Shown here piece after piece: positions 1 through 64,000 of a stretch of 64,000 nt of DNA. Each line of letters starts with the position of its first letter. Positions within the stretch are counted from its first letter, which is position 1. The position numbers and the translations under genes are program-made. Under the pieces are notes generated by a model. It worked only from the letters and a program-made list of their open reading frames with translations. It was not told where the DNA came from and searched no databases. Origin of the DNA: Halorussus marinus (GTDB lineage Archaea; Halobacteriota; Halobacteria; Halobacteriales; Haladaptataceae). Location: positions 62,001-126,000 of the forward strand of contig NZ_SBIV01000002.1 of NCBI RefSeq assembly GCF_004765795.1. The letters run 5' to 3'.

Positions 1-1972
1 CCGAACAGACCGATTCGAGTTCGGCGTGGTAGTCCCGGAGCGTCTCGCGGCGTTCGGGCGTGGCCGACGGCGAAACCGGGTAGAGCAGTTCGATCTCCGC
101 GCCCACTTGCGCCGCGAGCGCGTTCGCGACTTCGACCTTCAGCGGGTCGTAGGGGCCCCGATCGGTGACGATGCCGAGCACGCCGACGGCGTCGAACCCC
201 CGGTCGTCGACCGCGAGCACGTCGCAGGGCGCGTGGTCGAGGACCCACTCGAAGTCGTTGCGCAACAGACCGAACCGGCGCGGCGTCGAGTCGCGTTCGA
301 GCACGATCACGTCGGTGTCGTGGTGGTCGGCGAAGTTGACGACCGCGTGCTTGGTGTCGTGGCTCACGATCTCGCCGTACTCGACGGGCACGTCGACGTC
401 GGCCGCGAGCCGGTCGGTCCGTTCTTCGAACCGGATGTCGGCCGGCGACTGGGTCGCCGAGGCCTGTTCGAGGGGCGTCTGGTCGGGCACCTCGTCGAAC
501 TGGACCACCCGGACCGTCCCCGAGCCCTGCCTGACGAGGTCGGCCGCGACGCCGAGGAGCGCGGCCTCGCGCTCCTCTGAGGTGTCCTCGGTGACGGGGA
601 CGAGCACCTCGTAGCCGCCGGCGCCGTCGACCGCCGAGCGGGTCCGTTCGACGACGCGCCGGCCCATCGACCGCCTGACGGCGTCTCTGGCGACGCCCTC
701 GCGGTCGATGCGGTCGCGGACGTAGACGACGTACCACACCGCCGATCCCGCGATGATAGCCGCCGACCCGAGCAGCGCCACGGTCCCCATCTGGGTGAGG
801 AGCGCGAGGCCGCCGACCGCGCCGAACGCCTGCGTCCACGGGTAGAGCGGCGACTCGAACGCCGGGTCGTAGTCCTCGACGTCGCCCTCGCGGAACGCCA
901 CGACGGCGACGTTGATGAGCACGAACACGAGGATCTGGAACGCGCTCGCGAGCTTCGCGATGTCGAGGATCGGGACGAACGCGATCAGCGCGAGCATCAC
1001 CACGCCGGTGAGCGAGATGGCGCGCGTCGGCGTGTTGAACCGATCGCTGACGGTGCTGAGCGAGTCGGGCATCAGCTTGTCGCGGCTCATCGCGAGGGGG
1101 TACCGCGACGACGAGAGGATGCCGGCGTTGGCGGTGCTCACGAGCGCCAGCACCGCCGCGACGACGACGATGACGACCCCGGGCTGGGCGAGCGCGACTT
1201 CCGCGGCGTCGGCCATCGGCGTCAGCGACCCGGACAGCACCTCGCCGGGCACGATCCCGACGACGACGAACACGATGAGAACGTACAGCAACGTCGTGAA
1301 GCCAAGCGAGCCGAGGATCCCGAGCGGGATGTTCCGGTCGGGGTTCTCGACTTCCTCGGCGACGCTGGCGATCTTCGTCACACCCGCGTAGGAGACGAAC
1401 ACGAGTCCGGTCGCGGCGAACAGTCCGCCGGCGCCCTTCGCGAAAAAGCCCTCGTACTGGGCGGCCTCGATCGACCCGGCCCCGCCGCCGACGAACCAGA
1501 CGAGCGCGGCGAGCATCGCGGCGACGATGCCGACCTGGAGCCGGCCGGTCTGCTTGGCGCCGAGCATGTTCACCGCGACGAGGAAGGCGGCGAGTCCGAG
1601 CGCCACCGGCTTCACCGGGAGGTCGAACAGTACGACGAGGTACGGAACCCCACCGACGAGCGCGAGCGCGCCCTTGAACGACAGCGAAAACCAGGTTCCG
1701 AGCCCGGCGATGGTGCCCAGTAGCGGGCCCATCCCGCGTTCGATGAAGATGTAGGTCCCGCCGGCTTCGGGCATCGCGGTCGCCATCTCGGCCTTGCTCA
1801 ACGCCGCGGGGAGCACGAGGAGGCCCGCCGCCAGATACGCGAGGATGACCGCCGGACCCGCCATCTTGAGCGCGAGCGCGGGGAGGATGAAGATACCGCT
1901 GCCGATCATCGCGCCGATGCTGATAGCGATCACCGCGAACAGTCCGAGGTCTCGTTCGAGTTCCTTTCCCAT
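1..1972 (-). CDS. APC-family amino-acid permease with C-terminal universal stress protein domains (3' end outside window)
   Basis: The reverse strand is open from an ATG at 1972 to the left edge (657 codons visible, stop not seen). The first ~430 residues are strongly hydrophobic with about 12 membrane segments. They begin with the APC signature region (IGAMIGSGIFILP, residues ~17-29) and include a glycine-rich GGTYIFIERGMG segment. This is followed by a soluble tail with universal-stress-protein-like sequence (EVLVPVTED, then a second module around VLAVDDRGFDAVGVLG). Haloarchaea carry many such permease-USP fusions, annotated as cationic amino-acid transporters; the substrate cannot be read from sequence. 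The start lies 2 nt after the stop of the upstream TrkA-N gene, so the two are probably cotranscribed and the TrkA protein may modulate the transporter. Confidence 0.85.
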   Translation of the reverse strand, partial: MGKELERDLGLFAVIAISIGAMIGSGIFILPALALKMAGPAVILAYLAAGLLVLPAALSKAEMATAMPEAGGTYIFIERGMGPLLGTIAGLGTWFSLSFKGALALVGGVPYLVVLFDLPVKPVALGLAAFLVAVNMLGAKQTGRLQVGIVAAMLAALVWFVGGGAGSIEAAQYEGFFAKGAGGLFAATGLVFVSYAGVTKIASVAEEVENPDRNIPLGILGSLGFTTLLYVLIVFVVVGIVPGEVLSGSLTPMADAAEVALAQPGVVIVVVAAVLALVSTANAGILSSSRYPLAMSRDKLMPDSLSTVSDRFNTPTRAISLTGVVMLALIAFVPILDIAKLASAFQILVFVLINVAVVAFREGDVEDYDPAFESPLYPWTQAFGAVGGLALLTQMGTVALLGSAAIIAGSAVWYVVYVRDRIDREGVARDAVRRSMGRRVVERTRSAVDGAGGYEVLVPVTEDTSEEREAALLGVAADLVRQGSGTVRVVQFDEVPDQTPLEQASATQSPADIRFEERTDRLAADVDVPVEYGEIVSHDTKHAVVNFADHHDTDVIVLERDSTPRRFGLLRNDFEWVLDHAPCDVLAVDDRGFDAVGVLGIVTDRGPYDPLKVEVANALAAQVGAEIELLYPVSPSATPERRETLRDYHAELESVCS

Positions 1973-1974
1973 GG

Positions 1975-2457
1975 TCAGCTCTCCCCGGAAGAGCGTTTGA
2001 GGCGGTCGTTGACACCCGACGCGACCAGATCGGAAGCACACACCGCGTCGACGTCGAGGGTTTCGAGCGAGTCGACGCGGTCGGGGTCGTTGACCAGCAT
2101 GAGGATCCTGTCGACGCCGAACCGGGTCCGGAGCAACTGCGCGGCGAGGAGGTTACTGCCGTCGGTCCGCGACGCGACGACCGCGAGCGACGCCTCCCCG
2201 GCGCCGATCCGATCGAGCGTTTCTGCGCTGATCTCTTCGACGTGTCTGGCGGTCACGGTCGATTCGTCGGCTCGTTGGGCCGCCTCCGGCGCCGTGGCGA
2301 GAAACGTCACCTCGTAGTCGGTTGCGAGACGCTCGGCGAGCAGGCGCCCGACGTGACCGCCCCCGACGACGAGGGCACGACGCCGACGGGCGGACCCGGC
2401 GGCGGTCCCCGATCCGACGGCCGACATCAGCCCGGCGGTCGGTCCGTTTCGGGACAT
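1975..2457 (-). CDS. TrkA-N domain NAD-binding regulatory protein
   Basis: A 160-residue protein with a Rossmann nucleotide-binding start (ALVVGGGHVGRLLAERL, residues ~28-44) and the pattern of a single RCK/TrkA-N domain. No TrkA-C domain or membrane segment is visible, so it is shorter than full TrkA (~220 aa or two domains). Family members bind NAD(H) and regulate cation or other transporters. The N-terminal 25 residues are Gly/Ser/Ala/Arg-rich and probably disordered. A strong Shine-Dalgarno sequence precedes this ATG, supporting the start. It is followed 2 nt later by the amino-acid permease gene, so a role as that transporter's ligand-sensing subunit is an inference from context. Confidence 0.8.
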   Translation of the reverse strand: MSRNGPTAGLMSAVGSGTAAGSARRRRALVVGGGHVGRLLAERLATDYEVTFLATAPEAAQRADESTVTARHVEEISAETLDRIGAGEASLAVVASRTDGSNLLAAQLLRTRFGVDRILMLVNDPDRVDSLETLDVDAVCASDLVASGVNDRLKRSSGES

Positions 2458-2462
2458 TCGAA

Positions 2463-2474
2463 CTCACCTCCTCC
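2463..2474 (-). promoter_or_regulatory. strong Shine-Dalgarno site of the TrkA-N gene
   Basis: On the reverse strand GGAGGAGGTGAG sits 5 nt before the ATG at 2457. Most genes in this window are leaderless, so a purine-rich site this strong implies a transcript with a 5' leader. The rest of 2475-2722 holds no convincing gene; AT-rich elements around 2596-2650 are candidate promoters. Confidence 0.6.
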
Positions 2475-2722
2475 GAAGGAAACGGCAGGGATTCTCGGCC
2501 GTGAGTCTAACGTGGTCGGTCCGCGGGCGTCTCTCGACGAACGGTCGAGTCGTAACGATTGCATGGTTCCGTCACCCGACCGTAGACCACGGATAGCAAT
2601 AAATGGATCGGATTAATGCCCGGTCCGTGAATATATTTAGAATATATTGTCGTTTCGGGGATGAGGAATGAGATCGCGACGGCCGTGGCTACCGCGGCTG
2701 GGAATCCGGGGAGAAACGCTCC

Positions 2723-3202
2723 TCAGGCGTCGTCGGCTTCGAACGTCCGGAAGCCCTCGTAGGGGTTCTCGTACTCGTTGCGGATCAGATCCTCGTCCTC
2801 GATTTCGAGCCCGAGCTCGTCGAGCTCCTGGCCGATCCGGCTCAGATCGTCGCCGTCGGTGCCGACGACCTCGATGTGGATGTTCTCGTGGCCGGTCATC
2901 ACCTCGCGGACCGCCACCACGCCCTCGACCTCTTTGGCCCTCTGGGCGAGCGCCTCGCGGTCGGGTATCGGGGCCGAACAGACGATGAGCGTCCGGAGCT
3001 GGAGCCCGGCCGCCTCGTAGTCGACCGCCGGATGGTAGCCGGTGATGATACCGTCGTCCTCGAGCTGGCGGATCCGGTGGCGGACGGTGCTGGCCGACAC
3101 GTCGGCGTGTTCGGCGATGGTGCTCGTCGACGCCTTCCGGGCGTCGCGCTGGAGCATGTGGATGATGTACTTGTCGAGGTCGTCGAGGCGTTCGTCGCTC
3201 AT
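2723..3202 (-). CDS. Lrp/AsnC family transcriptional regulator
   Basis: A 159-residue protein with an N-terminal AsnC-type winged HTH ([20 protein letters not shown], residues ~6-25, then [20 protein letters not shown]) and a C-terminal RAM/ligand-binding alpha-beta domain ([12 protein letters not shown] to ~150). Length and architecture match full haloarchaeal Lrp proteins, which sense amino acids or related metabolites. The ATG at 3202 was chosen over an upstream in-frame start at 3319 because [13 protein letters not shown] is the normal family N-terminus and the upstream stretch is arginine-rich and atypical. It is monocistronic, divergent from aspS. Its proximity to the amino-acid permease suggests, but does not show, a regulatory link. 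Confidence 0.88.
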
Positions 3203-3387
3203 ACGTTCGGTGTCGTAGGGCGGCCTCAAAAGAACTGTTCCGTTTTCGCTACCCGGGGATACAGCGACGCCGGTGGCGGCCGGCACGCGGCGGTTCCGGT
3301 GTCGGGACGCCGCGCCCACCGCGAGCGCGGCGACCGGTCGCGCGGAAAATGACCGCGTTTAAGACCGGGCCGCGTGAATCGAGAGGT

Positions 3388-4689
3388 ATGCAAGACCGAA
3401 CGTACACCGCGGACGCCGAACCCGGCGACACGGTCACCGTGGCCGGGTGGGCACACGAGATCCGCGACCTCGGCGGCATCGCCTTTCTCATCGTCCGGGA
3501 CACCACCGGCAAGATTCAGGTCAAGTTCGAGAAAGACGAGATGGACGACGACCTGGTCGAGACCGGGACGGACGTCAACCGCGAGAGCGTGGTGAAAGTC
3601 TCGGGCGACGTCGAGGAAGAGCCCCGGGCTCCGACCGACGTCGAGATCGTGCCCGACTCGGTCGAGGTCATCGCCGCCGCCGAGCCCGAGCTCCCGCTCG
3701 ACCCCTCGGGCAAGGTCGACGCCGACCTCTCGACCCGACTCGACAACCGGACCCTCGACCTCCGCAAGGACGAGCAGAAGGCCATCTTCGAGATCCGCGC
3801 GGAGATCCTGCGGTCGGTCCGCGAGGCGTTCCGCGAGCTGGGTTCGACCGAGATCAACACGCCGAAAATCGTCGCGACCGGCACCGAGGGCGGCACCGAG
3901 CTGTTCCCGATCACCTACTTCGGCCAAGAGGCGTTCATGAACCAGTCGCCCCAGCTGTTCAAGCAGCTGATGGTCGGCTCCGGGCTCGAACGCGTCTTCG
4001 AGATCGGGCCGATCTTCCGGGCCGAAGAGCACAACACGCCCCGCCACCTCAACGAGGCGACCTCGATCGACTTCGAGAGCGCCTTCTTCGACTACGAGGA
4101 CGCGATGGACGCCTGCGAGACGGTCGTGAAGGCCGCCTACGAGGGCGTCGCCGAGAACTGTCAGGCCGAGCTCGAAGCGCTGGGCTACGAGGAGTTCGAG
4201 GCGCCGTCGGGCGAGTTCCCCCGGCTGACCTACGAGGAGGCCATCGAGCGCATCAACGCCACGGGCGCGCTCGACGACCAGCTCGTGTGGGGCGACGACC
4301 TGCCGACCGAGGGCGAGACCGCGCTCGGCGACGACGTCGGCTCGCACTACTTCATCACCGACTGGCCCAGCGAGATCAAGCCGTTCTACATCAAAGACCA
4401 CGACGACGATCCGGAGCTGTCGACCGGCTTCGACCTGATGCACCCCTCGATGGAGCTGGTCTCTGGCGGCCAGCGTGAGCACCGCTACGACCGGCTCGTG
4501 GAGGGCTTCGAACAGCAGGGTCTCGACCCCGAGGCGTTCGACTACTACACCAAGATGTTCAAGTACGGCATGCCGCCCCACGCCGGCTGGGGGCTCGGCG
4601 GCGAACGGCTCGTCATGACGATGCTCGGGCTGGAGAACATCCGGGAGGCCGTCCTCTTCCCGCGCGATCGCCAACGGCTGAGCCCGTAG
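3388..4689 (+). CDS. aspS: aspartyl-tRNA synthetase, archaeal type, predicted non-discriminating
   Basis: A 433-residue class II synthetase that charges tRNA(Asp). The N-terminal OB-fold anticodon domain spans residues ~1-100. The catalytic domain carries the [10 protein letters not shown] loop, motif 2 ([14 protein letters not shown]) and motif 3 ([11 protein letters not shown]). In Thermococcus-type discriminating enzymes two anticodon-domain residues, Trp26 and Lys85, restrict the enzyme to tRNA(Asp). Here the aligned residues are His23 (GWAHEIRD) and Pro82 (PRAPTDVEI), the pair reported for non-discriminating AspRS. It therefore probably also makes Asp-tRNA(Asn) for GatCAB. The ATG at 3388 is preceded by a TATA-like GTTTAAGA about 27 nt upstream and fits the family N-terminus; an in-frame start at 3349 is less likely. 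Confidence 0.96.
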
Positions 4690-4830
4690 GACTCGTTCTG
4701 AGCTGACGTCCGTTTCTGTGGCGTCGCGCCGGAGTCTGCGCTCGGTCGGGGGTCCGCGGTCCGGCTCGAAACGGGCCACCGCGGCCCGAGATTGTAACCG
4801 TTAAACGTGACCGCTCCCGAGATGCGGGCG

Positions 4831-5670
4831 ATGACTGACGACCGAGAGTCGGCGCGGGCGTTCGTGCCGGGCCACGTCACGGGCTTTTTCAGCGTCCACG
4901 ACGCCGACGACCCCGAGCAGGCCGGGTCGCGCGGCGCGGGGGTGACCCTCTCGGAGGGCGTGACCGTCGACGTCGAGCCCGCCGCGGAGACCGCGATGCA
5001 ACTGAACGACGAGCCCGCCGCGATCGAGGCGGTGACGCGAGTGCTCGACGCGCTCGACGCCGAGGCGCGCGTGACCGCCCGGACCGACCTGCCCGTCGGC
5101 GCCGGCTTCGGCGTCTCGGGGGCGACCGCGCTCGGGACCGCGCTCGCCGCGAACCGGGCGTTCGACTGCGAGCGCTCGGCGAACGAACTGATCGCGCTCG
5201 CCCACGCCGCCGAAGTCGAGTCGGGCACCGGGCTCGGCGACGTGGTCGCGCAGGCCCGCGGGGGCGTCCCGATCCGACTCGACCCCGGCGCGCCCGAGTA
5301 CAACCGGCTCGACGGCGTGCCCGCCGCGGGTCGGATCGAGTATCTCACCCTCGGCGAACGCTCAACCGAGGCGGTGCTGTCGGGCAACACCCAACGGCTC
5401 TCGTCGGTCGGGGTCGACATGCTGGTCCGACTGGTCGAGACGCCGACCCTGCCGATGCTGATGGACGCCTCCCGGGAGTTCGCCGAATCGGCCGACCTCC
5501 TCACGCCGGAGGTCGAGGGCGTTCTGGCCGACGTGACCGCCGCCGGCGGCGAGGCCGCGATGGCGATGCTCGGCGAGACCGTGTTCGCGCTCGGGACCGG
5601 CCTGACCGACGCGGGCTACGACGCCGACGCCTGCGAGGTCCATCCCGCGGGCGCGACGCTCCGAAAGTAG
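4831..5670 (+). CDS. pantoate kinase (GHMP family), archaeal CoA biosynthesis
   Basis: A 279-residue GHMP kinase phosphorylating pantoate to 4-phosphopantoate, the archaeal replacement for the bacterial PanC/PanK order of steps. Visible features are the N-terminal FVPGHVTGFFSV segment typical of pantoate kinase, the ATP-binding loop PVGAGFGVSGATALGTA (~residues 90-106) and the GTGLGDVVAQARGG motif. The gene for the next enzyme, phosphopantothenate synthetase, lies 525 bp downstream on the same strand with one small gene between, the usual archaeal arrangement. Three in-frame ATGs exist (4807, 4822, 4831); 4831 was taken because a TATA-like GTTAAACG lies ~28 nt upstream, fitting a leaderless transcript. 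Confidence 0.92.
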   Translation: MTDDRESARAFVPGHVTGFFSVHDADDPEQAGSRGAGVTLSEGVTVDVEPAAETAMQLNDEPAAIEAVTRVLDALDAEARVTARTDLPVGAGFGVSGATALGTALAANRAFDCERSANELIALAHAAEVESGTGLGDVVAQARGGVPIRLDPGAPEYNRLDGVPAAGRIEYLTLGERSTEAVLSGNTQRLSSVGVDMLVRLVETPTLPMLMDASREFAESADLLTPEVEGVLADVTAAGGEAAMAMLGETVFALGTGLTDAGYDADACEVHPAGATLRK

Positions 5671-5707
5671 CGATAGCTTTTCGGTGATCGCGGGCGCGAA
5701 ATCGCGT

Positions 5708-6127
5708 ATGGGCGACCGCAGTCCCGACACCCGCTCCGGGTACGGCGAGGACCCCGACGGCGCGCTCGAAACCATCGCCGTCGGCGCGAGCATGGTACTC
5801 ATGGGGGTGCTTGCGGTCGCGTTGCTCGCCGCGGGCGTCTCGTGGTGGTGGATGGCGTTCCCGATCGGCGGCGGACTGATCCCGCTGGCGGTCGGTCTCG
5901 CCCAGTGGTACCGCGACCGCGGGGTCGACGAGAGCGACGAGCAGGACGCGCTCGACGCGCTTCGGGCGCGGTACGCCCGCGGCGAACTCACCGAGGCGGA
6001 GTTCGAGAGCCGGCTCGAACGCCTGCTCGAAACCGAGACCCCCGAGAGCGCCCGGGCGTCGCTCGACCGCGAGCCCGCGGCCGACGAGCGCGACCGGACG
6101 CCCGAACGCGACCCCGAAATCGAGTGA
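5708..6127 (+). CDS. SHOCT-domain small membrane protein
   Basis: A 139-residue protein with a short polar N-terminus, two adjacent transmembrane segments (residues ~23-68, including SWWWMAFPIGGGLIPLAVGLA) and a C-terminal SHOCT motif (LDALRARYARGELTEAEFESRLERLLE, beginning near residue 80) followed by an acidic/arginine-rich tail. SHOCT segments are common in haloarchaeal membrane proteins and are thought to mediate oligomerisation; no enzymatic role is known. It sits between the two CoA genes in the same direction, but nothing in its sequence links it to CoA synthesis. Confidence 0.8.
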   Translation: MGDRSPDTRSGYGEDPDGALETIAVGASMVLMGVLAVALLAAGVSWWWMAFPIGGGLIPLAVGLAQWYRDRGVDESDEQDALDALRARYARGELTEAEFESRLERLLETETPESARASLDREPAADERDRTPERDPEIE

Positions 6128-6194
6128 CGGCGATCGTCCGCCCCGCGGTCGGACGTAACGACGCCTTTTCGGTGATATGGGGCAAGCCACGAGT

Positions 6195-6938
6195 ATGACC
6201 GAGATTCCCGAGGACCACCCCCGACAGGAGTCGTTGCTCACCCGCCACCGCATCGAGGAGGGCGTCGAGAAGGGCATCACCAGCAGACAGGGGCTCATCG
6301 CGGAGGGTCGCGGCGAGGCGTTCGACTACCTGCTGGGCGAGCGCACTCTGCCCAGCGCCGACGACGCCGCGCGGGCGGCCGCGGCCCACCTCCTGCTGGC
6401 CGACCGGCCGGTGCTGTCGGTCAACGGCAACGTCGCGGCGCTCGTCCCGGGAGAGATCGTCGAACTCGCCGAGGCGGTCGAGGCGGACATCGAGGTCAAT
6501 CTGTTCAACCGGACCGACGAACGGATGCGAGCCATCGCCGACCACCTCCGCGAGCACGGCGCCGAGTCGGTGAAGGGACTGGCGGCCGACGCCCGGATTC
6601 CGGGGCTCGACCACGAGCGCGCGAAGGTCGACGCCGACGGCATCCACGCCGCCGACGTGGTCGTCGTGCCGCTCGAAGACGGCGACCGGGCCGAGGCGCT
6701 CGCCGAGATGGGCAAGACCGAGATCGTGATCGATCTAAATCCCCTCTCGCGGTCGGCGCGGTCGGCCGCGGTCCCGATCGTGGACAACATCCTGCGGGCG
6801 GTGCCGAACGTGACCGAGCACGCCCGCGACCTGCGGGACGCAGACGAGGCCGCCTTAGAGCGAATCGTCGCCGAGTTCGACCCCGAGGACGCGCTCCGGG
6901 AGGCCGAGCGCGCGATTCGGCAGGGCGACCTCGAGTGA
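6195..6938 (+). CDS. 4-phosphopantoate--beta-alanine ligase (phosphopantothenate synthetase)
   Basis: A 247-residue protein matching the archaeal phosphopantothenate synthetase family (COG1701) along its length, with IPEDHPRQESLLTRHRIEEG at the N-terminus, NGNVAALVPGE near residues 75-85, NLFNRTDER and the C-terminal DLNPLSRSARSA/PIVDNILRAVPN segment. It condenses 4-phosphopantoate with beta-alanine using ATP. The partner pantoate kinase is encoded upstream, and a decarboxylase that could supply beta-alanine lies near 35.4-36.5 kb. The ATG at 6195 was selected because it gives the family N-terminus (MTEIPEDHPR); an in-frame ATG at 6177 adds only six residues. Confidence 0.93.
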   Translation: MTEIPEDHPRQESLLTRHRIEEGVEKGITSRQGLIAEGRGEAFDYLLGERTLPSADDAARAAAAHLLLADRPVLSVNGNVAALVPGEIVELAEAVEADIEVNLFNRTDERMRAIADHLREHGAESVKGLAADARIPGLDHERAKVDADGIHAADVVVVPLEDGDRAEALAEMGKTEIVIDLNPLSRSARSAAVPIVDNILRAVPNVTEHARDLRDADEAALERIVAEFDPEDALREAERAIRQGDLE

Positions 6939-6986
6939 CGGCGGCGTCGCTTTCGGCCGGAGCGGTCCGTAAAAATCGCTATATCG

Positions 6987-7002
6987 CGTCCCGTGCGGGA
7001 CG
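6987..7002. terminator. possible bidirectional hairpin between convergent genes
   Basis: CGTCCCG-TG-CGGGACG forms a 7 bp perfect stem with a 2 nt loop in the 76 bp between the phosphopantothenate synthetase gene and the convergent cold-shock gene. A T-rich tract follows on the plus strand (TTGTGTT) and, read on the minus strand, GATTTTTAC lies just beyond. Archaeal termination mainly needs T-runs, so the hairpin may be accessory. Confidence 0.35.
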
Positions 7003-7014
7003 TTGTGTTCCGAC

Positions 7015-7212
7015 TTACGCGCGGACGACGTTCGTCGCGCGCGGGCCCTTGGGGGCCTGTTCGATGTCGAATTCGATGTCCGTTCCCTCTTCGAGGTCGG
7101 GGCCGCCAACGTCCTCCATGTGGAAGAATACGTCGTCGCCGTCCGCGTCGTCCGTCGAGATGAAACCGTAGCCGCCAGTGTCGTTGAAGAAATCAACAGT
7201 TCCGTTTGCCAT
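7015..7212 (-). CDS. cold-shock domain protein (CspA family)
   Basis: A 65-residue single cold-shock domain. Both RNA-binding motifs are present in haloarchaeal form: RNP1-like GGYGFIST (residues ~13-20) and RNP2-like DVFFHMED (~27-34), followed by the usual GPRATNVV end. It is strongly acidic compared with bacterial CspA. These proteins bind single-stranded nucleic acid and act as RNA chaperones. ATG 7212 gives the family start [10 protein letters not shown]; the longer in-frame start at 7242 adds an unsupported extension. Confidence 0.93.
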
Positions 7213-7363
7213 TGCAAGTATAGGGAGGCGCCAGCCACGCATAACTGTTCCGAGAGTCGAGGTATCACGGTTTTCGGCGCCTCAAAGCGGTGATTTGCTC
7301 GTCCGGGCGGGCCCGAAGCCGCACCGCAACGACTTTCACCACGCAATAATACTACTAGGTTGT

Positions 7364-8293
7364 ATGCGCGAATTCGACCAGTTCAGCGACGTCGGCGAGG
7401 CGGAAGTGACCCGCGCGATCGGACAGGAGTGGACCGAGGAGTTCATGGACTTCACCGACTCGGACGTGATCATCGTCGGCGGCGGCCCGTCGGGGCTGAT
7501 GGCCGCGAAGGAACTCTCAGACCGGGGCGTCCAGGCGATGGTCGTCGAGAAGAACAACTACCTCGGCGGCGGGTTCTGGCTCGGCGGCTTCCTGATGAAC
7601 AAGGTGACCGTCCGGGACCCGGCCCAGCAGATCCTCGACGAACTCGAGGTCGACTACAAGCCCGCCCAAGACAGCGAGGGGCTGTTCGTCGCGAACGGTC
7701 CCGAGGCGTGTTCCGGCCTCATCAAGGCGGCCTGCGACGCGGGCGCGAAGATGCAGAACATGACCGAGTTCACCGACATCGTGATCCGAGAGGACCACCG
7801 GGTGGGCGGCATCGTGATGAACTGGACGCCGGTCCACGCCCTGCCCCGGGAGATCACCTGCGTCGACCCGATCGCCGTCGAGTCCGACCTCGTCATCGAC
7901 GCGACCGGCCACGACGCGATGGCGGTCTCGAAGCTCGACGAACGGGGCGTACTCGACGCGCCCGGCATCGGCGACGCGAAGGAAAACGCCACCGGGATGG
8001 ACCAGACCGGCGACGACTCGTACGGCGCGCCCGGCCACGACTCACCCGGCCACGACTCGATGTGGGTCGGCGAGAGCGAGGACGCGGTCGTCGACCACAC
8101 GGGGGTCGTCCACGACGGCCTGATCGCGACCGGGATGGCGACCGCGACGACCTACGGCCTCCCGCGGATGGGCCCGACCTTCGGCGCGATGCTGGTGTCG
8201 GGCAAGCGTGCGGCTCAGTGTGCCCTCGACGAACTCGGCGTCGACGCCGACCCCGTCGAGATGTCCCCGCCGACCGCGCCCGCCGACGACTGA
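7364..8293 (+). CDS. thi4: thiamine thiazole synthase Thi4
   Basis: A 309-residue FAD/NAD-binding protein of the Thi4/ThiC4 family that makes the ADP-thiazole moiety of thiamine from NAD and glycine. The dinucleotide-binding fold [17 protein letters not shown] begins near residue 35, followed by [14 protein letters not shown]. The haloarchaeal enzyme is expected to use a conserved active-site cysteine as sulfur donor; here Cys166 in REITCVDP occupies that place, so a suicide-type mechanism is likely. The C-terminal [25 protein letters not shown] segment is characteristic. An AT-rich element (CAATAATACTACTAGG) immediately upstream marks the promoter. A ThiR-type regulator gene lies about 5 kb downstream and probably controls it. 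Confidence 0.95.
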
Positions 8294-8416
8294 GCCCCGA
8301 CCTCGACGGCCCAGAACCGACCCCGCTGACGACCGACCCCCGACCGGCCGACCGCGCGATCGCCCCGCGTTCGCCGCAAGCCCTACCGTTTTTGCCCCGC
8401 GGTCCGAGCCGAGACT

Positions 8417-9301
8417 ATGGACGTACTCGTCACCGGCGCGACCGGCGCCATCGGGAGTTGGATCGTCGAGCGCCTCGCCGCGGACGGCCACGACGTGGTC
8501 GGCGTCGACCTCGAACGCCCGCCCGGCGACCGGGAGAACGCCCGCTTTTACGCGGCGGATCTGACCGACCAGGGGCAGGCGTGGGAGCTGATCCAGAGCG
8601 AGGACCCCGATCAGGTCGTCCACTGCGCGTCGATCCCGGTCGCGGGCACCCACCCGGGCACCGAGACGTTCCGCAACAACGTCGAGTGTACGTACAACGT
8701 GCTCGTCGCCGCCGGGACGGTCGGCGCCGACGTGGTCTGGACCTCCAGCGAGAGCCTCTACGGGATGCCGTTCGCCCGCGAGCCGTCGCTGCCCGACTAC
8801 CTGCCGATCGACGAGGCCCACCCCAAGCGCCCCGAGGACCCCTACGGCACCTCGAAGCTCGTCGGCGAGGAGGTCGCCGAGATGGTCGTCCGGCGGTACG
8901 GGATCGCGGTCACCTCCCTGCGCCCGTCGTGGGTGAACTACCCCGGCCGCTACGAGGTGTCCGAGGTTCGGGAGGACTTCGACCCCGAGACCGCCGATCG
9001 ATCGGGCAACTTCTGGTCGTACGTCGACGTCCGGGACGTGGTCTCGCTTGTCGCGGCGGCGCTGGCGGCCGATCGGTCCGGCCACGAGGCGTACCTCGCG
9101 GTCGCCGACGACAACTACCTCGGTCGGCCCACCGCCGAGACCGTCGCGGCGGTGTTCGGCGGCCTGCCCGACGACTGCGATCTCGACGGCGAGCAGTCGG
9201 CGTTCTCGACCGCGAAGGCCCGCGAGCGGTTCGGCTGGACCCCCGACCACTCCTGGCGGACGGCCGAAGACGAGTCGGTTCCGGGGCCATCGTTTCGCTG
9301 A
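8417..9301 (+). CDS. NAD-dependent epimerase/dehydratase (extended SDR)
   Basis: A 294-residue extended short-chain dehydrogenase. The N-terminal VTGATGAIGSWIVERL gives the TGxxGxxG NAD-binding motif, WTSSESLYG supplies the Ser, and YGTSK (YxxxK, residues ~139-143) completes the catalytic set. The C-terminal region (SYVDVRDVVSLVAAAL, FGWTPDHSWR) is typical of UDP-sugar or sugar-acid epimerase-like proteins. The substrate is unknown; no sugar-nucleotide genes adjoin it. It starts at ATG 8417 with little leader and is transcribed alone between thi4 and a convergent methyltransferase gene. Confidence 0.85.
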   Translation: MDVLVTGATGAIGSWIVERLAADGHDVVGVDLERPPGDRENARFYAADLTDQGQAWELIQSEDPDQVVHCASIPVAGTHPGTETFRNNVECTYNVLVAAGTVGADVVWTSSESLYGMPFAREPSLPDYLPIDEAHPKRPEDPYGTSKLVGEEVAEMVVRRYGIAVTSLRPSWVNYPGRYEVSEVREDFDPETADRSGNFWSYVDVRDVVSLVAAALAADRSGHEAYLAVADDNYLGRPTAETVAAVFGGLPDDCDLDGEQSAFSTAKARERFGWTPDHSWRTAEDESVPGPSFR

Positions 9302-9412
9302 GACCCGGACGCGGAAGTTGGGTCCGTCACCGAAACGAGCGACCGGTTCCGGACTGGTTCCGCATATCTGTCCGATAGTTAGTTTTATTGTTCATTGACC
9401 CCTGTGACCGAT

Positions 9413-9451
9413 TGACAGACACGGAACACGCCTGTCAAGGAGTGTCTGTCA
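9413..9451. ncRNA. perfect 10 bp inverted repeat with upstream TATA-like box; candidate small RNA or hairpin
   Basis: TGACAGACAC (9413-9422) and its exact reverse complement GTGTCTGTCA (9442-9451) flank a 19 nt loop. A TATA-like TTTTATTG (~9383-9390) lies about 27 nt before the first arm, so a plus-strand transcript would begin at the hairpin. It lies in the 215 bp gap between convergent genes, so it could instead be a termination structure. No protein start fits. Confidence 0.3.
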
Positions 9452-9516
9452 TCCCGGGCTGACACCCCGAAACCACTGTTTCGATCCCTCCGGATCCGAC
9501 AGCCCCCGAGCGACTG

Positions 9517-10188
9517 CTACGGGATCCGTCCGCCGGTCACCCGAACCACGCCCAGCGCGTGTTCGGTGTGGGTCGTCTCGTCTGCGCGCGCCCGGAGCGC
9601 TCGCCGGGCGGCGTCGACGCGGTTGTCGAGTACCGTCCACGGCGCGCGCTCGTAGCCGTCCGTGCCGGTCGGCGACGACGCGACGACCAGCCCCCGGAAC
9701 GCCCGGTTGACGGGCCAGCCGAACCACCGCGCGGTCTGGGCGGCGTCGAGCAACGCGATCCGGCCGCCGGGCGCCAGCAGGTCCGCCCACCGGTCGACGG
9801 CCGCGCCGGGGTCCGCGAGCATCCCGACGACGAACGTGGCGAGGACGGCGTCGACCGCCTCGCGAAACTCGACCTCGGCGGCGTCGGCCCGCACGAGGTG
9901 GACGTTCGCCCACCCCTCGCGCTCGATCCGGTCGCGGGCCCGGGCCAACATCCCCCGCGTGAAGTCCACGCCCACGACTCGCCCCTCGGGACCGACCCGC
10001 TCGCGGAGGTGCGGGAGGTTCGCGCCCGTGCCACAGCCCATCTCGACCACGGTGTCGCCGGGTTCGAGCGCCAGCGCGTCGGCCGCCCGCCCGCGGAGCC
10101 GTCCGAGGCCGGGCGTCGAGCGCGCCAGCACGTCGTAGAGATCCGCCCATCTGGCGTAGAACTGCTGGGCCGCCGCCTCGCGTGACAT
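9517..10188 (-). CDS. class I SAM-dependent methyltransferase
   Basis: A 223-residue protein with the SAM-binding motif I VVEMGCGTGANLPHL (residues ~47-61), the acidic loop VVGVDFTRGML and motif IV-like VLATFVVGMLADP, followed by LAPGGRIALLDAA. It belongs to the Methyltransf_11/25 group, resembling UbiE or phospholipid N-methyltransferases in overall order. The substrate is unknown. It is monocistronic; the intergenic hairpin at 9413-9451 lies at its 3' side. Confidence 0.85.
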   Translation of the reverse strand: MSREAAAQQFYARWADLYDVLARSTPGLGRLRGRAADALALEPGDTVVEMGCGTGANLPHLRERVGPEGRVVGVDFTRGMLARARDRIEREGWANVHLVRADAAEVEFREAVDAVLATFVVGMLADPGAAVDRWADLLAPGGRIALLDAAQTARWFGWPVNRAFRGLVVASSPTGTDGYERAPWTVLDNRVDAARRALRARADETTHTEHALGVVRVTGGRIP

Positions 10189-10340
10189 GGAGAGTCATAC
10201 GGCGCCCGACAGGTAAATCGTACGGGCCAAACGGGACGCGAGCGGTCCCGCCTTCGGGCGGCGAAAGGGGAGAAATATATTCCCGTACATTACCTATATA
10301 TTCTTAGGTTTTATACGGTCGTGAAATCGAGGTCCGCGCG

Positions 10341-12830
10341 ATGACGGACTCCGACAGGCGGTTCCGGCAGGTCGACGCGTCGTCGCTCGTTCCCGATGCG
10401 ATTCGGCGTCGATACGCTCGCAAGTTCTTCGTGGGCGTTCTGGTGGTGATACTCGTGACCGGGACCGTCGGTGCGTTCAGTTACGCGAACACCCAAGAGC
10501 GGTTGGAGTCGCAGGTCCGGAATCAGCTCACCTCGACCGCGGAACTGCAGGCCGACGGCCTGAACGGGTGGATCGAGGGGCGCTCGCGCCAGACTGAGAC
10601 CCTCTCGCAGGCCAAGCAGTTCCAGAACGGGAACGTCGAGGAGATCGGCCTCTATCTGCTGGACCGACAGCGGTCGCTCGACGGGAGCCTCGTCGCGGTC
10701 CACTACGTCAGAGTGCGTTCGGGCGAGATACTCGCCAGTACCTCGCGGGAAACGGTCGGCGGGAATCTGTCCGAACTCGCCGGCTGGGACACCGCCACCA
10801 TCGACAACAGAACGAACCAGCCGTCGTACGTCCACGTCACCGGCGATCCGTACGAGAGCCCGGTCTCCGGGAATCGGTCCATCGCGTTCGTGAGCGCGCC
10901 GCCGAAAAACACCGAGCACGCCGTGGTCGCGGTCGCCAGTCTGGGCGCGCGAGCGAGCGACTTCCATCAGACCGTCGACGCCGGCGAGACGATGGTCGTG
11001 GACGGCGGGGGCGAGACGGTGCTCGACACCGACGACACCGAGGCCGAGTCGTTCGACGCGGCGGCGCTGGCCCGGCGGACAGAGGGGAACGCCGATGGGT
11101 CGGCGACGCGGAACGCGACCGGATTCGCCGCGACGGAGTCGTCGGTCGTCGGATACGCGCCCGTGACGGGGACCGACTGGATCGTGTTGACCCACGCGCC
11201 GAAGGCCAGCGCCTACGCGATGCGCGACAGCGTCGGGACGAGCCTCGCGGCGATGGTCGTCGCGACCATCGCCATCCTGGGCGTCGCGGCGATCTGGTTC
11301 GGTCGGCGACAGACCGAGACGCTCGAATCGCTCACGGAGTCGGCGGCGGAGATAGAACGCGGGAACCTCGACGTTCCGCTGGAAACCGGGCGTATCGACG
11401 AGTTCGGCCGGCTCTACGACGGCTTCGACGCGATGCGCGACTCGTTGCGCGACGAGATCCGAGCCGCCGAGTCCGCCGAGTCCGAAGCCGAGCGCGCCCG
11501 CGAGGAGGTCGAGCGAGAGCGCCGGGAGGCCGAGCGCGCCCGCGCCGAGGCCGAGCGCCTCAGCGATCGACTCGAGGCGACTGCCGCCGATTTCGGCGAC
11601 GCGATGGCGGACTGCGCCGACGGCGACCTGACGCGTCGGCTCGACGAGGACGTCGACAGCGAGGCGATGGCGGCGGTCGCGCGCGCCTTCAACGAGATGC
11701 TCGACGAGTGGGACCAGACCCTGCGGTCGGTTCGCGCGTTCGGCGAGGCGGTCGCCGACGAGAGCGACCTCGTGAACGAGACGGTCTCGCAGGTGACCGA
11801 GACCAGCGCCGAGGTGAGCGACTCCGTCCGGCAGATCTCCGACGGCGCGGCCGAACAGAGCGACCACCTCGAGACGGCCGTCGCCGACATAAACGACTTT
11901 TCGACGACCGTCGAGGAGGTGTCGGCCGCCGCCGACGAGGCCGCCGAACGGGCCGAGCGCGTCGCCGAACGCGGCGAGGACGGGCGCGAGTCGGCGGCCT
12001 CCGCGGTCCGGGACCTCGACGCCATCGAGGCCCGGACCCAAGACACCGTCGAGGCGATCGAGGAACTGCGCGATCTGGTCGCGGACATCGAAGACGTGAC
12101 GGAGTTCATCACCGAAATCGCCGAGCAGACCAACTTGCTCGCGCTCAACGCCTCCATCGAGGCGGCCCGCGCGGGCGACGCCGGAGACGGGTTCGGCGTC
12201 GTCGCCGAGGAGATACAGGAATTGGCCGACCAGACCCGCGACGCGACCGAGGACATCGCGGCCTCTATCGACCGGGTCCGCGAACAGACCGACGACGCGG
12301 CGGCGGGAATTCACGAGACCCGGCGGGCGGTCTCGGACGGCGCCGAGACGGTCACCGAGGCGGTCGAGGCCTTCGAGGCGGTCGTCGACGGGGTCGCGGA
12401 GACGAACCGGGACATCCAAGCGATGAGCGACGCGACCGAGCGACAGGCCGAGTCGGCTCGCGAGGTCGTCGAGACGGTCGAAGCGGTCTCGGCGATCAGC
12501 GAGGAGACCGCCGCCGAAGCCCAGACCGTCGCGGCGGCGGCGACCGAGCAGACGACCGCGCTGGACGACGCCGCCGACGGCGTGGCCGCGCTGGCCGATC
12601 GGGCCGAGGACCTGAACGCCCTGCTCGAATCCTTCGAGACGGCCGGGGACCGAGAGATCGATCGAATCCCGGACGCCGCGAGCGCCGAGCGTTCGGACGA
12701 CCGGGACGCGAACGGCCGCGGGGCGAGCGACGGCCGCGATCACGGGAACGACGAGGCCCGGAACGGCGACGAGGACGGTACGGGATCGCGACGGAACGAC
12801 GAAAGCGGCGAAGCCGTGACGCCGCCGTAG
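10341..12830 (+). CDS. methyl-accepting chemotaxis protein (halobacterial transducer)
   Basis: An 829-residue membrane transducer. A first membrane segment lies at residues ~30-49, then an extracellular Cache-like sensor (~50-290), a second membrane segment (~300-320) and a HAMP domain. A second HAMP-like segment ([17 protein letters not shown]) follows a charged coiled coil at ~375-410. The cytoplasmic signalling domain includes the hairpin tip around residues 594-612 ([18 protein letters not shown]), which binds CheA/CheW. The last ~50 residues are a polar disordered tail. The ligand is unknown. No che or arl genes lie nearby, so this is an orphan transducer. An AT-rich tract at ~10275-10315 is the likely promoter. 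Confidence 0.93.
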
Positions 12831-12920
12831 GGGCGACCGACTGCGTCCGCGGTCGGGCGCCGTAGCTGTCGACCGGCGTGCGGTCGTCCCGCCGACGCCG
12901 TCACGGCGCCCGGCCGCGTC

Positions 12921-13820
12921 TCACAGCAGGTCGCGGGCGGTCTCGGCCACCGATTCGGCGTCGTCGCCGAGGACGTACGTGATCGGCTCGATCCCGTAGC
13001 CGCCGGTGTGATAGAGGACGGTCGCGCCGGGCGTCTCGCGCAGGGCGGCGCCGACCGCGGCGTCGAGGTCGTCGTACTCGGCGTCGAACGCCGCGGTCTC
13101 GCGGCCGAGGTCGCGCAGGGCCGCGACCAGATCGGGGTCGTAGCGGAGGTTCATCGCCGCTCGCGCGTCGCTACCGTTGGCCCGGGCCGCCAGCAGGACG
13201 GAGGCGACGTGCTCGCTCACGCCGAACTCCGGTTCGGAGGGGATCGTCGCCCGACCCTTCACGTCGAAGATCCGGCCCGGGACGCCGGCCACGTCGTCGA
13301 TTCCGTCGGCGTCGGGCGTACACTCACAGAGGTTCGACCCGACCGCCGGGATGAGCGACGCGAACCCGCTGGCGCTCTCGACGATGGTCAGCCCGCGCCT
13401 CAGAGACGACCGGACGCGTTCGGTCACCCGGAGGTCGCCCTCCGGATCGTGGACGTTGAAGTCGCCGCCGTAGCCCGACAGTTCGGGCATCTGGAGCTCG
13501 TGGATCTCCGCGAGCAGGTCGCGGTCTTCGAGCCGACGGACCAGCACCTCGATCTCGACCAGCGCCTCGACTCGGCTCATCGTCCCCTCGGCGAGCCCTT
13601 CGCCGACCCGGGCGACGAGGGACTCGACCCGGTCGTCCCGGAGCACCCGGTCGTTGCGTTCGACCTCGCCGTTGGCGTACTTCGAGACCGCGCTCTGGGA
13701 GATGCCGAGCAGGTCCGCGACCTCGCTCTGGGTGAGCCCGCGCTCGCGGAGGTCCTCGGCCAGCATCGACCGCACCGTCGGAAGCAACTCCTCGACGACG
13801 ATCTCCTCGACGAACCTCAT
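12921..13820 (-). CDS. thiR: ThiR-type thiamine regulator: HTH fused to ThiN (thiamine-phosphate synthase-like) domain
   Basis: A 299-residue protein with an N-terminal XRE-like HTH ([20 protein letters not shown], residues ~26-45) and a C-terminal ThiN domain (residues ~115-299: [57 protein letters not shown]). This two-domain form is the archaeal regulator ThiR, which senses thiamine phosphate and represses thiamine synthesis genes; stand-alone or ThiD-fused ThiN is catalytic instead. The thi4 gene 4.6 kb away is a probable target. Its start overlaps the end of dcd by 4 nt, so translation is coupled to that gene. Confidence 0.9.
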
Positions 13821-14434
13821 CGGGAGTCACCCGACCCGTCGGGGGCCTTCTGGTCGCCGCCGAACTCGTGGTCGCCGCCGATCCGAGAGGCCTGCGGCCC
13901 CGACTGGTCCTGATACTTCGAGCCCCGCTCCTCGCCGTAGGGGCGGTCGGCGGCGGTCCGGAGCTCGGTGAAGATGAGCTGGGAGATGCGAGTGCCCGGT
14001 TTGAGCGCCACGGGCGCGGTGCCGAGGTTCGAGAGTTCGAGGGTGATCTGACCGCAGTAGCCCGGGTCGACGACCCCGGCGGTGGCGTGGATGACGACCG
14101 CGAGCCGGCCGAACGACGACCGGCCCTCGACGTGGGCGATGAGGTCGGCCGGGATCTCGACGCGTTCTTTGGTGGTGCCGAGCACGAAGTCCCCGGGGTG
14201 GAGGATGAACTCTTCGCCCTCCTCGACGACCGTCTCGGAGACGTACTCGGAGATCTCCTGCTCGCTGTCGGGGTGGATACAGGAGATGTTAGTACGTTGG
14301 AACTCCAGGAACTCCCGACCCAGTCGGAGGTCGACGCTGGCGGGCTGGATCTGGAGGTCCGGGTCGTCGAGGGGGTCGACGACGAGATCGCCGGCCTCCA
14401 TCCGGTCGAGGATGTCCGCGTCCGAGAGTATCAT
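13817..14434 (-). CDS. dcd: dCTP deaminase
   Basis: A 205-residue protein of the dCTP deaminase/dUTPase fold. Visible are the N-terminal [19 protein letters not shown], the nucleotide-binding [11 protein letters not shown] segment with conserved Arg/Ser/Arg, the [19 protein letters not shown] strand carrying the catalytic Glu, and [11 protein letters not shown]. It makes dUTP for dTMP synthesis; whether it also hydrolyses dUTP is not decided here. The ~25-residue C-terminal extension is polar and rich in Gly/Asp, as often in haloarchaea. It forms a 4 nt overlap with thiR. Confidence 0.94.
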
Positions 14435-14475
14435 ACCCGGCAGTTAGTGCGAGGGTGCCTAAATAATCCGGTCTC

Positions 14476-14592
14476 TCAGGCGAGCGAGACGAGCAGGCCG
14501 GCGAGCGCGACGGTCCCCCCGGCGAACGCCGCCGGGCGCGTCGGGAGGTCGCGGGCGTGTTTCAGCCCGAACGCCACCGCCGGTTCGAGTAG
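14476..14592 (-). pseudogene. possible C-terminal remnant of a small membrane protein
   Basis: Between stop codons on the reverse strand lies a 38-codon stretch without a start codon that reads like a protein end: [13 protein letters not shown] then a hydrophobic [17 protein letters not shown] and a stop. The hydrophobicity and haloarchaeal codon bias suggest a decayed membrane-protein tail between dcd and pth2. It is too short to assign to a family and may be chance. Confidence 0.25.
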
Positions 14593-14627
14593 TCACCGAT
14601 TTAACGGCCGACCGCGTTCGAGCGGAC

Positions 14628-14966
14628 ATGAAACAGGCCATCGTCGCCCGAACGGACGTCGGCATGGGACAGGGAAAGCTCGCCGCGCAGGTCGCCCACG
14701 CCTCGCTGTCGGCCTACGAGGAGACCGGAACCAAGGCCCGCAAAGAGTGGAAAGGCGGCGGCCAGAAGAAGATCGTCCTGCAGGCCGACGGCGAAGACCG
14801 GATCTTCGAGCTCGCCGAGAAAGCGCGAGCCGAAGGGCTCGCCCACGCCGTGGTCCGGGACGCGGGCCACACCCAACTCGACCCGGGCACCGTCACCGCG
14901 CTCGCGGTCGGTCCCGCCGACGAGGAGCTCGTCGACAAGGTGACGGGCGACCTCTCGCTGTACTAA
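14628..14966 (+). CDS. pth2: peptidyl-tRNA hydrolase, archaeal Pth2
   Basis: A 112-residue Pth2 protein with the family motifs at the N-terminus ([20 protein letters not shown], conserved GKxAAQxxHA with VAHASLSAY) and at the C-terminus ([22 protein letters not shown]). It recycles peptidyl-tRNA by ester hydrolysis. TATA-like GATTTAAC lies ~25 nt before the ATG, consistent with a leaderless transcript. It is followed in the same direction by truD; pth2-truD linkage is common in archaea. A convergent gene on the other strand overlaps its stop by 4 nt. Confidence 0.95.
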
Positions 14967-15340
14967 TCCGGGCAGTCGGACTCGTCGACGAGCACGTCCA
15001 GAAGCTCGTCGAGCGGATCGGTCCCGCGATAGCGGACGACGTCGGTTCGGGGGTCGAAATCGACGACGCCCTCGTCGGCCAGCCGCGGTAGGGTGCTGTG
15101 GTGGAGCCCGACCAGCGCGCGCTCCCGATCGGAGCCGTCGGGACCGCGGGCGAGGACACCGGCGAGGTCCTCGATCGAGCGGGCCGGCTCGTCGGCCGCG
15201 TACAGCGTTTCGAGGACCGCGCGCCGGCGCCGATCACCGAGCACGTCGAACGCCTGGTTCAGCGCGGCGTCGTCGGCCGTCTCAGTGGTTCGAAGCCCGT
15301 TCTCGGCGTCGGTCGCTCCGAGTCGGTTTGTATCGGACAT
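14963..15340 (-). CDS. DUF7344-type winged-helix protein
   Basis: A 125-residue probable regulator with an N-terminal [18 protein letters not shown] (residues ~30-47) and a [17 protein letters not shown] recognition-helix/wing region (~80-96), ending in a short acidic tail. The pattern matches the haloarchaeal DUF7344 group of ArsR-like winged helices. Two relatives are encoded at 20451 and 41177 in this window. Targets are unknown. It is convergent with pth2, with a 4 nt overlap of stop codons. Confidence 0.78.
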
Positions 15341-15533
15341 CAGCTCTATTTGTGACTCGAAACGGAAACCCTTGCGAGCTTTTCACGATCGAGCGGGTAT
15401 TGATTAACCGAGTGAACGCGATCGCGGTCGAACACCGACGCGGCGACGCGTTCGCCGACCCGCGACTCGGAGCGGGACCGTCGGCCGTCGGCGGAAGCCA
15501 GATACAAGCGGTTCCTCGACCAAGGGCCGACGA

Positions 15534-16877
15534 ATGCGCGAGGCGTACCCAGTCGAGCGGGCGGTCGGGATCGAGCACTTCGTCAGCGACGCCGACGGCG
15601 TCGGCGGCCACATCCGCGAAGAGGACGCCGACTTCCGGGTCCGGGAGGTCGAACGGTTCGACGCCGAACCGGTCGGCGCCGACCCGGGCGCCTACCCCTA
15701 CCTCGTGGTCCGGGCGACTCTCCGTGGGTGGGACACCAACGACTTCGCGAGACGGCTCTCGGACGCGCTGGGGATCAGCCGCGAGCGCGTCTCGTGGGCC
15801 GGCACCAAGGACAAGCACGCGGTGACGACCCAGCTGTTCAGCCTCCGGAAGGTCGACGCGGAGGACCTCGACGGCCTCGACGTCCGGGACGTCGACCTCG
15901 ACGTCGTCGGGCGCGCGGGCCGCGGGCTGGAGTTCGGCGACCTCGCGGGCAACGCCTTCGAGATCACCGTCCGGGACGCCGATCGCCCCGCCAACGCCCC
16001 GGCAGTCCGCGAGCAACTCGAAGCGTTCGGCGGGGGCGACCCCGGGACCGTCGGCGTCCCGGACTTCTTCGGCCAACAGCGGTTCGGGAGCCACCGGCCG
16101 GTCACCCACGAGGTCGGGCTCGCCGTCGTCCGCGGCGAGTGGGAGGCGGCGGTCCGGGCGTACGTCGTCGAACCCTACGAGACCGAGCCCGAAGACACCC
16201 GGCGGGCGCGCCGGGAGGCCGCAGACGCCTTCGCGGCCCGCGACTGGCGGGGCGTGGTCGAGGCGCTCCCGCGGCGGCTCGGCTTCGAGCGCGCGATGGC
16301 GAACCGGCTGGCCGAGCGCGGCGGCGACGCCCCCGAGGACTTCCGGGCGGCGCTCGAAGCGGTGCCATCGAACCTCCAGCGGCTGTTCGTCAACGCCGCC
16401 CAGTCGTACGCGTTCAACCGCATCCTGAGCGAGCGCCTCGAACGCGGGCTCCCGTTCGACCGGCCGGTCGCCGGCGACGTGGTCTGCTTCTCGGAGACCG
16501 TCTCGGGGCTGACGGTGCCCGACACCGACCGCGAACAGCGCGTGACCGAGAGCCGGGTCGAGACGGTCGCGCGCCACTGCGAGCGCGGCCGGGCGTTCGT
16601 GACCGCGCCGCTGGTCGGGACCGCGACCGAACTCGGGGCGGGCGAGCCCGGCGAGATCGAGCGCGAGGTGCTCGATGATCTCGATCTGAGTCCCGGGGAC
16701 TTCGACCTGCCGGGGGAGTTCGACTCGACCGGGACCCGTCGGCCCGTCCTCGTGCGGACCGACCTCGACGTCGCGATCGAAGACGAGGCGGTGACCTTCG
16801 AGTTCTCGCTCCCGAAGGGCTCGTACGCGACCGTCGTGCTCCGGGAGTTTCTGAAGACCGATCCCGCCGACGAGTGA
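15534..16877 (+). CDS. truD: tRNA pseudouridine(13) synthase TruD
   Basis: A 447-residue TruD-family enzyme. The catalytic motif [12 protein letters not shown] includes the expected nucleophile Asp93, and [20 protein letters not shown] is the second hallmark. [16 protein letters not shown] and the C-terminal [19 protein letters not shown] complete the family pattern. It isomerises U13 in tRNAs. It is on the same strand as pth2, 567 bp away, with the DUF7344 gene inserted on the opposite strand between them. The 193 bp before it form a divergent promoter region. Confidence 0.95.
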
Positions 16878-16990
16878 GCGACCGCCGGCTGGGTCGCCGA
16901 GGCGAGCCGCGCGTCGGGGCGCCCGGCGGGAGTCGATCGGCGCGACGCGAAACACCGGGGTTAAATCCCGCCCGCGGCTAGGACCCGACT

Positions 16991-17710
16991 ATGGAGTGTC
17001 GGCAGTGTGCGTCCCCGCTGGAACGACCGGGCGACTACTGTCTGGTCTGTCGGACGCCCAACGCCGACGCCGTGGTGCTGGACCTCGACCGCGACCGGGC
17101 GACGCTCACGATGCTCGACGGCGAGGAAGTAGTCGGCGAGACCATCGTCACGACCACCCCCGAGGACGGCGGCGAGGAGGGGGTCGTCGAACTCCGGAAC
17201 TTCGCCGGGCGGGTCGCCGACGAGGTCCGGCGAAAGCGCCCCGAGGAGGTGTACGCCGCGGGCGACCGCGACGTGCTCCGGGCGACCCGCGGGCAGTTGC
17301 GCTACTCGTTCTACCGGGTCGAGGACGACGACCCCGTGGCGGCGGTCCAGTCCCGGCGAGGCGACCGCGCGCTGGAGGTGGTCGAGACCCCGCCGGCCGA
17401 GAAGATCGGCGGGAGCCACTCGACGCTGATCGGGGGCCGCACCGGCCGGAAGGTCGTCCACACGGTCGCGGGCCACCCGCACGTCAAGAAGGTGATCCCG
17501 GGACCGATCGAGGCCGGCGGTTCGGGGAGCCGGACCGGCATCCGCGCGAAGGCGACCCGGGCCGGCGAGAACGGCAACGTACGACTCTTGCTCCGGGACG
17601 GCTCCAGCGTGCAGGAAAACCGGATCGTCACGACCGCGAAAGACCGCGAGACCGGCGAGCGCGTCAGGGCCGACCTCAACGACGTGTTGACCGAGGCGGA
17701 GTTGCAGTAG
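16991..17710 (+). CDS. DUF2103 predicted metal-binding protein
   Basis: A 239-residue protein starting with a four-cysteine zinc ribbon (CRQC at residues 3-6 and CLVC at ~17-20) and continuing with a conserved domain containing GGSHSTLIGGRTGRKVVHTVAGHPHVKKVIPGPI (quoted in parts: HSTLIGGRTGRK and HPHVKKVIPGPI). This pattern matches the archaeal DUF2103 family of predicted metal-binding proteins. The basic, glycine-rich core suggests nucleic-acid binding, but the function is not established. It follows truD in the same direction after 113 bp, near other translation genes. Confidence 0.82.
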   Translation: MECRQCASPLERPGDYCLVCRTPNADAVVLDLDRDRATLTMLDGEEVVGETIVTTTPEDGGEEGVVELRNFAGRVADEVRRKRPEEVYAAGDRDVLRATRGQLRYSFYRVEDDDPVAAVQSRRGDRALEVVETPPAEKIGGSHSTLIGGRTGRKVVHTVAGHPHVKKVIPGPIEAGGSGSRTGIRAKATRAGENGNVRLLLRDGSSVQENRIVTTAKDRETGERVRADLNDVLTEAELQ

Positions 17711-17837
17711 GCGGTCCCGGGTCGAGTTCTCCGTTCGAAAAACGGGTTCCGAAGGCGTTCAGCGCACGCTACGTCGGCGGCGGTCCGCATCGAGCGCCGC
17801 AAGCTTCTTGTGGGAAGTAATTATATCTAATTACGCG

Positions 17838-18002
17838 ATGGTCAGCTACTACGACGCGGTCCTCGCGGCGATACCGCTACTCTCCGGGGGCGGGTATCTG
17901 GTGGGACAGCTCACGGGGCTTCCGGGCGCGATCGCGGGGCTGGTGGCGTCGCTCGCGGTCATCGGTCACGAACTGTTCGATCCGCCGGGCGCGGGCGACT
18001 GA
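17838..18002 (+). CDS. small conserved membrane protein, function unknown
   Basis: A 54-residue hydrophobic protein with two probable membrane segments (residues ~5-25 and ~28-46) joined by a glycine-rich turn and ending DPPGAGD. The ATG at 17838 follows an AT-rich AATTATATCTAATTA element at ~17819-17833. In-frame starts further upstream (17808) would place the promoter inside the gene. No family function is recognised. Confidence 0.65.
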
Positions 18003-18056
18003 GCGCCGCCTCGACTCAAAGGCTTTATGAGCGCGCCCGGATAAATTCGCAGTACT

Positions 18057-18344
18057 ATGGCCGAAGACACTCAGAGCCGCACCGGCAGCGCCGGGCGGTT
18101 CGGAGCGCGATACGGGCGCGTCGCTCGCAGGCGCGTCGCCGACATCGAGAGCGACATGAACGACGACCACGCCTGCCCCGAGTGCGGCTCGGACGCCGTC
18201 GACCGGAAGGGCACCGGCATCTGGCAGTGTGGCAAGTGCGACTACAAGTTCGCCGGCGGCACCTACCGCCCCGAGACGCCCGCCGGTCGCACCGTCACCC
18301 GATCCATCCGGGCCGCGCTCGGCGACGACGAAAGCGACGAATGA
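18057..18344 (+). CDS. rpl37ae: 50S ribosomal protein L37Ae
   Basis: A 95-residue zinc-ribbon ribosomal protein of the large subunit. [21 protein letters not shown] at the N-terminus is the rRNA-binding part, and two CxxC pairs (CPEC and CGKC, residues ~39-60) bind zinc. The C-terminal [15 protein letters not shown] is typical. A TATA-like ATAAATTC lies ~17-20 nt before the start. It heads the conserved archaeal cluster L37Ae-RpoP-Pcc1-prefoldin-DUF3194 and overlaps rpoP by 4 nt (ATGA). Confidence 0.96.
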
Positions 18345-18475
18345 GCTACAAGTGTTCGCGGTGCAAGCGCGACGTCGAACTCGACGAGTACGGCGGCGTC
18401 CGCTGTCCGTACTGTGGCCACCGCGTGCTACTGAAAGAGCGGAGCCGCGACGTCAAGGAAGTCAGCGTCAACTGA
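18341..18475 (+). CDS. rpoP: DNA-directed RNA polymerase subunit P (Rpo12)
   Basis: A 44-residue zinc-binding subunit of archaeal RNA polymerase, homologous to eukaryotic Rpb12. It has a CSRC pair (residues 5-8) and a CPYCGHRVL pair (22-30), followed by the basic [12 protein letters not shown] tail. The start ATG overlaps the stop of rpl37ae (ATGA), so the two are translationally coupled. Confidence 0.95.
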
Positions 18476-18491
18476 GCGTCCGCGCCCCCGC

Positions 18492-18743
18492 ATGAGCGAC
18501 CGCCCGCACGACGCCGTTCTCCGCTTTTCGTACGAATCGACCAGCCGCGCCCGGACCGTCGCCCGCGCGGTCTCCCGGGAGGTCGGCGAGATCGACGGCG
18601 ACCGGTCGGCCGCGAGCGTCTCCCGAGAGGGCGCGACCGTCGCGGTCCGCGTGGTCGCCGACGACCTCGTGGCGCTCCGAGCGGGGCTGAACTCGTGGGG
18701 GTCGCTGGTCGAGGTGGCCGAGCGGACGACCGCGGCCGCGTGA
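18492..18743 (+). CDS. pcc1: KEOPS complex subunit Pcc1
   Basis: An 83-residue small subunit of the KEOPS complex, which makes the universal t6A37 modification of ANN-decoding tRNAs together with Kae1, Bud32 and Cgi121. The Pcc1 fold is recognised from the central strands VSREGATVAVRVVADDLVALRAGLNSW (beginning near residue 43), with the conserved DLxALRAxxNS element that forms the dimer. Position just after rpoP is the usual archaeal context. Confidence 0.9.
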   Translation: MSDRPHDAVLRFSYESTSRARTVARAVSREVGEIDGDRSAASVSREGATVAVRVVADDLVALRAGLNSWGSLVEVAERTTAAA

Positions 18744-18881
18744 GTTCGGGCTCGATCGGCGGCCACTCCCGACGGCGTACGAGCGCCCGCGCGCCGGGTC
18801 GCCGAGTCCGGGACGACCGCCGGTCAGCGCCGCCGGACCCGAAAGCGGGGGTTTTTCAGTCCGGGGAGCATCCATCGACGT

Positions 18882-19283
18882 ATGCAGGGTAATCTGCCAC
18901 CGGAAGCACAAGAGAAACTCGAAGATCTGCAGGACCTTCAGGAGACGGCCCAGCAGGTCGCCGCCCAGAAGAACCAGGCCGAGACCCAGCTCACCGAGGC
19001 CCAGACCGCCCTCGACGAGCTCGAGGACATCGACGAGGAGACGACGATGTACCGCGAGGTCGGCGAACTGCTCGTCAAGACCGGCTACGACGAGGCCCAG
19101 GACGACCTCGAAGAGAAGGTCGACAGCCTCGAAATCCGCGTCGAGACCCTCCAGAAACAGGAAGAGCGCGTTCAAGAGCAGTTCGAGAGCCTCCAGCAGG
19201 AGCTCCAGCAGATGCTGGGCGGCGGTGGCGGCCCCGGCGGCCCGCAGGGCCCCGGCATGGGCGGCGGCGCCGGCGGCGCATAG
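18882..19283 (+). CDS. pfdB: prefoldin subunit beta
   Basis: A 133-residue chaperone subunit. It has two long coiled-coil helices (residues ~8-50 and ~75-115) around the conserved hairpin [18 protein letters not shown], ending in a Gly-rich, methionine-containing tail unique to haloarchaeal versions. Six-subunit prefoldin delivers unfolded proteins to the thermosome. The stop codon abuts the ATG of the next gene directly, so both are cotranslated. Confidence 0.95.
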
Positions 19284-19529
19284 ATGCCCAGCGACGACGA
19301 GGTCGTCCAGACCGCCGCCGAGGCCGCCGAAGGCGTCATCTTCGCCCGGTTCAAGCAGTCGGCGGTGAAAGACTTCGACGTGACGGTCACGTTCGAAGAC
19401 GGGATCCTCGACGTGGACGTGTATCTCAACGTTCCTGACGCCCGCGACGAGGAAGACCAGGTCGCCGAGGACGCCGCCCTCGCGGCGCGTTCGGCGGTCG
19501 ACGACCTATTCGCCGAGACTGACGGCTGA
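19284..19529 (+). CDS. DUF3194 family protein
   Basis: An 81-residue acidic alpha-beta protein with the core KDFDVTVTFEDGILDVDVYL (residues ~29-48), matching DUF3194, a small archaeal family nearly always encoded next to prefoldin beta. Function is unknown; genomic linkage suggests a role with prefoldin or translation. There is no intergenic base between it and pfdB. Confidence 0.85.
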   Translation: MPSDDEVVQTAAEAAEGVIFARFKQSAVKDFDVTVTFEDGILDVDVYLNVPDARDEEDQVAEDAALAARSAVDDLFAETDG

Positions 19530-19601
19530 GGTCCCGATCCGGCCGTCATTTTCTCACCCCGAGCGTAGACTGTGACGCGCCCGCGAACCGCGTGACACCA
19601 C

Positions 19602-19669
19602 AAAGTATATTTCGTTCGCCTGGGCTCAGTCCGAACACCGCGGGTAGGGGTACTTCGCGGTGTTCTTTC
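19602..19669 (+). ncRNA. TATA box plus 10 bp perfect hairpin: candidate short RNA
   Basis: AGTATATTT (19602-19610) is a good TATA element. About 25 nt later begins a perfect inverted repeat, GAACACCGCG (19633-19642) and CGCGGTGTTC (19656-19665), with a 13 nt G-rich loop and a following TTTC. The start of the predicted transcript coincides with the stem and no protein start follows closely. It could be a small structured RNA or a terminator-like structure between DUF3194 and the Bat regulator. Confidence 0.35.
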
Positions 19670-19737
19670 GTGACCGCGCCGAACGGCGGCGGTTCAATAT
19701 GAGAAATCTAATTTATTAGTGTCTCGTAGTCGCCTCG

Positions 19738-20385
19738 ATGAGTATCCTGACCGAGTTCTCGGTTCCGGCCGACGATTTCCTGCTGAACTGGTCGCTGCAG
19801 AGCGTCCCCGAAATGCACGTCGAGATCGAGCGCGTCGTCGTCGAGAGCCGCGACGTGACGCCGTTCTTCTGGGCGAGCGGGAGCGACTTCGAGACGTTCG
19901 AGGACGCCCTCGCGGAGGATCCGTCGGTCGAGGACGTTCGGATGCTCGACGACCATGACGACGGACGACTCTATCAAGCGAACTGGCGCCAGAACTACCA
20001 GCACGTCACCTACGCGGTTTCGGACACCGACGCGACGATTCTCGACGCCGAGGGCGGGGCCGACGGGTGGTCGGTCCAGATTCTGTTCCCCGAAGAGGAC
20101 GCCCTGCAGTCGTTCCAGGAGTACGCGGCGGCTAACGACGTCTCGTTCGTCCTCGAACGCCTGCGACGCTCGGAGTACCCCGAGATGCTCGGCAAGTACG
20201 ACGTGACCGACGAACAGTACGAGGCGCTGGTCGCCGCGTACAAGCGGGGCTACTTCGAGGTGCCGGGCGAGATCAGTCTCGCGGACCTGGCCGAGGCGCT
20301 CGACATATCGAAGAACGCCGCCTCGGCCCGGCTCCGGCGGGGGTACGGCAACCTGGTCGAGAACACGCTCGTACACGATTTCTGA
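19738..20385 (+). CDS. Bat-type HTH_10 transcriptional regulator
   Basis: A 215-residue protein of the bacterio-opsin-activator group without PAS or GAF sensors. An N-terminal BAT-like domain (SVPADDFLLNWSL to ~residue 150) is followed by the HTH_10 DNA-binding domain (LTxx replaced by VTDEQYEALVAAYKRGYFEV at ~157-176, then LAEALDISKNAASARLRRG). Such haloarchaeal regulators control metabolism and stress genes; the ligand and targets are unknown here. TATA-like ATTTATTA sits 20-27 nt before the ATG, so the mRNA is leaderless. Confidence 0.87.
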   Translation: MSILTEFSVPADDFLLNWSLQSVPEMHVEIERVVVESRDVTPFFWASGSDFETFEDALAEDPSVEDVRMLDDHDDGRLYQANWRQNYQHVTYAVSDTDATILDAEGGADGWSVQILFPEEDALQSFQEYAAANDVSFVLERLRRSEYPEMLGKYDVTDEQYEALVAAYKRGYFEVPGEISLADLAEALDISKNAASARLRRGYGNLVENTLVHDF

Positions 20386-20399
20386 CCCCATATGAACGA

Positions 20400-20413
20400 T
20401 GTGACGCGTCACA
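20400..20413. promoter_or_regulatory. perfect 14 bp palindrome upstream of a DUF7344 gene
   Basis: TGTGACGCGTCACA is a perfect palindrome located 37 nt before the ATG at 20451 and 15 nt after the Bat-type gene. Its symmetry suits a dimeric regulator, possibly the DUF7344 protein or the adjacent HTH_10 protein. Confidence 0.4.
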
Positions 20414-20450
20414 CGACACCGGGAGGGAGCCATGTGACCACCACTACAGT

Positions 20451-20798
20451 ATGGCAGAAACTCTCCCCGACAGCGAGCGACCCCCGTCGATCGACTCGCT
20501 GTTCGACGCGCTGTCGGATCGCCGGCGCCGCGTCGTCGTCCGGTATCTGATCGACCGCACCGACCGAACCGCCCACGTCGGGACGCTGGCCGCCGAACTG
20601 TGTCGAGCAGCGAGCGCCGACCCCGGCGCGTTCGAAGCGACGCTCCGGCACGTTCACTTGCCGAAGCTGGCCGACGTCGGTCTCGTCGCCTACGACGAGG
20701 CCGACGAGACGGTCCGCTACCGGGAGCACCCTGCGGTCGAGTCGCTGCTCGAAACTGCGGCTCCGACAGAACGCGAGCCGGTCGCGGCGGGGAACTGA
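20451..20798 (+). CDS. DUF7344-type winged-helix protein
   Basis: A 115-residue relative of the proteins encoded at 14963-15340 and 41177-41554. It has FDALSDRRRRVVVRYLIDR (residues ~18-36) and the RHVHLPKLADVGLVAYDEAD helix-wing segment (~66-85). Lies 65 bp downstream of the HTH_10 gene in the same direction, with a 14 bp palindrome between them. Probably a DNA-binding regulator; targets unknown. Confidence 0.78.
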   Translation: MAETLPDSERPPSIDSLFDALSDRRRRVVVRYLIDRTDRTAHVGTLAAELCRAASADPGAFEATLRHVHLPKLADVGLVAYDEADETVRYREHPAVESLLETAAPTEREPVAAGN

Positions 20799-20820
20799 CC
20801 GAACCCGTCGGCGGTAGTGC

Positions 20821-22698
20821 TCACGTCAGGAAGAAGATCACGAGGCTGATCGCCATCGCGGCGACGATGACGGCGCCCGCCAGCGCCCCGCCCATCGAGA
20901 CGACGGCGTTGGCGTGGCTCGCCAGCGTCTCGGTTCGGTCGTTGCCAAACACCGTGACCGCGGCACGCTCGGTCGCCATCCCGGCCTCGACGGGCTCGCA
21001 GTCCGCGCGGGCCTCCGCGACGAGGTCGGCGATCAGCGCCACCAGTTCGTCCTGGGAGATCGACGATCCGACCTGATTCTCGGCCTCGACCGTGTTGACG
21101 ACGTGGTTGTCTGTGGTCAACACCTCCGCGTCGTCGACGCCCTCGATGGCGGCGATGATGCGATCGCGAAGCCCCGGCTCCATGTTGTTGCCGTCGACCA
21201 GCACGTAGGCGGCGGTCCGGTCGCCGATCTCGAACACCGCGACCCGGACCCCGAGCGGTCCGACCCCCTCGCGGGGCTCCCACTCGGTGGGGTCCCACGC
21301 GGTGCCGAGTCGGATCGGGCGCTGGGTCGTCTCGTCGAGTTCGGTCGCGGCCTCGCGGGCGGCCGCCATCAGGTCGAACGATCGCTCGCTCCCGGGGTAG
21401 ACGTGGCCGAGGTCCTCCACGTCGCTGAGCCCGTCGTTGGAGTTGTGTGCGTCCGCCAACAGCACGTCGTCGAAGCCGCTCGATCGGGCCTCCGCGGCGG
21501 CCGAGAGGCCGACCGCGTACATGATGTCGTCGGCGAACCCCGGGGCGTAGGTCGCGGTCAACAGGAGGTCGTCGCCGAACGCCTGTCCGAACACCTTCGC
21601 ATCCCCGACCTGCGATCGGACCGGCGGCGTCGCCGTCTCGCCGTACTCGATGTCGTCGTAGGCCGATTCGGCGGTCTCGATCACCGATTCGAGCTCGCGC
21701 TGGGTGACGAGGTTGAAGTCGTGGCCGGCGGTCGCGTGGGGCGGGAACCCGAGCCCGTCCGCGGTCTCGGCCACTCGTTTGGGGAGGTTGCCGCCCCCGA
21801 TCTCGCCCATCGGCCCCGGGTGGATCATCGGTAACACGAACCGGGCCTTCTCGGTGTGGTCTCGTCGGCGGAACGCCAGCACCGTGACCGGCACGACCGC
21901 CTCCTCGCCGATCTGTTCGAAGAAGTCCTCGAGCTCGTCGGTCCCCTCCGCGAGGTGGCCGACGAACCCGCGGAGGAAATCGAGCATGCTCACCCCGAGA
22001 CTGCGCTCCCACGGCCGGTCGATGAACCGGACGAACGCCCAGACCGCCACCCCGTAGAGCAGACAGAGCAGACCCAACAGCACGAAGTCGACCGCGACGA
22101 TGGCGCCGAGCTCCGGCGGCGCCTCGGCGGCCCGTGTCATCGTGATGTCGATGAACGTCTCGACCAGCGGGCCGCCGCCGACGTAGAGGTACTGCATGGT
22201 GCCGCTGTAGATGAACACGAGCACCGCGGCCGCGGCGGTCTGGACGCTCGCCGGGATCGCGGCGACGACGACCGACGTCCCGGAGATGGCGAGGACGACC
22301 AGCAGTCGGAGCGCGAACACCGACGCGAGCGCGACGATGAGCGCGTCGAAGACGAACCCCTGATCGAGCCCCTCGAACAGGACCGTGGCCGCGCCCGCGG
22401 CCGCCATCACCGCGACGACGACGCCCTCGCAGGTCAGCGCGAGCAACGACGATCGGTTGTAGGTGAGTTGGCCGCCGAGTCGTCGGTCGACCGGCGTGGT
22501 GAGCAGGCTGGCGACCACGGTCGGAACGCCGATGAAGAACACGCCCTGCCAGGCGTCCTCCAGCACGTAGCCGGCGTCGAACGCGCCGACGCCCGCGACC
22601 GCGGCGACGAGGAGCGCGAAGCCCACGCTGGCGTACCAGCGAGGCGCGCGGAAGATGTACCGCGACAGGCTCGCCAGATCGCCCTGCGTCGCTGACAT
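20821..22698 (-). CDS. DUF2070 family membrane protein
   Basis: A 625-residue protein. The N-terminal ~250 residues hold about seven membrane segments; a large soluble domain follows (residues ~270-585, with FRRRDHTEKARFVLPMIHPGPMGEIGGGNLP and DAHNSNDG motifs quoted by segment), and one C-terminal membrane helix ends the protein. This is the archaeal DUF2070 layout. The soluble domain contains conserved His/Asp/Glu clusters (HPGP, HDFN, DAHN) suggesting a metal-dependent activity, but no reaction is known. It follows guaA by 35 bp in the same direction. ATG 22698 gives the expected MSATQGDLASLSRYIF start. Confidence 0.85.
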   Translation of the reverse strand: MSATQGDLASLSRYIFRAPRWYASVGFALLVAAVAGVGAFDAGYVLEDAWQGVFFIGVPTVVASLLTTPVDRRLGGQLTYNRSSLLALTCEGVVVAVMAAAGAATVLFEGLDQGFVFDALIVALASVFALRLLVVLAISGTSVVVAAIPASVQTAAAAVLVFIYSGTMQYLYVGGGPLVETFIDITMTRAAEAPPELGAIVAVDFVLLGLLCLLYGVAVWAFVRFIDRPWERSLGVSMLDFLRGFVGHLAEGTDELEDFFEQIGEEAVVPVTVLAFRRRDHTEKARFVLPMIHPGPMGEIGGGNLPKRVAETADGLGFPPHATAGHDFNLVTQRELESVIETAESAYDDIEYGETATPPVRSQVGDAKVFGQAFGDDLLLTATYAPGFADDIMYAVGLSAAAEARSSGFDDVLLADAHNSNDGLSDVEDLGHVYPGSERSFDLMAAAREAATELDETTQRPIRLGTAWDPTEWEPREGVGPLGVRVAVFEIGDRTAAYVLVDGNNMEPGLRDRIIAAIEGVDDAEVLTTDNHVVNTVEAENQVGSSISQDELVALIADLVAEARADCEPVEAGMATERAAVTVFGNDRTETLASHANAVVSMGGALAGAVIVAAMAISLVIFFLT

Positions 22699-22733
22699 AC
22701 GCGGAGGATACGCGACCGAACGGTTAAAAGATG

Positions 22734-23282
22734 CTACTCGCAGATCGCTTCGAAGTTTTCGAACACTTCCTCGCCCTCGGCGGTGTGGGCGACCTCCGGA
22801 TGCCACTGGACGCCGTAGAGGTCCCGCTCGGGGTCGCTCATCGCCTCGACGCCGCAGACGTCGCTCTCGGCGGTCCGGGCGAAGCCGTCGGGGACCGCTT
22901 TGACCTCGTCGGCGTGGCTGGCCCAGACCCGGGTCTCGGGCGCGAGCGAGCCGACCAGCGGATCGTCGTCGTCCAGAACGTCGACGGTCACGTCGGCGTA
23001 GCCGCCGTAGTCGCCCTCGCCGACCGCGCCGCCGAGCGCGTCGGCGATGAGTTGCATCCCGAGACAGATGCCCAGCACGGGCACGTCGAGTTCGAGGTAG
23101 TCGGCGCAGTTGCCGGCGTCGTCGATGTCGGGACCGCCCGAGAGGACAAGCCCGTCGGCGTCGATCTCCTCCGGGGGCGTGGTGTTGTCGATTATCTCGG
23201 TGTCGACCCCCATGTCGCGAAGCGTCCGGTGTTCGAGGTGGGTGAACTGCCCGTGGTTGTCGACCACGACGATACGCGTCAT
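22734..23282 (-). CDS. guaA: GMP synthase, glutamine amidotransferase subunit A
   Basis: A 182-residue class I glutamine amidotransferase. The catalytic triad is visible as Cys73 (GICLGMQ), His161 and Glu163 (QWHPEV). In archaea GMP synthase is split, and this subunit provides ammonia to the separately encoded ATP-pyrophosphatase subunit, which is not in this window. Length and the N-terminal RIVVVDNHGQFTHLEHRTL are typical. It is followed by DUF2070 and preceded by an HhH-domain gene on the same strand. Confidence 0.95.
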   Translation of the reverse strand: MTRIVVVDNHGQFTHLEHRTLRDMGVDTEIIDNTTPPEEIDADGLVLSGGPDIDDAGNCADYLELDVPVLGICLGMQLIADALGGAVGEGDYGGYADVTVDVLDDDDPLVGSLAPETRVWASHADEVKAVPDGFARTAESDVCGVEAMSDPERDLYGVQWHPEVAHTAEGEEVFENFEAICE

Positions 23283-23361
23283 TGGAGAGAGGTAGTGAGG
23301 CGGCCTACAAAAGCGGTTCGAAGACCACAGCCGGCGAACCGCGGTCGCCGAGTCGGAGCGA

Positions 23362-24147
23362 TCACCGCGCCTTCGCGCGGTCGATCCACGTCACGATTCG
23401 CTTCTCGGAGACGCCGGTCTCGGCCGCGAGCTGTTCGGGGTCGGCCCTCGCGAGCTCGGCGATGTCGCCGACGCCGGCGTCGTTGAGCCGCTCGGCGTAC
23501 GCCGAGCCGATCCCCTTGATGTCGTCGAGGGGTTCGCCCTCGCCGAGCTGTTCGTCGGAGGCGGCCGGCTCGTCGTCGGCTTCCGCCTCGTCGTCCGTTT
23601 TTTCGTCGGCGGGCGCCTGTTCGTCGGCTGTTTCTTCGTGGTCGTCTGGTTCCTCGCCGGCCCCGTCGATCGTTTCGTCCTCGTCGTCGGCGACTTCCTC
23701 GTCTTCGGTGTCGTCGGTCGTTTCTTCGTCGAGCCCGTCGTCGGTCGCTTCGTCCTCGTCGTCGCCGTCGACGTCCGACTCCGGCGTCGGCTCGGGCTCG
23801 GTCCCCGCCGTCTGTGTCGGCTGTGCGGCCTCCGTGGACGGCTGGACCGCTTCGGCCGGCTCGGCGGCGTCGTCGGTCTGGCTCTCCGTGCTCTGGGCCG
23901 CCGGCGCCGTGGTCACGTCCTCGGTCGAGATGCCGGTCTCCGCGCTGTCCGCGTCGGTCTCGGACTCGTCGGTCGCCTCGAAGGACTCCTCGGCTCCCGC
24001 GTCGACGCCTTTGACCGCGCTCTCGGTCTCGGTGTCGGGCGACGCCTCCGGTTCGCGCTCGATGGTGACGCCCGAGTCGGTGCGGCGCACCTGCGAGCGG
24101 TCATCGTCGAGTCCGAGCAACGACTTCAGCTTGGTGAGCAGTCCCAT
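23362..24147 (-). CDS. acidic linker protein with C-terminal helix-hairpin-helix domain
   Basis: A 261-residue protein with a short basic N-terminus (MGLLTKLKSLLGLDDD), a ~170-residue disordered segment made almost wholly of Asp, Glu, Ala, Thr and Ser, and a C-terminal HhH region (residues ~205-258: LDDIKGIGSAYAERLNDAGV, then WIDRAKAR). HhH domains bind DNA backbone or act in protein pairing. Haloarchaeal proteins of this form have no assigned function. The repetitive low-complexity centre is conserved only in composition. Confidence 0.8.
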   Translation of the reverse strand: MGLLTKLKSLLGLDDDRSQVRRTDSGVTIEREPEASPDTETESAVKGVDAGAEESFEATDESETDADSAETGISTEDVTTAPAAQSTESQTDDAAEPAEAVQPSTEAAQPTQTAGTEPEPTPESDVDGDDEDEATDDGLDEETTDDTEDEEVADDEDETIDGAGEEPDDHEETADEQAPADEKTDDEAEADDEPAASDEQLGEGEPLDDIKGIGSAYAERLNDAGVGDIAELARADPEQLAAETGVSEKRIVTWIDRAKAR

Positions 24148-24174
24148 TTGCGTGACAGTAGACGACCGGACTAC

Positions 24175-25011
24175 TTAAAGTCGTGCCCGGAGCGCCGCGT
24201 TCATCGCGTCGACGGGCGCGTCCAGTCCGGTCCAGCGTTCGAAGGCCTCGACGCCCTGATAGAGGAGCATCCACGCCCCGTCGACGGTGGTCGCGCCCCG
24301 CTCGCGGGCCTCCCGGAGCAGTCTGGTGTCGAGCGGCCGGTAGACCGCATCGAGCACCGCCAGATTGGCGTGGAGCGCGTCGGCCGGGATCGGCGATCGG
24401 TCTTCTTCCATCCCGACGCTGGTGGCGTTGACCACCACGTCGGCCGCCGCCACCCGGTCGTCGAGGTCGTCGAGTCCGCCGGCGGTCGGCGCGGTCGACG
24501 CCGAGGGGGTCGCCCGCCCCACGTCTGCCGCGAGCGCCTCGGCGCGGTCGGCGGTCCGATTGGCGACGTGGAGGGTCGCGCCCGCATCGGCGAGCGCGAA
24601 CGCGGTCGCCCGCGCCGCCCCGCCGGCGCCCACGACGACCGCGTGCCGGTCTGCGAGTCGGACGTCGTGGTGGGCGAACGCCCGCCGGACGCCCGCGGCG
24701 TCGGTGTTGTGACCGGTCGGGGGGTCGCCCGGCCCGGCGTCGGAGAAATCGAGGGTGTTGACCGCGCCGATCCGGGCCGCGAGGTCGTCGGGCTCGACCC
24801 GATCGAGGGCCGCCTCCTTGAACGGGATGGTGACGTTGAGTCCCGCGATCCCGAGCGCGCGCGCGCCCTCGATCGCGGCCCCGAGGTCGTCGGGGTCGGG
24901 CTCGAAGGTGACGTAGCGGGCGTCGAGGCCGAGTTCGTCGTAGGCCGCCTCGTGCATCGGCGGCGACAGCGAGTGGCCGACGGGGTTGCCGAGCAGGCCG
25001 AACACGTCCAT
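24175..25011 (-). CDS. aroE: shikimate dehydrogenase
   Basis: A 278-residue enzyme reducing 3-dehydroshikimate with NADPH. The substrate-binding N-terminus [28 protein letters not shown] with the catalytic Lys, and GAVNTL are present. The NADP-binding fold [13 protein letters not shown] and ATSVGM follow, and the end has [15 protein letters not shown] 25011 gives the canonical start ([10 protein letters not shown]); an in-frame start at 25092 is upstream of this. It belongs to the chorismate pathway with the aroA' gene at 34.5 kb but is not in that operon. Confidence 0.95.
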
Positions 25012-25107
25012 GTCTGGGCCGAGCGCGCCGAACCCGATAGTTCCCCCGGTTGGTTCGGTCGCGGCGTTTCGATGAACTTTAACCACCCCCACAGAAAGAA
25101 GCGCTAA

Positions 25108-26079
25108 ATGTCACTGGCTCCACTCGCGATCGCCACCGGCCCGCTACTCGATCTCGGGCTCCTCCTCGGGGGCATCCTGTTTCTGTACCTCGGCGCGGAA
25201 CTGCTGGTCAACAGCGCCTCGAAGCTCGCTGTCGGCTTCGGCATCAACCCCGCGACCGTCGGGGTCACGATCGTCGCGTTCGCCACGACCGCCCCGGAGC
25301 TGTTCGTCAGCACCGTCGGCTCGATCGGCATCGGCGACGACATCGGGCTGGGGAACATCCTCGGGTCGAACATCGCCAACATCGGACTGGTGCTGGGCGC
25401 GTCGGCGCTCGTCCGGCCGATGAACGTCAACAGGGACGTGCTGATGAAACACGGGCCGTTCATGTTCGCCGCCGCGGCGCTGCTCGTGGTGCTCGGGCTC
25501 GACGGCTCGCTCGGCGCGCTCGACGGCGCGCTGTTGCTGGCGCTTCTGGCGGGGTTCACCGGCTACCTGTTTTACACTTCCCAGCAGGGCGAGGTCGCGG
25601 TCACCGAGGAGGTCGAGATCGACGACAGCGCCTCGGCTACCGTGCGGGACGGCGTGGTCCTGCTCGGCGCGGGCGTGTGCCTGCTCGGGGGGTCGATGGG
25701 ACTGCTCGAAGGCTCGACGAACCTCCTGCGTGCCTACGGGTTCAGCAACCTCTTCATCGGCCTGACCGTCATCGCGTTCGGCACGTCGCTCCCGGAGCTC
25801 GCCACCTCGGTCGTGAGCGCGTTCCGGGGCGAGGCCGAGTTCAGCATCGGCAACGTCATCGGGAGCAACATCTACAACGTGCTCGCGGTTATCGGCGTCC
25901 TCGCGGTCGTCGACCCCCTCAGAGTCGCCCCGAGCGTCCAGTCGTTTCACTTCCCGGTCCTGATCGGGTTCACCGTCGGCGCGATCGGGCTGATGGCCGC
26001 CAGCCGGCGGATCTCCCGACCGAACGGCGTCGCGTTGCTCGGCGGCTACGCGGTGTTCGTCTACTTCCTGCTCCCCTGA
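25108..26079 (+). CDS. CaCA-family sodium/calcium exchanger
   Basis: A 323-residue membrane protein with ten predicted helices in two inverted halves. Each half carries an alpha-repeat with the ion-binding acid: [19 protein letters not shown] (~residues 52-70) with [12 protein letters not shown], and [19 protein letters not shown] (~221-239) with [12 protein letters not shown]. This is the YrbG/NCX_Mj type, expected to exchange cytoplasmic Ca2+ for Na+. A second, divergent exchanger follows 81 bp later in the same direction. Confidence 0.92.
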
Positions 26080-26160
26080 GCCGGCCGGGACGAGCGCGCA
26101 CCGTCGTCGGTTCGGAGCGCAAAACCTACCTTTCCGCCCGGTCTATCCACGCGGAACGCT

Positions 26161-27504
26161 ATGTCTGCTCGACTCCGCCATCCGCTGACCGCAGTCGCGG
26201 CCACGGTTCTACTGACGGTGCCGTGGCTGGGGATCTACGCCACGGGCTCGGCCGAGGCGGTCGGCACGCTCGGCACGGTCGCGATCTCGGGCGTGGCGGT
26301 GCTCGGCGCCTCGTTTCTGCTCGCGTGGGGCGCCGAGACCGCGGAGAAAGACGTCCCGCGGGCGTTCGCGATCGCTATCCTCGCCGTGCTGGCGGTCGCC
26401 CCGGAGTACGCGGTCGACGCCCTCTACGCGTGGACCGCCGGGGCCAACGTCGGCACCGAGCGCGGGATCGAGGCCGCCAACCTCGCGGTCGCGAACATGA
26501 CCGGCGCGAACCGGATCCTCATCGGCCTCGGCTGGTCGGGGATCGCGCTGTTCACCGTCTACCGCACGCTGAGCTCGGCGGACCCCGCGGTCGTCCGCAA
26601 GCCCGGCTTCCTGCGGAGCACGGTCCAGCTCGACCGCAACCTCGCGACCGAGATCGCCTTCCTGCTGGCCGCGACCGCCTACGCCTTCGTGGTTCCGTTC
26701 GGCGCGGGCATCGGCATCGTCGACACGATCGTTCTCGTCGGCATCTACGCGGTCTACATCGGCATCATCATCCGGGGTGACGTCGAGGACCACGACGAGC
26801 AGGTCGGCATCCCGGCGTACCTCCAGTCGTTCCCCAAGGGGCGCCGGATCGCGAGCGTCCTCCTGCTGTTTGGCTACTCGGGCGCGATGATCTACACCGC
26901 GGTCCACCCGTTCGCCCACGGGCTGGAGGAGATCGGACTGGCGCTCGGGATCCCGCCGTTCTTCATGATCCAGTGGATCGCGCCGCTGGCGTCTGAGTCG
27001 CCCGAGCTCATCGTCGTCGCCTACCTCGTCAACAAGGCCCGGTCGACCGCGGGGTTCAACGCGCTCATCTCCTCGAAGCTCAACCAGTGGACCCTGCTCA
27101 TCGGGACCTTGGCGGTCGTCTACAGCATCGCGGCGGGGTCGGTCGGCGCGCTCCCGTTCGACGAGAAACAGCAGGCCGAGATCTGGATCACGGCGGCCCA
27201 GAGCTTCTTCGCGCTCGGCGTGCTCGCCAACTTCGAGATCAGCGTCCGGGAGGCGCTGGTGGTGCTCGTGCTGTTCGCCTCGCAGGTGCTCGCGGAGTTC
27301 TACGTGATCCGGACTACGGCCGAGCCGGCGGCCACCGAGCTCAGTATCCTCATTCTCTACGCGTACACCGCGGTGTACCTCGCGATCGGTGCGGCGCTGT
27401 TCGTCGTGCGTCGCGACGAGGTCCGTGGAATCTTCGGTCGCACCGCCGCGAACGCCCGGAGCGCCCTGCCGGGTCGCTCGAAATCGCCCGAGCACGCCGA
27501 CTGA
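26161..27504 (+). CDS. divergent CaCA-superfamily sodium:calcium antiporter
   Basis: A 447-residue protein with about 11-12 membrane segments. The two alpha-repeats are recognisable but altered: AVAPEYAVDALYAW (~residues 79-92) has Glu in the P-E position, and APLASESPELIVVAYLV (~278-294) resembles the second repeat. It matches the haloarchaeal group annotated as sodium:proton or sodium:calcium exchangers. The first repeat lacks the usual GSN sequence, replaced by AVANMTGANRILIGLG. Substrate specificity is open. It is tandem with a canonical CaCA exchanger. Confidence 0.82.
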   Translation: MSARLRHPLTAVAATVLLTVPWLGIYATGSAEAVGTLGTVAISGVAVLGASFLLAWGAETAEKDVPRAFAIAILAVLAVAPEYAVDALYAWTAGANVGTERGIEAANLAVANMTGANRILIGLGWSGIALFTVYRTLSSADPAVVRKPGFLRSTVQLDRNLATEIAFLLAATAYAFVVPFGAGIGIVDTIVLVGIYAVYIGIIIRGDVEDHDEQVGIPAYLQSFPKGRRIASVLLLFGYSGAMIYTAVHPFAHGLEEIGLALGIPPFFMIQWIAPLASESPELIVVAYLVNKARSTAGFNALISSKLNQWTLLIGTLAVVYSIAAGSVGALPFDEKQQAEIWITAAQSFFALGVLANFEISVREALVVLVLFASQVLAEFYVIRTTAEPAATELSILILYAYTAVYLAIGAALFVVRRDEVRGIFGRTAANARSALPGRSKSPEHAD

Positions 27505-27572
27505 GCCGGTCGTTCGCGAGCCCGTGGCGCCTTCCGACGCGCTTTTCCCCGGTTCGGACCCTACGTGTGGCC

Positions 27573-28925
27573 GTGATAGCCATCGTCGTCAGCAGAGCCG
27601 ACTCGGCGTCCGAGCACATCGGCGGCCGCCTGCTCGAACTCGCCGACTGGGAGCCCCGGGAGGACGACGCCCGGCCCGACGGCGCGGGCGGCGGGACCTA
27701 CTACCGACGCGACGGGTTCGAACTCCGGACGTTCGACGACCTCCACCTCGAAATCGAGGACGTCGCCGACGCCTTCGGCGAGCCGGCGGGCTCGCGAGCG
27801 ACCCCGGATCTGCTGGTGTTCGTCTCCCGACACTCGGGGGAGACCGGCCCGCTTCTCACCGCTCACTTCACGGGGAACTTCGGACCGGCGGAGTTCGGGG
27901 GCACCGCGGGCGGACTCGCCGAGGCGTGCCCGAACGCCCACGCCGAACTGCTCGCGGCGTTCGACGAGCACGCGCCCGGCGGCTACGAGGTCGGCACCGA
28001 GTGCACCCACCACGGCCCGTCGTCGGTCGGCGTCCCCTCGATGTTCGTCGAGTTGGGTAGCGACGAGCCCCAGTGGGACGACCCCGAGGGCGCGCGAGCG
28101 GTCGCCCGTGCGGTGCTGGACCTGGAGGGAGTCGAGCCCCACCGCGACCGACAGGTCGTCGCGTTCGGCGGCGGCCACTACGCACCCCGGGTCGAGCGGA
28201 TCGTCCGGGAGACCGACTGGGCGGTCGGCCACGTCGCGGCCGACTGGGTGCTCGACGCGATGGGCGCGCCCGACGCGAACCGCGACGTGCTCGGGCGGGC
28301 CTTCGCGGCGAGCGGGGCCGACCGGGCGGTGGTCGACGGCGACCGCCCGGAACTGGCGGCCGCGATCGCGGATCTGGGCTACGACGTGGTGAGCGAGACG
28401 TGGCTCCGCGAGACGACCGGCGTCGCCCTCGGGCTGGTCGAGGCCCTCGAAGCCGACCTCGCGTCGGTCGCCGAGGGGCTTCGGTTCGGCGACCCGGCGA
28501 CCGGGGCGGGCCCGGACGCCGACTACGAGGTGGTCGGGCTCCCCGGGAAACTGCTCGCGGAGGCCCAGGGGATCGACCCCGACGCGGTCCGGGAGGCGGT
28601 CGCGTCCCGGGCGCTCGCGTTCGAGACCGAGCAGGGCGCCAGCCGCGCGGCGGGCCGGGTCGCGGTCCGGGCGACCGCCGACCGCGACGCGATCGTCGAC
28701 GCGCTGGCCGACGTGCTGGCCCGGAAGTACGACTCGATCGAACGATCGGACGGGGCGATCCTCGCGCGCGAGGTCGCCTTCGATCCCGAGAAGGCCGAGA
28801 CGCTGGGCGTCCCCGAGGGTCCCGCGTTCGGGAAACTGTCCACCGGCGAGACGGTGACGCTCGGCGGCCGGGAGATCGACCCCGAGGCGGTCCGGACCGA
28901 GCGCGTTCACGAATTCCCGGTTTGA
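27573..28925 (+). CDS. dtdA: D-aminoacyl-tRNA deacylase DtdA
   Basis: A 450-residue archaeal-type D-aminoacyl-tRNA deacylase. It hydrolyses D-amino acids from mischarged tRNA. Characteristic segments are [19 protein letters not shown] at the N-terminus, [41 protein letters not shown] and the metal-site-like FGGGHYAPR. There is no ATG at the right place; GTG 27573 gives the family start (M-IAIVVSR), GTG 27567 would add two residues. It ends in a [20 protein letters not shown] region shared with many archaeal homologues. Lies just upstream of ftsZ1. Confidence 0.92.
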
Positions 28926-29019
28926 CCTCCCGGCGGGCCGGAAATATCAGAAATCGTCAGACATTCGTCCGACGAAGAGGGGAAAGATAATTAAGCTCCG
29001 TTCTCAAGCCAACTTCAGC

Positions 29020-30162
29020 ATGGACTCGCTAGTCGAAGACGCCATCGAGGAAGCCGAGGAGGACGAGGAGCCCTCCCGGCAGCCCACTTCGGGGGGAGCC
29101 GCCCAAGACGTGACCCCGTCGGGAACGATGACCGACGAGGAGCTGAAAGACGTTCTGCAGGACCTCCAGACCGACATCACGGTGGTCGGCTGTGGCGGCG
29201 CCGGCGGCAACACGGTCAACCGCATGGCCGAGGAGGGCATCCACGGCGCGAAGCTCGTGGCCGCAAACACCGACGTACAGCACCTCGTCGAGATCGAGGC
29301 CGACACCAAGATCCTGATGGGCGAACAGAAGACCCAGGGCCGGGGCGCCGGATCGCTCCCGCAGGTCGGCGAGGAGGCCGCCCTCGAGAGCCAAGACGAG
29401 GTCTACGACGCCATCGACGGCTCGGACATGGTGTTCGTCACCGCGGGTCTGGGCGGAGGGACCGGTACGGGGTCGGCCCCGGTCGTCGCGAAGGCCGCCC
29501 GCGAGTCGGGCGCGCTCACCATCTCCATCGTGACGACGCCGTTCACCGCCGAGGGGGAGGTCAGACGGACCAACGCCGAGGCCGGCCTCGAACGGCTCCG
29601 GGACGTCTCTGACACCGTCATCGTCGTCCCCAACGACCGACTGCTCGACTCGGTGGGCAAGCTCCCCGTCCGCCAAGCGTTCAAGGTCGCCGACGAGGTG
29701 CTGATGCGGTCGGTCAAGGGCATCACCGAACTCATCACCAAGCCCGGACTCGTCAACCTCGACTTCGCCGACGTCCGGACCGTCATGGAGAAAGGCGGCG
29801 TCGCGATGATCGGGCTCGGAGAGAGCGACTCGGACGCCAAGGCCCAGGACTCGGTGAAGTCGGCGCTCCGCTCTCCCCTGCTCGACGTCGACATCTCCGG
29901 GGCGAACTCCGCGCTGGTGAACGTCACGGGCGGCAACGACATGTCGATCGAGGAGGCCGAGGGCGTCGTCGAGGAGATCTACGACCGGATCGACCCCGAC
30001 GCCCGCATCATCTGGGGGACCTCCATCGACGAGGAACTCGACGGCGAGATGCGCACGATGATCGTCGTCACGGGCGTCGAGTCGCCCCAGATCTACGGCC
30101 GCAACGAGGCCCAGCAGGCCAAGGCCGACCAGAAGCTCCAGGACATCGACTACGTCGAGTAG
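29020..30162 (+). CDS. ftsZ1: cell division GTPase FtsZ1
   Basis: A 380-residue tubulin-family protein forming the division ring. The GTP-binding signature [10 protein letters not shown] (~residues 146-155) and the T7-loop region ([13 protein letters not shown], ~245-257) are intact, preceded by [13 protein letters not shown]. It carries an acidic N-terminal extension of ~40 residues before the conserved fold. Assignment to FtsZ1 rather than FtsZ2 rests on the typical ftsZ1-secE-spt5 neighbourhood. TATA-like GATAATTAAG lies ~27 nt before the ATG, so the transcript is leaderless. Confidence 0.95.
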
Positions 30163-30266
30163 CGCTCCCCCCGATCGCCCTGCCCCGCGTCTCTCCCGTT
30201 CTGTCGATCGCCGCCCCCGCCCCAGAACAATAGATAGAAAACCCTCGCTCTCTAACCCCCGATAAC

Positions 30267-30434
30267 ATGGATGTCAAGCTAGACCTCTCGTCGTACGTCC
30301 GCGTGCTGAAGCTCGCCAGCACGCCGTCGTGGGAGGAGTTCTCGAAGATCTCGAAGATCGCCGGCGCCGGAATCGTGCTGGTCGGCCTGCTCGGATTCCT
30401 CATCTTCGCGGTCATGAGCTTCCTCCCCTCGTAG
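30267..30434 (+). CDS. secE: protein translocase subunit SecE (Sec61 gamma)
   Basis: A 55-residue single-pass membrane protein. A cytoplasmic amphipathic part (SSYVRVLKLASTPSWEEFSKIS, starting at residue 8) is followed by a membrane helix (IVLVGLLGFLIFAVMSFL, ~36-53). This is the complete archaeal SecE form. It partners SecY in the translocon. It lies between ftsZ1 and spt5, the arrangement typical of haloarchaea, and ends 10 nt before spt5. Confidence 0.93.
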   Translation: MDVKLDLSSYVRVLKLASTPSWEEFSKISKIAGAGIVLVGLLGFLIFAVMSFLPS

Positions 30435-30444
30435 GTGATCTCGG

Positions 30445-30882
30445 ATGCCAATGTACGCCGTCAAGACGACCGCGAGCCAGGAACGCACCGTCGCAGATAT
30501 GATCATCAACCGCGAGGAGCCCGAGATCCACGCCGCGCTCGCGCCCGACTCGCTCACGAGCTACGTGATGGTCGAGGCCGACGACGACGCCGCCATCAGC
30601 CGGGTCCTCGAAGAGATCCCCCACGCCCAGAGCATCGTGCCGGGCAAGAGCGACATCTCGGAGGTCGAACACTTCCTGTCGCCGACCCCGGACGTCGAGG
30701 GGATCGCCGAGAGCGACATCGTCGAACTCATCGCCGGCCCGTTCAAGGGCGAGAAGGCCCAGGTCCAGCGCATCGACGAGGGCAAAGACCAGGTGACCGT
30801 CGAACTGTACGAGGCCACGGTCCCGATTCCGGTGACGGTCCGGGGCGACCAGATCCGGGTGCTGGACTCCGAAGAGCGGTAG
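30445..30882 (+). CDS. spt5: transcription elongation factor Spt5 (NusG)
   Basis: A 145-residue protein with an NGN domain (MYAVKTTASQERTVADMI to ~residue 85) and a C-terminal KOW domain (DIVELIAGPFKGEKAQVQRID, ~97-117). It binds the RNA polymerase clamp with Spt4 to raise processivity. Two starts are possible (30445 and 30451); both give the NGN domain. It is the last gene of the ftsZ1-secE-spt5 operon and is followed by a hairpin terminator. Confidence 0.95.
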   Translation: MPMYAVKTTASQERTVADMIINREEPEIHAALAPDSLTSYVMVEADDDAAISRVLEEIPHAQSIVPGKSDISEVEHFLSPTPDVEGIAESDIVELIAGPFKGEKAQVQRIDEGKDQVTVELYEATVPIPVTVRGDQIRVLDSEER

Positions 30883-30917
30883 TCGCCGGCGTACGCCGAA
30901 CGGAGTGTGGCGTTTCA

Positions 30918-30946
30918 CCGACCGCGTTCGCGGTCGGTCTTTTTGG
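30918..30946 (+). terminator. hairpin plus T-tract terminator after spt5
   Basis: CCGACCGCG-TT-CGCGGTCGG forms a 9 bp perfect stem with a 2 nt loop (30918-30937), directly followed by TCTTTTTGG, and a second T5 tract at ~30952-30956. It ends the ftsZ1-secE-spt5 unit 36 nt after the stop codon. No gene occupies 30883-31019. Confidence 0.7.
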
Positions 30947-31019
30947 TCCAGATTTTTGCGCCGAGCGGTGCCCACAGCGAACGGCGTGAGCGAGGACACC
31001 CGAGGCCCAAAAAGGTGTC

Positions 31020-31490
31020 TTACAGCCCCTCCAGCGACCGGAGCTTCTGCTCGACGCTCGGGGGCGCGGCGCTCGGCCCGTCGCGCACCCGGTGGTCCGG
31101 GATCACCAGCGGCGCGGGGTTCTCGGCGAGCGCGGTCCGGACCGCGTCGAGGTCCGCCTCGTCGGTGTGGTCGACGCCGCTGGTCATCCGCGCCAGCGTC
31201 TCGACGGTGATCTGGTCGCCGTACGGGACCCGGCGGACGCGCTCTAGCACGGCCCGCTGGGTCGTCGGCACGGTCAGCGCGACCTCCGCGTCCGAGAAGT
31301 CGTCCTCGACGCCCCCGAGATAGTCGGTGATCCGGTCGAGCAGGTCGTGGTCCTCGATCGCCTCCTTGTCGGGCGAGTCGGGAAACGAGACGCTGAGCAC
31401 CCGCCCGCTCGCGATGCCGAGTTGGACGTATCGGTCGAGGTACGACGATTCTCGCGCGTAGATGCCGGCGACGTCGTCCATCTCGTCCAT
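31020..31490 (-). CDS. MGMT-like protein lacking the alkyl-acceptor cysteine
   Basis: A 156-residue homologue of O6-methylguanine-DNA methyltransferase. The family pattern is present, including [17 protein letters not shown] (DNA-binding HTH, ~residues 86-102) and [15 protein letters not shown] (~121-135), but the active-site PCHRV has become PDHRV, with Asp132 in place of the acceptor Cys. It therefore cannot perform the suicide transfer and may instead resemble alkyltransferase-like proteins that flag damage, which also lack the cysteine. The start at 31490 is chosen because of a TTCAAG promoter-like element 27 nt upstream; 31550 and 31481 are alternatives. It is divergent from trpC with a shared control region. 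Confidence 0.82.
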
Positions 31491-31551
31491 GCCCGCCGCT
31501 TCGAGCGGTTCGGACTTGAAGATTCCGCGGGCGGGCCCGGACAGACGCAAG

Positions 31552-31582
31552 CCTTATGTACAATTCCGTCCGTTAATGCACA
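31552..31582 (+). promoter_or_regulatory. trpCBA promoter with TGTACA-like operator half-sites
   Basis: A TATA-like CTTATGTA (31552-31559) lies ~27 nt before the trpC ATG at 31583. TGTACA (31557-31562) overlaps the TATA element and TGCACA (31577-31582) abuts the start codon, 20 bp apart, or two helical turns. TGTACA is the core of the TRP box bound by the archaeal repressor TrpY in Methanothermobacter; a similar role here is inference. Confidence 0.4.
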
Positions 31583-32371
31583 ATGATGGACGAAAACGAC
31601 GCGCTCGCGCCCGCGGTCAGATCGATCCTGCGGGCCGCGGAGGACCGGGGCGACCCCGACGCCGACCGACTGTCTGTCGACGCTCGATCGTTCCCGGACG
31701 CGGTCGCGTCGGCGGAGGCCGACGGCCGCCTCCCGGTCGTCGCGGAGATCAAGCCGACGAGCCCGACCACGGCGGGCACCCGCGAGGCCGACCCCGTGGC
31801 GCTCGCCGAGCGGATGATCGACGGCGGTGCGGCCGCGCTCTCGGTGCTGACCGAGCCCGAACACTTCGGCGGCTCGCCCGAGACCCTCCGGCGGGTCCGA
31901 GCGGCGGTCGACGTGCCCGTGCTCCGGAAGGACTTTCTGCTCGAAGCGGCCCAACTCGACACCGTCGAAGCGGATCTGGTCTTGCTCATCGCGCGGTTCG
32001 TCGACGACCTCGACGGGCTGGTCGCCGCCGCGAAGGCCCGTGGCTTTCAGGTGCTCGTCGAGGTCCACGACCGCGCGGAGCTCAGACGGGCGATCGAGGC
32101 GGGCGCCGAGATCGTCGGCGTGAACAACCGCGATCTGGCGAAGCTCGCGGTCGACCTCGAAACGTTCGAGTCGGTCGCGCCCCACGTCCCGGACGACGTG
32201 ACGCTGGTCGCCGAGAGCGGGATCGCGACCCCCGACGACGCCCGGCGGATGCGAGCGGCCGGCGCCGACGCGCTGCTGGTCGGCTCGGCGATCATGGACG
32301 GCGTCGCGGACGGCGAAGGCGACGCCCTCGAAACGGTGACCGAGAACACACAGAGGCTGACACACGCATGA
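31583..32371 (+). CDS. trpC: indole-3-glycerol phosphate synthase
   Basis: A 262-residue TIM-barrel enzyme closing the indole ring in tryptophan synthesis. The catalytic set is visible: [12 protein letters not shown] (Glu/Lys), [22 protein letters not shown] (Lys) and [11 protein letters not shown] with NNRDL and ESGI phosphate-binding strands. It is the first gene of trpCBA and overlaps trpB by 4 nt. Two ATG codons are adjacent; the first (31583) fits the leaderless promoter. Confidence 0.95.
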
Positions 32372-33663
32372 GTAGCGAACCCAAGTTCGGCGATTACGGC
32401 GGCCAGTACGTCCCCGAGGCGCTGATGCCCGCCGTCGAGGAACTGACCGACGCGTACGAGCGGTACGTGTTGAAAAACGAGGACGGCTTCGTCGACGAGT
32501 TCCGGCGCCGGCTGGCCGACTTCGGCGGCCGGCCCACGCCGCTCCAGCGCGCCGACGCCCTCTCCGAGCGGTACGATCGAGAGATCTACCTCAAGCGCGA
32601 GGACCTGCTCCACGGGGGCGCCCACAAGCTCAACAACGCGCTCGGGCAGGTCCTGCTCGCGAAGTACATGGGCAAAGACCGCATCGTGGCCGAGACCGGC
32701 GCCGGCCAGCACGGCACCGCGACCGCGATGGCGGCGGCCCACCTCGACATCGACTGCGAGATCTACATGGGCCGGACCGACATCAACCGCCAGCGCCCCA
32801 ACGTCTTCCGGATGCGCATCCACGACGCGGCGGTCAACCCCGTCGAGATGGGGTCGGGCACGCTCAAGGAGGCGATCAACGAGACGATGCGCGACTGGGC
32901 GACCAACGTCGAGGACACCCACTACGTGATCGGCTCGATCGTCGGCCCGCACCCGTTCCCCCAGATGGTCCGGGACTTCCAGTCGGTCATCTCCGAGGAG
33001 GCCCGCGAGCAGATCCGCGAGAAAGCGGGCCGGCTCCCCGACAGCGTGGTCGCGTGCGCCGGCGGCGGCTCGAACACGATGGGCGCGTTCCACGAGTTCG
33101 TCGACGACGAGGCGGTCGACCTCTACGCGGTCGAGGCCGGCGGCTCGGGGCTGACAATCGACGAGGAGAACGACCTCGCGCCCCACTCGGCGTCGCTGTC
33201 GGCGGGCGAGGAGGGCGTCCTCCACGGCGCGCGCACCAAGCTCCTCCAGAACCCCGACGGCCAGATCCTCGAGTCCCACAGCGTGAGCGCGGGGCTCGAC
33301 TACTCGGGGGTCGGCCCGGAGCTCGCACATCTGGTCGACGACGACCGGGTGACGCCGGTCAACGTCGGCGACGACGCCGCCCTCGAAGCGTTCCACCGGC
33401 TCTCGAAGTTAGAGGGGATCATCCCGGCGCTCGAATCGAGCCACGCGCTGGCCTATCTGGAGCGCGCGGCGCGTAGCGTCGCCGACGGGTCGAGCGGCGA
33501 GCAAAGCGAGCCCGGAGACGACAGCGCCGACGAACTGGGCGACCTCGTGGTCGTCAACGTCTCGGGGCGGGGCGACAAGGACCTCGATACGGTCATCGAG
33601 GAGAGCGACGCCCGCGACATCGACGCCGCGCCGAGCATGGAGGTGTTCAACGGTGGCGAGTGA
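32368..33663 (+). CDS. trpB: tryptophan synthase beta subunit
   Basis: A 431-residue PLP enzyme joining indole and serine. The Schiff-base lysine is Lys87 in [13 protein letters not shown], and the phosphate loop [10 protein letters not shown] is intact. The haloarchaeal-specific oddity is a ~20-residue insertion near residues 371-390 ([14 protein letters not shown]), rich in Ser/Glu/Gly, just before the conserved [13 protein letters not shown] end; it should lie on the surface. It overlaps trpC by 4 nt upstream and trpA by 11 nt downstream, giving a tightly coupled operon. Confidence 0.96.
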
Positions 33664-34468
33664 GATAGAAGCCGCCTTCGACGACGACCCCGCGCTCATC
33701 TCGTACGTCGCGGCGGGCGACCCCGACGCCGAGAGTACGAAGGAGTACGTCCGGGCGCTGGTCCGGGGCGGGGCCGACATCGTCGAGTTGGGCCTGCCGT
33801 TCTCCGAGCCGATCGCGGAGGGCTCGACGATTCAGGGCGCGATCCGGCGCGCGCTCGAGGCGGGCATGACGCCCCAGACGTATCTCGACCTCGTCGCGGA
33901 CCTCGACGTCGACGTGCCGCTTGTCTGTATGACCTACTACAATCTGATCTACCAGTACGGCGACGACCGGGGCGTCGAGCCCTTCGTCGCGGCCGCCGCC
34001 GAGGCGGGCATCGCGGGGCTGATCGTCCCCGACCTCCCGGTCGACGAGAGCGACCCGCTAAAGGAGGCCTGCGACGCCCACGGCCTCGATCTGATCTTCA
34101 TGGTCGCGCCGACCACGACCGACGACCGGCTCGACCGGATGCTCGCGCGGGCCTCCGGGTTCGTCTACGTGCAGGGACGGCTCGGGACGACGGGCGCGCG
34201 TTCGGACGTGAGCGACGAGACCCACGTCAGCCTCGACCGGCTGGACGCCGCCGACCTGCCGAAGGCGGTCGGGTTCGGGATCAGCGAGCGCGAGCACGCC
34301 CGCGAGATCGTCGCGGGTGGCGCCGACGGCGTGATCGTCGGGAGCGCGTTCGTGGACATCGTGGCCTCCCAGGAAAACGTGGCCGACCGCCTCGAAGCCA
34401 AGGCCCGCGAACTCAAGGCGGGCGCGGTCGAGGGCGCGGAGAAAGTACCGGAACCAGAACGAACTTAA
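33653..34468 (+). CDS. trpA: tryptophan synthase alpha subunit
   Basis: A 271-residue TIM-barrel subunit cleaving indole-3-glycerol phosphate. The catalytic glutamate is Glu45 in [13 protein letters not shown]; the second acid, Asp60 in Salmonella, is Glu56 here, a conservative change I believe is usual in haloarchaea. [16 protein letters not shown] and [18 protein letters not shown] form the phosphate site. It begins at GTG 33653 inside the end of trpB (11 nt overlap), with no better ATG in reach. Confidence 0.95.
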
Positions 34469-34495
34469 CGGCCGCTTGCCACAGACTCACATACT

Positions 34496-35290
34496 ATGGA
34501 CGCCGGAACTGCGGCACGACTCGACCGGATCGGTACAGACGGAAACTACGTAATGGTCCCGATGGACCACGGCATCACGCTCGGAGCCGTCGACGGCCTC
34601 GTCGACATCGAATCGACCGTCGACGCGGTGACCCGCGGCGGCGCGGACTCGGTGCTCACCCAGAAGGGCATCGCGCCCCGCGTCCACCCGAACAAAAACG
34701 GGAAAGGCTACGTCGTCCACCTCAACGCCTCGACGACGATCGGTCCCCACAACAACGACAAGCGGCTCACCGGGAGCGTCAAGGAAGCGGTCCGGGCGGG
34801 CGCGGACGCGGTCTCGTTTCACATCAACGTCGGGAGCGACTACGAGCGCGACCAGCTCGAAGCGCTCTCCCGGATCACCGACACCGCCGACGAGTACGGG
34901 ATGCCCGTGCTCGCGATGGCCTACGCTCGCGGGCCGGGGGTCGACGAACACGACGCGGAGAGTCTGGGCCACGCGGTCCGACTCGCCGAGGAGGTCGGCG
35001 CGGACCTCGTGAAGACCGCCTACAGCGGCGACGCCGAGAGCTTCGAGCGGGTCACCGAGTCGACCGCCAAGCCGGTCATCATCGCGGGCGGCGAGCCCGA
35101 GGGCGACCGCGCGACGCTCCGAAACGTTCGGGGCGCGATGGACGCCGGAGCCTCGGGGGTGTCGATGGGCAGGACCATGTTCCAGCACGGCGACCCCGAG
35201 GCGCTCTCGAACGCCGTCGCGCTCGTGGTCCACGAGGGCTACTCGGCCGACGAGGCGCTCGGCGAGGCCGGGCTGGCGGTCGAGGCCTGA
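34496..35290 (+). CDS. 2-amino-3,7-dideoxy-D-threo-hept-6-ulosonate synthase (AroA', class I aldolase family)
   Basis: A 264-residue aldolase of the FbaB/DeoC family. The Schiff-base lysine is Lys173 in [11 protein letters not shown] and Tyr143 in AMAYARGPG is the likely proton donor. The N-terminal [11 protein letters not shown] and the motifs KGIAPRVH and [11 protein letters not shown] match the archaeal enzyme that starts the alternative route to dehydroquinate. It lies 27 nt after trpA, so aromatic synthesis genes are grouped. Plain fructose-bisphosphate aldolase activity is the alternative annotation. The usual partner aroB is not adjacent. Confidence 0.88.
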
Positions 35291-35441
35291 CGCGGTTCCG
35301 GCAGACGCCGTTCTCGCGGTCTTCACGAGTGCAGTCGCGTTCTACGCCGGATCGCTCCGAATCGAAGGCCCAACGCCGGACCGAGCCCCGAGGCCGGTCG
35401 GGAACGGAACCGATAAACGAATCCCGGCAATTTTTACTCGC

Positions 35442-36491
35442 ATGGAGCGCGAACCGCAGGACTTCGGGCGGGTCCTCTCGTCGATGTGTACCAAGCCCCA
35501 CCCCGACGCCCGCGCGGCCGCCGACCGCTTCCTCGCGAGCAACCCCGGCGACCCAACCACCTACCCCGCGGTCGCCGACCTGGAACGGGAGGTGGTCGCG
35601 ACGCTGGGAGAGATCACCGGCCTCTCGGACCCCCACGGCTACGTCGCCAGCGGGGGCACCGAGGCGAACCTCCAGGCGGTGCGGGCCGCCCGGAATCGCT
35701 CGGACGCCGACGCCCCGAACGTCGTGGCCCCCGAGAGCGTCCACTTCAGCTTCCGGAAAGCCGCGGACGTACTCGGCGTCGAACTGCGGCTCGCTCCGGT
35801 CGACGCCGACCGCCGGGCCGACCCCGCCGCGGTCCGGCGGCTCGCCGACCCCGACACCGCGCTCGTGGTCGGCGTCGCGGGGACCACCGAGTACGGGCGC
35901 GTGGACCCGATTCCCGACCTCGCCGCGGTCGCCGAGGAGGTCGGGGCGCTGGTGCACGTCGACGCGGCGTGGGGCGGGTTCGCCCTCCCGTTTACCGACC
36001 GCGATTGGAACTTCGCCGACGCCCCGGTCGACACGATGACGATAGACCCCCACAAGCTGGGCCGGGCGCCGGTTCCGGCGGGCGGGTTCCTCGCTCGCGA
36101 GCAGGCGGTCGTCGACGGGCTCGCGGTCGACACGCCCTACCTCGATTCGGCCTCCCAGGCCAGCCTGACCGGCACCCGGAGCGGCGCGGGGGTCGCGGGC
36201 GCCCGCGCGGCGCTCGACGCGCTGTGGCCCGACGGCTACCGCCGCAACTACGAGCGTGGGCTCGCGAACGCCGAGTGGCTCGCCGACGCCCTCGAATCGC
36301 GGGGGTACGACGTGATCGAGCCGGTGCTCCCGCTCGTCGCGGCCGACGTGCCGGCGGCGACCGTCGAGTCGCTACGGGCCGAGGGGTGGCGGGTCTCGCC
36401 GACGGGCGCGGGCGAGCTCCGGGTGGTCTGTATGCCCCACGTCACCCGCGAGATGCTCGAAGCGTTCGTGGCCGACCTCGACGCGGCGTGA
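35442..36491 (+). CDS. mfnA: PLP-dependent decarboxylase, MfnA type (aspartate/tyrosine decarboxylase)
   Basis: A 349-residue group II decarboxylase. The PLP lysine is Lys205 in [13 protein letters not shown]; upstream the [16 protein letters not shown] and [10 protein letters not shown] motifs hold the cofactor. In archaea MfnA homologues decarboxylate L-aspartate to beta-alanine for CoA, or tyrosine to tyramine in methanogens. With pantoate kinase and phosphopantothenate synthetase in the same window and no methanofuran pathway expected, the aspartate role is favoured. It starts at ATG 35442 shortly after a T-rich promoter-like AATTTTTA. Confidence 0.88.
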
Positions 36492-36624
36492 CCGCCGGGA
36501 CGATCTGGGGACCGCGCTCACGGCGTTTCTCGCGAACGCCGTCACCGCCTCGGCCGGCGCCGGCCCGTCGCGCTCGCCACCGGGAGACACAACAACTAAG
36601 ACCGCGGTTTCCCATCTACGAGCC

Positions 36625-37185
36625 GTGTTTAGTCTGGGTCTGCCGCTGCTGCTCGACGTCCCCGCGCTCGGATCGTTCGAGTGGGTCCAACACGCCGTCG
36701 AGACCGCGACAGGGTGGGTCGGATTGGTCATCATCTTCGTCTACTCGTTTCTCATCGCCTTCGCGCTCCCCGGCGTGAGCGAGGTGGTGCTCGCGGCGCC
36801 GCTCGACCTCGGGCTCTCGCGGCCGGCCAAGCTCGCGGTCATCATCGTCATCAGCGGGCTCGGCAAGGCCGCCGGGAGCATGCTCGCGTTCCACATCGGA
36901 CAGGAGGCCAAAGAGTCGGGGCCGATCATCTCCGCGCTCAGGCGATCGCGGTTCGACATCATCGAGTGGTCGGAGAAAAACACCGTCAAGCTCGCCCGCA
37001 AGTGGGGATACCTCGGGATGGCGCTGGCGCTCTCGGTGCCGTTCTTCCCGGACACCATCTCCATCTACGCGTTCGCGGTGCTCGAAGAGGACTACGGCAA
37101 GTTCGCGCTGGCGACGTTCGCGGGGAGCGTCGGCCGCCTGCTGGTGACGCTGTTTCTCGTCGGCTCGACGGTGCTCGTGTTCTGA
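36625..37185 (+). CDS. VTT/DedA-like membrane protein
   Basis: A 186-residue protein with four to five membrane segments. It shows the family features of SNARE-associated/VTT proteins: a re-entrant PGVSEVVLAAP motif (~residues 49-59), a GKAAGSMLAFHIG loop and RKWGYLGMALALSVPFFPDT, with the Arg and Pro expected for the transport core. VTT proteins move lipids or their precursors across membranes. The only sensible start is GTG at 36625. The 133 bp before it contain no gene. Confidence 0.78.
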   Translation: MFSLGLPLLLDVPALGSFEWVQHAVETATGWVGLVIIFVYSFLIAFALPGVSEVVLAAPLDLGLSRPAKLAVIIVISGLGKAAGSMLAFHIGQEAKESGPIISALRRSRFDIIEWSEKNTVKLARKWGYLGMALALSVPFFPDTISIYAFAVLEEDYGKFALATFAGSVGRLLVTLFLVGSTVLVF

Positions 37186-37191
37186 GGCGGG

Positions 37192-38613
37192 CTACAGGTA
37201 GTCGAACTCGCGGTCGGTCCCGGTCTCGAACCCCTGTCGCTCGTGGGCCCACTCGAACGGGCGCTCGTCGGTTCGGTCGGCGAGGAACTCCACGATCCGG
37301 TCGCCGACGTCGCTCCCGTAGAGGGCCGGCCCCGCCGCCATGCGCTCGCGGGTCCGATCGTCGTCGTAGACGTGCTCGATCATCTCGCGGACGAACTCGC
37401 CCGAGACGGGCGGGACGAGCAGGTTGGTGTTCGCGTCGAACACCGTCTCGGGGCGGTCGGTGTTGAACCGCGCGGTCAGACACAGCGCCTCGTCGATGTG
37501 GTTGAGCTCTTCCTGCATGCTCCCCGAGTCGGTGAACGCCGCGAAACACTGGCCCGATTCGAGGAACTCGTAGACGTGGGCGTGTTTCTTCCACAGACCG
37601 GTGAACAGGAAGTTGTCGCGCTCGTCGGCGAGCCCGACCAGCTTCTCGCGGAGCCCGTACTCGCGCAGGGCGCGTTCGGTCGCGGTGAGCTCGACGAAGT
37701 TGACGTTGTGGCCGTCCTCGACCAGTCCGATCACGGCGTCGACGACGCTCTCGAAGCGCTCGGGGAGCAGATTCGCGCGGCGGTGGATGTCGACCCGGAT
37801 CCAGTCGTCGCGGTCTTCTAAGACCGGGTAAACGTCGAAGACGCTCTCGTCGAGGTCGGCGTCTTTCTTCGCCTCGATCGCGTCGACCACGGAGTTTCCG
37901 ACCACCGGGATGCGCTCGCGACCGTCGACCGCGCCGGGATAGCCCTCCTCGCGGAGGTGGCGGCGGTTCAGGTCGGTCGGCGCGAAGTGATAGAGCGCGG
38001 CCGCCGAGCCGACGAAGGTGTCGTACTGCTCGGGGAACGGCTCGGTCCGGTTGCGCTCCCACTCGCCGTCCCACTGGGCGGCGACGACCTCGGCGGGGTC
38101 GGCCGACGGCTCCAGTTCGACCGGCGCCATCCCGCGGAGCCCGGCCTCGTTGTGCGCGACCAGCTGGTTCGTCGCGAACAGCCACGCCTGCGGGACGATC
38201 CCCGCCGCGAGGGTGTCGCCGTGGACGATCGGCAACACCGTCGTGTCGGGGTACCGCTCGTCGAGCGTCTCGGCGAACCGCTCGACCTTCCGCATCAGCT
38301 GGGCGGTCTTCTCCGAGAGGTCGCCCCGGACCCGGAGGTCGGCCCCGACCCGGTCTTCGATGCCGTACTCGGTCAGTCCGTGGCCGAGCACGTCGTCGTA
38401 GTGCTGGCCGGTGTGGAGCACGAAACACGGGACGCCGCGCCGGTCGGCCGCGGTCACCAGCGGCGCCTGCTTGTAGAAGTCGGGCTTCGTCGCGGTCACG
38501 ACCGCGAGTGCGCGGTCGGCTCGGTCCAACTGGGCCGCGAGTCGGTCGTGGTAGATCTCCATCTCGGGCATTCGGTACGGAACCAGTGTGGCGAGCGACG
38601 AGTAGGTTCCCAT
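37192..38613 (-). CDS. UDP-N-acetylglucosamine 2-epimerase family protein
   Basis: A 473-residue protein, longer than WecB (~370), with the family motifs FVLHTGQHYDDVLG (~residues 70-85), PIVHGDTLAAG, AHNEAGLRG (quoted with its Glu) and FTDSGSMQEEL near the C-terminus. The extra ~100 residues include a segment AAQWDGEWERNRTEPF. It would interconvert GlcNAc and ManNAc nucleotide sugars, or hydrolyse them. It is not beside other sugar-nucleotide genes. The ATG at 38613 gives MGTYSSLATLVPYRMPE; the in-frame 38649 start is less likely. Confidence 0.82.
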   Translation of the reverse strand: MGTYSSLATLVPYRMPEMEIYHDRLAAQLDRADRALAVVTATKPDFYKQAPLVTAADRRGVPCFVLHTGQHYDDVLGHGLTEYGIEDRVGADLRVRGDLSEKTAQLMRKVERFAETLDERYPDTTVLPIVHGDTLAAGIVPQAWLFATNQLVAHNEAGLRGMAPVELEPSADPAEVVAAQWDGEWERNRTEPFPEQYDTFVGSAAALYHFAPTDLNRRHLREEGYPGAVDGRERIPVVGNSVVDAIEAKKDADLDESVFDVYPVLEDRDDWIRVDIHRRANLLPERFESVVDAVIGLVEDGHNVNFVELTATERALREYGLREKLVGLADERDNFLFTGLWKKHAHVYEFLESGQCFAAFTDSGSMQEELNHIDEALCLTARFNTDRPETVFDANTNLLVPPVSGEFVREMIEHVYDDDRTRERMAAGPALYGSDVGDRIVEFLADRTDERPFEWAHERQGFETGTDREFDYL

Positions 38614-38660
38614 TCGCGAACGGAAGCGTTCAAACCGGGCGGGCGACAACCGACGAGCCG

Positions 38661-39071
38661 ATGGACGACGAGAGCCGGATCGCCGACCTCGACGCGGTAC
38701 CCGCAGACTCGACGCTACTGTTCACGGTCCGGGACGGCTTCGACGAGCGCGAGGCCGTCCTGACCCGGACCGACGACGGCGACGCGGTCGCCTACGAGAA
38801 CTACTGCCAGCACTGGACCGACGTGCGCCTCGACAAGGGGAGCGGCGCGGCCAGACGCGACGGCGAACTCGTCTGTGGCAAGCACGGCGCGCTGTTCGCC
38901 GTCGACACCGGGACCTGTACCCACGGTCCCTGCGAGGGCGCGACCCTCCAGTCGGTCGAGGTGACGGTCGACGGCGACGGGGTGTATCTCACCGACGACG
39001 ACTACGAGTTCGTCCAGACGGGGTCGGCGATGGAGTACGACCTCTCGTCGGACCGATCGCTCGGGTTCTGA
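38661..39071 (+). CDS. Rieske [2Fe-2S] domain protein
   Basis: A 136-residue soluble Rieske protein. The cluster ligands are Cys-x-His in NYCQHWTDVRLD (~residues 48-50) and Cys-x2-His in LVCGKHGALF (~71-74), with the usual cis-proline/Gly loop region GTCTHGPCEGATL following. It lacks a membrane anchor and resembles nitrite-reductase small-subunit or dioxygenase ferredoxin-type proteins, so an electron-carrier role is likely. It begins 47 bp after the divergent epimerase gene. Confidence 0.88.
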   Translation: MDDESRIADLDAVPADSTLLFTVRDGFDEREAVLTRTDDGDAVAYENYCQHWTDVRLDKGSGAARRDGELVCGKHGALFAVDTGTCTHGPCEGATLQSVEVTVDGDGVYLTDDDYEFVQTGSAMEYDLSSDRSLGF

Positions 39072-39094
39072 GGCCCCGGGAGATCAACTCGGAG

Positions 39095-39394
39095 TCAGGA
39101 CTCCTCGGCGATCCGGAACTCGGGCTCGGCGACCGACTCGCTCTTGCACTCCGGGCACCGTGACGGGCGGTTCGCTCGGTCGTCGAACCGGTCGAAGCCA
39201 CAGTCCCGACACTCCGGGGGCGCGACCAGCAACTCCTCGTCGCGGTCGGACAGCGACCGGGCGACGTGCCGGACGTGCTCGACCGCGACGTTCGCGGTCA
39301 CGTCGAACTCGGCCGCGAGCGAACTCGGCGACGCGGCGGTCTCGCGGAGGTGGGTAGTGATGCGCTCGCGGGTGGTTGCGTCGGCTTCGCGCAT
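39095..39394 (-). CDS. HTH domain fused to zinc ribbon (COG3357-like regulator)
   Basis: A 99-residue protein with an N-terminal winged-helix segment (TTRERITTHLRETAASPSSL, residues ~6-25, and DVTANVAVEHVRHVARSL) followed by a C-terminal zinc ribbon with CRDCGF and CPEC pairs (~63-82). The layout matches a predicted archaeal transcriptional regulator family. The ATG at 39394 was chosen over upstream starts because it gives the compact two-domain protein. It is divergent from the PAS/Bat gene. Confidence 0.82.
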   Translation of the reverse strand: MREADATTRERITTHLRETAASPSSLAAEFDVTANVAVEHVRHVARSLSDRDEELLVAPPECRDCGFDRFDDRANRPSRCPECKSESVAEPEFRIAEES

Positions 39395-39484
39395 GCCCGG
39401 TGGTCGCCCCCGCACGGACATAACCCTTCTCCCGGCGGGGGAGTTAAATACCGGACGTGCGACGTACCGCGGAACGACCGAGAG

Positions 39485-41116
39485 ATGACCGAGACCCAAC
39501 GCGACCTCGACGACCTCCGACGGCGCGTCCACCGGCTCGAGGCCGTCGTCGAGACCACCCCCGACCCGATGGTCCTCAAAGACGACGCGGGCCGATACCG
39601 ATTCGTCAACGCCGCGACCGCCGAGTACCTCGACCGCGAGCCCAGCGACGTCGTCGGCGCGACCGACGTCGACCTGTTCGGCGCGGAGACCGGCCGCCGG
39701 ATCCGCCGACAGGAACGGGCCGTCCGCGAGACCGAACGCACCCAGACGTTCGAGGAGACGCTGAGGGTCGGCGGACGCGAGCGGGTGTTCGAGACCACTC
39801 GCTCGCCCTACTACGACCCGACCGGCGACCTCGCGGGGACGGTCACGGTCTGTCGGGACGTGACCGATCGGATCGCGCGCGAGCGGACCTTAGAGACCCA
39901 GCGCGACCAGTTGGCGACGCTGAACCGGATCAACGACGTGACCCGAGGCGTGATCCGGCGACTCATCGGCGAGCCGAGCCGCGAGGACATCGAGCGGTCG
40001 GTCTGCGAGCGGCTGCTCGAGTCGACGCTCTATCAGTTCGCGTGGATCGGCGCGCCCGAGCCCGCCGGCGAGCGCGTGACCGGCGTCGCCGGAGCGGGCC
40101 TCGACGACGACCTCCGGGAGATTATCGCCGACGCCGACGCGAGCGAGGACAGCGATCAACCGCTCGCGCTCGCCTACTACGACGCCGAACCGCAGGTCGT
40201 CGAGAACGTCTCGGACCACGAGTCGCTCGACGCCGACCGCCGGGAGGCGTTCGTCGAGCGCGGCGTCGAGTCGGGGATCGCAGTGCCGATCCGGTACGGC
40301 GACGCCACCTACGGCGTCCTCGCGGTCGGCTCGGAGCGGCCCGCGGCGTTCAGCCAGCCCGAGACCGACGCCTTCGAGCTACTGGGCGAGGTGGTCGGGT
40401 TCGCGATCGACGCGGTCAACCACCGGCGGCTGGCGCTGTCGCCGACGGTGACCGAGGTGGAGTTCCGGCTGACCGACGCCGACTCGTTTTACCTCTCGCT
40501 CACCGAGGCGTTCGACTGCACCCTCGAGCTCGAAGGGATGACCCCGGGGCCGGACGGATCGCTGTTGTTCTACGACTCGGTGACCGACGTCGACCCCGAC
40601 GCCGTGCTGGCGTTCGCGGCCGACTGGGACGGGATCGAGGACGCGAGGATCGTCAGCGACGGTCCCGAGCGCACGCTGTTCGAGTTCACCGCCACGGGCG
40701 CGTCGGTGGTGCTCGCACTCTCCGAGCACGGAGCACACACCACCGAGGCCGTGGCCGACCGCGGGGAGGGTCGGATCGTCGCCGAGCTCCCGGCCGACGC
40801 CGACCTCCGGGCGGTGATCGAGCGCGTCCGGGCCGCGTTCCCGGACGTAGAGTTGGTCGCCAAGCGCGACCGCGAGCGCGAGGTGCGAAGCGCACGGGAG
40901 TTCAGGCGAGAGCTGAGCGGCCGGCTGACCGAGGCCCAGCGGAGCGCGCTCCGGGCGACGTACTTCGCGGGCTACTACAACTGGCCCCGCGACAGCACCG
41001 CCGAGGAGGTCGCCGACTCGCTGGGGATCGCCTCGCCGACGCTCCACCAGCACCTCCGGAAGGCCGAACGCGAACTGCTCGGGGCGTTCTTCGACGACGA
41101 GCTGGGCGGACCCTAG
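39485..41116 (+). CDS. PAS-GAF-Bat HTH_10 sensor regulator
   Basis: A 543-residue regulator of the bacterio-opsin activator family. An N-terminal coiled coil (~residues 1-20) leads into a PAS domain (~20-130, VVETTPDPMVLKDDAGRYRF), a GAF domain (~150-310, ending GEVVGFAIDAV), a BAT domain (~318-470) and the HTH_10 domain (~485-540: LTEAQRSALRATYFAGYYNW and SLGIASPTLHQHLRKAER). It probably senses a redox or small-molecule cue. Starts at ATG 39485. The neighbouring winged-helix gene at 41177 may be a target. Confidence 0.9.
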   Translation: MTETQRDLDDLRRRVHRLEAVVETTPDPMVLKDDAGRYRFVNAATAEYLDREPSDVVGATDVDLFGAETGRRIRRQERAVRETERTQTFEETLRVGGRERVFETTRSPYYDPTGDLAGTVTVCRDVTDRIARERTLETQRDQLATLNRINDVTRGVIRRLIGEPSREDIERSVCERLLESTLYQFAWIGAPEPAGERVTGVAGAGLDDDLREIIADADASEDSDQPLALAYYDAEPQVVENVSDHESLDADRREAFVERGVESGIAVPIRYGDATYGVLAVGSERPAAFSQPETDAFELLGEVVGFAIDAVNHRRLALSPTVTEVEFRLTDADSFYLSLTEAFDCTLELEGMTPGPDGSLLFYDSVTDVDPDAVLAFAADWDGIEDARIVSDGPERTLFEFTATGASVVLALSEHGAHTTEAVADRGEGRIVAELPADADLRAVIERVRAAFPDVELVAKRDREREVRSAREFRRELSGRLTEAQRSALRATYFAGYYNWPRDSTAEEVADSLGIASPTLHQHLRKAERELLGAFFDDELGGP

Positions 41117-41176
41117 ACAGTTAGGCCGACCGTTCTTAACCGTCTGTACGAAACACCGTAGCGACGGGGATACATC

Positions 41177-41554
41177 ATGAGCAAAGACGGGTTTCCGGAC
41201 GGCGGCGGAGCGAACGGGCCGACCACTCCGCGAGAGGCGGTCTCGCAGTTCGCCCACGAACAGTCGATCGCGACGGCGAAACTCGACTCGCTGTTCGGGA
41301 TTCTCGCGAACGGACAGCGTCGGCAGATACTCGCATATCTAGTCGAGACCGACGACGGCGTCGCGACGCTCCCCGAGCTCGCCGACCGGATCGCCGACGG
41401 CGAGGATCCCGAGCGCGCGACCCTCCGGCTCCACCACAATCACCTACCGAAACTCGAAGACGAGGGCTTCGTCGAGTACGACGCCCGGAGCGAGACGGTC
41501 CGCTATCGCGGGTCACAAGCGGTGACGGCGTGGGTCGAGTTCGCCCGCCGGTAG
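41177..41554 (+). CDS. DUF7344-type winged-helix protein
   Basis: A 125-residue relative of the other two DUF7344 proteins in this window (14963, 20451). The core is FGILANGQRRQILAYLVETD (residues ~40-59) and the HHNHLPKLEDEGFVEYDARS recognition segment (~84-103). The N-terminal 30 residues are Gly/Pro-rich. Preceded by the Bat regulator; targets unknown. A TATA-like TTCTTAAC lies ~40 nt before the ATG. Confidence 0.78.
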   Translation: MSKDGFPDGGGANGPTTPREAVSQFAHEQSIATAKLDSLFGILANGQRRQILAYLVETDDGVATLPELADRIADGEDPERATLRLHHNHLPKLEDEGFVEYDARSETVRYRGSQAVTAWVEFARR

Positions 41555-41644
41555 CGACGGCGACGAGAGCGACCGCCCGAGGGGGTCGGCGGCCCGACTT
41601 GCGAAATGAAAAAGGACTTATCGCGCCGAGTCGACTCTCGGGGC

Positions 41645-42613
41645 ATGAAAGCCGTCGTTCTTGCGGGCGGGTACGCGACGCGACTGTGGCCCATAACCAA
41701 ACATCGACCGAAGATGTTCCTCCCGGTCGGCGACTCGACCGTCATCGACCAGATATTCGGCGAGCTCGAGGCCGACGATCGGATCGACGAGGTGTTCGTC
41801 TCGACCAACGAGCGGTTCGCCGAGGACTTTCGCGACCACCTCGACGACAGCGAGTTCGACAAGCCGACGCTCACCATCGAGGACACCACCGAGGAAGACG
41901 AGAAGTTCGGGGTCGTGGGCGCGCTGGCCCAGCTTTTCGACCGCGAGAACGTGACCGACGACACCCTCGTCATCGCGGGGGACAACCTCATCAGCTTCGG
42001 GGTCAGCGACTTCGTCGACTTCTTCGAGGCGAAAGAGTCGCCGACGCTCGCGGCCTACGACGTCGGCTCCCGGGAGCGCGCGAAGTCCTACGGGCTGGTC
42101 GAACTCGACGACGACGAGGTCGTCGACTTCCAGGAGAAGCCAGACGACCCCAAGAGCACGCTGGTCTCGATCGCCTGCTATGCCTTCACCGCCGAGACGA
42201 TCCCGATGTTAGAGGAGTACCTCGAGGGCGGAAACAACCCCGACGAGCCCGGGTGGTTCCTCCAGTGGCTCCAGGCCCGCGAGTCGGTGTACGCCTACAC
42301 CTTCGACGAGGCGTGGTTCGACATCGGTACCCCCGAGAGCTACCTCGACGCGGTCGCGTGGGAGCTAGACGGCGAGAACCGGATCGCCGACGACGCCACG
42401 GTCGAAAACACCACGTTCGGCGAGAACGTTCACGTCATGGCGGGCGCCGAACTGATAAACTCCAGCGTCAACAACTCCATCGTGTTCCCCTCGGCGACGA
42501 TCCGGGACTGCGACATCCGCGACTCCATCATCGACGAGAAGACCCGGGTCGAGAACATGGACCTCGCCGGTGCCCTGATCGGCGCCCACACCCAGATCCT
42601 GAACGGCGAGTAG
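41645..42613 (+). CDS. sugar-phosphate nucleotidyltransferase
   Basis: A 322-residue NTP-transferase. The catalytic loop VVLAGGYATRLWPITKHRPK at the N-terminus and the GDNLISFGVSDF metal site are clear, as is the KSYGLVELDDDEVVDFQEKP segment. The C-terminal ~80 residues form hexapeptide-like left-handed helix turns (ADDATVENTTFGENVHVMAGA). It resembles glucose-1-phosphate thymidylyl- or mannose-1-phosphate guanylyltransferases; the sugar is unknown. The ATG at 41645 follows a Gly-containing leader and gives the family start. Confidence 0.87.
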   Translation: MKAVVLAGGYATRLWPITKHRPKMFLPVGDSTVIDQIFGELEADDRIDEVFVSTNERFAEDFRDHLDDSEFDKPTLTIEDTTEEDEKFGVVGALAQLFDRENVTDDTLVIAGDNLISFGVSDFVDFFEAKESPTLAAYDVGSRERAKSYGLVELDDDEVVDFQEKPDDPKSTLVSIACYAFTAETIPMLEEYLEGGNNPDEPGWFLQWLQARESVYAYTFDEAWFDIGTPESYLDAVAWELDGENRIADDATVENTTFGENVHVMAGAELINSSVNNSIVFPSATIRDCDIRDSIIDEKTRVENMDLAGALIGAHTQILNGE

Positions 42614-42622
42614 CCCCGAGGG

Positions 42623-43426
42623 TTACGGCTCTCGGGGGTCTTCTGGGGTGAACCACGTCGCGACGCCGCCGAGGTCGGGCTCGCGGCGGGCCCAGAACCG
42701 GGACCACTCGACGACGAGCATGGCGGCAGTCACGACGAGCGCGTAACAGACCGCGATGACCCGCCCGGTCAGCACGGTCTCGAACACCGCCGGGCCGAGC
42801 GCTTCTTGGATCCCGATCAGCAGGAGGATGCCCCCGACGTGCAGGACCAACAGCACCGAGCCCATGAACGCGATGATCCGAATCGGAATCTCGAGCACCA
42901 TGTGGACCGACAGCTCCTCGTAGCGGCGCTTTCCGAAGAACTCGCGGCGAAGCTCGACGAGCTGGGAGACGAGGATGCCGACGGCGGCCGCGAGGACCGC
43001 CGGCGACACCGCCGACGCGACGTCGACGTACGGGAAGTCCCCCCAGAGGGGAACGGCGATCCAGAAGACGCCGAAGACGAGCGACATGAACACCAGAAAC
43101 GCGTTCCGGCGGTACACCGGCGGGAGCGGCCCCGGCAGGCCAACGGGATCGGGCTCCTCGCGCCACTTGGGGTCGAGTTCGGTGTTCTTGCCGACGCCGG
43201 GGAGGTAGACGCTCCGCCCTTCGAGTCGAATCGGTCGCTCGGCGAAGAGCGCCGCCACGCTGTAGGCGCCAAGCATGGCGGCCATCTCGATCCAGTAGGT
43301 CGCAAGCACCTGCACCACCGCCCAGTCGAGGACGACCACGCCCGCGAGCGGCAGGAGGTTCGAGAGGGCAACCGGGACGAACGCCCGGTAGTCGCCCGCT
43401 CCGTCGGTCTCTCGGTCGGGGGCCAT
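42623..43426 (-). CDS. DUF6498-type membrane protein
   Basis: A 267-residue membrane protein with about six to seven helices (for example VALSNLLPLAGVVVLDWAVV near residues 22-41 and a long C-terminal pair). It matches the haloarchaeal DUF6498 family. The function is unknown. It is convergent with the nucleotidyltransferase gene, whose stop is 9 nt away. The ATG at 43426 yields MAPDRETDGAGDY as a short cytoplasmic start. Confidence 0.72.
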   Translation of the reverse strand: MAPDRETDGAGDYRAFVPVALSNLLPLAGVVVLDWAVVQVLATYWIEMAAMLGAYSVAALFAERPIRLEGRSVYLPGVGKNTELDPKWREEPDPVGLPGPLPPVYRRNAFLVFMSLVFGVFWIAVPLWGDFPYVDVASAVSPAVLAAAVGILVSQLVELRREFFGKRRYEELSVHMVLEIPIRIIAFMGSVLLVLHVGGILLLIGIQEALGPAVFETVLTGRVIAVCYALVVTAAMLVVEWSRFWARREPDLGGVATWFTPEDPREP

Positions 43427-43483
43427 ACGGCGAGCATGGTGGCCCCGAGTCGATAAGCCCAACGCTCCGGCGACGCTCGGCGG

Positions 43484-44203
43484 TCAGTCGGCGAGCCGAG
43501 CGTCCGTGATCCGAAGCGTCCCCCGGGTCCCGTCCCACTCTGTCTCGGACTCCAATTCGATAGCGCGGTCCATGTGTGGCCCGTCGGTTACGAGCGTCTC
43601 GAACTCGCCGCCCTCGCCGAGTATGTGGACGCCCCGGCGCTCGTTGAGCGCTTCGAGTTCGTCGAGAGCCGCCGCATCGAGCCTGCGCCCGAGCCACGAC
43701 TCGTCGAGCCCGTCGGCCGCCACTCGGATGATGGTGATCTCGAAGCCGGCGTCGAGCATCGCGTCGGCGAGCTCGCGGGGGTCTTCCTGCCAGAGGGGCG
43801 CGAACAGGTCGGCGTCGAGCCGGTCGCACATCGCCTCGATGCGGGAGGTCTGATACTCGCTCTCGACCGCGCCGGCGGTCACGCCCGCGACGCCGCCCTC
43901 GAGGTCGGCGTCGAGTTCCCCGAGCGCGGCTTCGAGGGGCCGGAGTTCGGCGTCGCCCTGCGCGCCCGACTCGGTCGCGGCCTCGGCCTCGAAGTCGTCG
44001 GGCGCGACCTCGACCAGTGGGATCCCGACGCTCTCGGCCGCGAGAGTCGCCAGCTCGGTCGCCGGGACGTGGTACATGTACGAGTCGCCCTCGGGGTGGA
44101 CGGTGACCAGCCGGGCGACGTCCAGTCCCTCCTCGAGGGCCCGATACAGCGCCCACGAGGAGTCTTTGCCGCCCGAAAAGAGGCTCACCCAGTTGTCGGT
44201 CAT
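43484..44203 (-). CDS. dph6: diphthine--ammonia ligase Dph6-type PP-loop ATPase
   Basis: A 239-residue protein with the ATP-pyrophosphatase PP-loop SLFSGGKDSSWALYRAL (residues ~7-23) and the family end ILGEGGEFETLVTDGP. It matches the COG2102/Dph6 family that amidates diphthine on elongation factor 2, the last step of diphthamide synthesis. In haloarchaea the EF2 histidine modification is expected. ATG 44203 is supported by the conserved MTDNWVSLFSGGKDS start. Confidence 0.88.
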   Translation of the reverse strand: MTDNWVSLFSGGKDSSWALYRALEEGLDVARLVTVHPEGDSYMYHVPATELATLAAESVGIPLVEVAPDDFEAEAATESGAQGDAELRPLEAALGELDADLEGGVAGVTAGAVESEYQTSRIEAMCDRLDADLFAPLWQEDPRELADAMLDAGFEITIIRVAADGLDESWLGRRLDAAALDELEALNERRGVHILGEGGEFETLVTDGPHMDRAIELESETEWDGTRGTLRITDARLAD

Positions 44204-44271
44204 GGTCGTCGATTCGGGCGCGAGCGAGTAAAGACCCCCCGGTCTCGGTCGCTTTGGTTCGGCGCCCCCGT

Positions 44272-44415
44272 CTAGAATCCGATGAGGTCGTCGAGTTCGA
44301 CCTCGGCCACGCGGCCGCCACAGGCCGCACACTCGTCGACGTACTCGGGACCGGCGCCGCCCTGGAGGTGAAGGTTACCACAGTCGGTGCACACCTGCGG
44401 GTCTGCGTCGAGCAT
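44272..44415 (-). CDS. small zinc-ribbon protein
   Basis: A 47-residue gene read on the reverse strand: MLDADPQVCTDCGNLH at the start and ECAACGGRVAEVELDDLIGF at the end. Two CxxC pairs (residues 9-12 and 29-32) are 20 residues apart, a zinc ribbon. Haloarchaeal genomes carry many such micro-proteins; a role in nucleic-acid or protein binding is a guess. It is flanked by Dph6 and DUF373 genes on the same strand. Confidence 0.72.
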   Translation of the reverse strand: MLDADPQVCTDCGNLHLQGGAGPEYVDECAACGGRVAEVELDDLIGF

Positions 44416-44453
44416 GCCCGGACGTTCAGACGCGAGTCAAATGTACCTTGTGC

Positions 44454-45596
44454 CTACTCGGCCAGTTCCTCGTCGAGGGTCGTCCCGGTGACGTACGACG
44501 AGAGCTGGACGCCGACCAGACTCACCACGACGCCGGCGACGACGAACACCGCGAGTCGGGTGCCCGGCGGGACCTGCATGCTCTCGATCACGAGGTTGCC
44601 GACTTCGATCCGGGGGACGACGATGGGCGCGACCAGCCCCGCGGGCTGGAGGAAGTACGCCGAGAACCCCCGGACGACCAGCCCGACCGCGAGCACGCCG
44701 AACGGGAGGTTGAGGTAGGCGTTTCGGACCCGGTCGTTACGGATGGCCTCGTCGAGCAGTCGGCCGGTCGAGGCCGCCATCGCGGCGCTCGCGAGCCACG
44801 GCACGCTCGCGAACGCGAACGCCATCGCGGGCATCAACACCCCCTCGTTCGAGATCGTCATATCCGAGACCCGGAGCGCGCCGGCGAACACCCCGACCAG
44901 CGACAGCCCCGCGGCGACGACGTAGGTGACGATCGAGACCCGCCCGGAGTAAAGGGCGTCCCGGACCTCCGCGGGGAGGTCTGCCACGTAGTCGTCGACG
45001 CCGAGCCCCTTGTAGAGGACGAAAAGCCCCATCACGGCGGTGATAGTCGAGACCGCGATCGCCTGCCCGAACCCCATCAGCAGGATGGGAAACGCGATCA
45101 GCGCGACCCCGACCGGGACCAGCACGGTCTGGCGGAGCTCCTCGTCGGCGAGAAACTGCTTGAGCAGGTAGTAGGTGGACTCGATGTCCCTGGCCTGCCG
45201 GACGACCACCCGGTCGACCGCGTCGACCTGCACCCGGCTCTCGATGATCGGGACCAGCCGCTCGTCTTGGGCGCTGTCGATGACGACGATCGCCGAGTCG
45301 GGGTCGTACTCCGCGATGAGGTCGTCGGTCTGGGCCGCGACCGCGCGGTCGCGACCCACCATGGTGTCGGCCGCCCCCGAGATGACCGCGACGGTGACCT
45401 CCTCGTCGCCGTCCCTGAGATCGCGGGCGACCCGGAGCGATTCGAGCAAGCAGTTGACGCCGGCGTCCTCGGGGTCCGCGATCCCGACCTCGGTGACCAG
45501 CGACCGGACCGCCTCCCATCCGACGACCGGGGTTTCCAGCCCGGTCTTGGCACCGATGTCGTCGTCGCGGTCGACACAGACCACCAGCGTGCTCAT
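44454..45596 (-). CDS. DUF373 family membrane protein
   Basis: A 380-residue protein with a soluble N-terminal domain (residues ~1-150: TLVVCVDRDDDIGAKTGLETP, GDEEVTVAVISGAADTMVG) and a C-terminal membrane part with about seven to eight helices. This is the archaeal DUF373 pattern. The function is unknown; the N-terminal domain looks nucleotide-binding. A TATA-like element (CTTTTTATCC on the minus strand, ~45622-45631) lies just upstream and survives only ~35 bp from the boundary repeat of the adjacent island. Confidence 0.87.
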   Translation of the reverse strand: MSTLVVCVDRDDDIGAKTGLETPVVGWEAVRSLVTEVGIADPEDAGVNCLLESLRVARDLRDGDEEVTVAVISGAADTMVGRDRAVAAQTDDLIAEYDPDSAIVVIDSAQDERLVPIIESRVQVDAVDRVVVRQARDIESTYYLLKQFLADEELRQTVLVPVGVALIAFPILLMGFGQAIAVSTITAVMGLFVLYKGLGVDDYVADLPAEVRDALYSGRVSIVTYVVAAGLSLVGVFAGALRVSDMTISNEGVLMPAMAFAFASVPWLASAAMAASTGRLLDEAIRNDRVRNAYLNLPFGVLAVGLVVRGFSAYFLQPAGLVAPIVVPRIEVGNLVIESMQVPPGTRLAVFVVAGVVVSLVGVQLSSYVTGTTLDEELAE

Positions 45597-45667
45597 GTCG
45601 TTCGACTGGGCCCAGACGCGCGAGGGATAAAAAGGCTCGCGTCGGGGCGGCCGACTCCGCGATCAGT

Positions 45668-45696
45668 CGGCGTCGGCGGGATCGACGACCTCGCCG
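45668..45696. repeat. left copy of 29 bp direct repeat flanking the restriction-modification island
   Basis: This 29 bp segment is identical to 48151-48179, in the same orientation. Read on the minus strand it encodes GEVVDPADA, the C-terminal end of the nth product, and here is followed by an Asp codon and a stop (TGA at 45663-45665). It therefore represents the displaced original end of nth, left behind on the far side of the island. Confidence 0.9.
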
Positions 45697-45706
45697 AGTC
45701 GACCGA

Positions 45707-46573
45707 TCAGAGAGTCGTCTGATTCCGAACCGCCGAGAGCGCTTCGTCGTCTTTGTATCGTGAGTACGGATTTAGCTCGGGATCGAGATACACGCAGTCG
45801 AACCCCCAGAGCGCGTCGGCCGAGAACGTCGCCGTCTTGCCCGAGTCGCCCTCGGTATCGCTCTTGTTGAACTGGTCGGGGTCCATCTCGCCCATTCGGA
45901 CTTCCCAGATCCACGCGGTGTCTTTCCGCGTTCCTCGCTCGTAGTTTCGGTCTCGATCCGCCAGAACGTACCGAAGCGTGACGTACAGGCCCGGTTTCGG
46001 GAGGTGTCCTTTCGGCATGTTGTTCTCCATCGCGACTTTGATCTCGATCCCCGGAACGCCACTCCGAGCGCCGGTGCTGATCAGATCGGGGAAATTCCCC
46101 GCGTTCACTTCGTAGAGCCCCTCAGACGCCTCGGCGACACCGGAGGCGAAAAACTCCCCGATCACGGTCGAGAGCGCAGAGTACTCGTCGAACTGTTCGG
46201 CGAGCGGTTCGACACCCCGCCGTTCGAACGCGAAGTCGATCGTATCCAGGTTCTCGTACGCTCTCTCGATCCCCATCAGAATCGCCGAGTTGTCGAAGGG
46301 AACGTCGTCGTAGATATCTGCGTCCTCGATCACGTACTCTTCTTTCGGTGTTCTGAACGATTCGGGGTTCACCAGTTCGGTGATGGTGACGTCTAATGCG
46401 TCTGCGATCCGCATCACGATCGAAATACCGGGCTCTCGTTCGCCCCGTTCGATCTTCCCGAGCGTGGTTCGGTGTATGTCAGCGGTCTCGGCGATCTCTT
46501 CGAGGGAGTTCCCGTGTAGCTCGCGGAGTTCCTTGATTCGCCGACCGAGATCCGATCTGAACTCGTCGCTCAT
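45707..46573 (-). CDS. XRE-HTH protein with PD-(D/E)XK-like motif; putative type II restriction enzyme with built-in controller
   Basis: A 288-residue protein. Residues ~7-65 form an XRE helix-turn-helix (LGRRIKELRELHGNSLEEIA, TADIHRTTLGKIERGEREPG) like C-proteins of restriction systems. The remaining ~220 residues match no family I recognise but contain Pro162-Asp163, then Glu177-Ile-Lys179 (GIEIKVAMENN), the spacing of a PD-(D/E)XK nuclease site. The neighbour, divergently transcribed 220 bp away, is a C5-methyltransferase, so a cognate restriction role is likely. The ATG at 46573 lies ~27 nt after a TATA-like ATTATGTTTAAC (minus strand). It ends 10 bp from the left direct repeat. Weaker points: the nuclease motif is short and no target site can be predicted. 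Confidence 0.72.
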   Translation of the reverse strand: MSDEFRSDLGRRIKELRELHGNSLEEIAETADIHRTTLGKIERGEREPGISIVMRIADALDVTITELVNPESFRTPKEEYVIEDADIYDDVPFDNSAILMGIERAYENLDTIDFAFERRGVEPLAEQFDEYSALSTVIGEFFASGVAEASEGLYEVNAGNFPDLISTGARSGVPGIEIKVAMENNMPKGHLPKPGLYVTLRYVLADRDRNYERGTRKDTAWIWEVRMGEMDPDQFNKSDTEGDSGKTATFSADALWGFDCVYLDPELNPYSRYKDDEALSAVRNQTTL

Positions 46574-46598
46574 GCGTTGGGACCAGACACCGTCGCTC

Positions 46599-46626
46599 GT
46601 TAAACATAATTGAGACAATTGTCTCA
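46599..46626 (-). promoter_or_regulatory. promoter and 16 bp palindromic operator of the HTH-nuclease gene
   Basis: TGAGACAATTGTCTCA (46611-46626) is a perfect palindrome immediately upstream of the minus-strand TATA-like element (46599-46610). The position suits autoregulation by the XRE domain of the adjacent protein. Related half-sites, GAGACG at 46749-46754 and CGTCTCA at 46778-46784, occur just before the methyltransferase start, so one protein could control both genes. Confidence 0.6.
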
Positions 46627-46727
46627 TCGTTGGCGATCGATTAACTCTGCGCCGATCTGACAACGGTTCGATCGAATTCGAGGCTCCTACGAAGGGTATT
46701 AAGGCGGTGCGAAGATAGCTACGGATA

Positions 46728-46790
46728 ATGCATCGCCCCAGTCAGACCGAGACGGCCGTAACTGGCGACGAAGCGATCGTCTCACCGTAA
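46728..46790 (+). CDS. possible 20-codon leader ORF upstream of the methyltransferase
   Basis: ATG 46728 opens a 20-residue frame (MHRPSQTETAVTGDEAIVSP) ending in TAA 3 nt before the methyltransferase ATG, in the same reading frame. TATA-like GGTATTAAGG (~46695-46704) lies ~27 nt before this ATG, so a leaderless message would start here. It could be an upstream peptide that lowers or times methyltransferase translation, or chance. Confidence 0.3.
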   Translation: MHRPSQTETAVTGDEAIVSP

Positions 46791-46793
46791 TCT

Positions 46794-48053
46794 ATGGTAG
46801 GTGTCATCGACCTGTTCTGTGGCACGGGCGGCTTCACGTACGGCTTCGAGACCCACCCCTCCGACCAGTTCGAAGTCCTGTTGGGACTCGATAAAAAGGA
46901 CGTCGCCGCCGAGACGTTCGAACGAAACCATCCGGACGCGGAGGTCGTGAACGCGGACATTCGAGAGTGGCCCCCCGAGAAAACGGCCCGACAGACGGAC
47001 GTCACTCCCGACGACGTCGACGTGATCGTGGGCGGTCCGCCCTGTCAAGGCTTCTCTTCGATTCGTCCGGACCGCGGCGACGACGTTCTGGACGAACGGA
47101 ACGGGCTGTACTCCGACTTCATAGAGTACGTCGCCTACTACGAGCCCGACTTCTTCGTGATGGAGAACGTGGTCGGACTGGCCACCCACGAAGACGGCGA
47201 GACGATCGGCCAGATTTTGGACGATACGCGACACATCGGGTACACCGCCGACTGGCGGATCCTGAACGCCGCCAATTTCGGCCTGCCACAGCGCCGAGAG
47301 CGACTGATTATGATCGGTGCGGCCGACGAGCGGGAGATCGAATTCCCGGATCCGACACACGAGGCGGACGGTCGAACGATCGGGTACCGGGACAAGTCGA
47401 AGGTCGTGACGACACAGCCCACGCTGGACAGTTTCCGGGACGCCAAAGCCCTCCGAGAGGCGAGAACGATAGTCGACGCCATCGGCGATCTCCCGGAACT
47501 GGAGGCCGGAGAACGCGCAGTCGAGTACACACAGCCGCCACAAAACCGCTATCAGGCGTCGCTACGCGACGGATCGGCGGAGCTCACGCTACACGAGGCG
47601 ACCGATCACGGGGAGAAGATGCTGACGATAATCAGACACAGCGGCCCGAACAAGCAGACGACCATCGAGAATCTGGAGCGGTCGCCGGAAGTGGACGACG
47701 TCGACGACTACATCACTACGGGGTACAGTTCGAGCTACTCCCGCCTCGACCCGGACCTCCCCTCGGTGACGATGACGGTCAACTTCATCCATCCCGCCTC
47801 CAACAAGTGCATCCATCCGACCCAAGACAGAGCGCTCACGCCGCGGGAGGGTGCTCGGATACAGAGTTTCCCCGACAGCTTCGAGTTCGTCGGAAACCGG
47901 AGCGACGTCGTAGAGCAGATAGGAAACGCCGTCCCGCCACTACTCGGGCGCGTGCTGGCAGAACACGTCGTCGGGATGTACGACGAGTCGTATCGGGCTG
48001 ATTACGCCGCGTGTGTCATCGATGACGGACCCGAGCGCACGGCCGAAATCTAA
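46794..48053 (+). CDS. DNA (cytosine-5) methyltransferase
   Basis: A 419-residue C5-methyltransferase with all main motifs in order: I VIDLFCGTGGF (residues 4-14), IV GGPPCQGFS with catalytic Cys84, VI FFVMENVVGL (Glu124), VIII QRRER (166-170), and near the C-terminus motif IX/X with RIQSFP and IGNAVPP. A ~200-residue variable region between VIII and IX holds the target-recognition domain. It protects host DNA from the partner nuclease. It is divergent from the HTH-nuclease gene and lies inside the direct-repeat-bounded island. A short frame ends 3 nt before its ATG. Confidence 0.95.
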   Translation: MVGVIDLFCGTGGFTYGFETHPSDQFEVLLGLDKKDVAAETFERNHPDAEVVNADIREWPPEKTARQTDVTPDDVDVIVGGPPCQGFSSIRPDRGDDVLDERNGLYSDFIEYVAYYEPDFFVMENVVGLATHEDGETIGQILDDTRHIGYTADWRILNAANFGLPQRRERLIMIGAADEREIEFPDPTHEADGRTIGYRDKSKVVTTQPTLDSFRDAKALREARTIVDAIGDLPELEAGERAVEYTQPPQNRYQASLRDGSAELTLHEATDHGEKMLTIIRHSGPNKQTTIENLERSPEVDDVDDYITTGYSSSYSRLDPDLPSVTMTVNFIHPASNKCIHPTQDRALTPREGARIQSFPDSFEFVGNRSDVVEQIGNAVPPLLGRVLAEHVVGMYDESYRADYAACVIDDGPERTAEI

Positions 48054-48136
48054 GCGACCGCGTTCTCCAGAGGCCCGCCACTCCGCCCGGTAGCAGTGCT
48101 GTGGCCGCCTGAGCCGGAAGCGGATCTCGAACGGCG

Positions 48137-48970
48137 CTACTCGTTTGTGACGGCGTCGGCGGGATCGACGACCTCGCCGGTCGCGGGTTCGACGCCCACC
48201 CGATCGCAGAGGTCGGACAGCGGACACGCCTCGGGACCGTCGAGACACGCCGGTTTGCGGGCGGTACAGTGCTCGCGGCCGAACTGAATCGTCGCGGTGT
48301 GGCCGAAGCCGCACTTCTCGGCGGGCACCTCGCGTTCTAGGACCGCCCGGACGGTCTCGTGATCGGCGTCGGGCGCCGCGACCCCGAGCCGCCGGTAGAT
48401 GCGATGGACGTGGGTGTCGACGGGGAACACGCCCGACTGCCCGCCCGCGAACAGCAACACGCAGTCGGCGGTCTTCGGTCCGACGCCGTTCAGATCGAGG
48501 AGCGCCGACCGGACCTCGCCGGGATCGCCCTCCCGGACGAACTCGTCGAAGGCGGCCGCGCTCCCGTGGTCGTCGAGGACGCGGTCGGCGACGGTCGTGA
48601 TGACGTCGGTCTTCTGGTTGTAGAGGCCCGCCGGTCGGATAGTGTCGGCGAGTTCGTCGGGATCGGCGCCCGCGAGCGCGACCGCGAGGTCGGTGTCGTC
48701 GGACCCGTCCGCGCCCCCGGTGGCGTACCGCTCCATCAGCGCGTCGTGGGCCGGCTGGCTCGCCTTGTCGCTGGTGTTTTGACTCAGGATCGTCCGGACC
48801 AGACACTCGAAGGCCGGCCGACCGCCGTAGGTCTTCGTCCAGTACAACCGGCCGAGTTCGTCGACGACCGCCTCGGCGCGGGTGTCGGGGTCGCCGTCCC
48901 GGAAGCTCGCGAACGAGCTCCCCGCGGGGTCGCCGCCGCTGATGTTCTCGGCGGGTTCGGGATCGTCCAT
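48137..48970 (-). CDS. nth: endonuclease III with altered C-terminus
   Basis: A 277-residue DNA glycosylase/AP lyase for oxidised pyrimidines. The HhH-GPD core is intact: Lys166 in LNGVGPKTADC and Asp185 in FPVDTHVHRI are the catalytic pair. The [4Fe-4S] ligands are Cys235, 242, 249 and 255, spaced C-x6-C-x6-C-x5-C rather than the bacterial C-x6-C-x2-C-x5-C. A 25-residue polar N-terminal extension precedes the fold. The last residues VTNE are supplied by the inserted restriction island, which duplicated the GEVVDPADA codons. Confidence 0.94.
   Translation of the reverse strand: MDDPEPAENISGGDPAGSSFASFRDGDPDTRAEAVVDELGRLYWTKTYGGRPAFECLVRTILSQNTSDKASQPAHDALMERYATGGADGSDDTDLAVALAGADPDELADTIRPAGLYNQKTDVITTVADRVLDDHGSAAAFDEFVREGDPGEVRSALLDLNGVGPKTADCVLLFAGGQSGVFPVDTHVHRIYRRLGVAAPDADHETVRAVLEREVPAEKCGFGHTATIQFGREHCTARKPACLDGPEACPLSDLCDRVGVEPATGEVVDPADAVTNE
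48151..48179. repeat. right copy of the 29 bp direct repeat, within the nth 3' end
   Basis: Identical in all 29 positions to 45668-45696. It encodes residues 265-273 of the nth product on the minus strand. Flanking bases differ immediately on both sides, so the repeat boundary is sharp. Confidence 0.9.
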
Positions 48971-49002
48971 ACCGGGCGTTCGGGACGCCAGCGGATTAAA
49001 AC

Positions 49003-49416
49003 CTACACGACCGAGAGGGTCACCGTCAGGTCCGCCCCCGCCGCGAGCGCCGCCGCGAGGTCGCGGTCGAACGCCTCGGCGGCGAACTCGGCGCCCACCA
49101 TCACGGTGCGGTCGTCGACGTAATCGCTGGTCCGGCCGACCGCGCTCCGGTCGCTCTCGAAGGTGAGGTCGGGGTCGCCCCGACCGGTCACGGTCTCGCG
49201 GTGACCGTCGGCCTCGAACGTCGCGGTGACGGTCGCCTCGGCGTCCCGACACGCCGCGACGAACTCCGGGTCGAAGTCGGCGGGCGCCCGGTCGGCCTCG
49301 ATGCCGAGGATGCAGTCGCCCGCCGGCGTGAGGAAGTCGTCGGTCGTGACCTCGAAGGTGCTCGCGTGGGCGGCCGAGACGTGCTCGTGGCCCGTCGCGT
49401 GGATGACTTCGTCCAT
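49003..49416 (-). CDS. DUF371 family protein
   Basis: A 137-residue protein with the archaeal DUF371 pattern: IHATGHEHVSAAHASTFEVT at the N-terminus, TPAGDCILGIEADRAPADF (~residues 31-49) and the end DDRTVMVGAEFAAEAFDRDL. It is an alpha-beta protein of unknown function, conserved in archaea. It begins 32 nt upstream of nth on the same strand. Confidence 0.85.
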   Translation of the reverse strand: MDEVIHATGHEHVSAAHASTFEVTTDDFLTPAGDCILGIEADRAPADFDPEFVAACRDAEATVTATFEADGHRETVTGRGDPDLTFESDRSAVGRTSDYVDDRTVMVGAEFAAEAFDRDLAAALAAGADLTVTLSVV

Positions 49417-49512
49417 CGTGTCCGGGAGGGTTCGCGGCGGGGGTACTTGAGCGCGGCCTTCCGATCACGGTGTTCGGGCGCCGTCGGGCGACTCGGCGGG
49501 TCCCCGCGGGAC

Positions 49513-49665
49513 TCAGCGCACCACGGTCACCGTGACCGCGCCGCAGGCACACTCGTAGGCCCGGCGCTCGCCGGCGGCGGTCACCATGCGGACCAGCAGT
49601 TGGTCGTCGCCGAGCGCGCGGTCACAGCCCGGAGCGTCGCAAGCGCACCGAAGATCGTCGAGCAT
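49513..49665 (-). CDS. small cysteine-rich protein
   Basis: A 50-residue protein with four to five cysteines (CACDAPGC near residues 7-14 and CACGAV near 38-43), suggesting a zinc site. A TATA-like CAATTTAAGG lies ~27 nt upstream on the minus strand, supporting ATG 49665 and a leaderless transcript over the upstream in-frame start at 49755. Function unknown. Confidence 0.7.
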   Translation of the reverse strand: MLDDLRCACDAPGCDRALGDDQLLVRMVTAAGERRAYECACGAVTVTVVR

Positions 49666-49777
49666 GTCGGGGAGTCGTCGCGCCGGCCCCCTTAAATTGA
49701 GCCATGGGTGCGGTGAAAGTGAAAGTGAAGCTCCGCGGGACGTAAAACATATCACGCCGGGGTTTAGTTGCCTCAGT

Positions 49778-51643
49778 ATGTCTCTGCCCGACTGGACGGG
49801 CGCGGTCGTCGAACCGTCCGCTGGGGACGACCCTCCATCCCCCGACGAGTGGCGCGCCGTCGAGGTCCCCGGCCGCCCCGCCGAGTTCGCCGGCGCCGAC
49901 GCAGTCGCCTACCGCACCCGGTTTCCCGACCCCCGGGACGGCGACGAGCGCGCGACCCTCGAACTCCGCGGACTGTTCGCCCGCGCCCGGATCTGGCTCA
50001 ACGGCGACCTCCTCGGCGAGCACGGCGCCTACTTCCGGCCCGCCCGGTACGAACCCGATCTCGACGCCGAGAACGAACTCGTCGTGGAGTGTCGCGCGCC
50101 CGACCGGTTCGGCGGCGTCTACGCGACCGATCGGGTCCCCGACGAGCGGGCGGTCCCCGGCATCTGGTGGGGCGCCACGCTCGAAACGCACCCGGAGACG
50201 TACCTCGACTCGGTGTCGCTCGCGCCCCGAACGACCGACGACGGGGCGGCCATCGACGCCGAGATCGCGGTCGAGGCGGGCGAGGACCTCGACGACCGGA
50301 TCTCGCTGTCGGTCCGTCCGCAGGGGTTTCGCGGGGGCGGCGTGATGGAGCGGGCCCGCGTCGAGGCCGACGCCGGCGAGCGGGCCCTCGTGGAGAAGAC
50401 CCTCGAACTCAGAGACCCCGCGTACTGGTGGCCCGCGGGCCACGGCCCCCAGCACAAGTACGCGGTCAGGGCGAAGCTCGGCGGCTCCGAGCGGGTGGTC
50501 GAGACCGGGCTCTCGACGGTCCGGGCGACCGACGGCGGACTGGTCGTAAACGGCCAGCGCGTCCCCGCCCGGGGGTTCTCGTTGCTCCCGACCGGCGACC
50601 CGACGTGGGACGTCGAGCGGGCGGCCAACGCCAACGCCAACCTCGTGCGGGCGTACGGTCACGTCCCGCCGCCGGCCTTCTACGAGGCCGCCGCCGACGC
50701 CGGAGTGCTGGTGTGGCAGGACCTCCCGCTGGCGGGGCCGGGCGAGTACGACGCCGACCGCGCGACCGACCTCGCCGGCCGGCTCGCGGACGCGGTCGAG
50801 CGCCACCCCGGCGTCGCCGCGTTCGGGGTCCACGCCGACCCGACCGACCACCTCTCGGGGGTCGGCCCCGGCCGGCTCGCACGCTACAAGGTGCGGTGGC
50901 GGGCCTGGCGGGCGTCCTACGACCCGACCGTCGACCGCGAGGTCGCCGAGGCGCTTCCCGACGACGCCGCGGTCTACCCCGTCTCGGGCGCGCCCGGAAT
51001 CGACCCCGACGCCGCCCACCTCTATCCGGGGTGGGAGTACGGCGACGCCGCCGACGCGGCGTGGCTCGCCGAGAAGTACGACTGCGACGGCGCGGTCGGG
51101 GGCTTCGGTGCGGGCGCGCTCGCGACTCCGGACGGCGCCGACGACCCCGACGGCGTGGCGGACTTCGACGCCGCGGCCCACGACGCCCACGTCTCGGGCG
51201 GCGTCGACGAGTCCCAGGCCTATCAGGCCCGCCTGCTCAAGACGGTGACCGAGACGCTCCGGAGGCGGGGGATCGACCTGCTCGCGGCCGACGCGCTCCG
51301 GGACGCCGACGCGGGCGCCGGGATGGGCGTCTTGGCGGCCGACGGGACCGAAAAATCGGGGTACGCCGCCGTCGCGGCGTCGCTCGAACCCGTCCAGGTC
51401 GTCCTCGACGCCTACCCGCGGGCGGGCCAGAGCCGGGAGCTGACGGTGCTCAACGACACCCCCGAGGCGGTCTCGGGGAGCGTCTCGTGGACCGCCGGCG
51501 ACCGGAGCGGCGGCGCGGACGTGAGCGTCGAGGCGTACGGCCGGGAGACCGCCGGGCGCCTCCGGGTGCCCGACGGCGCCGAGGCGGTCGAACTCGCGCT
51601 CGACCGCGGCGAGGCCGCGGTGACCAACGAGTATCGTTTATAA
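49778..51643 (+). CDS. glycoside hydrolase family 2-like protein, possibly inactive
   Basis: A 621-residue protein. An N-terminal sugar-binding jelly roll (RARIWLNGDLLGEHGAYFRP, ~residues 68-87), an immunoglobulin-like segment and a TIM-barrel-like part (RGFSLLPTGDPTWDVERAAN, VLVWQDLPLAG) follow the order of beta-mannosidase/glucuronidase enzymes. Where GH2 enzymes have the acid/base Asn-Glu after the HPS strand, this protein reads RHPGVAAFGVHADPTDH (~341-357) and no Asn-Glu is present. It may bind sugar without hydrolysing it or use another residue. A C-terminal beta-sandwich completes it. Preceded by a TATA-like ACATATC 25-30 nt before the ATG. Confidence 0.68.
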   Translation: MSLPDWTGAVVEPSAGDDPPSPDEWRAVEVPGRPAEFAGADAVAYRTRFPDPRDGDERATLELRGLFARARIWLNGDLLGEHGAYFRPARYEPDLDAENELVVECRAPDRFGGVYATDRVPDERAVPGIWWGATLETHPETYLDSVSLAPRTTDDGAAIDAEIAVEAGEDLDDRISLSVRPQGFRGGGVMERARVEADAGERALVEKTLELRDPAYWWPAGHGPQHKYAVRAKLGGSERVVETGLSTVRATDGGLVVNGQRVPARGFSLLPTGDPTWDVERAANANANLVRAYGHVPPPAFYEAAADAGVLVWQDLPLAGPGEYDADRATDLAGRLADAVERHPGVAAFGVHADPTDHLSGVGPGRLARYKVRWRAWRASYDPTVDREVAEALPDDAAVYPVSGAPGIDPDAAHLYPGWEYGDAADAAWLAEKYDCDGAVGGFGAGALATPDGADDPDGVADFDAAAHDAHVSGGVDESQAYQARLLKTVTETLRRRGIDLLAADALRDADAGAGMGVLAADGTEKSGYAAVAASLEPVQVVLDAYPRAGQSRELTVLNDTPEAVSGSVSWTAGDRSGGADVSVEAYGRETAGRLRVPDGAEAVELALDRGEAAVTNEYRL

Positions 51644-51721
51644 CCCTGCCGGAAGTGTGGGAACGGCTTACACGGCGGGTAGCGGCCGTGTGAACCGGTT
51701 CCACCGTTCTAAACAGCACAA

Positions 51722-51774
51722 CATTTAAATATCCATGGCGAATACGTAAGGATACCAGAACGCCACCGGCGTTC
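51722..51774 (+). promoter_or_regulatory. TATA element and transcript-start inverted repeat before the coiled-coil gene
   Basis: ATTTAAATAT (51723-51732) is followed ~26 nt later by GAACGCC-ACC-GGCGTTC (51758-51774), a 7 bp arm inverted repeat with 3 nt spacer. The 252 bp between the GH2-like gene and ATG 51896 hold no other gene; if transcription starts here, the coiled-coil message has a leader of ~135 nt. Confidence 0.35.
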
Positions 51775-51895
51775 GGCGGGCATCGTGCGACAAATGACAA
51801 GGGACTATTGTCACCGAACGGTTGCTACCGGTCGCCAGCGCTCGCTGTCGATCGCCGAACCCCGGGGCGGGCATGGAATCGAGGTTTAACTAAGC

Positions 51896-52759
51896 ATGGT
51901 AAGTGTAACGGAAGAAGAACTTCAGAACAAGTCGAAGGGCGAACTAATCAAACTCGCGGGTCAGCTTCGAGACCGACGAAACGAGCTGAACCAGAAGGCC
52001 AGCAAGCGCGCGTCGAAGCGCGACGACCTGAACGCCAAGACGCGCGAGAAGGTCGACGAGGCCCAGGAGCACCGCGAGAAGCGCGACGAGCTCAACGAGA
52101 AGGTCCAAGAGCACAAAGAAAAGCGCAACGAGCTCAACGCGGAGGCCAACGAGCTGTTCGACGAGGTCGAGCAAAAGAAGTCCGACCTCGAACTTGACGA
52201 GGGAAAGGACCTCGAAGAGCTCGAGAGTGAGATCGAAGACCTCGAGTTCAAACAGCAGACAGAGGTCCTCTCGACCGACGAAGAGCGCGAACTCATCGAG
52301 AAGATCGAGGCCAAGCGCGAGGAGTACCAGCAGCGCAAGGAGAAGCTCGACGGCACCGAGGACCTCGACGAACTCGTCGAGGAAGCCGAGGAGGTCCGCG
52401 CCGAGGCGTCGCGTCACCACGAGAAGGTGACGGAGCTCGCGGACAAGGCCCAAGAGCACCACAACCAGATGATCGAGGCCTATCGGGAGGCCGACGACAT
52501 CCGCGACGAGGCCGACGAGATGCACGAGAGCTTCGTCGAAGCTCAGGAGTCGGCCGACCAGCACCACGAGGACTTCGTGCGCGTCCAAAAGCGCCTGCGC
52601 GAACTCGACAAGCAGGAAGAAGAAGAGCGCAAGTCCGAGAAAGAAAAGGAGCGCGAGGAGGCCAAAGAGGAGGCCGAGGAGATCTACCAGCAGTTCAAGG
52701 AAGGCGAGACCCTCGACACCGAGGACCTCATGAAGCTCCAGAAGACGGGCCTGCTGTAA
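51896..52759 (+). CDS. coiled-coil protein (COG1340-like)
   Basis: A 287-residue protein that is almost entirely a coiled coil from residue ~8 to ~265, with heptads rich in Glu, Lys, Arg and Asp (for example DELNEKVQEHKEKRNELNAE). It ends in a short non-helical segment EGETLDTEDLMKLQKTGLL. It resembles archaeal coiled-coil proteins of COG1340, sometimes labelled phosphoserine phosphatase-like without support. Its codons favour AAG and GAG and the protein is much richer in lysine than haloarchaeal neighbours. Function unknown; SMC-like scaffolding is one possibility. Confidence 0.8.
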   Translation: MVSVTEEELQNKSKGELIKLAGQLRDRRNELNQKASKRASKRDDLNAKTREKVDEAQEHREKRDELNEKVQEHKEKRNELNAEANELFDEVEQKKSDLELDEGKDLEELESEIEDLEFKQQTEVLSTDEERELIEKIEAKREEYQQRKEKLDGTEDLDELVEEAEEVRAEASRHHEKVTELADKAQEHHNQMIEAYREADDIRDEADEMHESFVEAQESADQHHEDFVRVQKRLRELDKQEEEERKSEKEKEREEAKEEAEEIYQQFKEGETLDTEDLMKLQKTGLL

Positions 52760-52938
52760 TCTACGTTCGTCGCTAACTGCGATCTGCTGTTTCTCGACCC
52801 GAACCGGCTCGAACAGCGACGTCTCTCGTCGAACGCGTCGGACCGGGCTGTGTCTGGGCGCCGAGAGGTGTGGCGGACGACCTGACCTTTTGCCCGAGTC
52901 GAATCAACAGATTACAGCGTTGAGCGCGTTTGCGTCCG

Positions 52939-52973
52939 TTTTTTAAGGGAGTGGTCTCTACCCTCGGTAGAGA
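52939..52973 (+). promoter_or_regulatory. TATA box and 8 bp inverted repeat at the start of the reductase transcript
   Basis: TTTTTTAAG (52939-52946) is a TATA-like element. TCTCTACC-CTC-GGTAGAGA (52955-52973) is an inverted repeat with 8 bp arms and a 3 nt spacer, spanning the expected transcription start and ending at the ATG of the small frame at 52973. It is a plausible repressor site. The remaining 52760-52938 shows no gene. Confidence 0.45.
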
Positions 52974-53089
52974 TGACTGCGGACGAATATACCGTTCTCA
53001 CCGGGGGCGACGCGATGAGCCGCGGGCGTCCCCGCGCGGCTTCTGGCGCGGTTGTCGGCGTCTCCACACACGGAGGCGACCGTCCATGA
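52973..53089 (+). CDS. possible 38-residue leader ORF overlapping the reductase start
   Basis: From ATG 52973 a 38-codon frame (MTADEYTVLTGGDAMSRGRP, then Ala/Gly/Val-rich) runs to TGA 53087-53089, overlapping the geranylgeranyl-reductase ATG as ATGA. The ATG lies ~27 nt after the TATA-like element, as in leaderless haloarchaeal genes, so ribosomes may start here and reinitiate on the main gene. No family match; it may be a regulatory peptide or chance. Confidence 0.35.
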   Translation: MTADEYTVLTGGDAMSRGRPRAASGAVVGVSTHGGDRP

Positions 53090-54318
53090 CCGACCGCTTC
53101 GACGTGATCGTCGCCGGCGCCGGCCCCGCCGGCGGGCAGTGCGCCCGCGATCTGGCGCGGCGCGGCTACGACGTGGTCGTCCTCGAAGCCGAACCCGAGG
53201 ACGGGTTCCCGCGCCAGAGCAACAAGTCGACCGCGGGAACGTTCCCGTCGATGATGTCGGCGTTCGGGATCCCCGACGACGTGGTGATGCAGTACACCGA
53301 CGACGTGGTGCTCGAATCGCCGAACGACCACTACGTCCGCCACCAGCCGGGCGCGGTCCTCGAGTTCGCCGACTTCAAGCGCTACCTCGTCCGGGACGGC
53401 CGCGAGAAGGGCGCCGAGTACCGCTTCGACGCCCGGGTCTCGAAGCCGGTGATGGAGGGCGGCGACATCGTCGGGGTACGGTACGACGGCGACCGGGAGG
53501 TGTACGCCGACGTCGTGATCGACGCGACCGGTCCGGCCGCGCCGCTCGCGAAGGCGCTCGGCGTCAGCGATCTCAAGCGCAAGAATCAGGCGATCGGGAT
53601 CGAGTACGAGATGGAAGGCGTCGAGATGGACGCCGAGGGGTACGCCGACCTCAGCGACACGATGATGCTCCGGCTCGACCACGACCTCGCGCCGGGCGGT
53701 TACTCGTGGATCTTCCACACCGGCGGGGACACCGCGAAGGTCGGGCTCTGTTACATCCAGAATCAGGCCCACCGCGAGAACGCCCGCGAGGGGATGGGGA
53801 TCGACGACTACCTCCAGTACTGGCTCGACGAGGACCCCCGGTTCGCGGACGCCGAGCGGATCGAGGGCAAACAACACCGCGGCTCGGCCCACATCCAGAT
53901 GCCGACCGGGCTGAGCACGGACAACTTCATGGCCATCGGCGACACGGTGCCGACGATCGACCCCCTCTGGGGCGAGGGAATCCACACCTGCATGAAGTCC
54001 GGGCGGGCCGCCGCGATGACGGCCGACCGGTGTTTCATGACCAACGACCGCGACACGTCGGCCGAACGGCTCTCGATCTACGACGAGCTGTGGCACAACG
54101 ACGTCGCCCCCCACATGCGACAGCGACTCCTGATGACCCAACTGCTGTACCTCGCGTCGAACGAACGGTACGACACCCTGATGGCCGATCTGCGCCGCGC
54201 CGACGAGGAGGTCCTGAGCGCGGCGAACGGCGGCAACTGGCGGAGCCTCGCGAAGCTGTTCCACCTCGACGACCTGCCGCTTTTGACCCGGTTCGCCCGC
54301 GAACGGCTGACCGAGTGA
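53086..54318 (+). CDS. geranylgeranyl reductase family FAD-dependent oxidoreductase
   Basis: A 410-residue flavoprotein. The N-terminal FDVIVAGAGPAGGQCARDL binds FAD; FADFKRYLVRDGREKG and the substrate-site motif GGYSWIFHTGG (YxWxFP family) follow; GDTVPTIDPLWGEGIHTCMKSG is the second FAD motif. Family members saturate isoprenoid chains of archaeol lipids or quinones. A GGAGG sequence lies 9 nt before the ATG. The start overlaps a small upstream frame by 4 nt. Confidence 0.88.
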   Translation: MTDRFDVIVAGAGPAGGQCARDLARRGYDVVVLEAEPEDGFPRQSNKSTAGTFPSMMSAFGIPDDVVMQYTDDVVLESPNDHYVRHQPGAVLEFADFKRYLVRDGREKGAEYRFDARVSKPVMEGGDIVGVRYDGDREVYADVVIDATGPAAPLAKALGVSDLKRKNQAIGIEYEMEGVEMDAEGYADLSDTMMLRLDHDLAPGGYSWIFHTGGDTAKVGLCYIQNQAHRENAREGMGIDDYLQYWLDEDPRFADAERIEGKQHRGSAHIQMPTGLSTDNFMAIGDTVPTIDPLWGEGIHTCMKSGRAAAMTADRCFMTNDRDTSAERLSIYDELWHNDVAPHMRQRLLMTQLLYLASNERYDTLMADLRRADEEVLSAANGGNWRSLAKLFHLDDLPLLTRFARERLTE

Positions 54319-54371
54319 CTCGGCGCGAAGCGAGAGACTTATGACTCCGGGGTCGCTTCGAATCGAGGGGT

Positions 54372-55454
54372 ATGAACGACATCCGAACCGGACTGAGCTA
54401 CGGCGACGTGCTGTTGGTTCCCCAGCGCTCGCCGGTGGATAGCCGCGCCGACGTCGACCTCTCGACGTCGCTCACGCCGAATCTCGAACTCGACGCACCG
54501 CTGGTGTCGGCCGCGATGGACACCGTGACCGAGGCCGACCTCGCCGTCGCGCTCGACGAGAGCGGCGGGCTCGGCGTCGTCCACCGCTTTTACACGGTCG
54601 ACGAGCAGGCCGCGGAGGTCGCGGCCGCGAGCGACGCCGGCGCGCGCGTAGCCGCGGCGGTCGGGATCGACGAGGACTACGCCGCCCGGACCGAGGCGGT
54701 GCTGGAGGCGGGCGCGGACGCCGTGGTCGTCGACGTGGCCCACGGCCACCTCGAGCGCACGCTGACCGCGGTCGAACGCCTCCGCGAGCAGTTCCCGGAC
54801 GCCGACCTGATCGCGGGCAACGTCGCGACCGCGGCGGGCGTCGCGGACCTCGCGGCCGCCGGCGCCGACTGCGTGAAGGTCGGCATCGGCCCCGGCTCTC
54901 ACTGCACCACCCGGAAGGTCGCGGGCGCGGGCGTCCCCCAACTCACCGCGGTCGACGACTGCGCCGAGCGTGCACGCGAACTCGGGGTCACCGTGATCGC
55001 GGACGGCGGCATCCGCACCTCCGGCGACGCGGTGAAGGCGCTGATGGCGGGCGCGGACGCCGTGATGATGGGGAGCCTGTTCGCCGGGACCGAGGAGGCG
55101 CCCGGCGAGGTGATCGAGCGCGACGGCGTCCGGTACAAGCGCTCGCGCGGGATGGCGACGACCGCGGCCGCCGAGGAGCGCTCGGACAAGGCCGAGAACG
55201 TCAGCGCCGACGAGGGCGTCGAGGGGCTGACTCCCTACAAGGGCCCGGTCGGCGACGTCTGCGAGGAGTTCTGCGCGGGGCTCCGATCCGGGCTGTCGTA
55301 CTCCGGCGGCCACACGATCCCGGCGGCCCGCGAGAACGCGGAGTTCGTCCGGGTCGCGGCCAGCGCGAAGGAGCGAGAGGGCGCCCACGGCGACCGCGAG
55401 TGGGAGACGATCGGGGTCGACAGCACCGAGAAGGCCCACGCCGACGACGACTGA
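54372..55454 (+). CDS. IMP dehydrogenase/GMP reductase family enzyme without CBS domains
   Basis: A 360-residue TIM-barrel enzyme. The catalytic loop [20 protein letters not shown] contains Cys178, and [14 protein letters not shown] and GMATTAA (flap start) follow. No CBS domains are inserted, and the flap ends [20 protein letters not shown] without the Arg-Tyr pair used by IMP dehydrogenase to activate water. This favours GMP reductase (GMP to IMP) over IMP dehydrogenase, but the length suits both. The guaA gene lies 31 kb away. Confidence 0.8.
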
Positions 55455-55469
55455 GCCCCCGAGGAGGGC

Positions 55470-57044
55470 TCACCGCTCGCCGAACGCCCGCTCGACGGCT
55501 TCGCGGTCGATCTTCGAGGGCCCCGAGGTGGGCATCTCGTCGACGAACGCGAGGTGGCGCGGGCGCTTGAACCGCGCGAGCCGCCCGTCCAGAAACGCGG
55601 TGAGTTCGTCGAGGGTCAGCGACTCCTCGCCCTGCACGACCGCCTTCCCGACCTGCCCCCACCGGTCGTCGGGGACGGGGACCACGACGACCTCCTCGAC
55701 TTTGGGGTGGTCGGCGATGCGGTCTTCGACCGCCGGCGGGTAGACGTTCTCGCCGCCCGAGACGTACATGTTCTTCTTGCGCCCCTCGACGTAGTAGTAG
55801 CCCGCCTCGTCCCTGCGGGCGAGGTCGCCGGTCGAGACCCACCGGCCGAACGTCTCGGCGGTCTCGGCCTCGTCGCGCCAGTACCGGTCGGCGGCGTGGG
55901 GGCTTGCCAGTTCCAGTTCGCCGATCTCGCCCGGCCCGAGCGGGTCGCCGTCCTCGGAGACGATCCGGGCGTCGACGTGCATCGCGGGCACGCCCACGCT
56001 GTCGGCCGCCTCCTTGGGCCACCCCTCGGGCATCGTGAAGTTGTTCGGGCCACACTCGGTCAGGCCGTACCCCTGCGAGAGGTCGACGCCCCGGGACCAC
56101 CACGCCTCCATCACCGACTCCCGGCACGGCCCGCCGCCCGACTTGGCGAACCGGAGCGTCGAGAGGTCGGTGTCGGCCCACCGGTCGTGGCCGGCCATCG
56201 TCCGGAGCACCGCCGGCACCGCGACCAGCACGGTCGCGCGCTCGGACTCGATGCGGTCTAGCACCGTCGCGGGCTCGAACTCCCGGGCGATCACCACCGT
56301 CCCGCCGAGGTGAAACAGGGGGACCGTGATGACGTTCCACCCGCCGGTGTGGAACATCGGGAACACCATCGGGGTCGCGTCGTCGGGCCGGAGCCCCCAC
56401 GAGGTGATGGTGTTGAACGAGTTCCACAGGATCGACTCGTGGGTCAGGACGGTCTCTTTTGGCACCCCGGTCGACCCGCCGGTGTGGAGAAAGAGGTGCG
56501 GGTCGTCCATCGACGCGGCGCCGGCCTCGACGGGCGAGTCGTCGGCCGGGAGGCGTTGGGGCCACGACTCCCAGCGCGGATCGCCGGTCCCGTTCGCGCG
56601 CGCGTCGTCGCCGTCGGCCGAAAGCGTCAGGACCCGAGGGTCGAAGTCGGCGTCCTCGTGGTCGAGGACGTCGGCGGCGAGGTCGGCGAACGGCGCCTCG
56701 ACCACGAGCAACGCGGGGTCGACGTCGCCGAGCATTTCGACCAGTTCGGCGGCCGCGAGCCGGTGAGACAGCGGCGCGAGCACCCCGCCGGTCTTGGCGG
56801 TCGCGAAGAACAGATCGACCAGCTCCGGGCGGTTTCGCGAGATGACCGCGATCCGCTCGCCGTCCGCGACCCCCTGCTCGTCCAGCAGGCGGGCGGTCCG
56901 GTTCGCCCGCCGGTCGAGCGCCGCGTAGGTGTAGCGCTCGTCGGTCGTCGCGTCGACCAGCCCCACCGCGTCGGGCGAGAGCTCGGCGCGCTTGCGGCTC
57001 CACGCGCCCACCCAGTCGTACGGGCGCTCGCCGCCGCTAAACAT
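55470..57044 (-). CDS. AMP-binding acyl-CoA synthetase
   Basis: A 524-residue adenylate-forming enzyme. The ATP loop LHTGGSTGVPKETVLTH (~residues 189-205), SQGYGLTECGPNNF, VSTGDLARRDEAGYYYVEGRKK and the C-terminal Lys in GPSKIDREA are all present. It forms an acyl-adenylate and then a CoA thioester. The acid is unknown; medium- or long-chain fatty or aromatic acids are likely. It overlaps the alpha/beta hydrolase gene by 8 nt, and a MaoC hydratase gene is next, so the group may process an acyl-CoA. Confidence 0.87.
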   Translation of the reverse strand: MFSGGERPYDWVGAWSRKRAELSPDAVGLVDATTDERYTYAALDRRANRTARLLDEQGVADGERIAVISRNRPELVDLFFATAKTGGVLAPLSHRLAAAELVEMLGDVDPALLVVEAPFADLAADVLDHEDADFDPRVLTLSADGDDARANGTGDPRWESWPQRLPADDSPVEAGAASMDDPHLFLHTGGSTGVPKETVLTHESILWNSFNTITSWGLRPDDATPMVFPMFHTGGWNVITVPLFHLGGTVVIAREFEPATVLDRIESERATVLVAVPAVLRTMAGHDRWADTDLSTLRFAKSGGGPCRESVMEAWWSRGVDLSQGYGLTECGPNNFTMPEGWPKEAADSVGVPAMHVDARIVSEDGDPLGPGEIGELELASPHAADRYWRDEAETAETFGRWVSTGDLARRDEAGYYYVEGRKKNMYVSGGENVYPPAVEDRIADHPKVEEVVVVPVPDDRWGQVGKAVVQGEESLTLDELTAFLDGRLARFKRPRHLAFVDEMPTSGPSKIDREAVERAFGER

Positions 57045-57855
57045 CGGCGAGAAACGCCGCCAGCCGGTCGTTCACCTCGTCGGCGCGCTCGATGAAGAAG
57101 AGGTGCGAGCCGTCCTCGAACAGCGCGAGCCGACTGTCGGGGAGGTCCCGATGGAGCAGGTCGGCGTTCTCGATCGGGATGACGCGGTCGGCGGTGCCGT
57201 GGGCGACGAGCGCGGGGAGTTCGACCTCGCCGAGGCGGTCGCTCGCGTCGAACGCGGCGACCGCGGCGCCCTGCGCCTCGCGGGCGTGGTCGGGCGCGTC
57301 GCTCTCGAGTCGCCAGTCGACGATGTCCGAGATCAGGTCGTCGTTGTCGGCCCGGAACTCGTCGGTCATCGCGGGCGCCATCTTGTACCGGATCGCCTCG
57401 CGCTCGTCGGCGTCGTCGGGGACCTCGAACATCCGGCGCTGGGTTTCGGGCGGCGTCGAGACCGCCTCGTCGCCGCCGGGCGAGGTGCAAAACAGCGCGA
57501 GGCTCTCGGCGCGGTCGTAGTCGAGGGCGTATCGCTGAGCGATCATCCCGCCCATGCTCGCGCCGACGACGTGGGCGCGCTCGACGCCGGCGTCCGCGAG
57601 GACGGCGTCGAGGTCGCCGGCCATCTGTTCGATCGTGTAGGGGCCCGACGGCGCGTCCGAGTCGCCGCTCCCGCGGTTGTCGGGCAGGACGACCCGGTAC
57701 CCCTCCGCGAGGAGTCGCTCGCGCTGCCAGCGCCACATCCACCGGCCGTAGCCAAGCCCCTCCACGAGGACGACCGTCTCTCGGTCGGCGCGTCCGTCCT
57801 CGGGCGCGTCGAGTTCATAGTGGAGCGAGACGCCGGCGTTGTCCGCGTAAGGCAT
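57037..57855 (-). CDS. alpha/beta hydrolase
   Basis: A 272-residue protein. The nucleophile elbow GASMGGMIAQ (~residues 96-105) holds the Ser, the acid is in HGTADRVIP and the His in DGSHLFFIE. The lid region is rich in Asp/Arg. Homologues include esterases and lactonases; the substrate is unknown. Overlapping the acyl-CoA synthetase gene by 8 nt, it is cotranscribed and may act on the same pathway. ATG 57855 gives MPYADNAGVSLHYE. Confidence 0.85.
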   Translation of the reverse strand: MPYADNAGVSLHYELDAPEDGRADRETVVLVEGLGYGRWMWRWQRERLLAEGYRVVLPDNRGSGDSDAPSGPYTIEQMAGDLDAVLADAGVERAHVVGASMGGMIAQRYALDYDRAESLALFCTSPGGDEAVSTPPETQRRMFEVPDDADEREAIRYKMAPAMTDEFRADNDDLISDIVDWRLESDAPDHAREAQGAAVAAFDASDRLGEVELPALVAHGTADRVIPIENADLLHRDLPDSRLALFEDGSHLFFIERADEVNDRLAAFLADV

Positions 57856-57943
57856 GGAGGTATCCACGCACGACCGCGCCTTCAAAACCCTGTTTCACAT
57901 GTTAACCCGCGGATTGATTCGACGCCCGGGGCCACGTACGGGC

Positions 57944-58360
57944 ATGCCAGTCGCATCCGTCGGCGACGCCGCCGAGGCGAGCCTCGCGGTCGGCGAACAG
58001 ACCATCGACGACTACGCCGTGCTCGTCGGCGACGACAATCCGATCCACCTCGACGGCGACTACGCCGCCGACACCATGTTCGGCGGCCGGGTCGCCCACG
58101 GGATGCTGTCGGCCGGCGTCGTCAGCGCCGCCCTCGCGGATCTGCCGGGCGACATCGTCTACGTAGAACAGGAACTCGACTTCGAGCGCCCGGTCCGGCC
58201 GGGGCAGACCGTCACCGCGACCGCGACCGTCGTCGAGGCGATGGGCGGGGACCGCGTTCGGGTCGAGACCGCCGCCGACGTGGGCGCCGACGGGGACGAA
58301 GACCGCCAACGGGTGCTGTCGGGCGAGGCGGTGGTGCTGTCTGTCCCCCACGCTGAATAA
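57944..58360 (+). CDS. MaoC-like (R)-specific enoyl-CoA hydratase
   Basis: A 138-residue hot-dog-fold enzyme. The hydratase motif is DDNPIHLDGDYAADTMFGGR, with the catalytic Asp and His, followed by VAHGMLSAGVVSAAL. It would hydrate enoyl-CoA to the (R)-3-hydroxyacyl form, as in polyhydroxyalkanoate supply. It is divergent from the acyl-CoA synthetase/hydrolase pair. The ATG at 57944 is preceded by a possible longer in-frame start at 57899. Confidence 0.85.
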   Translation: MPVASVGDAAEASLAVGEQTIDDYAVLVGDDNPIHLDGDYAADTMFGGRVAHGMLSAGVVSAALADLPGDIVYVEQELDFERPVRPGQTVTATATVVEAMGGDRVRVETAADVGADGDEDRQRVLSGEAVVLSVPHAE

Positions 58361-58378
58361 AAAGCCGAAAACGGACGC

Positions 58379-59836
58379 TCAGTAGGACTTCGCGAAGTAG
58401 GCGGTCTCGTCGGCGTCGTCGCCACAGACGCCACATTCCTCGCCGATCGGCTCCTCGTCGCGGTCCATCGGGACCATCACGATCTCGGCGGCGATCTCCT
58501 CTTTGATGACCTGCTCGCAGGCCTCGTCGCCACACCACGGCGTCTTGACGTAGCCGCCGTACCGGCCGATGGTGCCGAGGATCTCGCTGGTCTCGTAAGC
58601 CTCCCGGACGTTCGCTTCGAGGTTCTGCTCGGCGGCGTCGTAGAGTTTGTCGTAGACCGCATCGAAGTGGTCCTCGACCGCGTCGGCGATGTCCTCGCGG
58701 TCCTCGACCGCGTCCTCGCCGTCGGGGCGGTGGACGACGGTGATCTCGTCGTCCTCGACCTCGTTGGGGCCGATCTCGAACCGGACGGGGACGCCTTTCA
58801 GCTCCCACTCGTTGAACTTGAACCCGGGGTTGCGCTCGTCGCGGTCGTCGAGTTCGACCCGGACGTCCGCGGCGTCGAGGTCGTCGGCCACCGCCTCGGC
58901 GTAGTCGAGGACCTCCTCGCGGTTGTCCTCGTTCCAGATCGGGACGATCACGACCTGCTCGGGCGCGATCGTCGGCGGCAGGACCAGCCCCTGATCGTCG
59001 GAGTGGGTCATGATGAGCGCGCCCAAGGCCCGCCACGACAGCCCCCACGAGGTGGTGTGGGCGACCTTCTCTTCCTCGTCGGCGTCGGTGAAGGTGAGGT
59101 CGTAGGCCTCGGCGAACCCCTGACCGAGGTAGTGGGAGGTGCCCCCCTGGACGGACTTGCCGTCGGGCATCAGCGCCTCGACCGTGGTCGTGGTGTGGGC
59201 GCCCGGGAACTTGTCGTGGGGCGGCTTGCGCCCGCGCAACACCGGGATCGCGAGCACGTCCTCGTAGAGGCGCTCGTACTGATCGAGTCGGAGCATCGTC
59301 TCGTCCCACGCCTCGTCTTCGGTCTCGTGGGCGGTGTGGCCCTCCTGCCAGAGGAACTCCTTGGTCCGGAAGAACGGCTTGGTCTCGGTCGCCTCCCACC
59401 GGATGACGCTACACCACTGGTTCAGTCGGAGCGGGAGATCGCGATGGCTCCGGACCCACTGGCTCATGAACGGCGTGATGATCGACTCGCTTGTGGGCCG
59501 GAACGCGAGCCGTTCTTCGAGTTCGTCGTGGCCGCCGTGGGTCACCCACGCGACCTCGGGGTCGAACCCCTCGACGATGTCGCTCTCGCGTTCGAGGTAG
59601 CTCTCGGGGATGAGCGCCGGGAAGTAGGCGTTCTGCGAGCCGGTCTGTTTGAACCACGAGTCGAGGTGGTCCTGCAGGCCCTCCCAGAGGGCGTACCCGC
59701 GGGGTCGGGTGACGATGAACCCGCCCATCGGGGCGTAGTCGGCGAGCTTGGCCTTGGTGACGACCTCGGCGTACCAGTCGCCGGGGCTGTGTTCTTTGGA
59801 CTCGGTGATGCCGAGTTCCTGTTCGTCGTCGCTCAT
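58379..59836 (-). CDS. proS: prolyl-tRNA synthetase, archaeal/eukaryote type
   Basis: A 485-residue class II synthetase. Motif 2 FRTKEFLWQEGHTAHET, QGGTSHYLGQGF and the anticodon-binding domain (VIVPIWNEDNREEV, ~residues 305-318) are recognisable. The C-terminal zinc-binding extension with CGDEACEQ, CGVCGD and a terminal Tyr (AKSY) is the archaeal/eukaryotic form. It charges tRNA(Pro). ATG 59836 gives MSDDEQELGITESKEHS; longer in-frame starts overlap the divergent promoter. Confidence 0.95.
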   Translation of the reverse strand: MSDDEQELGITESKEHSPGDWYAEVVTKAKLADYAPMGGFIVTRPRGYALWEGLQDHLDSWFKQTGSQNAYFPALIPESYLERESDIVEGFDPEVAWVTHGGHDELEERLAFRPTSESIITPFMSQWVRSHRDLPLRLNQWCSVIRWEATETKPFFRTKEFLWQEGHTAHETEDEAWDETMLRLDQYERLYEDVLAIPVLRGRKPPHDKFPGAHTTTTVEALMPDGKSVQGGTSHYLGQGFAEAYDLTFTDADEEEKVAHTTSWGLSWRALGALIMTHSDDQGLVLPPTIAPEQVVIVPIWNEDNREEVLDYAEAVADDLDAADVRVELDDRDERNPGFKFNEWELKGVPVRFEIGPNEVEDDEITVVHRPDGEDAVEDREDIADAVEDHFDAVYDKLYDAAEQNLEANVREAYETSEILGTIGRYGGYVKTPWCGDEACEQVIKEEIAAEIVMVPMDRDEEPIGEECGVCGDDADETAYFAKSY

Positions 59837-59989
59837 AGGTGTAGACCACCAGTGTAGTGGTCTTAAATCCGGTGAAGCGACCGCGTCGGGGGCGGTCTCG
59901 CCGCCCGACGGCTCCCCGGGTCGCCCGATCCCGAGTGAACCCAATCGCTTTTCCGTCCCGCGATCGATTCGGAACGAACAGACACCACC

Positions 59990-62473
59990 ATGAACCGCCA
60001 ATCGCGCTCGGCCGCGCCGCCGGCGAGCGCTCAGCTACGGGCGGTCGCGGACGCGACCTCGGACGGCATCCTGACCGTCGACACCGACGGGGTGGTCCGC
60101 TTTGCCAACCCCGCGATCGAAGACATTCTGGGGTACGCGCCCGACGAACTGGTCGGCTCGCGGCTGACTCGGATCATGGACGACGACCTCGCCGAGCGAC
60201 ACCGCGCCGGCTTCGAGCGCTATCTGGAGACCGGCGAGCGGCGCCTCGACTGGACGGACGTCGAGCTCGCCGGGCGCCACGAGGACGGCACCGAGGTTCC
60301 CCTGAGCGTCTCGTTGAGCGAGTTCACCGCCGACGGCGAGCGGTTCTTCACGGGGATCGTTCGGGACATCACGAGTCGCAACGCCCGCGAACAGGCGCTC
60401 GAACGCTATCGCTCGGCGGTCGAGACGGTCGCGGACGGCGTGTACGCCCTCGACGAGAACGCGCGGTTTCTCACGGTCAACGCGGCGTTCGCCGAGCTGA
60501 CCGGCTACGATCGCGACGAGCTAATCGGTGCGCACGCGAGCGTAGTGACCGGGCCCCGGTCGGTCGCGGAGTTCGACGAGGCGCAGGCGCAACTCGAACG
60601 GGGCGAGGCCGACGTCGACACGATCGAGACGACGATAGAGACCGCCGACGGCGAGCAGTTCCCGGGCGAGATCCGGATGTCGCTGTTCCCGCTCGGCGAC
60701 GGGGAGTACGGCCGGGCGGGCGTGCTCCGGGACGTCTCGGACCGCAAGCGCCGCGAGCGCCAGCTGTCGGGTCTACACACGTTCGCCCAGTCGCTCACGG
60801 CCGCCGAGACCGCCGAGGGCGTCTACCACCTCGCGATGGCGACCGCGAGCGACCTCCTGCCGAACCTGCTCGCGACCGCCTACCGGTACGACGAGGACGC
60901 GGGGCGACTCGACCCCGCCTCCCACACGCCCGCGGTGCCGAACGTCGGCGCGCCGAACGGCGAACTGCTCGGCGCCGACCGGTCGCTGGCGTGGACCGCG
61001 TTCCAGCGACAGGAGCGATACGTCTGTCCCGACACCCGGACCGACGACGCGGTCGACGACTCGGCGACGCCGCTCCGGAGCGTCGCGGCGGTTCCGTTCG
61101 GATCGTACGGCGTGCTGGTCAGCGGCGCGACCGCGACCGCGGCCTTCGACCGGGAGGCGGTCAAGATCCTCGACCTGCTGGCCGCCGACGTCGAGACCGC
61201 CCTCGAACGCGTCGAGCGCGAGCAGACGCTCCGCGAGCGCGCCGACCAGTTAGAAGAGCGGGCCGCGGCTATGGAGCGGGCCAACCGGATCAACGACCTG
61301 ATCCGCGAGTCGACGACCGCGCTCGTCCGGGCGGAGTCGCGCGAGGGGATCGAACAGGCGGTCTGTACGAAGCTGGCGAACACCGACGTGTACCGGTTCG
61401 CGTGGATCGGCTCGCCGACCGCGACCGGGCAGGTGCTCACCCCCCGCGCCTCGGCGGGCGTCGAGCGGGGGTATCTGGACGCGATCGCCGCCACCGACGG
61501 CGAGGACGCCAGCGGGACCGAGCCCGGCCGGCGCGCGGTCGCGACCCGCGACGTGCAGGTCCGCAACGGCCTGTCGGCGAACCCGCCGTTCGAGCCGTGG
61601 CGCGAGGAGGCGCTCCAGCGGGAGTATCGCTCGTGCATCGCGGTGCCGCTTCGGTACGAGGACATGCTCTACGGCGTGTTGCACCTGTACGCCGTCGAGT
61701 CCGACGCCTTCGACGACCTCGCGGTCGACGTGCTGACCGAGCTCGGGGAGGTGGTGGCGTACGCGATCAACGCGGCCGAGCGGAAGAACGCGGTGGTGAG
61801 CGACTCGACCGTCGAACTCAGCTTCGAACTCGACGACCACGAGCTACTGCCCGCCAGGCTGGCGGCCGAGACCGACAGCCGCTTCGAGTTCGAGTCGCTG
61901 GTCGAACAGGCCGACGGATCGCTCCGCGTGTTCTTCTCGATCGAGGGCGCGGACCCGGCGGTGGTTCGGGACTACCACGACCGCGGGCTGGAGGTCGAGA
62001 GCGTCGATCACGTCGCGGACCGCGAGGAGGGTCACCTCTTCGAGGCGACGCTGGGCGCCGAGAGCTTCCTCGCGTCGCTGCTCGATTACGGCGTGCGGCC
62101 CACGGAGCTGATAGCCACCCCGTCGGGGACGGAGCTGACCGTCGAGCTCCCACAGAGCGGCGACGTTCAGGCGTTCCTCCGGATGCTTCTCGACACCTAC
62201 GAGGGCGTCTCGCTCCGGACGCGCCGCGAACTCGATCGGCCGGTCCGGTCGGACGCGGAGTTTCGGGCCCACTACCGCGAGCGGCTGACCGACCGCGAGG
62301 CCGAGGTGCTCCAGACCGCCTACTACGCCGGCTTCTTCGAGTCGCCGCGCCGGAGCTCCGGCAGCGAGGTCGCCGAGATGCTCGGGGTTTCCCAGCCGAC
62401 GGTGAACCGCCACCTGCGCCGGGGCGAGCGCAAGCTCCTCGCGATGGTGTTCGACGAGCGGGCCGACGAGTGA
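59990..62473 (+). CDS. PAS-PAS-GAF-GAF-Bat HTH_10 sensor regulator
   Basis: An 827-residue regulator. Two PAS domains (residues ~12-130 and ~135-250), two GAF-like domains (~260-400 and ~430-590), a BAT domain (~600-755) and the HTH_10 end (~765-825: LTDREAEVLQTAYYAGFFES, EMLGVSQPTVNRHLRRGER) are read in order. A coiled linker joins the GAF domains (~405-430). It resembles halobacterial Bat-like activators responding to light, oxygen or redox signals. It is divergent from proS and lies ~90 bp before a HalOD1 gene. Confidence 0.9.
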   Translation: MNRQSRSAAPPASAQLRAVADATSDGILTVDTDGVVRFANPAIEDILGYAPDELVGSRLTRIMDDDLAERHRAGFERYLETGERRLDWTDVELAGRHEDGTEVPLSVSLSEFTADGERFFTGIVRDITSRNAREQALERYRSAVETVADGVYALDENARFLTVNAAFAELTGYDRDELIGAHASVVTGPRSVAEFDEAQAQLERGEADVDTIETTIETADGEQFPGEIRMSLFPLGDGEYGRAGVLRDVSDRKRRERQLSGLHTFAQSLTAAETAEGVYHLAMATASDLLPNLLATAYRYDEDAGRLDPASHTPAVPNVGAPNGELLGADRSLAWTAFQRQERYVCPDTRTDDAVDDSATPLRSVAAVPFGSYGVLVSGATATAAFDREAVKILDLLAADVETALERVEREQTLRERADQLEERAAAMERANRINDLIRESTTALVRAESREGIEQAVCTKLANTDVYRFAWIGSPTATGQVLTPRASAGVERGYLDAIAATDGEDASGTEPGRRAVATRDVQVRNGLSANPPFEPWREEALQREYRSCIAVPLRYEDMLYGVLHLYAVESDAFDDLAVDVLTELGEVVAYAINAAERKNAVVSDSTVELSFELDDHELLPARLAAETDSRFEFESLVEQADGSLRVFFSIEGADPAVVRDYHDRGLEVESVDHVADREEGHLFEATLGAESFLASLLDYGVRPTELIATPSGTELTVELPQSGDVQAFLRMLLDTYEGVSLRTRRELDRPVRSDAEFRAHYRERLTDREAEVLQTAYYAGFFESPRRSSGSEVAEMLGVSQPTVNRHLRRGERKLLAMVFDERADE

Positions 62474-62562
62474 AGCTGTATTCACGCCGCCACCCCTGCG
62501 GGCGTATACACTGACGCCCCAGAAATAGGGAGGTAGCGCCCCTCGTATCGGATAGAATCACC

Positions 62563-62868
62563 ATGAACGAGCCCATCCACGACACCGCCGCCGACTCGGT
62601 CCCCGTCCGAATCGTGAACGCCGTCGCCGACGCGACCGGCCGCGACCCGAACGCACTGCCGCCGCTCTACGACACGGTCGACCCCGACGCGCTGGCGGCG
62701 ATCGTGGCACGCGCTCCGAACCACGCACGCGGCGGCGACGAGATCGAGGTCTCGTTCGCGTTCGCCGACTGCGACGTAACCGTCTCCCCGACCCGCGGCG
62801 TCGAGGTCGCGGTCGCGGTCGGCGGCGACGCGCGGCGTCCGGACGCCCCGGCGCCGGTCGATGAGTGA
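62563..62868 (+). CDS. HalOD1 output domain protein
   Basis: A 101-residue protein matching the halobacterial output domain HalOD1: RIVNAVADATGRDPNALPPL at residues ~16-35 and the middle strands EIEVSFAFADCDVTVSP (~60-76). HalOD1 domains are found at the ends of two-component outputs and as stand-alone proteins; the mechanism is unknown. The gene overlaps the next by 8 nt. It may act downstream of the neighbouring Bat sensor. Confidence 0.8.
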   Translation: MNEPIHDTAADSVPVRIVNAVADATGRDPNALPPLYDTVDPDALAAIVARAPNHARGGDEIEVSFAFADCDVTVSPTRGVEVAVAVGGDARRPDAPAPVDE

Positions 62869-63070
62869 CGAGTCGATCGCGGAGGCCTGTCGCCGCGAGG
62901 CGCCGGCCCCCGACGCCGATCGCGCCCACGTCTGTGCTGTCTGTGACGAGCCGATCGACGACGCCGAGCGCCATCCGGTCGCGACGCGGATCGGCGAGTC
63001 GGGAGCGGTGGTCCTCTACCTCTTCTGCTCGCCCGCCTGCCGGACCCGCTGGGACGAATCGAGCGACTGA
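62861..63070 (+). CDS. small DUF7576-type zinc-finger-like protein
   Basis: A 69-residue protein with two Cys pairs, HVCAVCDEPI (residues ~23-32) and FCSPACRTRW (~54-63), the pattern of the haloarchaeal DUF7576 family. Zinc binding is likely. It overlaps the HalOD1 gene by 8 nt, so both are probably translated from one message. Confidence 0.75.
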   Translation: MSDESIAEACRREAPAPDADRAHVCAVCDEPIDDAERHPVATRIGESGAVVLYLFCSPACRTRWDESSD

Positions 63071-63097
63071 CCGTCGAGCGCGCCCTACCGATACTCG

Positions 63098-63283
63098 ATG
63101 AACGACACCACCCAGAAGTACACGACGCCGAACCGCTGGGGTCGCTACAACGACCGCCACGAGACGAACTACACCGCCTACACCGACTACGATCCGGACG
63201 CGGGCCCGGTCTACGTGATCGAGGCCGAGGACGGGGCCGACGCGTGGCTACAGTCGACGCGGCCCGTCGACGTCGAGCCGTGA
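63098..63283 (+). CDS. small DUF7331-type protein
   Basis: A 61-residue tyrosine- and aspartate-rich protein (NRWGRYNDRHETNYTAYTDY, then IEAEDGADAWLQSTRPVDVE). Haloarchaeal proteins of this form are grouped as DUF7331; no role is known. It follows the DUF7576-type gene by 27 nt. Confidence 0.65.
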   Translation: MNDTTQKYTTPNRWGRYNDRHETNYTAYTDYDPDAGPVYVIEAEDGADAWLQSTRPVDVEP

Positions 63284-63373
63284 GCGACGCGCCAGGAGAC
63301 GAGCGGTAGCGACGCCGCGCCGGACGGGACGATAGCGACACCCCACCGGACGTCCTGCGTCGACGCCGCGCGA

Positions 63374-63877
63374 CTACTCGCCGTCGGGACGGTCCGCGAC
63401 GGCGAACGGGCTCTCGGCGGCGGTCCAGTTCCATCCCGGGAGCCGCGTCTGGAACCCCGCCGCGAGGGCGGCGTCGAGGTCGTCGAGGCCGGCGGCTTCC
63501 GCGTCGGGGTCGCGGTGGACGAGCACGTCGGCGACGTGGAACGTCGCCTCGCCGAGCAGGCCGAGCGGCTGGGCCCCGGCGATCGTTCCGGCGAGCCGCC
63601 GGCCGAGAAACTCGTCGACCACGAACCCCGGGTAGTCGCCCTCGACGTCGAGGGCCCGGAGGATCGCGACCAGAGCCGCGACGTTGACCGCGAGGTCGCC
63701 GTCGGCGAAGACGGCGTCGACCTCTCGGCGGTAGGTCCCGGCGGTCACCTCGCCGACGTCGGCGTCGAAGCGGTCGGCGAGGTCGGCCCGCACCTCGTTC
63801 ACCAGCGGGACCACGACGGCGGCCCGCTCGCGCACCCAGCGGTACTCGTCGGCGACGGTCTCCGGAGTGAGTCGCAT
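63374..63877 (-). CDS. conserved haloarchaeal protein, function unknown
   Basis: A 167-residue mostly helical protein with the segments EYRWVRERAAVVVPLVNEVR near the start, VAALVAILRALDVEGDYPGF in the middle and LPGWNWTAAESPFAVADRP near the end. I do not recognise its family. The gene stands alone; the 90 bp between it and the DUF7331 gene hold nothing visible. Confidence 0.65.
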   Translation of the reverse strand: MRLTPETVADEYRWVRERAAVVVPLVNEVRADLADRFDADVGEVTAGTYRREVDAVFADGDLAVNVAALVAILRALDVEGDYPGFVVDEFLGRRLAGTIAGAQPLGLLGEATFHVADVLVHRDPDAEAAGLDDLDAALAAGFQTRLPGWNWTAAESPFAVADRPDGE

Positions 63878-63979
63878 ACCGGGCGGACGCGCTCGCGGGC
63901 CTTGGGCGTGTGCGTTTTGAGAAGGCTTTTATAACATCGGCGACTAATACCGACTAAGCGGGTTTTCCTGCGTCCCCGA

Positions 63980-64000
63980 ATGAGCGTCCGGTCCGCGGCA
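63980..64000 (+). CDS. possible start of a gene running off the right edge
   Basis: An ATG at 63980 opens a frame (MSVRSAA) to the window end. A TATA-like TTTTATAACA lies about 50 nt upstream, rather far for a leaderless gene, so another start may lie beyond the edge. Too short to identify. Confidence 0.25.

What the first reader, a model, noticed from the sequence alone, without database searches (positions are those of the whole stretch)
45668..48179. Restriction-modification unit inserted into the 3' end of nth between perfect 29 bp direct repeats
Positions 45668-45696 and 48151-48179 are identical over 29 bp in the same orientation. The repeat encodes GEVVDPADA, the end of endonuclease III. 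The left copy continues to Asp and stop, the right copy to VTNE and stop. The 2.45 kb between holds only the HTH/nuclease candidate and the C5-methyltransferase. Insertion with long target duplication has been described for restriction-modification genes in bacteria; here it seems to have happened in an archaeon, choosing the end of a repair gene and rewriting its last codons. No recombinase is encoded.
Basis: partly seen in the sequence, partly recalled or inferred. Interest (0 to 1): 0.85.

Follow-up and report, generated by a model that had tools for sequence, protein, structure and literature searches.

The report
Mobile restriction gene pair behind nth
A two-gene DNA restriction-modification cassette, whose nuclease carries its own built-in gene switch and which is otherwise found almost only in bacteria, has landed at the end of a DNA-repair gene in a salt-loving archaeon, duplicating 29 letters of that gene and giving it a new tail.

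Summary
A perfect 29-bp direct repeat (45668-45696, 48151-48179) brackets 2,454 bp holding only two divergent genes, and it occurs nowhere else in the 3.76-Mb genome even with 3 mismatches. No congener has a close relative of the methyltransferase or a second nth end. The copy next to DUF373 reads GEVVDPADAD-stop, the commonest congener ending, so the insertion reading holds.
The inserted unit is a C5-methyltransferase plus a nuclease with an N-terminal C-protein-like HTH (best PDB matches C.BclI, C.AhdI) and an EcoRV/BglI-like PD-(D/E)XK domain. The divergent pair recurs in Haloarcula amylolytica, many bacteria and a plasmid, with a conserved operator GAGAC-N4-GTCTC between the genes. It travels on a plasmid, as an integron cassette, in a tRNA island and alone; a Rhodoferax MAG carries it between 68-bp repeats of the start of pyrF.
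'Long target duplication' is only partly supported: the new nth tail VTNE-stop resembles VSDD-stop, found in one of 391 other haloarchaeal genomes, a clade-mate. The incoming DNA may have carried an nth end, making this an end exchange rather than a pure duplication. The two mechanisms are nearly tied. No strain-level empty site was available.

The parts
48137..48970 (-). nth (endonuclease III), now ending GEVVDPADA-VTNE-stop
   Evidence: ORF; orthologues in all 18 genus genomes
48151..48179 (-). 29-bp direct repeat, copy attached to nth
48137..48150 (-). replacement nth tail VTNE-stop supplied by the inserted DNA
45697..48150 (.). inserted unit, 2,454 bp, GC about 0.60 against 0.69 in the genome sample
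46794..48053 (+). C5-cytosine DNA methyltransferase, 419 aa
   Evidence: PF00145 1.4e-65; PADLOC MTase_II 1.2e-102
45707..46573 (-). C-R fusion: N-terminal C-protein-like HTH (about 1-75) plus PD-(D/E)XK nuclease domain (about 90-275; P162-D163...E177-x-K179), 288 aa
46612..46625 (.). operator-like palindrome GAGACAATTGTCTC, 38 bp upstream of the nuclease gene start, next to a TATA-like TTTAA
   Evidence: (conserved across 18 loci)
46770..46783 (.). imperfect second operator GAAGCGATCGTCTC just upstream of the MTase start
   Evidence: read by eye; a perfect second copy exists in Haloarcula (L142 9824-9837)
45668..45696 (-). 29-bp direct repeat, DUF373-side copy
45663..45696 (-). relic of the resident nth 3' end, GEVVDPADAD-stop
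44454..45596 (-). DUF373 gene, resident downstream neighbour; its upstream promoter region is conserved in congeners
   Evidence: PF04123

Best explanation
A compact mobile type II R-M cassette (C-R fusion nuclease plus divergent C5-MTase) integrated at the 3' end of nth. Shown: unit boundaries, foreign composition, absence in relatives, the relic of the resident nth end next to DUF373, the divergent pair conserved elsewhere, a conserved operator. Inferred: the HTH domain binds the operator, so that the MTase appears first and the nuclease later. Inferred and least certain: the joining step. I judge slightly most likely an exchange of gene ends: the incoming DNA carried its own nth-like 3' end (29 shared bp plus VTNE-stop) next to the cassette, and recombination across the shared 29 bp left nth with the new tail and the resident PADAD-stop end as a relic. 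That a cassette was inserted here at all I hold at about 0.9; the confidence below is for insertion by end exchange.
For: 29-bp repeat unique in the genome. No close MTase relative in 17 congeners and 10 other family members; among 392 genomes of the order and 84,980 species contigs the only close archaeal relative seen is Haloarcula amylolytica, M 75% and R 76% identical. Relic D-stop matches the commonest congener ending; a GAY-stop hexamer occurs at 0.00036 per position. New tail: V first with stop in codons 2-9 occurs at 0.004 in random in-frame stretches of this genome, and V[ST][DN][DE]-stop in none of 400,000 draws; behind an nth-like VDPA[DEG]x that tail occurs only in this genome and in clade-mate G012 among 392. 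In Haloarcula, two recombinase-free inserts at the infB 3' end leave a relic of the infB end starting at the same base; in one, the gene-attached and relic ends differ in sequence, i.e. look like two alleles.
Against: No genome with nth-VTNE next to this cassette is known, and the 97 bp between the MTase and the nth-attached repeat match no relative's nth flank. The nth tree still groups this genome with clade-mate G006, so no import of nth is visible. The tail resemblance is four residues and was noticed after the fact. In the Rhodoferax case the two copies are 67/68 identical, which target duplication explains as well.
Confidence: 0.45

Rival explanations
1. Insertion with long target duplication in the sense of Nobusato/Furuta/Kobayashi: the cassette inserted into resident nth and duplicated 29 bp of it; VTNE-stop is simply the first bases of the insert.
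For: Perfect 29/29 repeat, no terminal inverted repeat among the longest inverted pairs, no recombinase. A second copy of the same R-M family in a Rhodoferax MAG (L155) sits between 68-bp repeats, 67/68 identical, of the 5' end of pyrF, with the unit's edges at similar distances: within 10-30 bp of the R stop and 79-97 bp past the M stop. R-M units inserting with long, variable target duplications are described in bacteria (PMC3031569, PMC3874152, PMC1643837).
Against: Makes the nth-like tail VTNE-stop a coincidence. 29 bp is short against 'in the order of 100 bp'. Only 2 of the 18 loci tested carry a long flanking duplication close to the pair.
Confidence: 0.36
2. The unit is cargo or remnant of an integrative element that uses the nth 3' end as attB, with a tyrosine recombinase lost or acting in trans.
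For: Gene 3' ends are classic att sites (established knowledge); the Pandoraea copy lies in an island with 45-bp tRNA-end repeats and an integrase-like gene; two Haloarcula infB inserts start their relic at the same base.
Against: No recombinase in the unit; no other nth-end duplication in the congeners and family members whose downstream flanks were scanned, so nth is not a recurrent site there; the Rhodoferax target is a gene start, not an end.
Confidence: 0.13
3. No insertion event: partial duplication of nth plus ordinary gene turnover in a variable intergenic region.
For: The nth-DUF373 interval is very variable in the genus, 596-2,846 bp with unrelated genes.
Against: None of those intervals has an nth-end copy; the insert differs in GC from both flanks, and the composition changes at the repeats.
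Confidence: 0.05

Closest known systems
Insertion with long target duplication of R-M genes (Helicobacter pylori; Nobusato et al. 2000, cited in PMC3031569, PMC3874152, PMC1643837)
   Same: R-M genes between direct repeats of host DNA, no transposase, target gene kept readable
   Different: archaeal host; shorter repeat (29 bp); the gene tail is replaced by a sequence that itself looks like an nth tail; no empty-site allele available
CR.NsoJS138I-type C-REase fusions (Liang and Blumenthal 2013, PMC3850674)
   Same: C-protein-like HTH fused N-terminally to a PD-(D/E)XK REase, divergent MTase in most, C-box-like operator upstream
   Different: REase domain is not detectably of the PvuII family; C5-MTase partner; also occurs in archaea; operator GAGACTATAGTCTC
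C.BclI and C.AhdI controller proteins
   Same: HTH domain: best PDB sequence and fold matches
   Different: stand-alone small proteins, not fused to the nuclease
EcoRV, BglI, NaeI, HincII, PvuII REases
   Same: fold of the C-terminal domain; such enzymes fill nearly all of the top PDB matches
   Different: no detectable sequence similarity; individual E-values only 0.03-0.5

Membership tests
Insertion with long target duplication | R-M genes flanked by direct repeats of tens to hundreds of bp | tested here: met
   29/29 bp
Insertion with long target duplication | no transposase, integrase or terminal inverted repeats | tested here: met
   ORFs; longest inverted repeats
Insertion with long target duplication | related genome with a single copy at an otherwise identical empty site | tested here: inconclusive
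   congeners have one nth end but different intergenic genes
Insertion with long target duplication | both copies derive from the resident target | tested here: inconclusive
   the nth-attached tail resembles a different nth allele
C-R fusion type II R-M systems | C-protein HTH fused to the REase in one ORF | tested here: met
   C.BclI 1.9e-14; C.AhdI fold 2.4e-5
C-R fusion type II R-M systems | C-box-like operator upstream | tested here: met
   GAGACN4GTCTC between R and M: exact in 15 of 18 loci, one mismatch in two, two in one
C-R fusion type II R-M systems | fusion has both cleavage and transcription-control activity | not testable with these tools
   needs protein and reporter assays
PvuII-family REase | sequence similarity to R.PvuII | tested here: not met
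   no such Pfam match in 17 members, no PDB sequence match for the domain
PD-(D/E)XK type II REase | catalytic motif and fold | tested here: met
   P162-D163 and K179 invariant, E177 nearly so, in 17 sequences; PDB neighbours BglI, EcoRV, NaeI, DpnI, each weak alone
Integrase-driven island | recombinase gene in the element | tested here: not met
   only two genes in the unit
Integron cassette | attC site at the unit's end | not tested
   attC-like sites were read by eye at L150; no attC model was run on the window

The most novel reading that the evidence does not exclude
Haloarchaea take up small recombinase-free cargo units by swapping gene 3' ends: the incoming DNA brings a substitute end for a housekeeping gene (nth, infB), and the resident end is left as a relic. 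The C-R/M cassette would be one user of such a route.
Probability: 0.25. Interest if true: 0.8.

Novelty: new variant of a known kind. Interest (0 to 1): 0.6.

Why it matters
It extends R-M insertion with gene-end duplication to an archaeon (no archaeal case was found in the papers held, though RM-linked rearrangements in Pyrococcus are cited) and shows a second, independent case of the same R-M family in a bacterium, so the mechanism can be tested with one cassette in two domains. It also defines a C-R fusion R-M family with a conserved operator used across archaea and bacteria, whose basal transcription machineries differ.

Tried and rejected
MTase alone as probe in genome contigs and viral contigs found nothing; the three-row R alignment then found 20 loci but none in viral contigs. 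No phage record covers most of R. Chance repeat: rejected. Import of whole nth from a distant lineage: not supported, since the nth and DUF373 trees both place this genome with members of the same clade (G006, or G006/G010/G012), with weak resolution elsewhere; a local 91% match to G016 in one 40-codon window was not pursued. Rhodoferax empty site: 92 of 103 genus genomes match, mostly at pyrF only, and the upstream region is not conserved, so no clean empty allele. No relevant homologue of the 97-bp M-side edge (only a 23-bp chance-level match). The Haloarcula copy has no repeat close to the pair; its 18-bp (17/18) repeat lies at the edges of a larger 4.84-kb island. Furuta et al. 2010 is not held, and Nobusato et al. 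2000 was read only through citing papers.

Full report
Observation. The 29-bp repeat is real, exact and unique. Positions 45668-45696 and 48151-48179 are identical in direct orientation. It is the longest direct repeat of the window (next 20 bp; longest in 40 simulated 64-kb sequences 23 bp) and has no third occurrence in the 3.76-Mb genome with up to 3 mismatches. In 1.18 Mb of the same genome, other spaced repeats of at least 23 bp look like paralogues, palindromic or low-complexity repeats or a tRNA cluster (judged from the list, not gene by gene). The 2,454 bp between the copies have a GC of 0.60 against 0.69 for the genome sample.

Is it an insertion? In all 17 other genomes of the genus the nth orthologue was found, and in 16 of them it lies upstream of DUF373 on the same contig and strand with 596-2,846 bp between (in G001 the two are on different contigs). 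Those intervals hold unrelated genes (PHP-domain, small HTH, acetyltransferase; names from the translations) and no second nth end; downstream flanks of 10 further family members show none either. No genus or family member has this MTase beyond distant C5-MTase similarity. Removing the unit and one repeat gives nth ending GEVVDPADAD-stop, then 66 bp to DUF373 including its conserved promoter region. PADAD-stop is the ending of 8 of the 17 congeners and of 5 of 9 genomes of genus g3. So the insertion reading is well supported, though a strain-level empty site is missing.

What was inserted. The MTase is a C5-cytosine enzyme. The partner is a fusion: its first about 75 residues are an XRE-type HTH whose best solved relatives are the R-M controller proteins C.BclI and C.AhdI, by profile (1.9e-14 and 1.2e-8) and by predicted fold. 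Its C-terminal domain has no Pfam or PDB sequence match, but P162-D163 and K179 are invariant and E177 nearly invariant in 17 relatives, and the predicted domain (pLDDT 87) returns BglI, EcoRV, NaeI, DpnI, HincII and PvuII as its PDB neighbours (E 0.03-0.5 each, so the support is the consistency of the list). The C-R fusion idea is known from CR.NsoJS138I in the PvuII family (PMC3850674); this nuclease is not detectably of that family.

Distribution. A profile of three R proteins found 20 loci in 84,980 species genomes: Haloarcula amylolytica is the only archaeon, the rest are bacteria of several phyla; the window's own genome may be left out of that search by design. Wherever the MTase is seen it is divergent from R; one locus is cut by a contig end, and a few are partial. 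A Psychrobacter plasmid carries the same pair. The two archaeal MTases form one branch (92/91), the other members of the family tested are bacterial (the program warns of long branches, so the direction of transfer is not inferred). The space between the two genes contains GAGAC-N4-GTCTC: exact in 15 of 18 loci, one mismatch in two, two mismatches in one. In the archaeal promoters it lies a few bases upstream of a TATA-like element, so autoregulation is a reasonable inference, not shown.

Vehicles. The family is carried on a plasmid (L143), as an integron cassette between attC-like sites (L150), in a tRNA-bounded island with an integrase-like gene (L153, Pandoraea), and in a 4.84-kb island at the infB 3' end of Haloarcula with an 18-bp (17/18) repeat, the empty site being contiguous in six relatives. 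Most informative is L155, a Rhodoferax MAG contig: the pair alone, flanked by 68-bp repeats (67/68) of the pyrF start, the intact pyrF following the right copy. Only the window and L155 show long repeats close to the pair among the 18 loci tested.

Mechanism. Two readings are close. Target duplication explains both compact cases with one process already described for R-M genes in bacteria. Against it stands the new nth tail. Random in-frame continuations in this genome start with V and stop within codons 2-9 at 0.004, and V[ST][DN][DE]-stop was not seen in 400,000 draws; yet the tail VTNE-stop has a counterpart, VSDD-stop, in G012, the only other genome of 392 with that nth end and a member of the same DUF373 clade (support 91/91). 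If the tail is a real nth end, the incoming DNA carried it, and the event was an exchange of ends at a shared 29 bp. The Haloarcula infB inserts look alike: in G200 the gene-attached and relic ends look like different infB alleles and no integrase is encoded. The resemblance is short and was noticed after the fact, so I keep end exchange (0.45) only slightly above target duplication (0.36).

Novelty. New variant of a known kind: a C-R fusion R-M family with an EcoRV/BglI-like nuclease domain, crossing domains, and an archaeal case of R-M insertion at a gene end. I found no archaeal precedent in the papers searched, but the library is open-access only, and RM-linked polymorphisms in Pyrococcus are cited (PMC1643837), whose details I could not read.

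Noticed in passing
L142 6185-11060; L207-L218: The 3' end of infB in Haloarcula is an insertion hotspot: G180 (4.84 kb with the R-M pair), G200 (2.26 kb, a lipoprotein-like gene), G103 (about 3 kb, lipoprotein-like plus PIN-like) and several variants of about 265 bp, without a recognisable integrase. In G180 and G200 the relic of the infB end begins at the same base.
   Followed up: partly
window 45597-48136: The nth-DUF373 interval is highly variable across the genus (596-2,846 bp, different genes), apart from the R-M insertion.
   Followed up: partly
window 46729-46791: A 20-codon ORF (MHRPSQTETAVTGDEAIVSP) ends just before the MTase start and overlaps the imperfect second operator; in several bacterial loci the operator also reads ETIVS in an upstream frame.
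   Followed up: no
window 23408: Second exact match to GAGACNNNNGTCTC in the window, away from the R-M unit.
   Followed up: no
L150: The same R-M pair sits as a cassette between attC-like sites in a Paraglaciecola contig.
   Followed up: partly
L153 6178-6222 and 16123-16167: Pandoraea island bounded by 45-bp tRNA-end repeats carries the R-M pair and an integrase-like gene.
   Followed up: no
G000 C2 250914-252136 (outside the window): Repeats up to 123 bp containing a tRNA end around about 1 kb of lower-GC DNA.
   Followed up: no

Follow-up and report, generated by a model that had tools for sequence, protein, structure and literature searches.

Classical controller (C) proteins of restriction-modification systems use paired DNA sites to balance activation and repression. 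The C-box of C.PvuII-like proteins has the sequence GACT-tat-AGTC (PMC4824078), and in 2013 a fusion of a C protein to a restriction endonuclease (C-REase), CR.NsoJS138I, was described as active both as a nuclease and as an activator (Liang and Blumenthal, PMC3850674); a 2025 review still cites this work as the C-REase example (PMC12707154). CR.NsoJS138I and the PvuII-orthologue fusions carry an N-terminal C-protein helix-turn-helix (HTH) on a PD-(D/E)XK enzyme, with the operator between the genes, and fusions of the CR.NsoJS138I type are usually encoded divergently from the methyltransferase gene. In a literature search by title or abstract we found no archaeal C-REase fusion, which is weak evidence of absence.

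Here we analyze a locus of the haloarchaeon Halorussus marinus, located in a 64,000-nt stretch of DNA (assembly GCF_004765795.1, contig NZ_SBIV01000002.1, positions 62,001 to 126,000; hereafter the window). Base composition, acidic proteins and gene neighbors also point to a haloarchaeal host. We consider it probable that this locus is a mobile two-gene Type II restriction-modification cassette, whose predicted nuclease would turn on its own gene and turn off that of the methyltransferase.

A controller domain and a nuclease domain in one polypeptide

The controller-restriction endonuclease fusion (C-R fusion) is encoded by an open reading frame that occupies exactly 45707..46573 on the minus strand, from ATG to stop, and yields a product of 288 aa. 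An initial annotation of the window had placed an XRE controller-type HTH at residues ~7-65 and a PD-x13-EIK motif at residues 162-179, and had proposed that controller and nuclease form one polypeptide; all three proposals are borne out by the open reading frame, the domain matches and the structural model. The HTH spans residues 9-69 (46367..46549, minus strand), with Pfam HTH_3 covering residues 13-67 (1.7e-15), the PADLOC Control_protein model matching at 3.3e-11, and C.BclI being the nearest PDB sequence (1.4e-7). A PDB fold search with the full-length model returned C.AhdI as the top match of this domain (Z 14.8, 0.7 A over 66 residues), and the Pfam, PADLOC, PDB sequence and fold evidence together place it in the C-protein group of XRE-type domains, its fold being common to C.AhdI, C.BclI and C.Esp1396I. 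While these three are separate small proteins, the window HTH is fused to the nuclease, with no stand-alone small controller. Residues R35, T36 and R46 are the positions studied in C.Esp1396I mutants (PMC4824078, PMC3758141), and all operator-bearing members of the family alignment keep both arginines.

The nuclease domain covers residues 74-288 (45710..46354, minus strand). The full-length AlphaFold2 model has a mean confidence of 88.5; since its fold search filled up with HTH matches, we modeled residues 71-288 separately (pLDDT 87.4, pTM 0.87) and ran a blind fold search of this model against the PDB. NaeI was the top match (Z 9.6, second NaeI 8.5; 3.5 A over 148 residues), and was followed by SwaI (6.8), SfiI (6.4), NhoI (6.3), DpnI and BglI (6.2), HincII (5.9) and EcoRV (5.8), with NlaIV and a distant PvuII (4.8) also among the matches, where scores below 8, that is all besides NaeI (6.8 and under), are to be read as middling. 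Other than NaeI, almost all of the top 50 matches are PD-(D/E)XK restriction enzymes, an outcome that the initial annotation had named as support, for a model of residues 75-288. As modeled, the C-terminal domain has a PD-(D/E)XK core fold; judged by strand positions only, D163 opens strand 164-166 and E177 and K179 lie within strand 176-182, as expected for such a core, so that the (P)D...(D/E)xK catalytic residues are predicted to sit on adjacent core strands.

NaeI, through its Endo domain, is thus the closest fold for the window nuclease, at an identity of 7-8%, and its target site need not equal that of the fusion. NaeI carries a second DNA-binding domain at its C-terminus, whereas the extra DNA-binding domain of the fusion is the N-terminal XRE HTH. 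Searching a nuclease-domain profile against the PDB revealed no sequence-level relationship to the NaeI family, leaving a similarity of fold only, and returned no PDB chain at E<=10, though PvuII is in the PDB. The earlier statement that the C-terminus matches no family stands for Pfam and NCBIfam, neither of which holds a family for it, and has to be amended for PADLOC, in which the uncharacterised REase_II model PDLC03564 weakly matches 12/22 members (best 1.5e-4).

The catalytic motif, P162-D163-x13-E177-I178-K179 (46037..46090, minus strand), has 13 residues between D and E, as claimed, and in an alignment of 26 family sequences P162, D163 and K179 never vary, while 25/26 keep E177. The P, D, E and K are also all retained in haloarchaeal relatives at only 18-20% identity, and conservation across this range argues that the motif is no chance match. 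The exception is L013, in which G replaces E177; together with the truncated copies L026 and L027, this loss indicates that not every copy in the family is likely to be active. Dead PD-(D/E)XK domains exist in general, and the L013 substitution would suit a scheme in which the fusion is a nuclease-dead transcription factor serving an otherwise solitary methyltransferase, its C-terminus being a degenerate sensor or dimerisation domain. We regard this as very unlikely, given that D163 and K179 occur in every member and E177 in all but one, and that the motif is also kept in HTH-free relatives, where a regulatory role would be lost.

Pairing with a C5-cytosine methyltransferase

Divergent from the nuclease gene, at a distance of 220 nt, lies the gene of a 419-aa C5-cytosine DNA methyltransferase (46794-48053, plus strand; PF00145 at 1.4e-65), which contains the catalytic motif GGPPCQGFSS and is 49% identical to the methyltransferase of a Psychrobacter plasmid. 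A C5-methyltransferase gene adjoins the nuclease gene in all evaluable loci (28/28, excluding L021, where a contig edge interrupts the locus), such that a separate endonuclease gene sits beside a methyltransferase gene as in Type II systems; the co-occurrence that the initial annotation had put forward as a check is thus observed throughout. The window's genome holds one other C5-methyltransferase match (G000:C12:6640-8049), made up of two matched parts in one 561-aa frame.

This pairing bears on the possibility that the fusion is a methyl-directed (Type IV/IIM-like) nuclease, which would cut modified DNA and be restrained together with the neighboring methyltransferase. Among the fold matches, NhoI and DpnI do cut methylated DNA; yet a nuclease needing its neighbor's modification would be lethal, the pairing is universal, and NaeI, the top match, belongs to the classical Type II enzymes, making such an activity extremely unlikely. 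We infer instead a Type II nuclease with a target site common to the methyltransferase.

The plasmid search yielded one near full-length homologue (37% identity), encoded divergently from a cytosine methyltransferase on pA15BP4, the 10-kb mobilizable Psychrobacter plasmid. Conserved nuclease peptides, used to scan bacterial and archaeal genomes, identified 25 further loci, with hosts in Bacillus, Pseudomonas, Pandoraea, Rhodoferax, Acidimicrobiia, Verrucomicrobiales, Deinococcales, Acidobacteria and others; L051 and L056 came to light in a subsequent whole-genome profile search, and one scan of viral contigs found no relative. Within the window's own genus the fusion gene is present in only 1/18 genomes, and among 391 sampled genomes of its class there is one other close copy, L051, which is 75% identical in both proteins. 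L026 and L027, where the two genes are truncated toward each other, are apparently decayed remnants of the cassette.

Four relatives (L022, L023, L024 and L025) have convergent genes. In L022, L023 and L025 the nuclease has no HTH and the methyltransferase carries an N-terminal HTH-like extension, and only L022 has a free 70-aa C-like protein (L022:1189-1401) just upstream of the nuclease gene, these small HTHs being assigned by eye; in L024 a fused HTH is present and R35 and R46 are lost. In a tree of the nuclease domain the convergent HTH-free clade nests inside the fused ones with support of 80/86, suggesting that the fusion may be ancestral and the HTH later lost, a reading that is tentative because this support is moderate, the outgroup distant and L024 long-branched.

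The 391 genomes also include three haloarchaea with distant HTH-free relatives of the nuclease, in a common three-gene order (L052:1984-4074, L053:3348-5463 and L054:1357-3442). These endonucleases match the family profile at E 4e-12 to 2e-8 and have the PDL...ExK motif in common with it; they differ in having no HTH, and in being partnered by an N6/N4-type methyltransferase and a separate small winged-helix-like protein. PDLC03564 matches these HTH-free haloarchaeal endonucleases, distant kin of the window nuclease, at about 2e-10.

A putative symmetric operator that accompanies the controller domain

The window genes are separated by a 16-bp perfect palindrome, TGAGACAATTGTCTCA (46611-46626), comprising a putative operator, GAGACAATTGTCTC (46612..46625, unstranded), and its flanks, with the operator centre 45.5 nt from the nuclease ATG. 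The 14-bp core has one exact copy in the 3.76-Mb genome and one other site at one mismatch. Across the family the 14-bp palindrome reads GAGACTATAGTCTC, or GAGACAATTGTCTC in haloarchaea, and a GAGACTATAGTCTC-type site was detected with <=3 mismatches in 20/20 of the divergent loci first tested, compared with 0.06 expected from shuffles. The later loci agree, L051 having two operator copies and L056 an exact match, for a total of 22/22 divergent C-R loci with a sequence-predicted, C-box-like palindrome (core GACT..AGTC) upstream of the fusion's own gene.

The core GACT..AGTC is alike in the C-box of C.PvuII-like proteins, while the window operator is symmetric with a 2-bp spacer: PvuII-orthologue fusions use paired C-boxes (GACT-tat-AGTC), whereas the window family has one symmetric operator. 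Its single copy in the bacterial loci, where we saw no second, lower-affinity repression site, also sets the fusion family apart from C.AhdI, C.BclI and C.Esp1396I. The haloarchaeal L051 has a second perfect operator (L051:3324-3337) 9 nt upstream of the methyltransferase start codon, and at the same place in the window, just ahead of the methyltransferase ATG, lies a degenerate second site with 4 mismatches (46770..46783, unstranded).

By the same mismatch scan the operator is absent from the four convergent pairs. Since in these operator-free loci the HTH is missing from the nuclease or is without R35 and R46, the palindrome tracks the HTH rather than the nuclease, the methyltransferase or their cutting specificity, and the fusion would bind it as a dimer. 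As a recognition site of the enzymes themselves the palindrome is disfavored, for the same endonuclease/methyltransferase pairs without such an HTH have no palindrome.

Promoter geometry and the direction of regulation

At 23-25 nt past the operator on the nuclease side, most bacterial loci have a -10-like hexamer (mean best mismatch 1.95, versus 2.64 +/- 0.16 in shuffled sequence), and the operator centre falls near -43 relative to the expected nuclease-gene start, with no consensus -35 there. The methyltransferase strand of the operator holds TATAGT, preceded 17-18 nt earlier by an exact TTGACA in L002, L003 and L019, and the bacterial operator often overlaps the methyltransferase -10 box. 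L056 shows both features again: TAGAAT follows the operator at 24 nt, and the methyltransferase promoter reads TTGACA-17-TATAGT.

The window has a TATA-like box for each gene, whose promoter role is predicted. That of the nuclease gene, TTTAAC (46599..46604, minus strand), has its centre ~28 nt from the ATG, as would suit a leaderless transcript, and its TTTAA is conserved in L051; the operator lies upstream of it. That of the methyltransferase transcript, TATTAA (46697..46702, plus strand), lies in GAAGnnTATTAAG, likewise conserved in L051. A 20-codon ORF (MHRPSQTETAVTGDEAIVSP*; 46728-46790) begins at the expected leaderless start of the methyltransferase transcript, ~28 nt past TATTAA, and ends 3 nt ahead of the methyltransferase ATG. 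The equivalent position in L051 also holds an ATG, whose ORF ends 5 nt inside the methyltransferase gene; these small upstream ORFs suggest translational coupling with the methyltransferase.

Activators bound near -42, together with the behavior of C proteins, provide an established basis for inferring activation from such a layout. On this basis, operator geometry points to a fusion that would activate the nuclease gene and repress the methyltransferase gene. A protein bound at -43 may act as a repressor as well, transcription from the haloarchaeal promoter relies on other machinery, and activation is here read from position only, so that the same cassette could have a simple repressor as its HTH, with the fusion shutting its own promoter and perhaps that of the methyltransferase, and thereby capping the nuclease. 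XRE proteins are often repressors, the single bacterial operator between two promoters would block both if bound, and one site with no second, weaker companion may simply repress. Against this, the operator keeps a constant distance upstream of the nuclease -10, where no consensus -35 occurs, the usual place of an activator, in the window it is upstream of the TATA box, and the characterised fusion CR.NsoJS138I activates, by 23-fold (PMC3850674). We therefore judge pure repression, the reading of the initial annotation in which the protein would cap its own expression, to be rather unlikely, and favor activation of the nuclease gene combined with repression of the methyltransferase gene.

Traces of a probable insertion at the nth 3' end

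The cassette is flanked by a perfect 29-bp direct repeat. The left copy (45668..45696, unstranded) keeps what is apparently the ancestral 3' end of nth (GEVVDPADAD*), the gene of endonuclease III, and the right copy (48151..48179, unstranded) lies within the present nth 3' end, which reads GEVVDPADAVTNE*. Most of the same-genus Nth proteins examined end in DPADAD or similar, as in the left copy. Insertion of restriction-modification genes with target duplication is a described mode (PMC3031569), and the arrangement fits a two-gene cassette that inserted into the end of nth and duplicated 29 bp. We found no clean empty site in same-genus genomes, in which the gap between nth and the DUF373 gene holds other small genes; because this gap is variable in the relatives, the support for insertion comes from the nth 3' end only.

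The window further contains a gap (45597-45667) between nth and the gene of a conserved 380-aa membrane protein (44454-45596), and in this gap, across the window and L029-L045, different small genes are found, species by species. The nth-side gap of the genus is a possible insertion hotspot.

Discussion

We propose the following course of events for the cassette. On entry into a cell, the methyltransferase would be made first, from a constitutive promoter. A few fusion molecules would then dimerise through the HTH and bind the single palindromic operator between the genes, and the bound fusion would activate the nuclease promoter, from ~-43 in bacteria and from ~-45, just upstream of TATA/BRE, in the haloarchaeon. 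The bound fusion would also lower methyltransferase expression, as in several bacteria the methyltransferase -10 box lies within the operator; in L051 the second operator, just before the methyltransferase start codon, would serve this reduction. The C-terminal domain would then cut unmethylated target sites.

More broadly, the fusion nuclease may activate its own promoter from ~-43 to -45 in both sigma70 and TBP/TFB systems through nearly the same palindrome, and the HTH may have passed from nuclease to methyltransferase as the genes became convergent, making the regulator an exchangeable module within a single nuclease/methyltransferase pair; we hold this as conceivable and somewhat doubtful.

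A controller-restriction enzyme fusion, for which the initial annotation had considered a new restriction subtype, is not new as a principle, given CR.NsoJS138I (PMC3850674). The window family would work in the manner of the PvuII-orthologue fusions, but its nuclease has no detectable sequence relationship to PvuII, and is thus not assigned as an R.PvuII orthologue; compared with the CR.NsoJS138I type, the family reaches haloarchaea, and some relatives have no fused HTH and a methyltransferase that carries one. What is new is best filed as an unrelated nuclease, a single symmetric operator, a range from bacteria to archaea, and an HTH on either the nuclease or the methyltransferase.

The distant haloarchaeal relatives may bear on a separate matter. 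In most Halobacteria the CTAG methylase is regarded as an orphan (PMC6471742); if the methyltransferase of L052-L054 is the CTAG methylase, the adjoining nuclease would be its restriction partner.

In the literature searched, C-REase fusions have been characterised only for PvuII orthologues; the family described here arrives at this solution with an unrelated nuclease, in haloarchaea as well as several bacterial phyla, and with one operator common to both promoters. Such a two-gene switch, in which one protein would both cut DNA and time protection versus attack, is simple enough for direct test, also in an archaeon, and the relatives in which the HTH is off the nuclease and on the methyltransferase offer a natural series on how regulators may move in restriction-modification systems.
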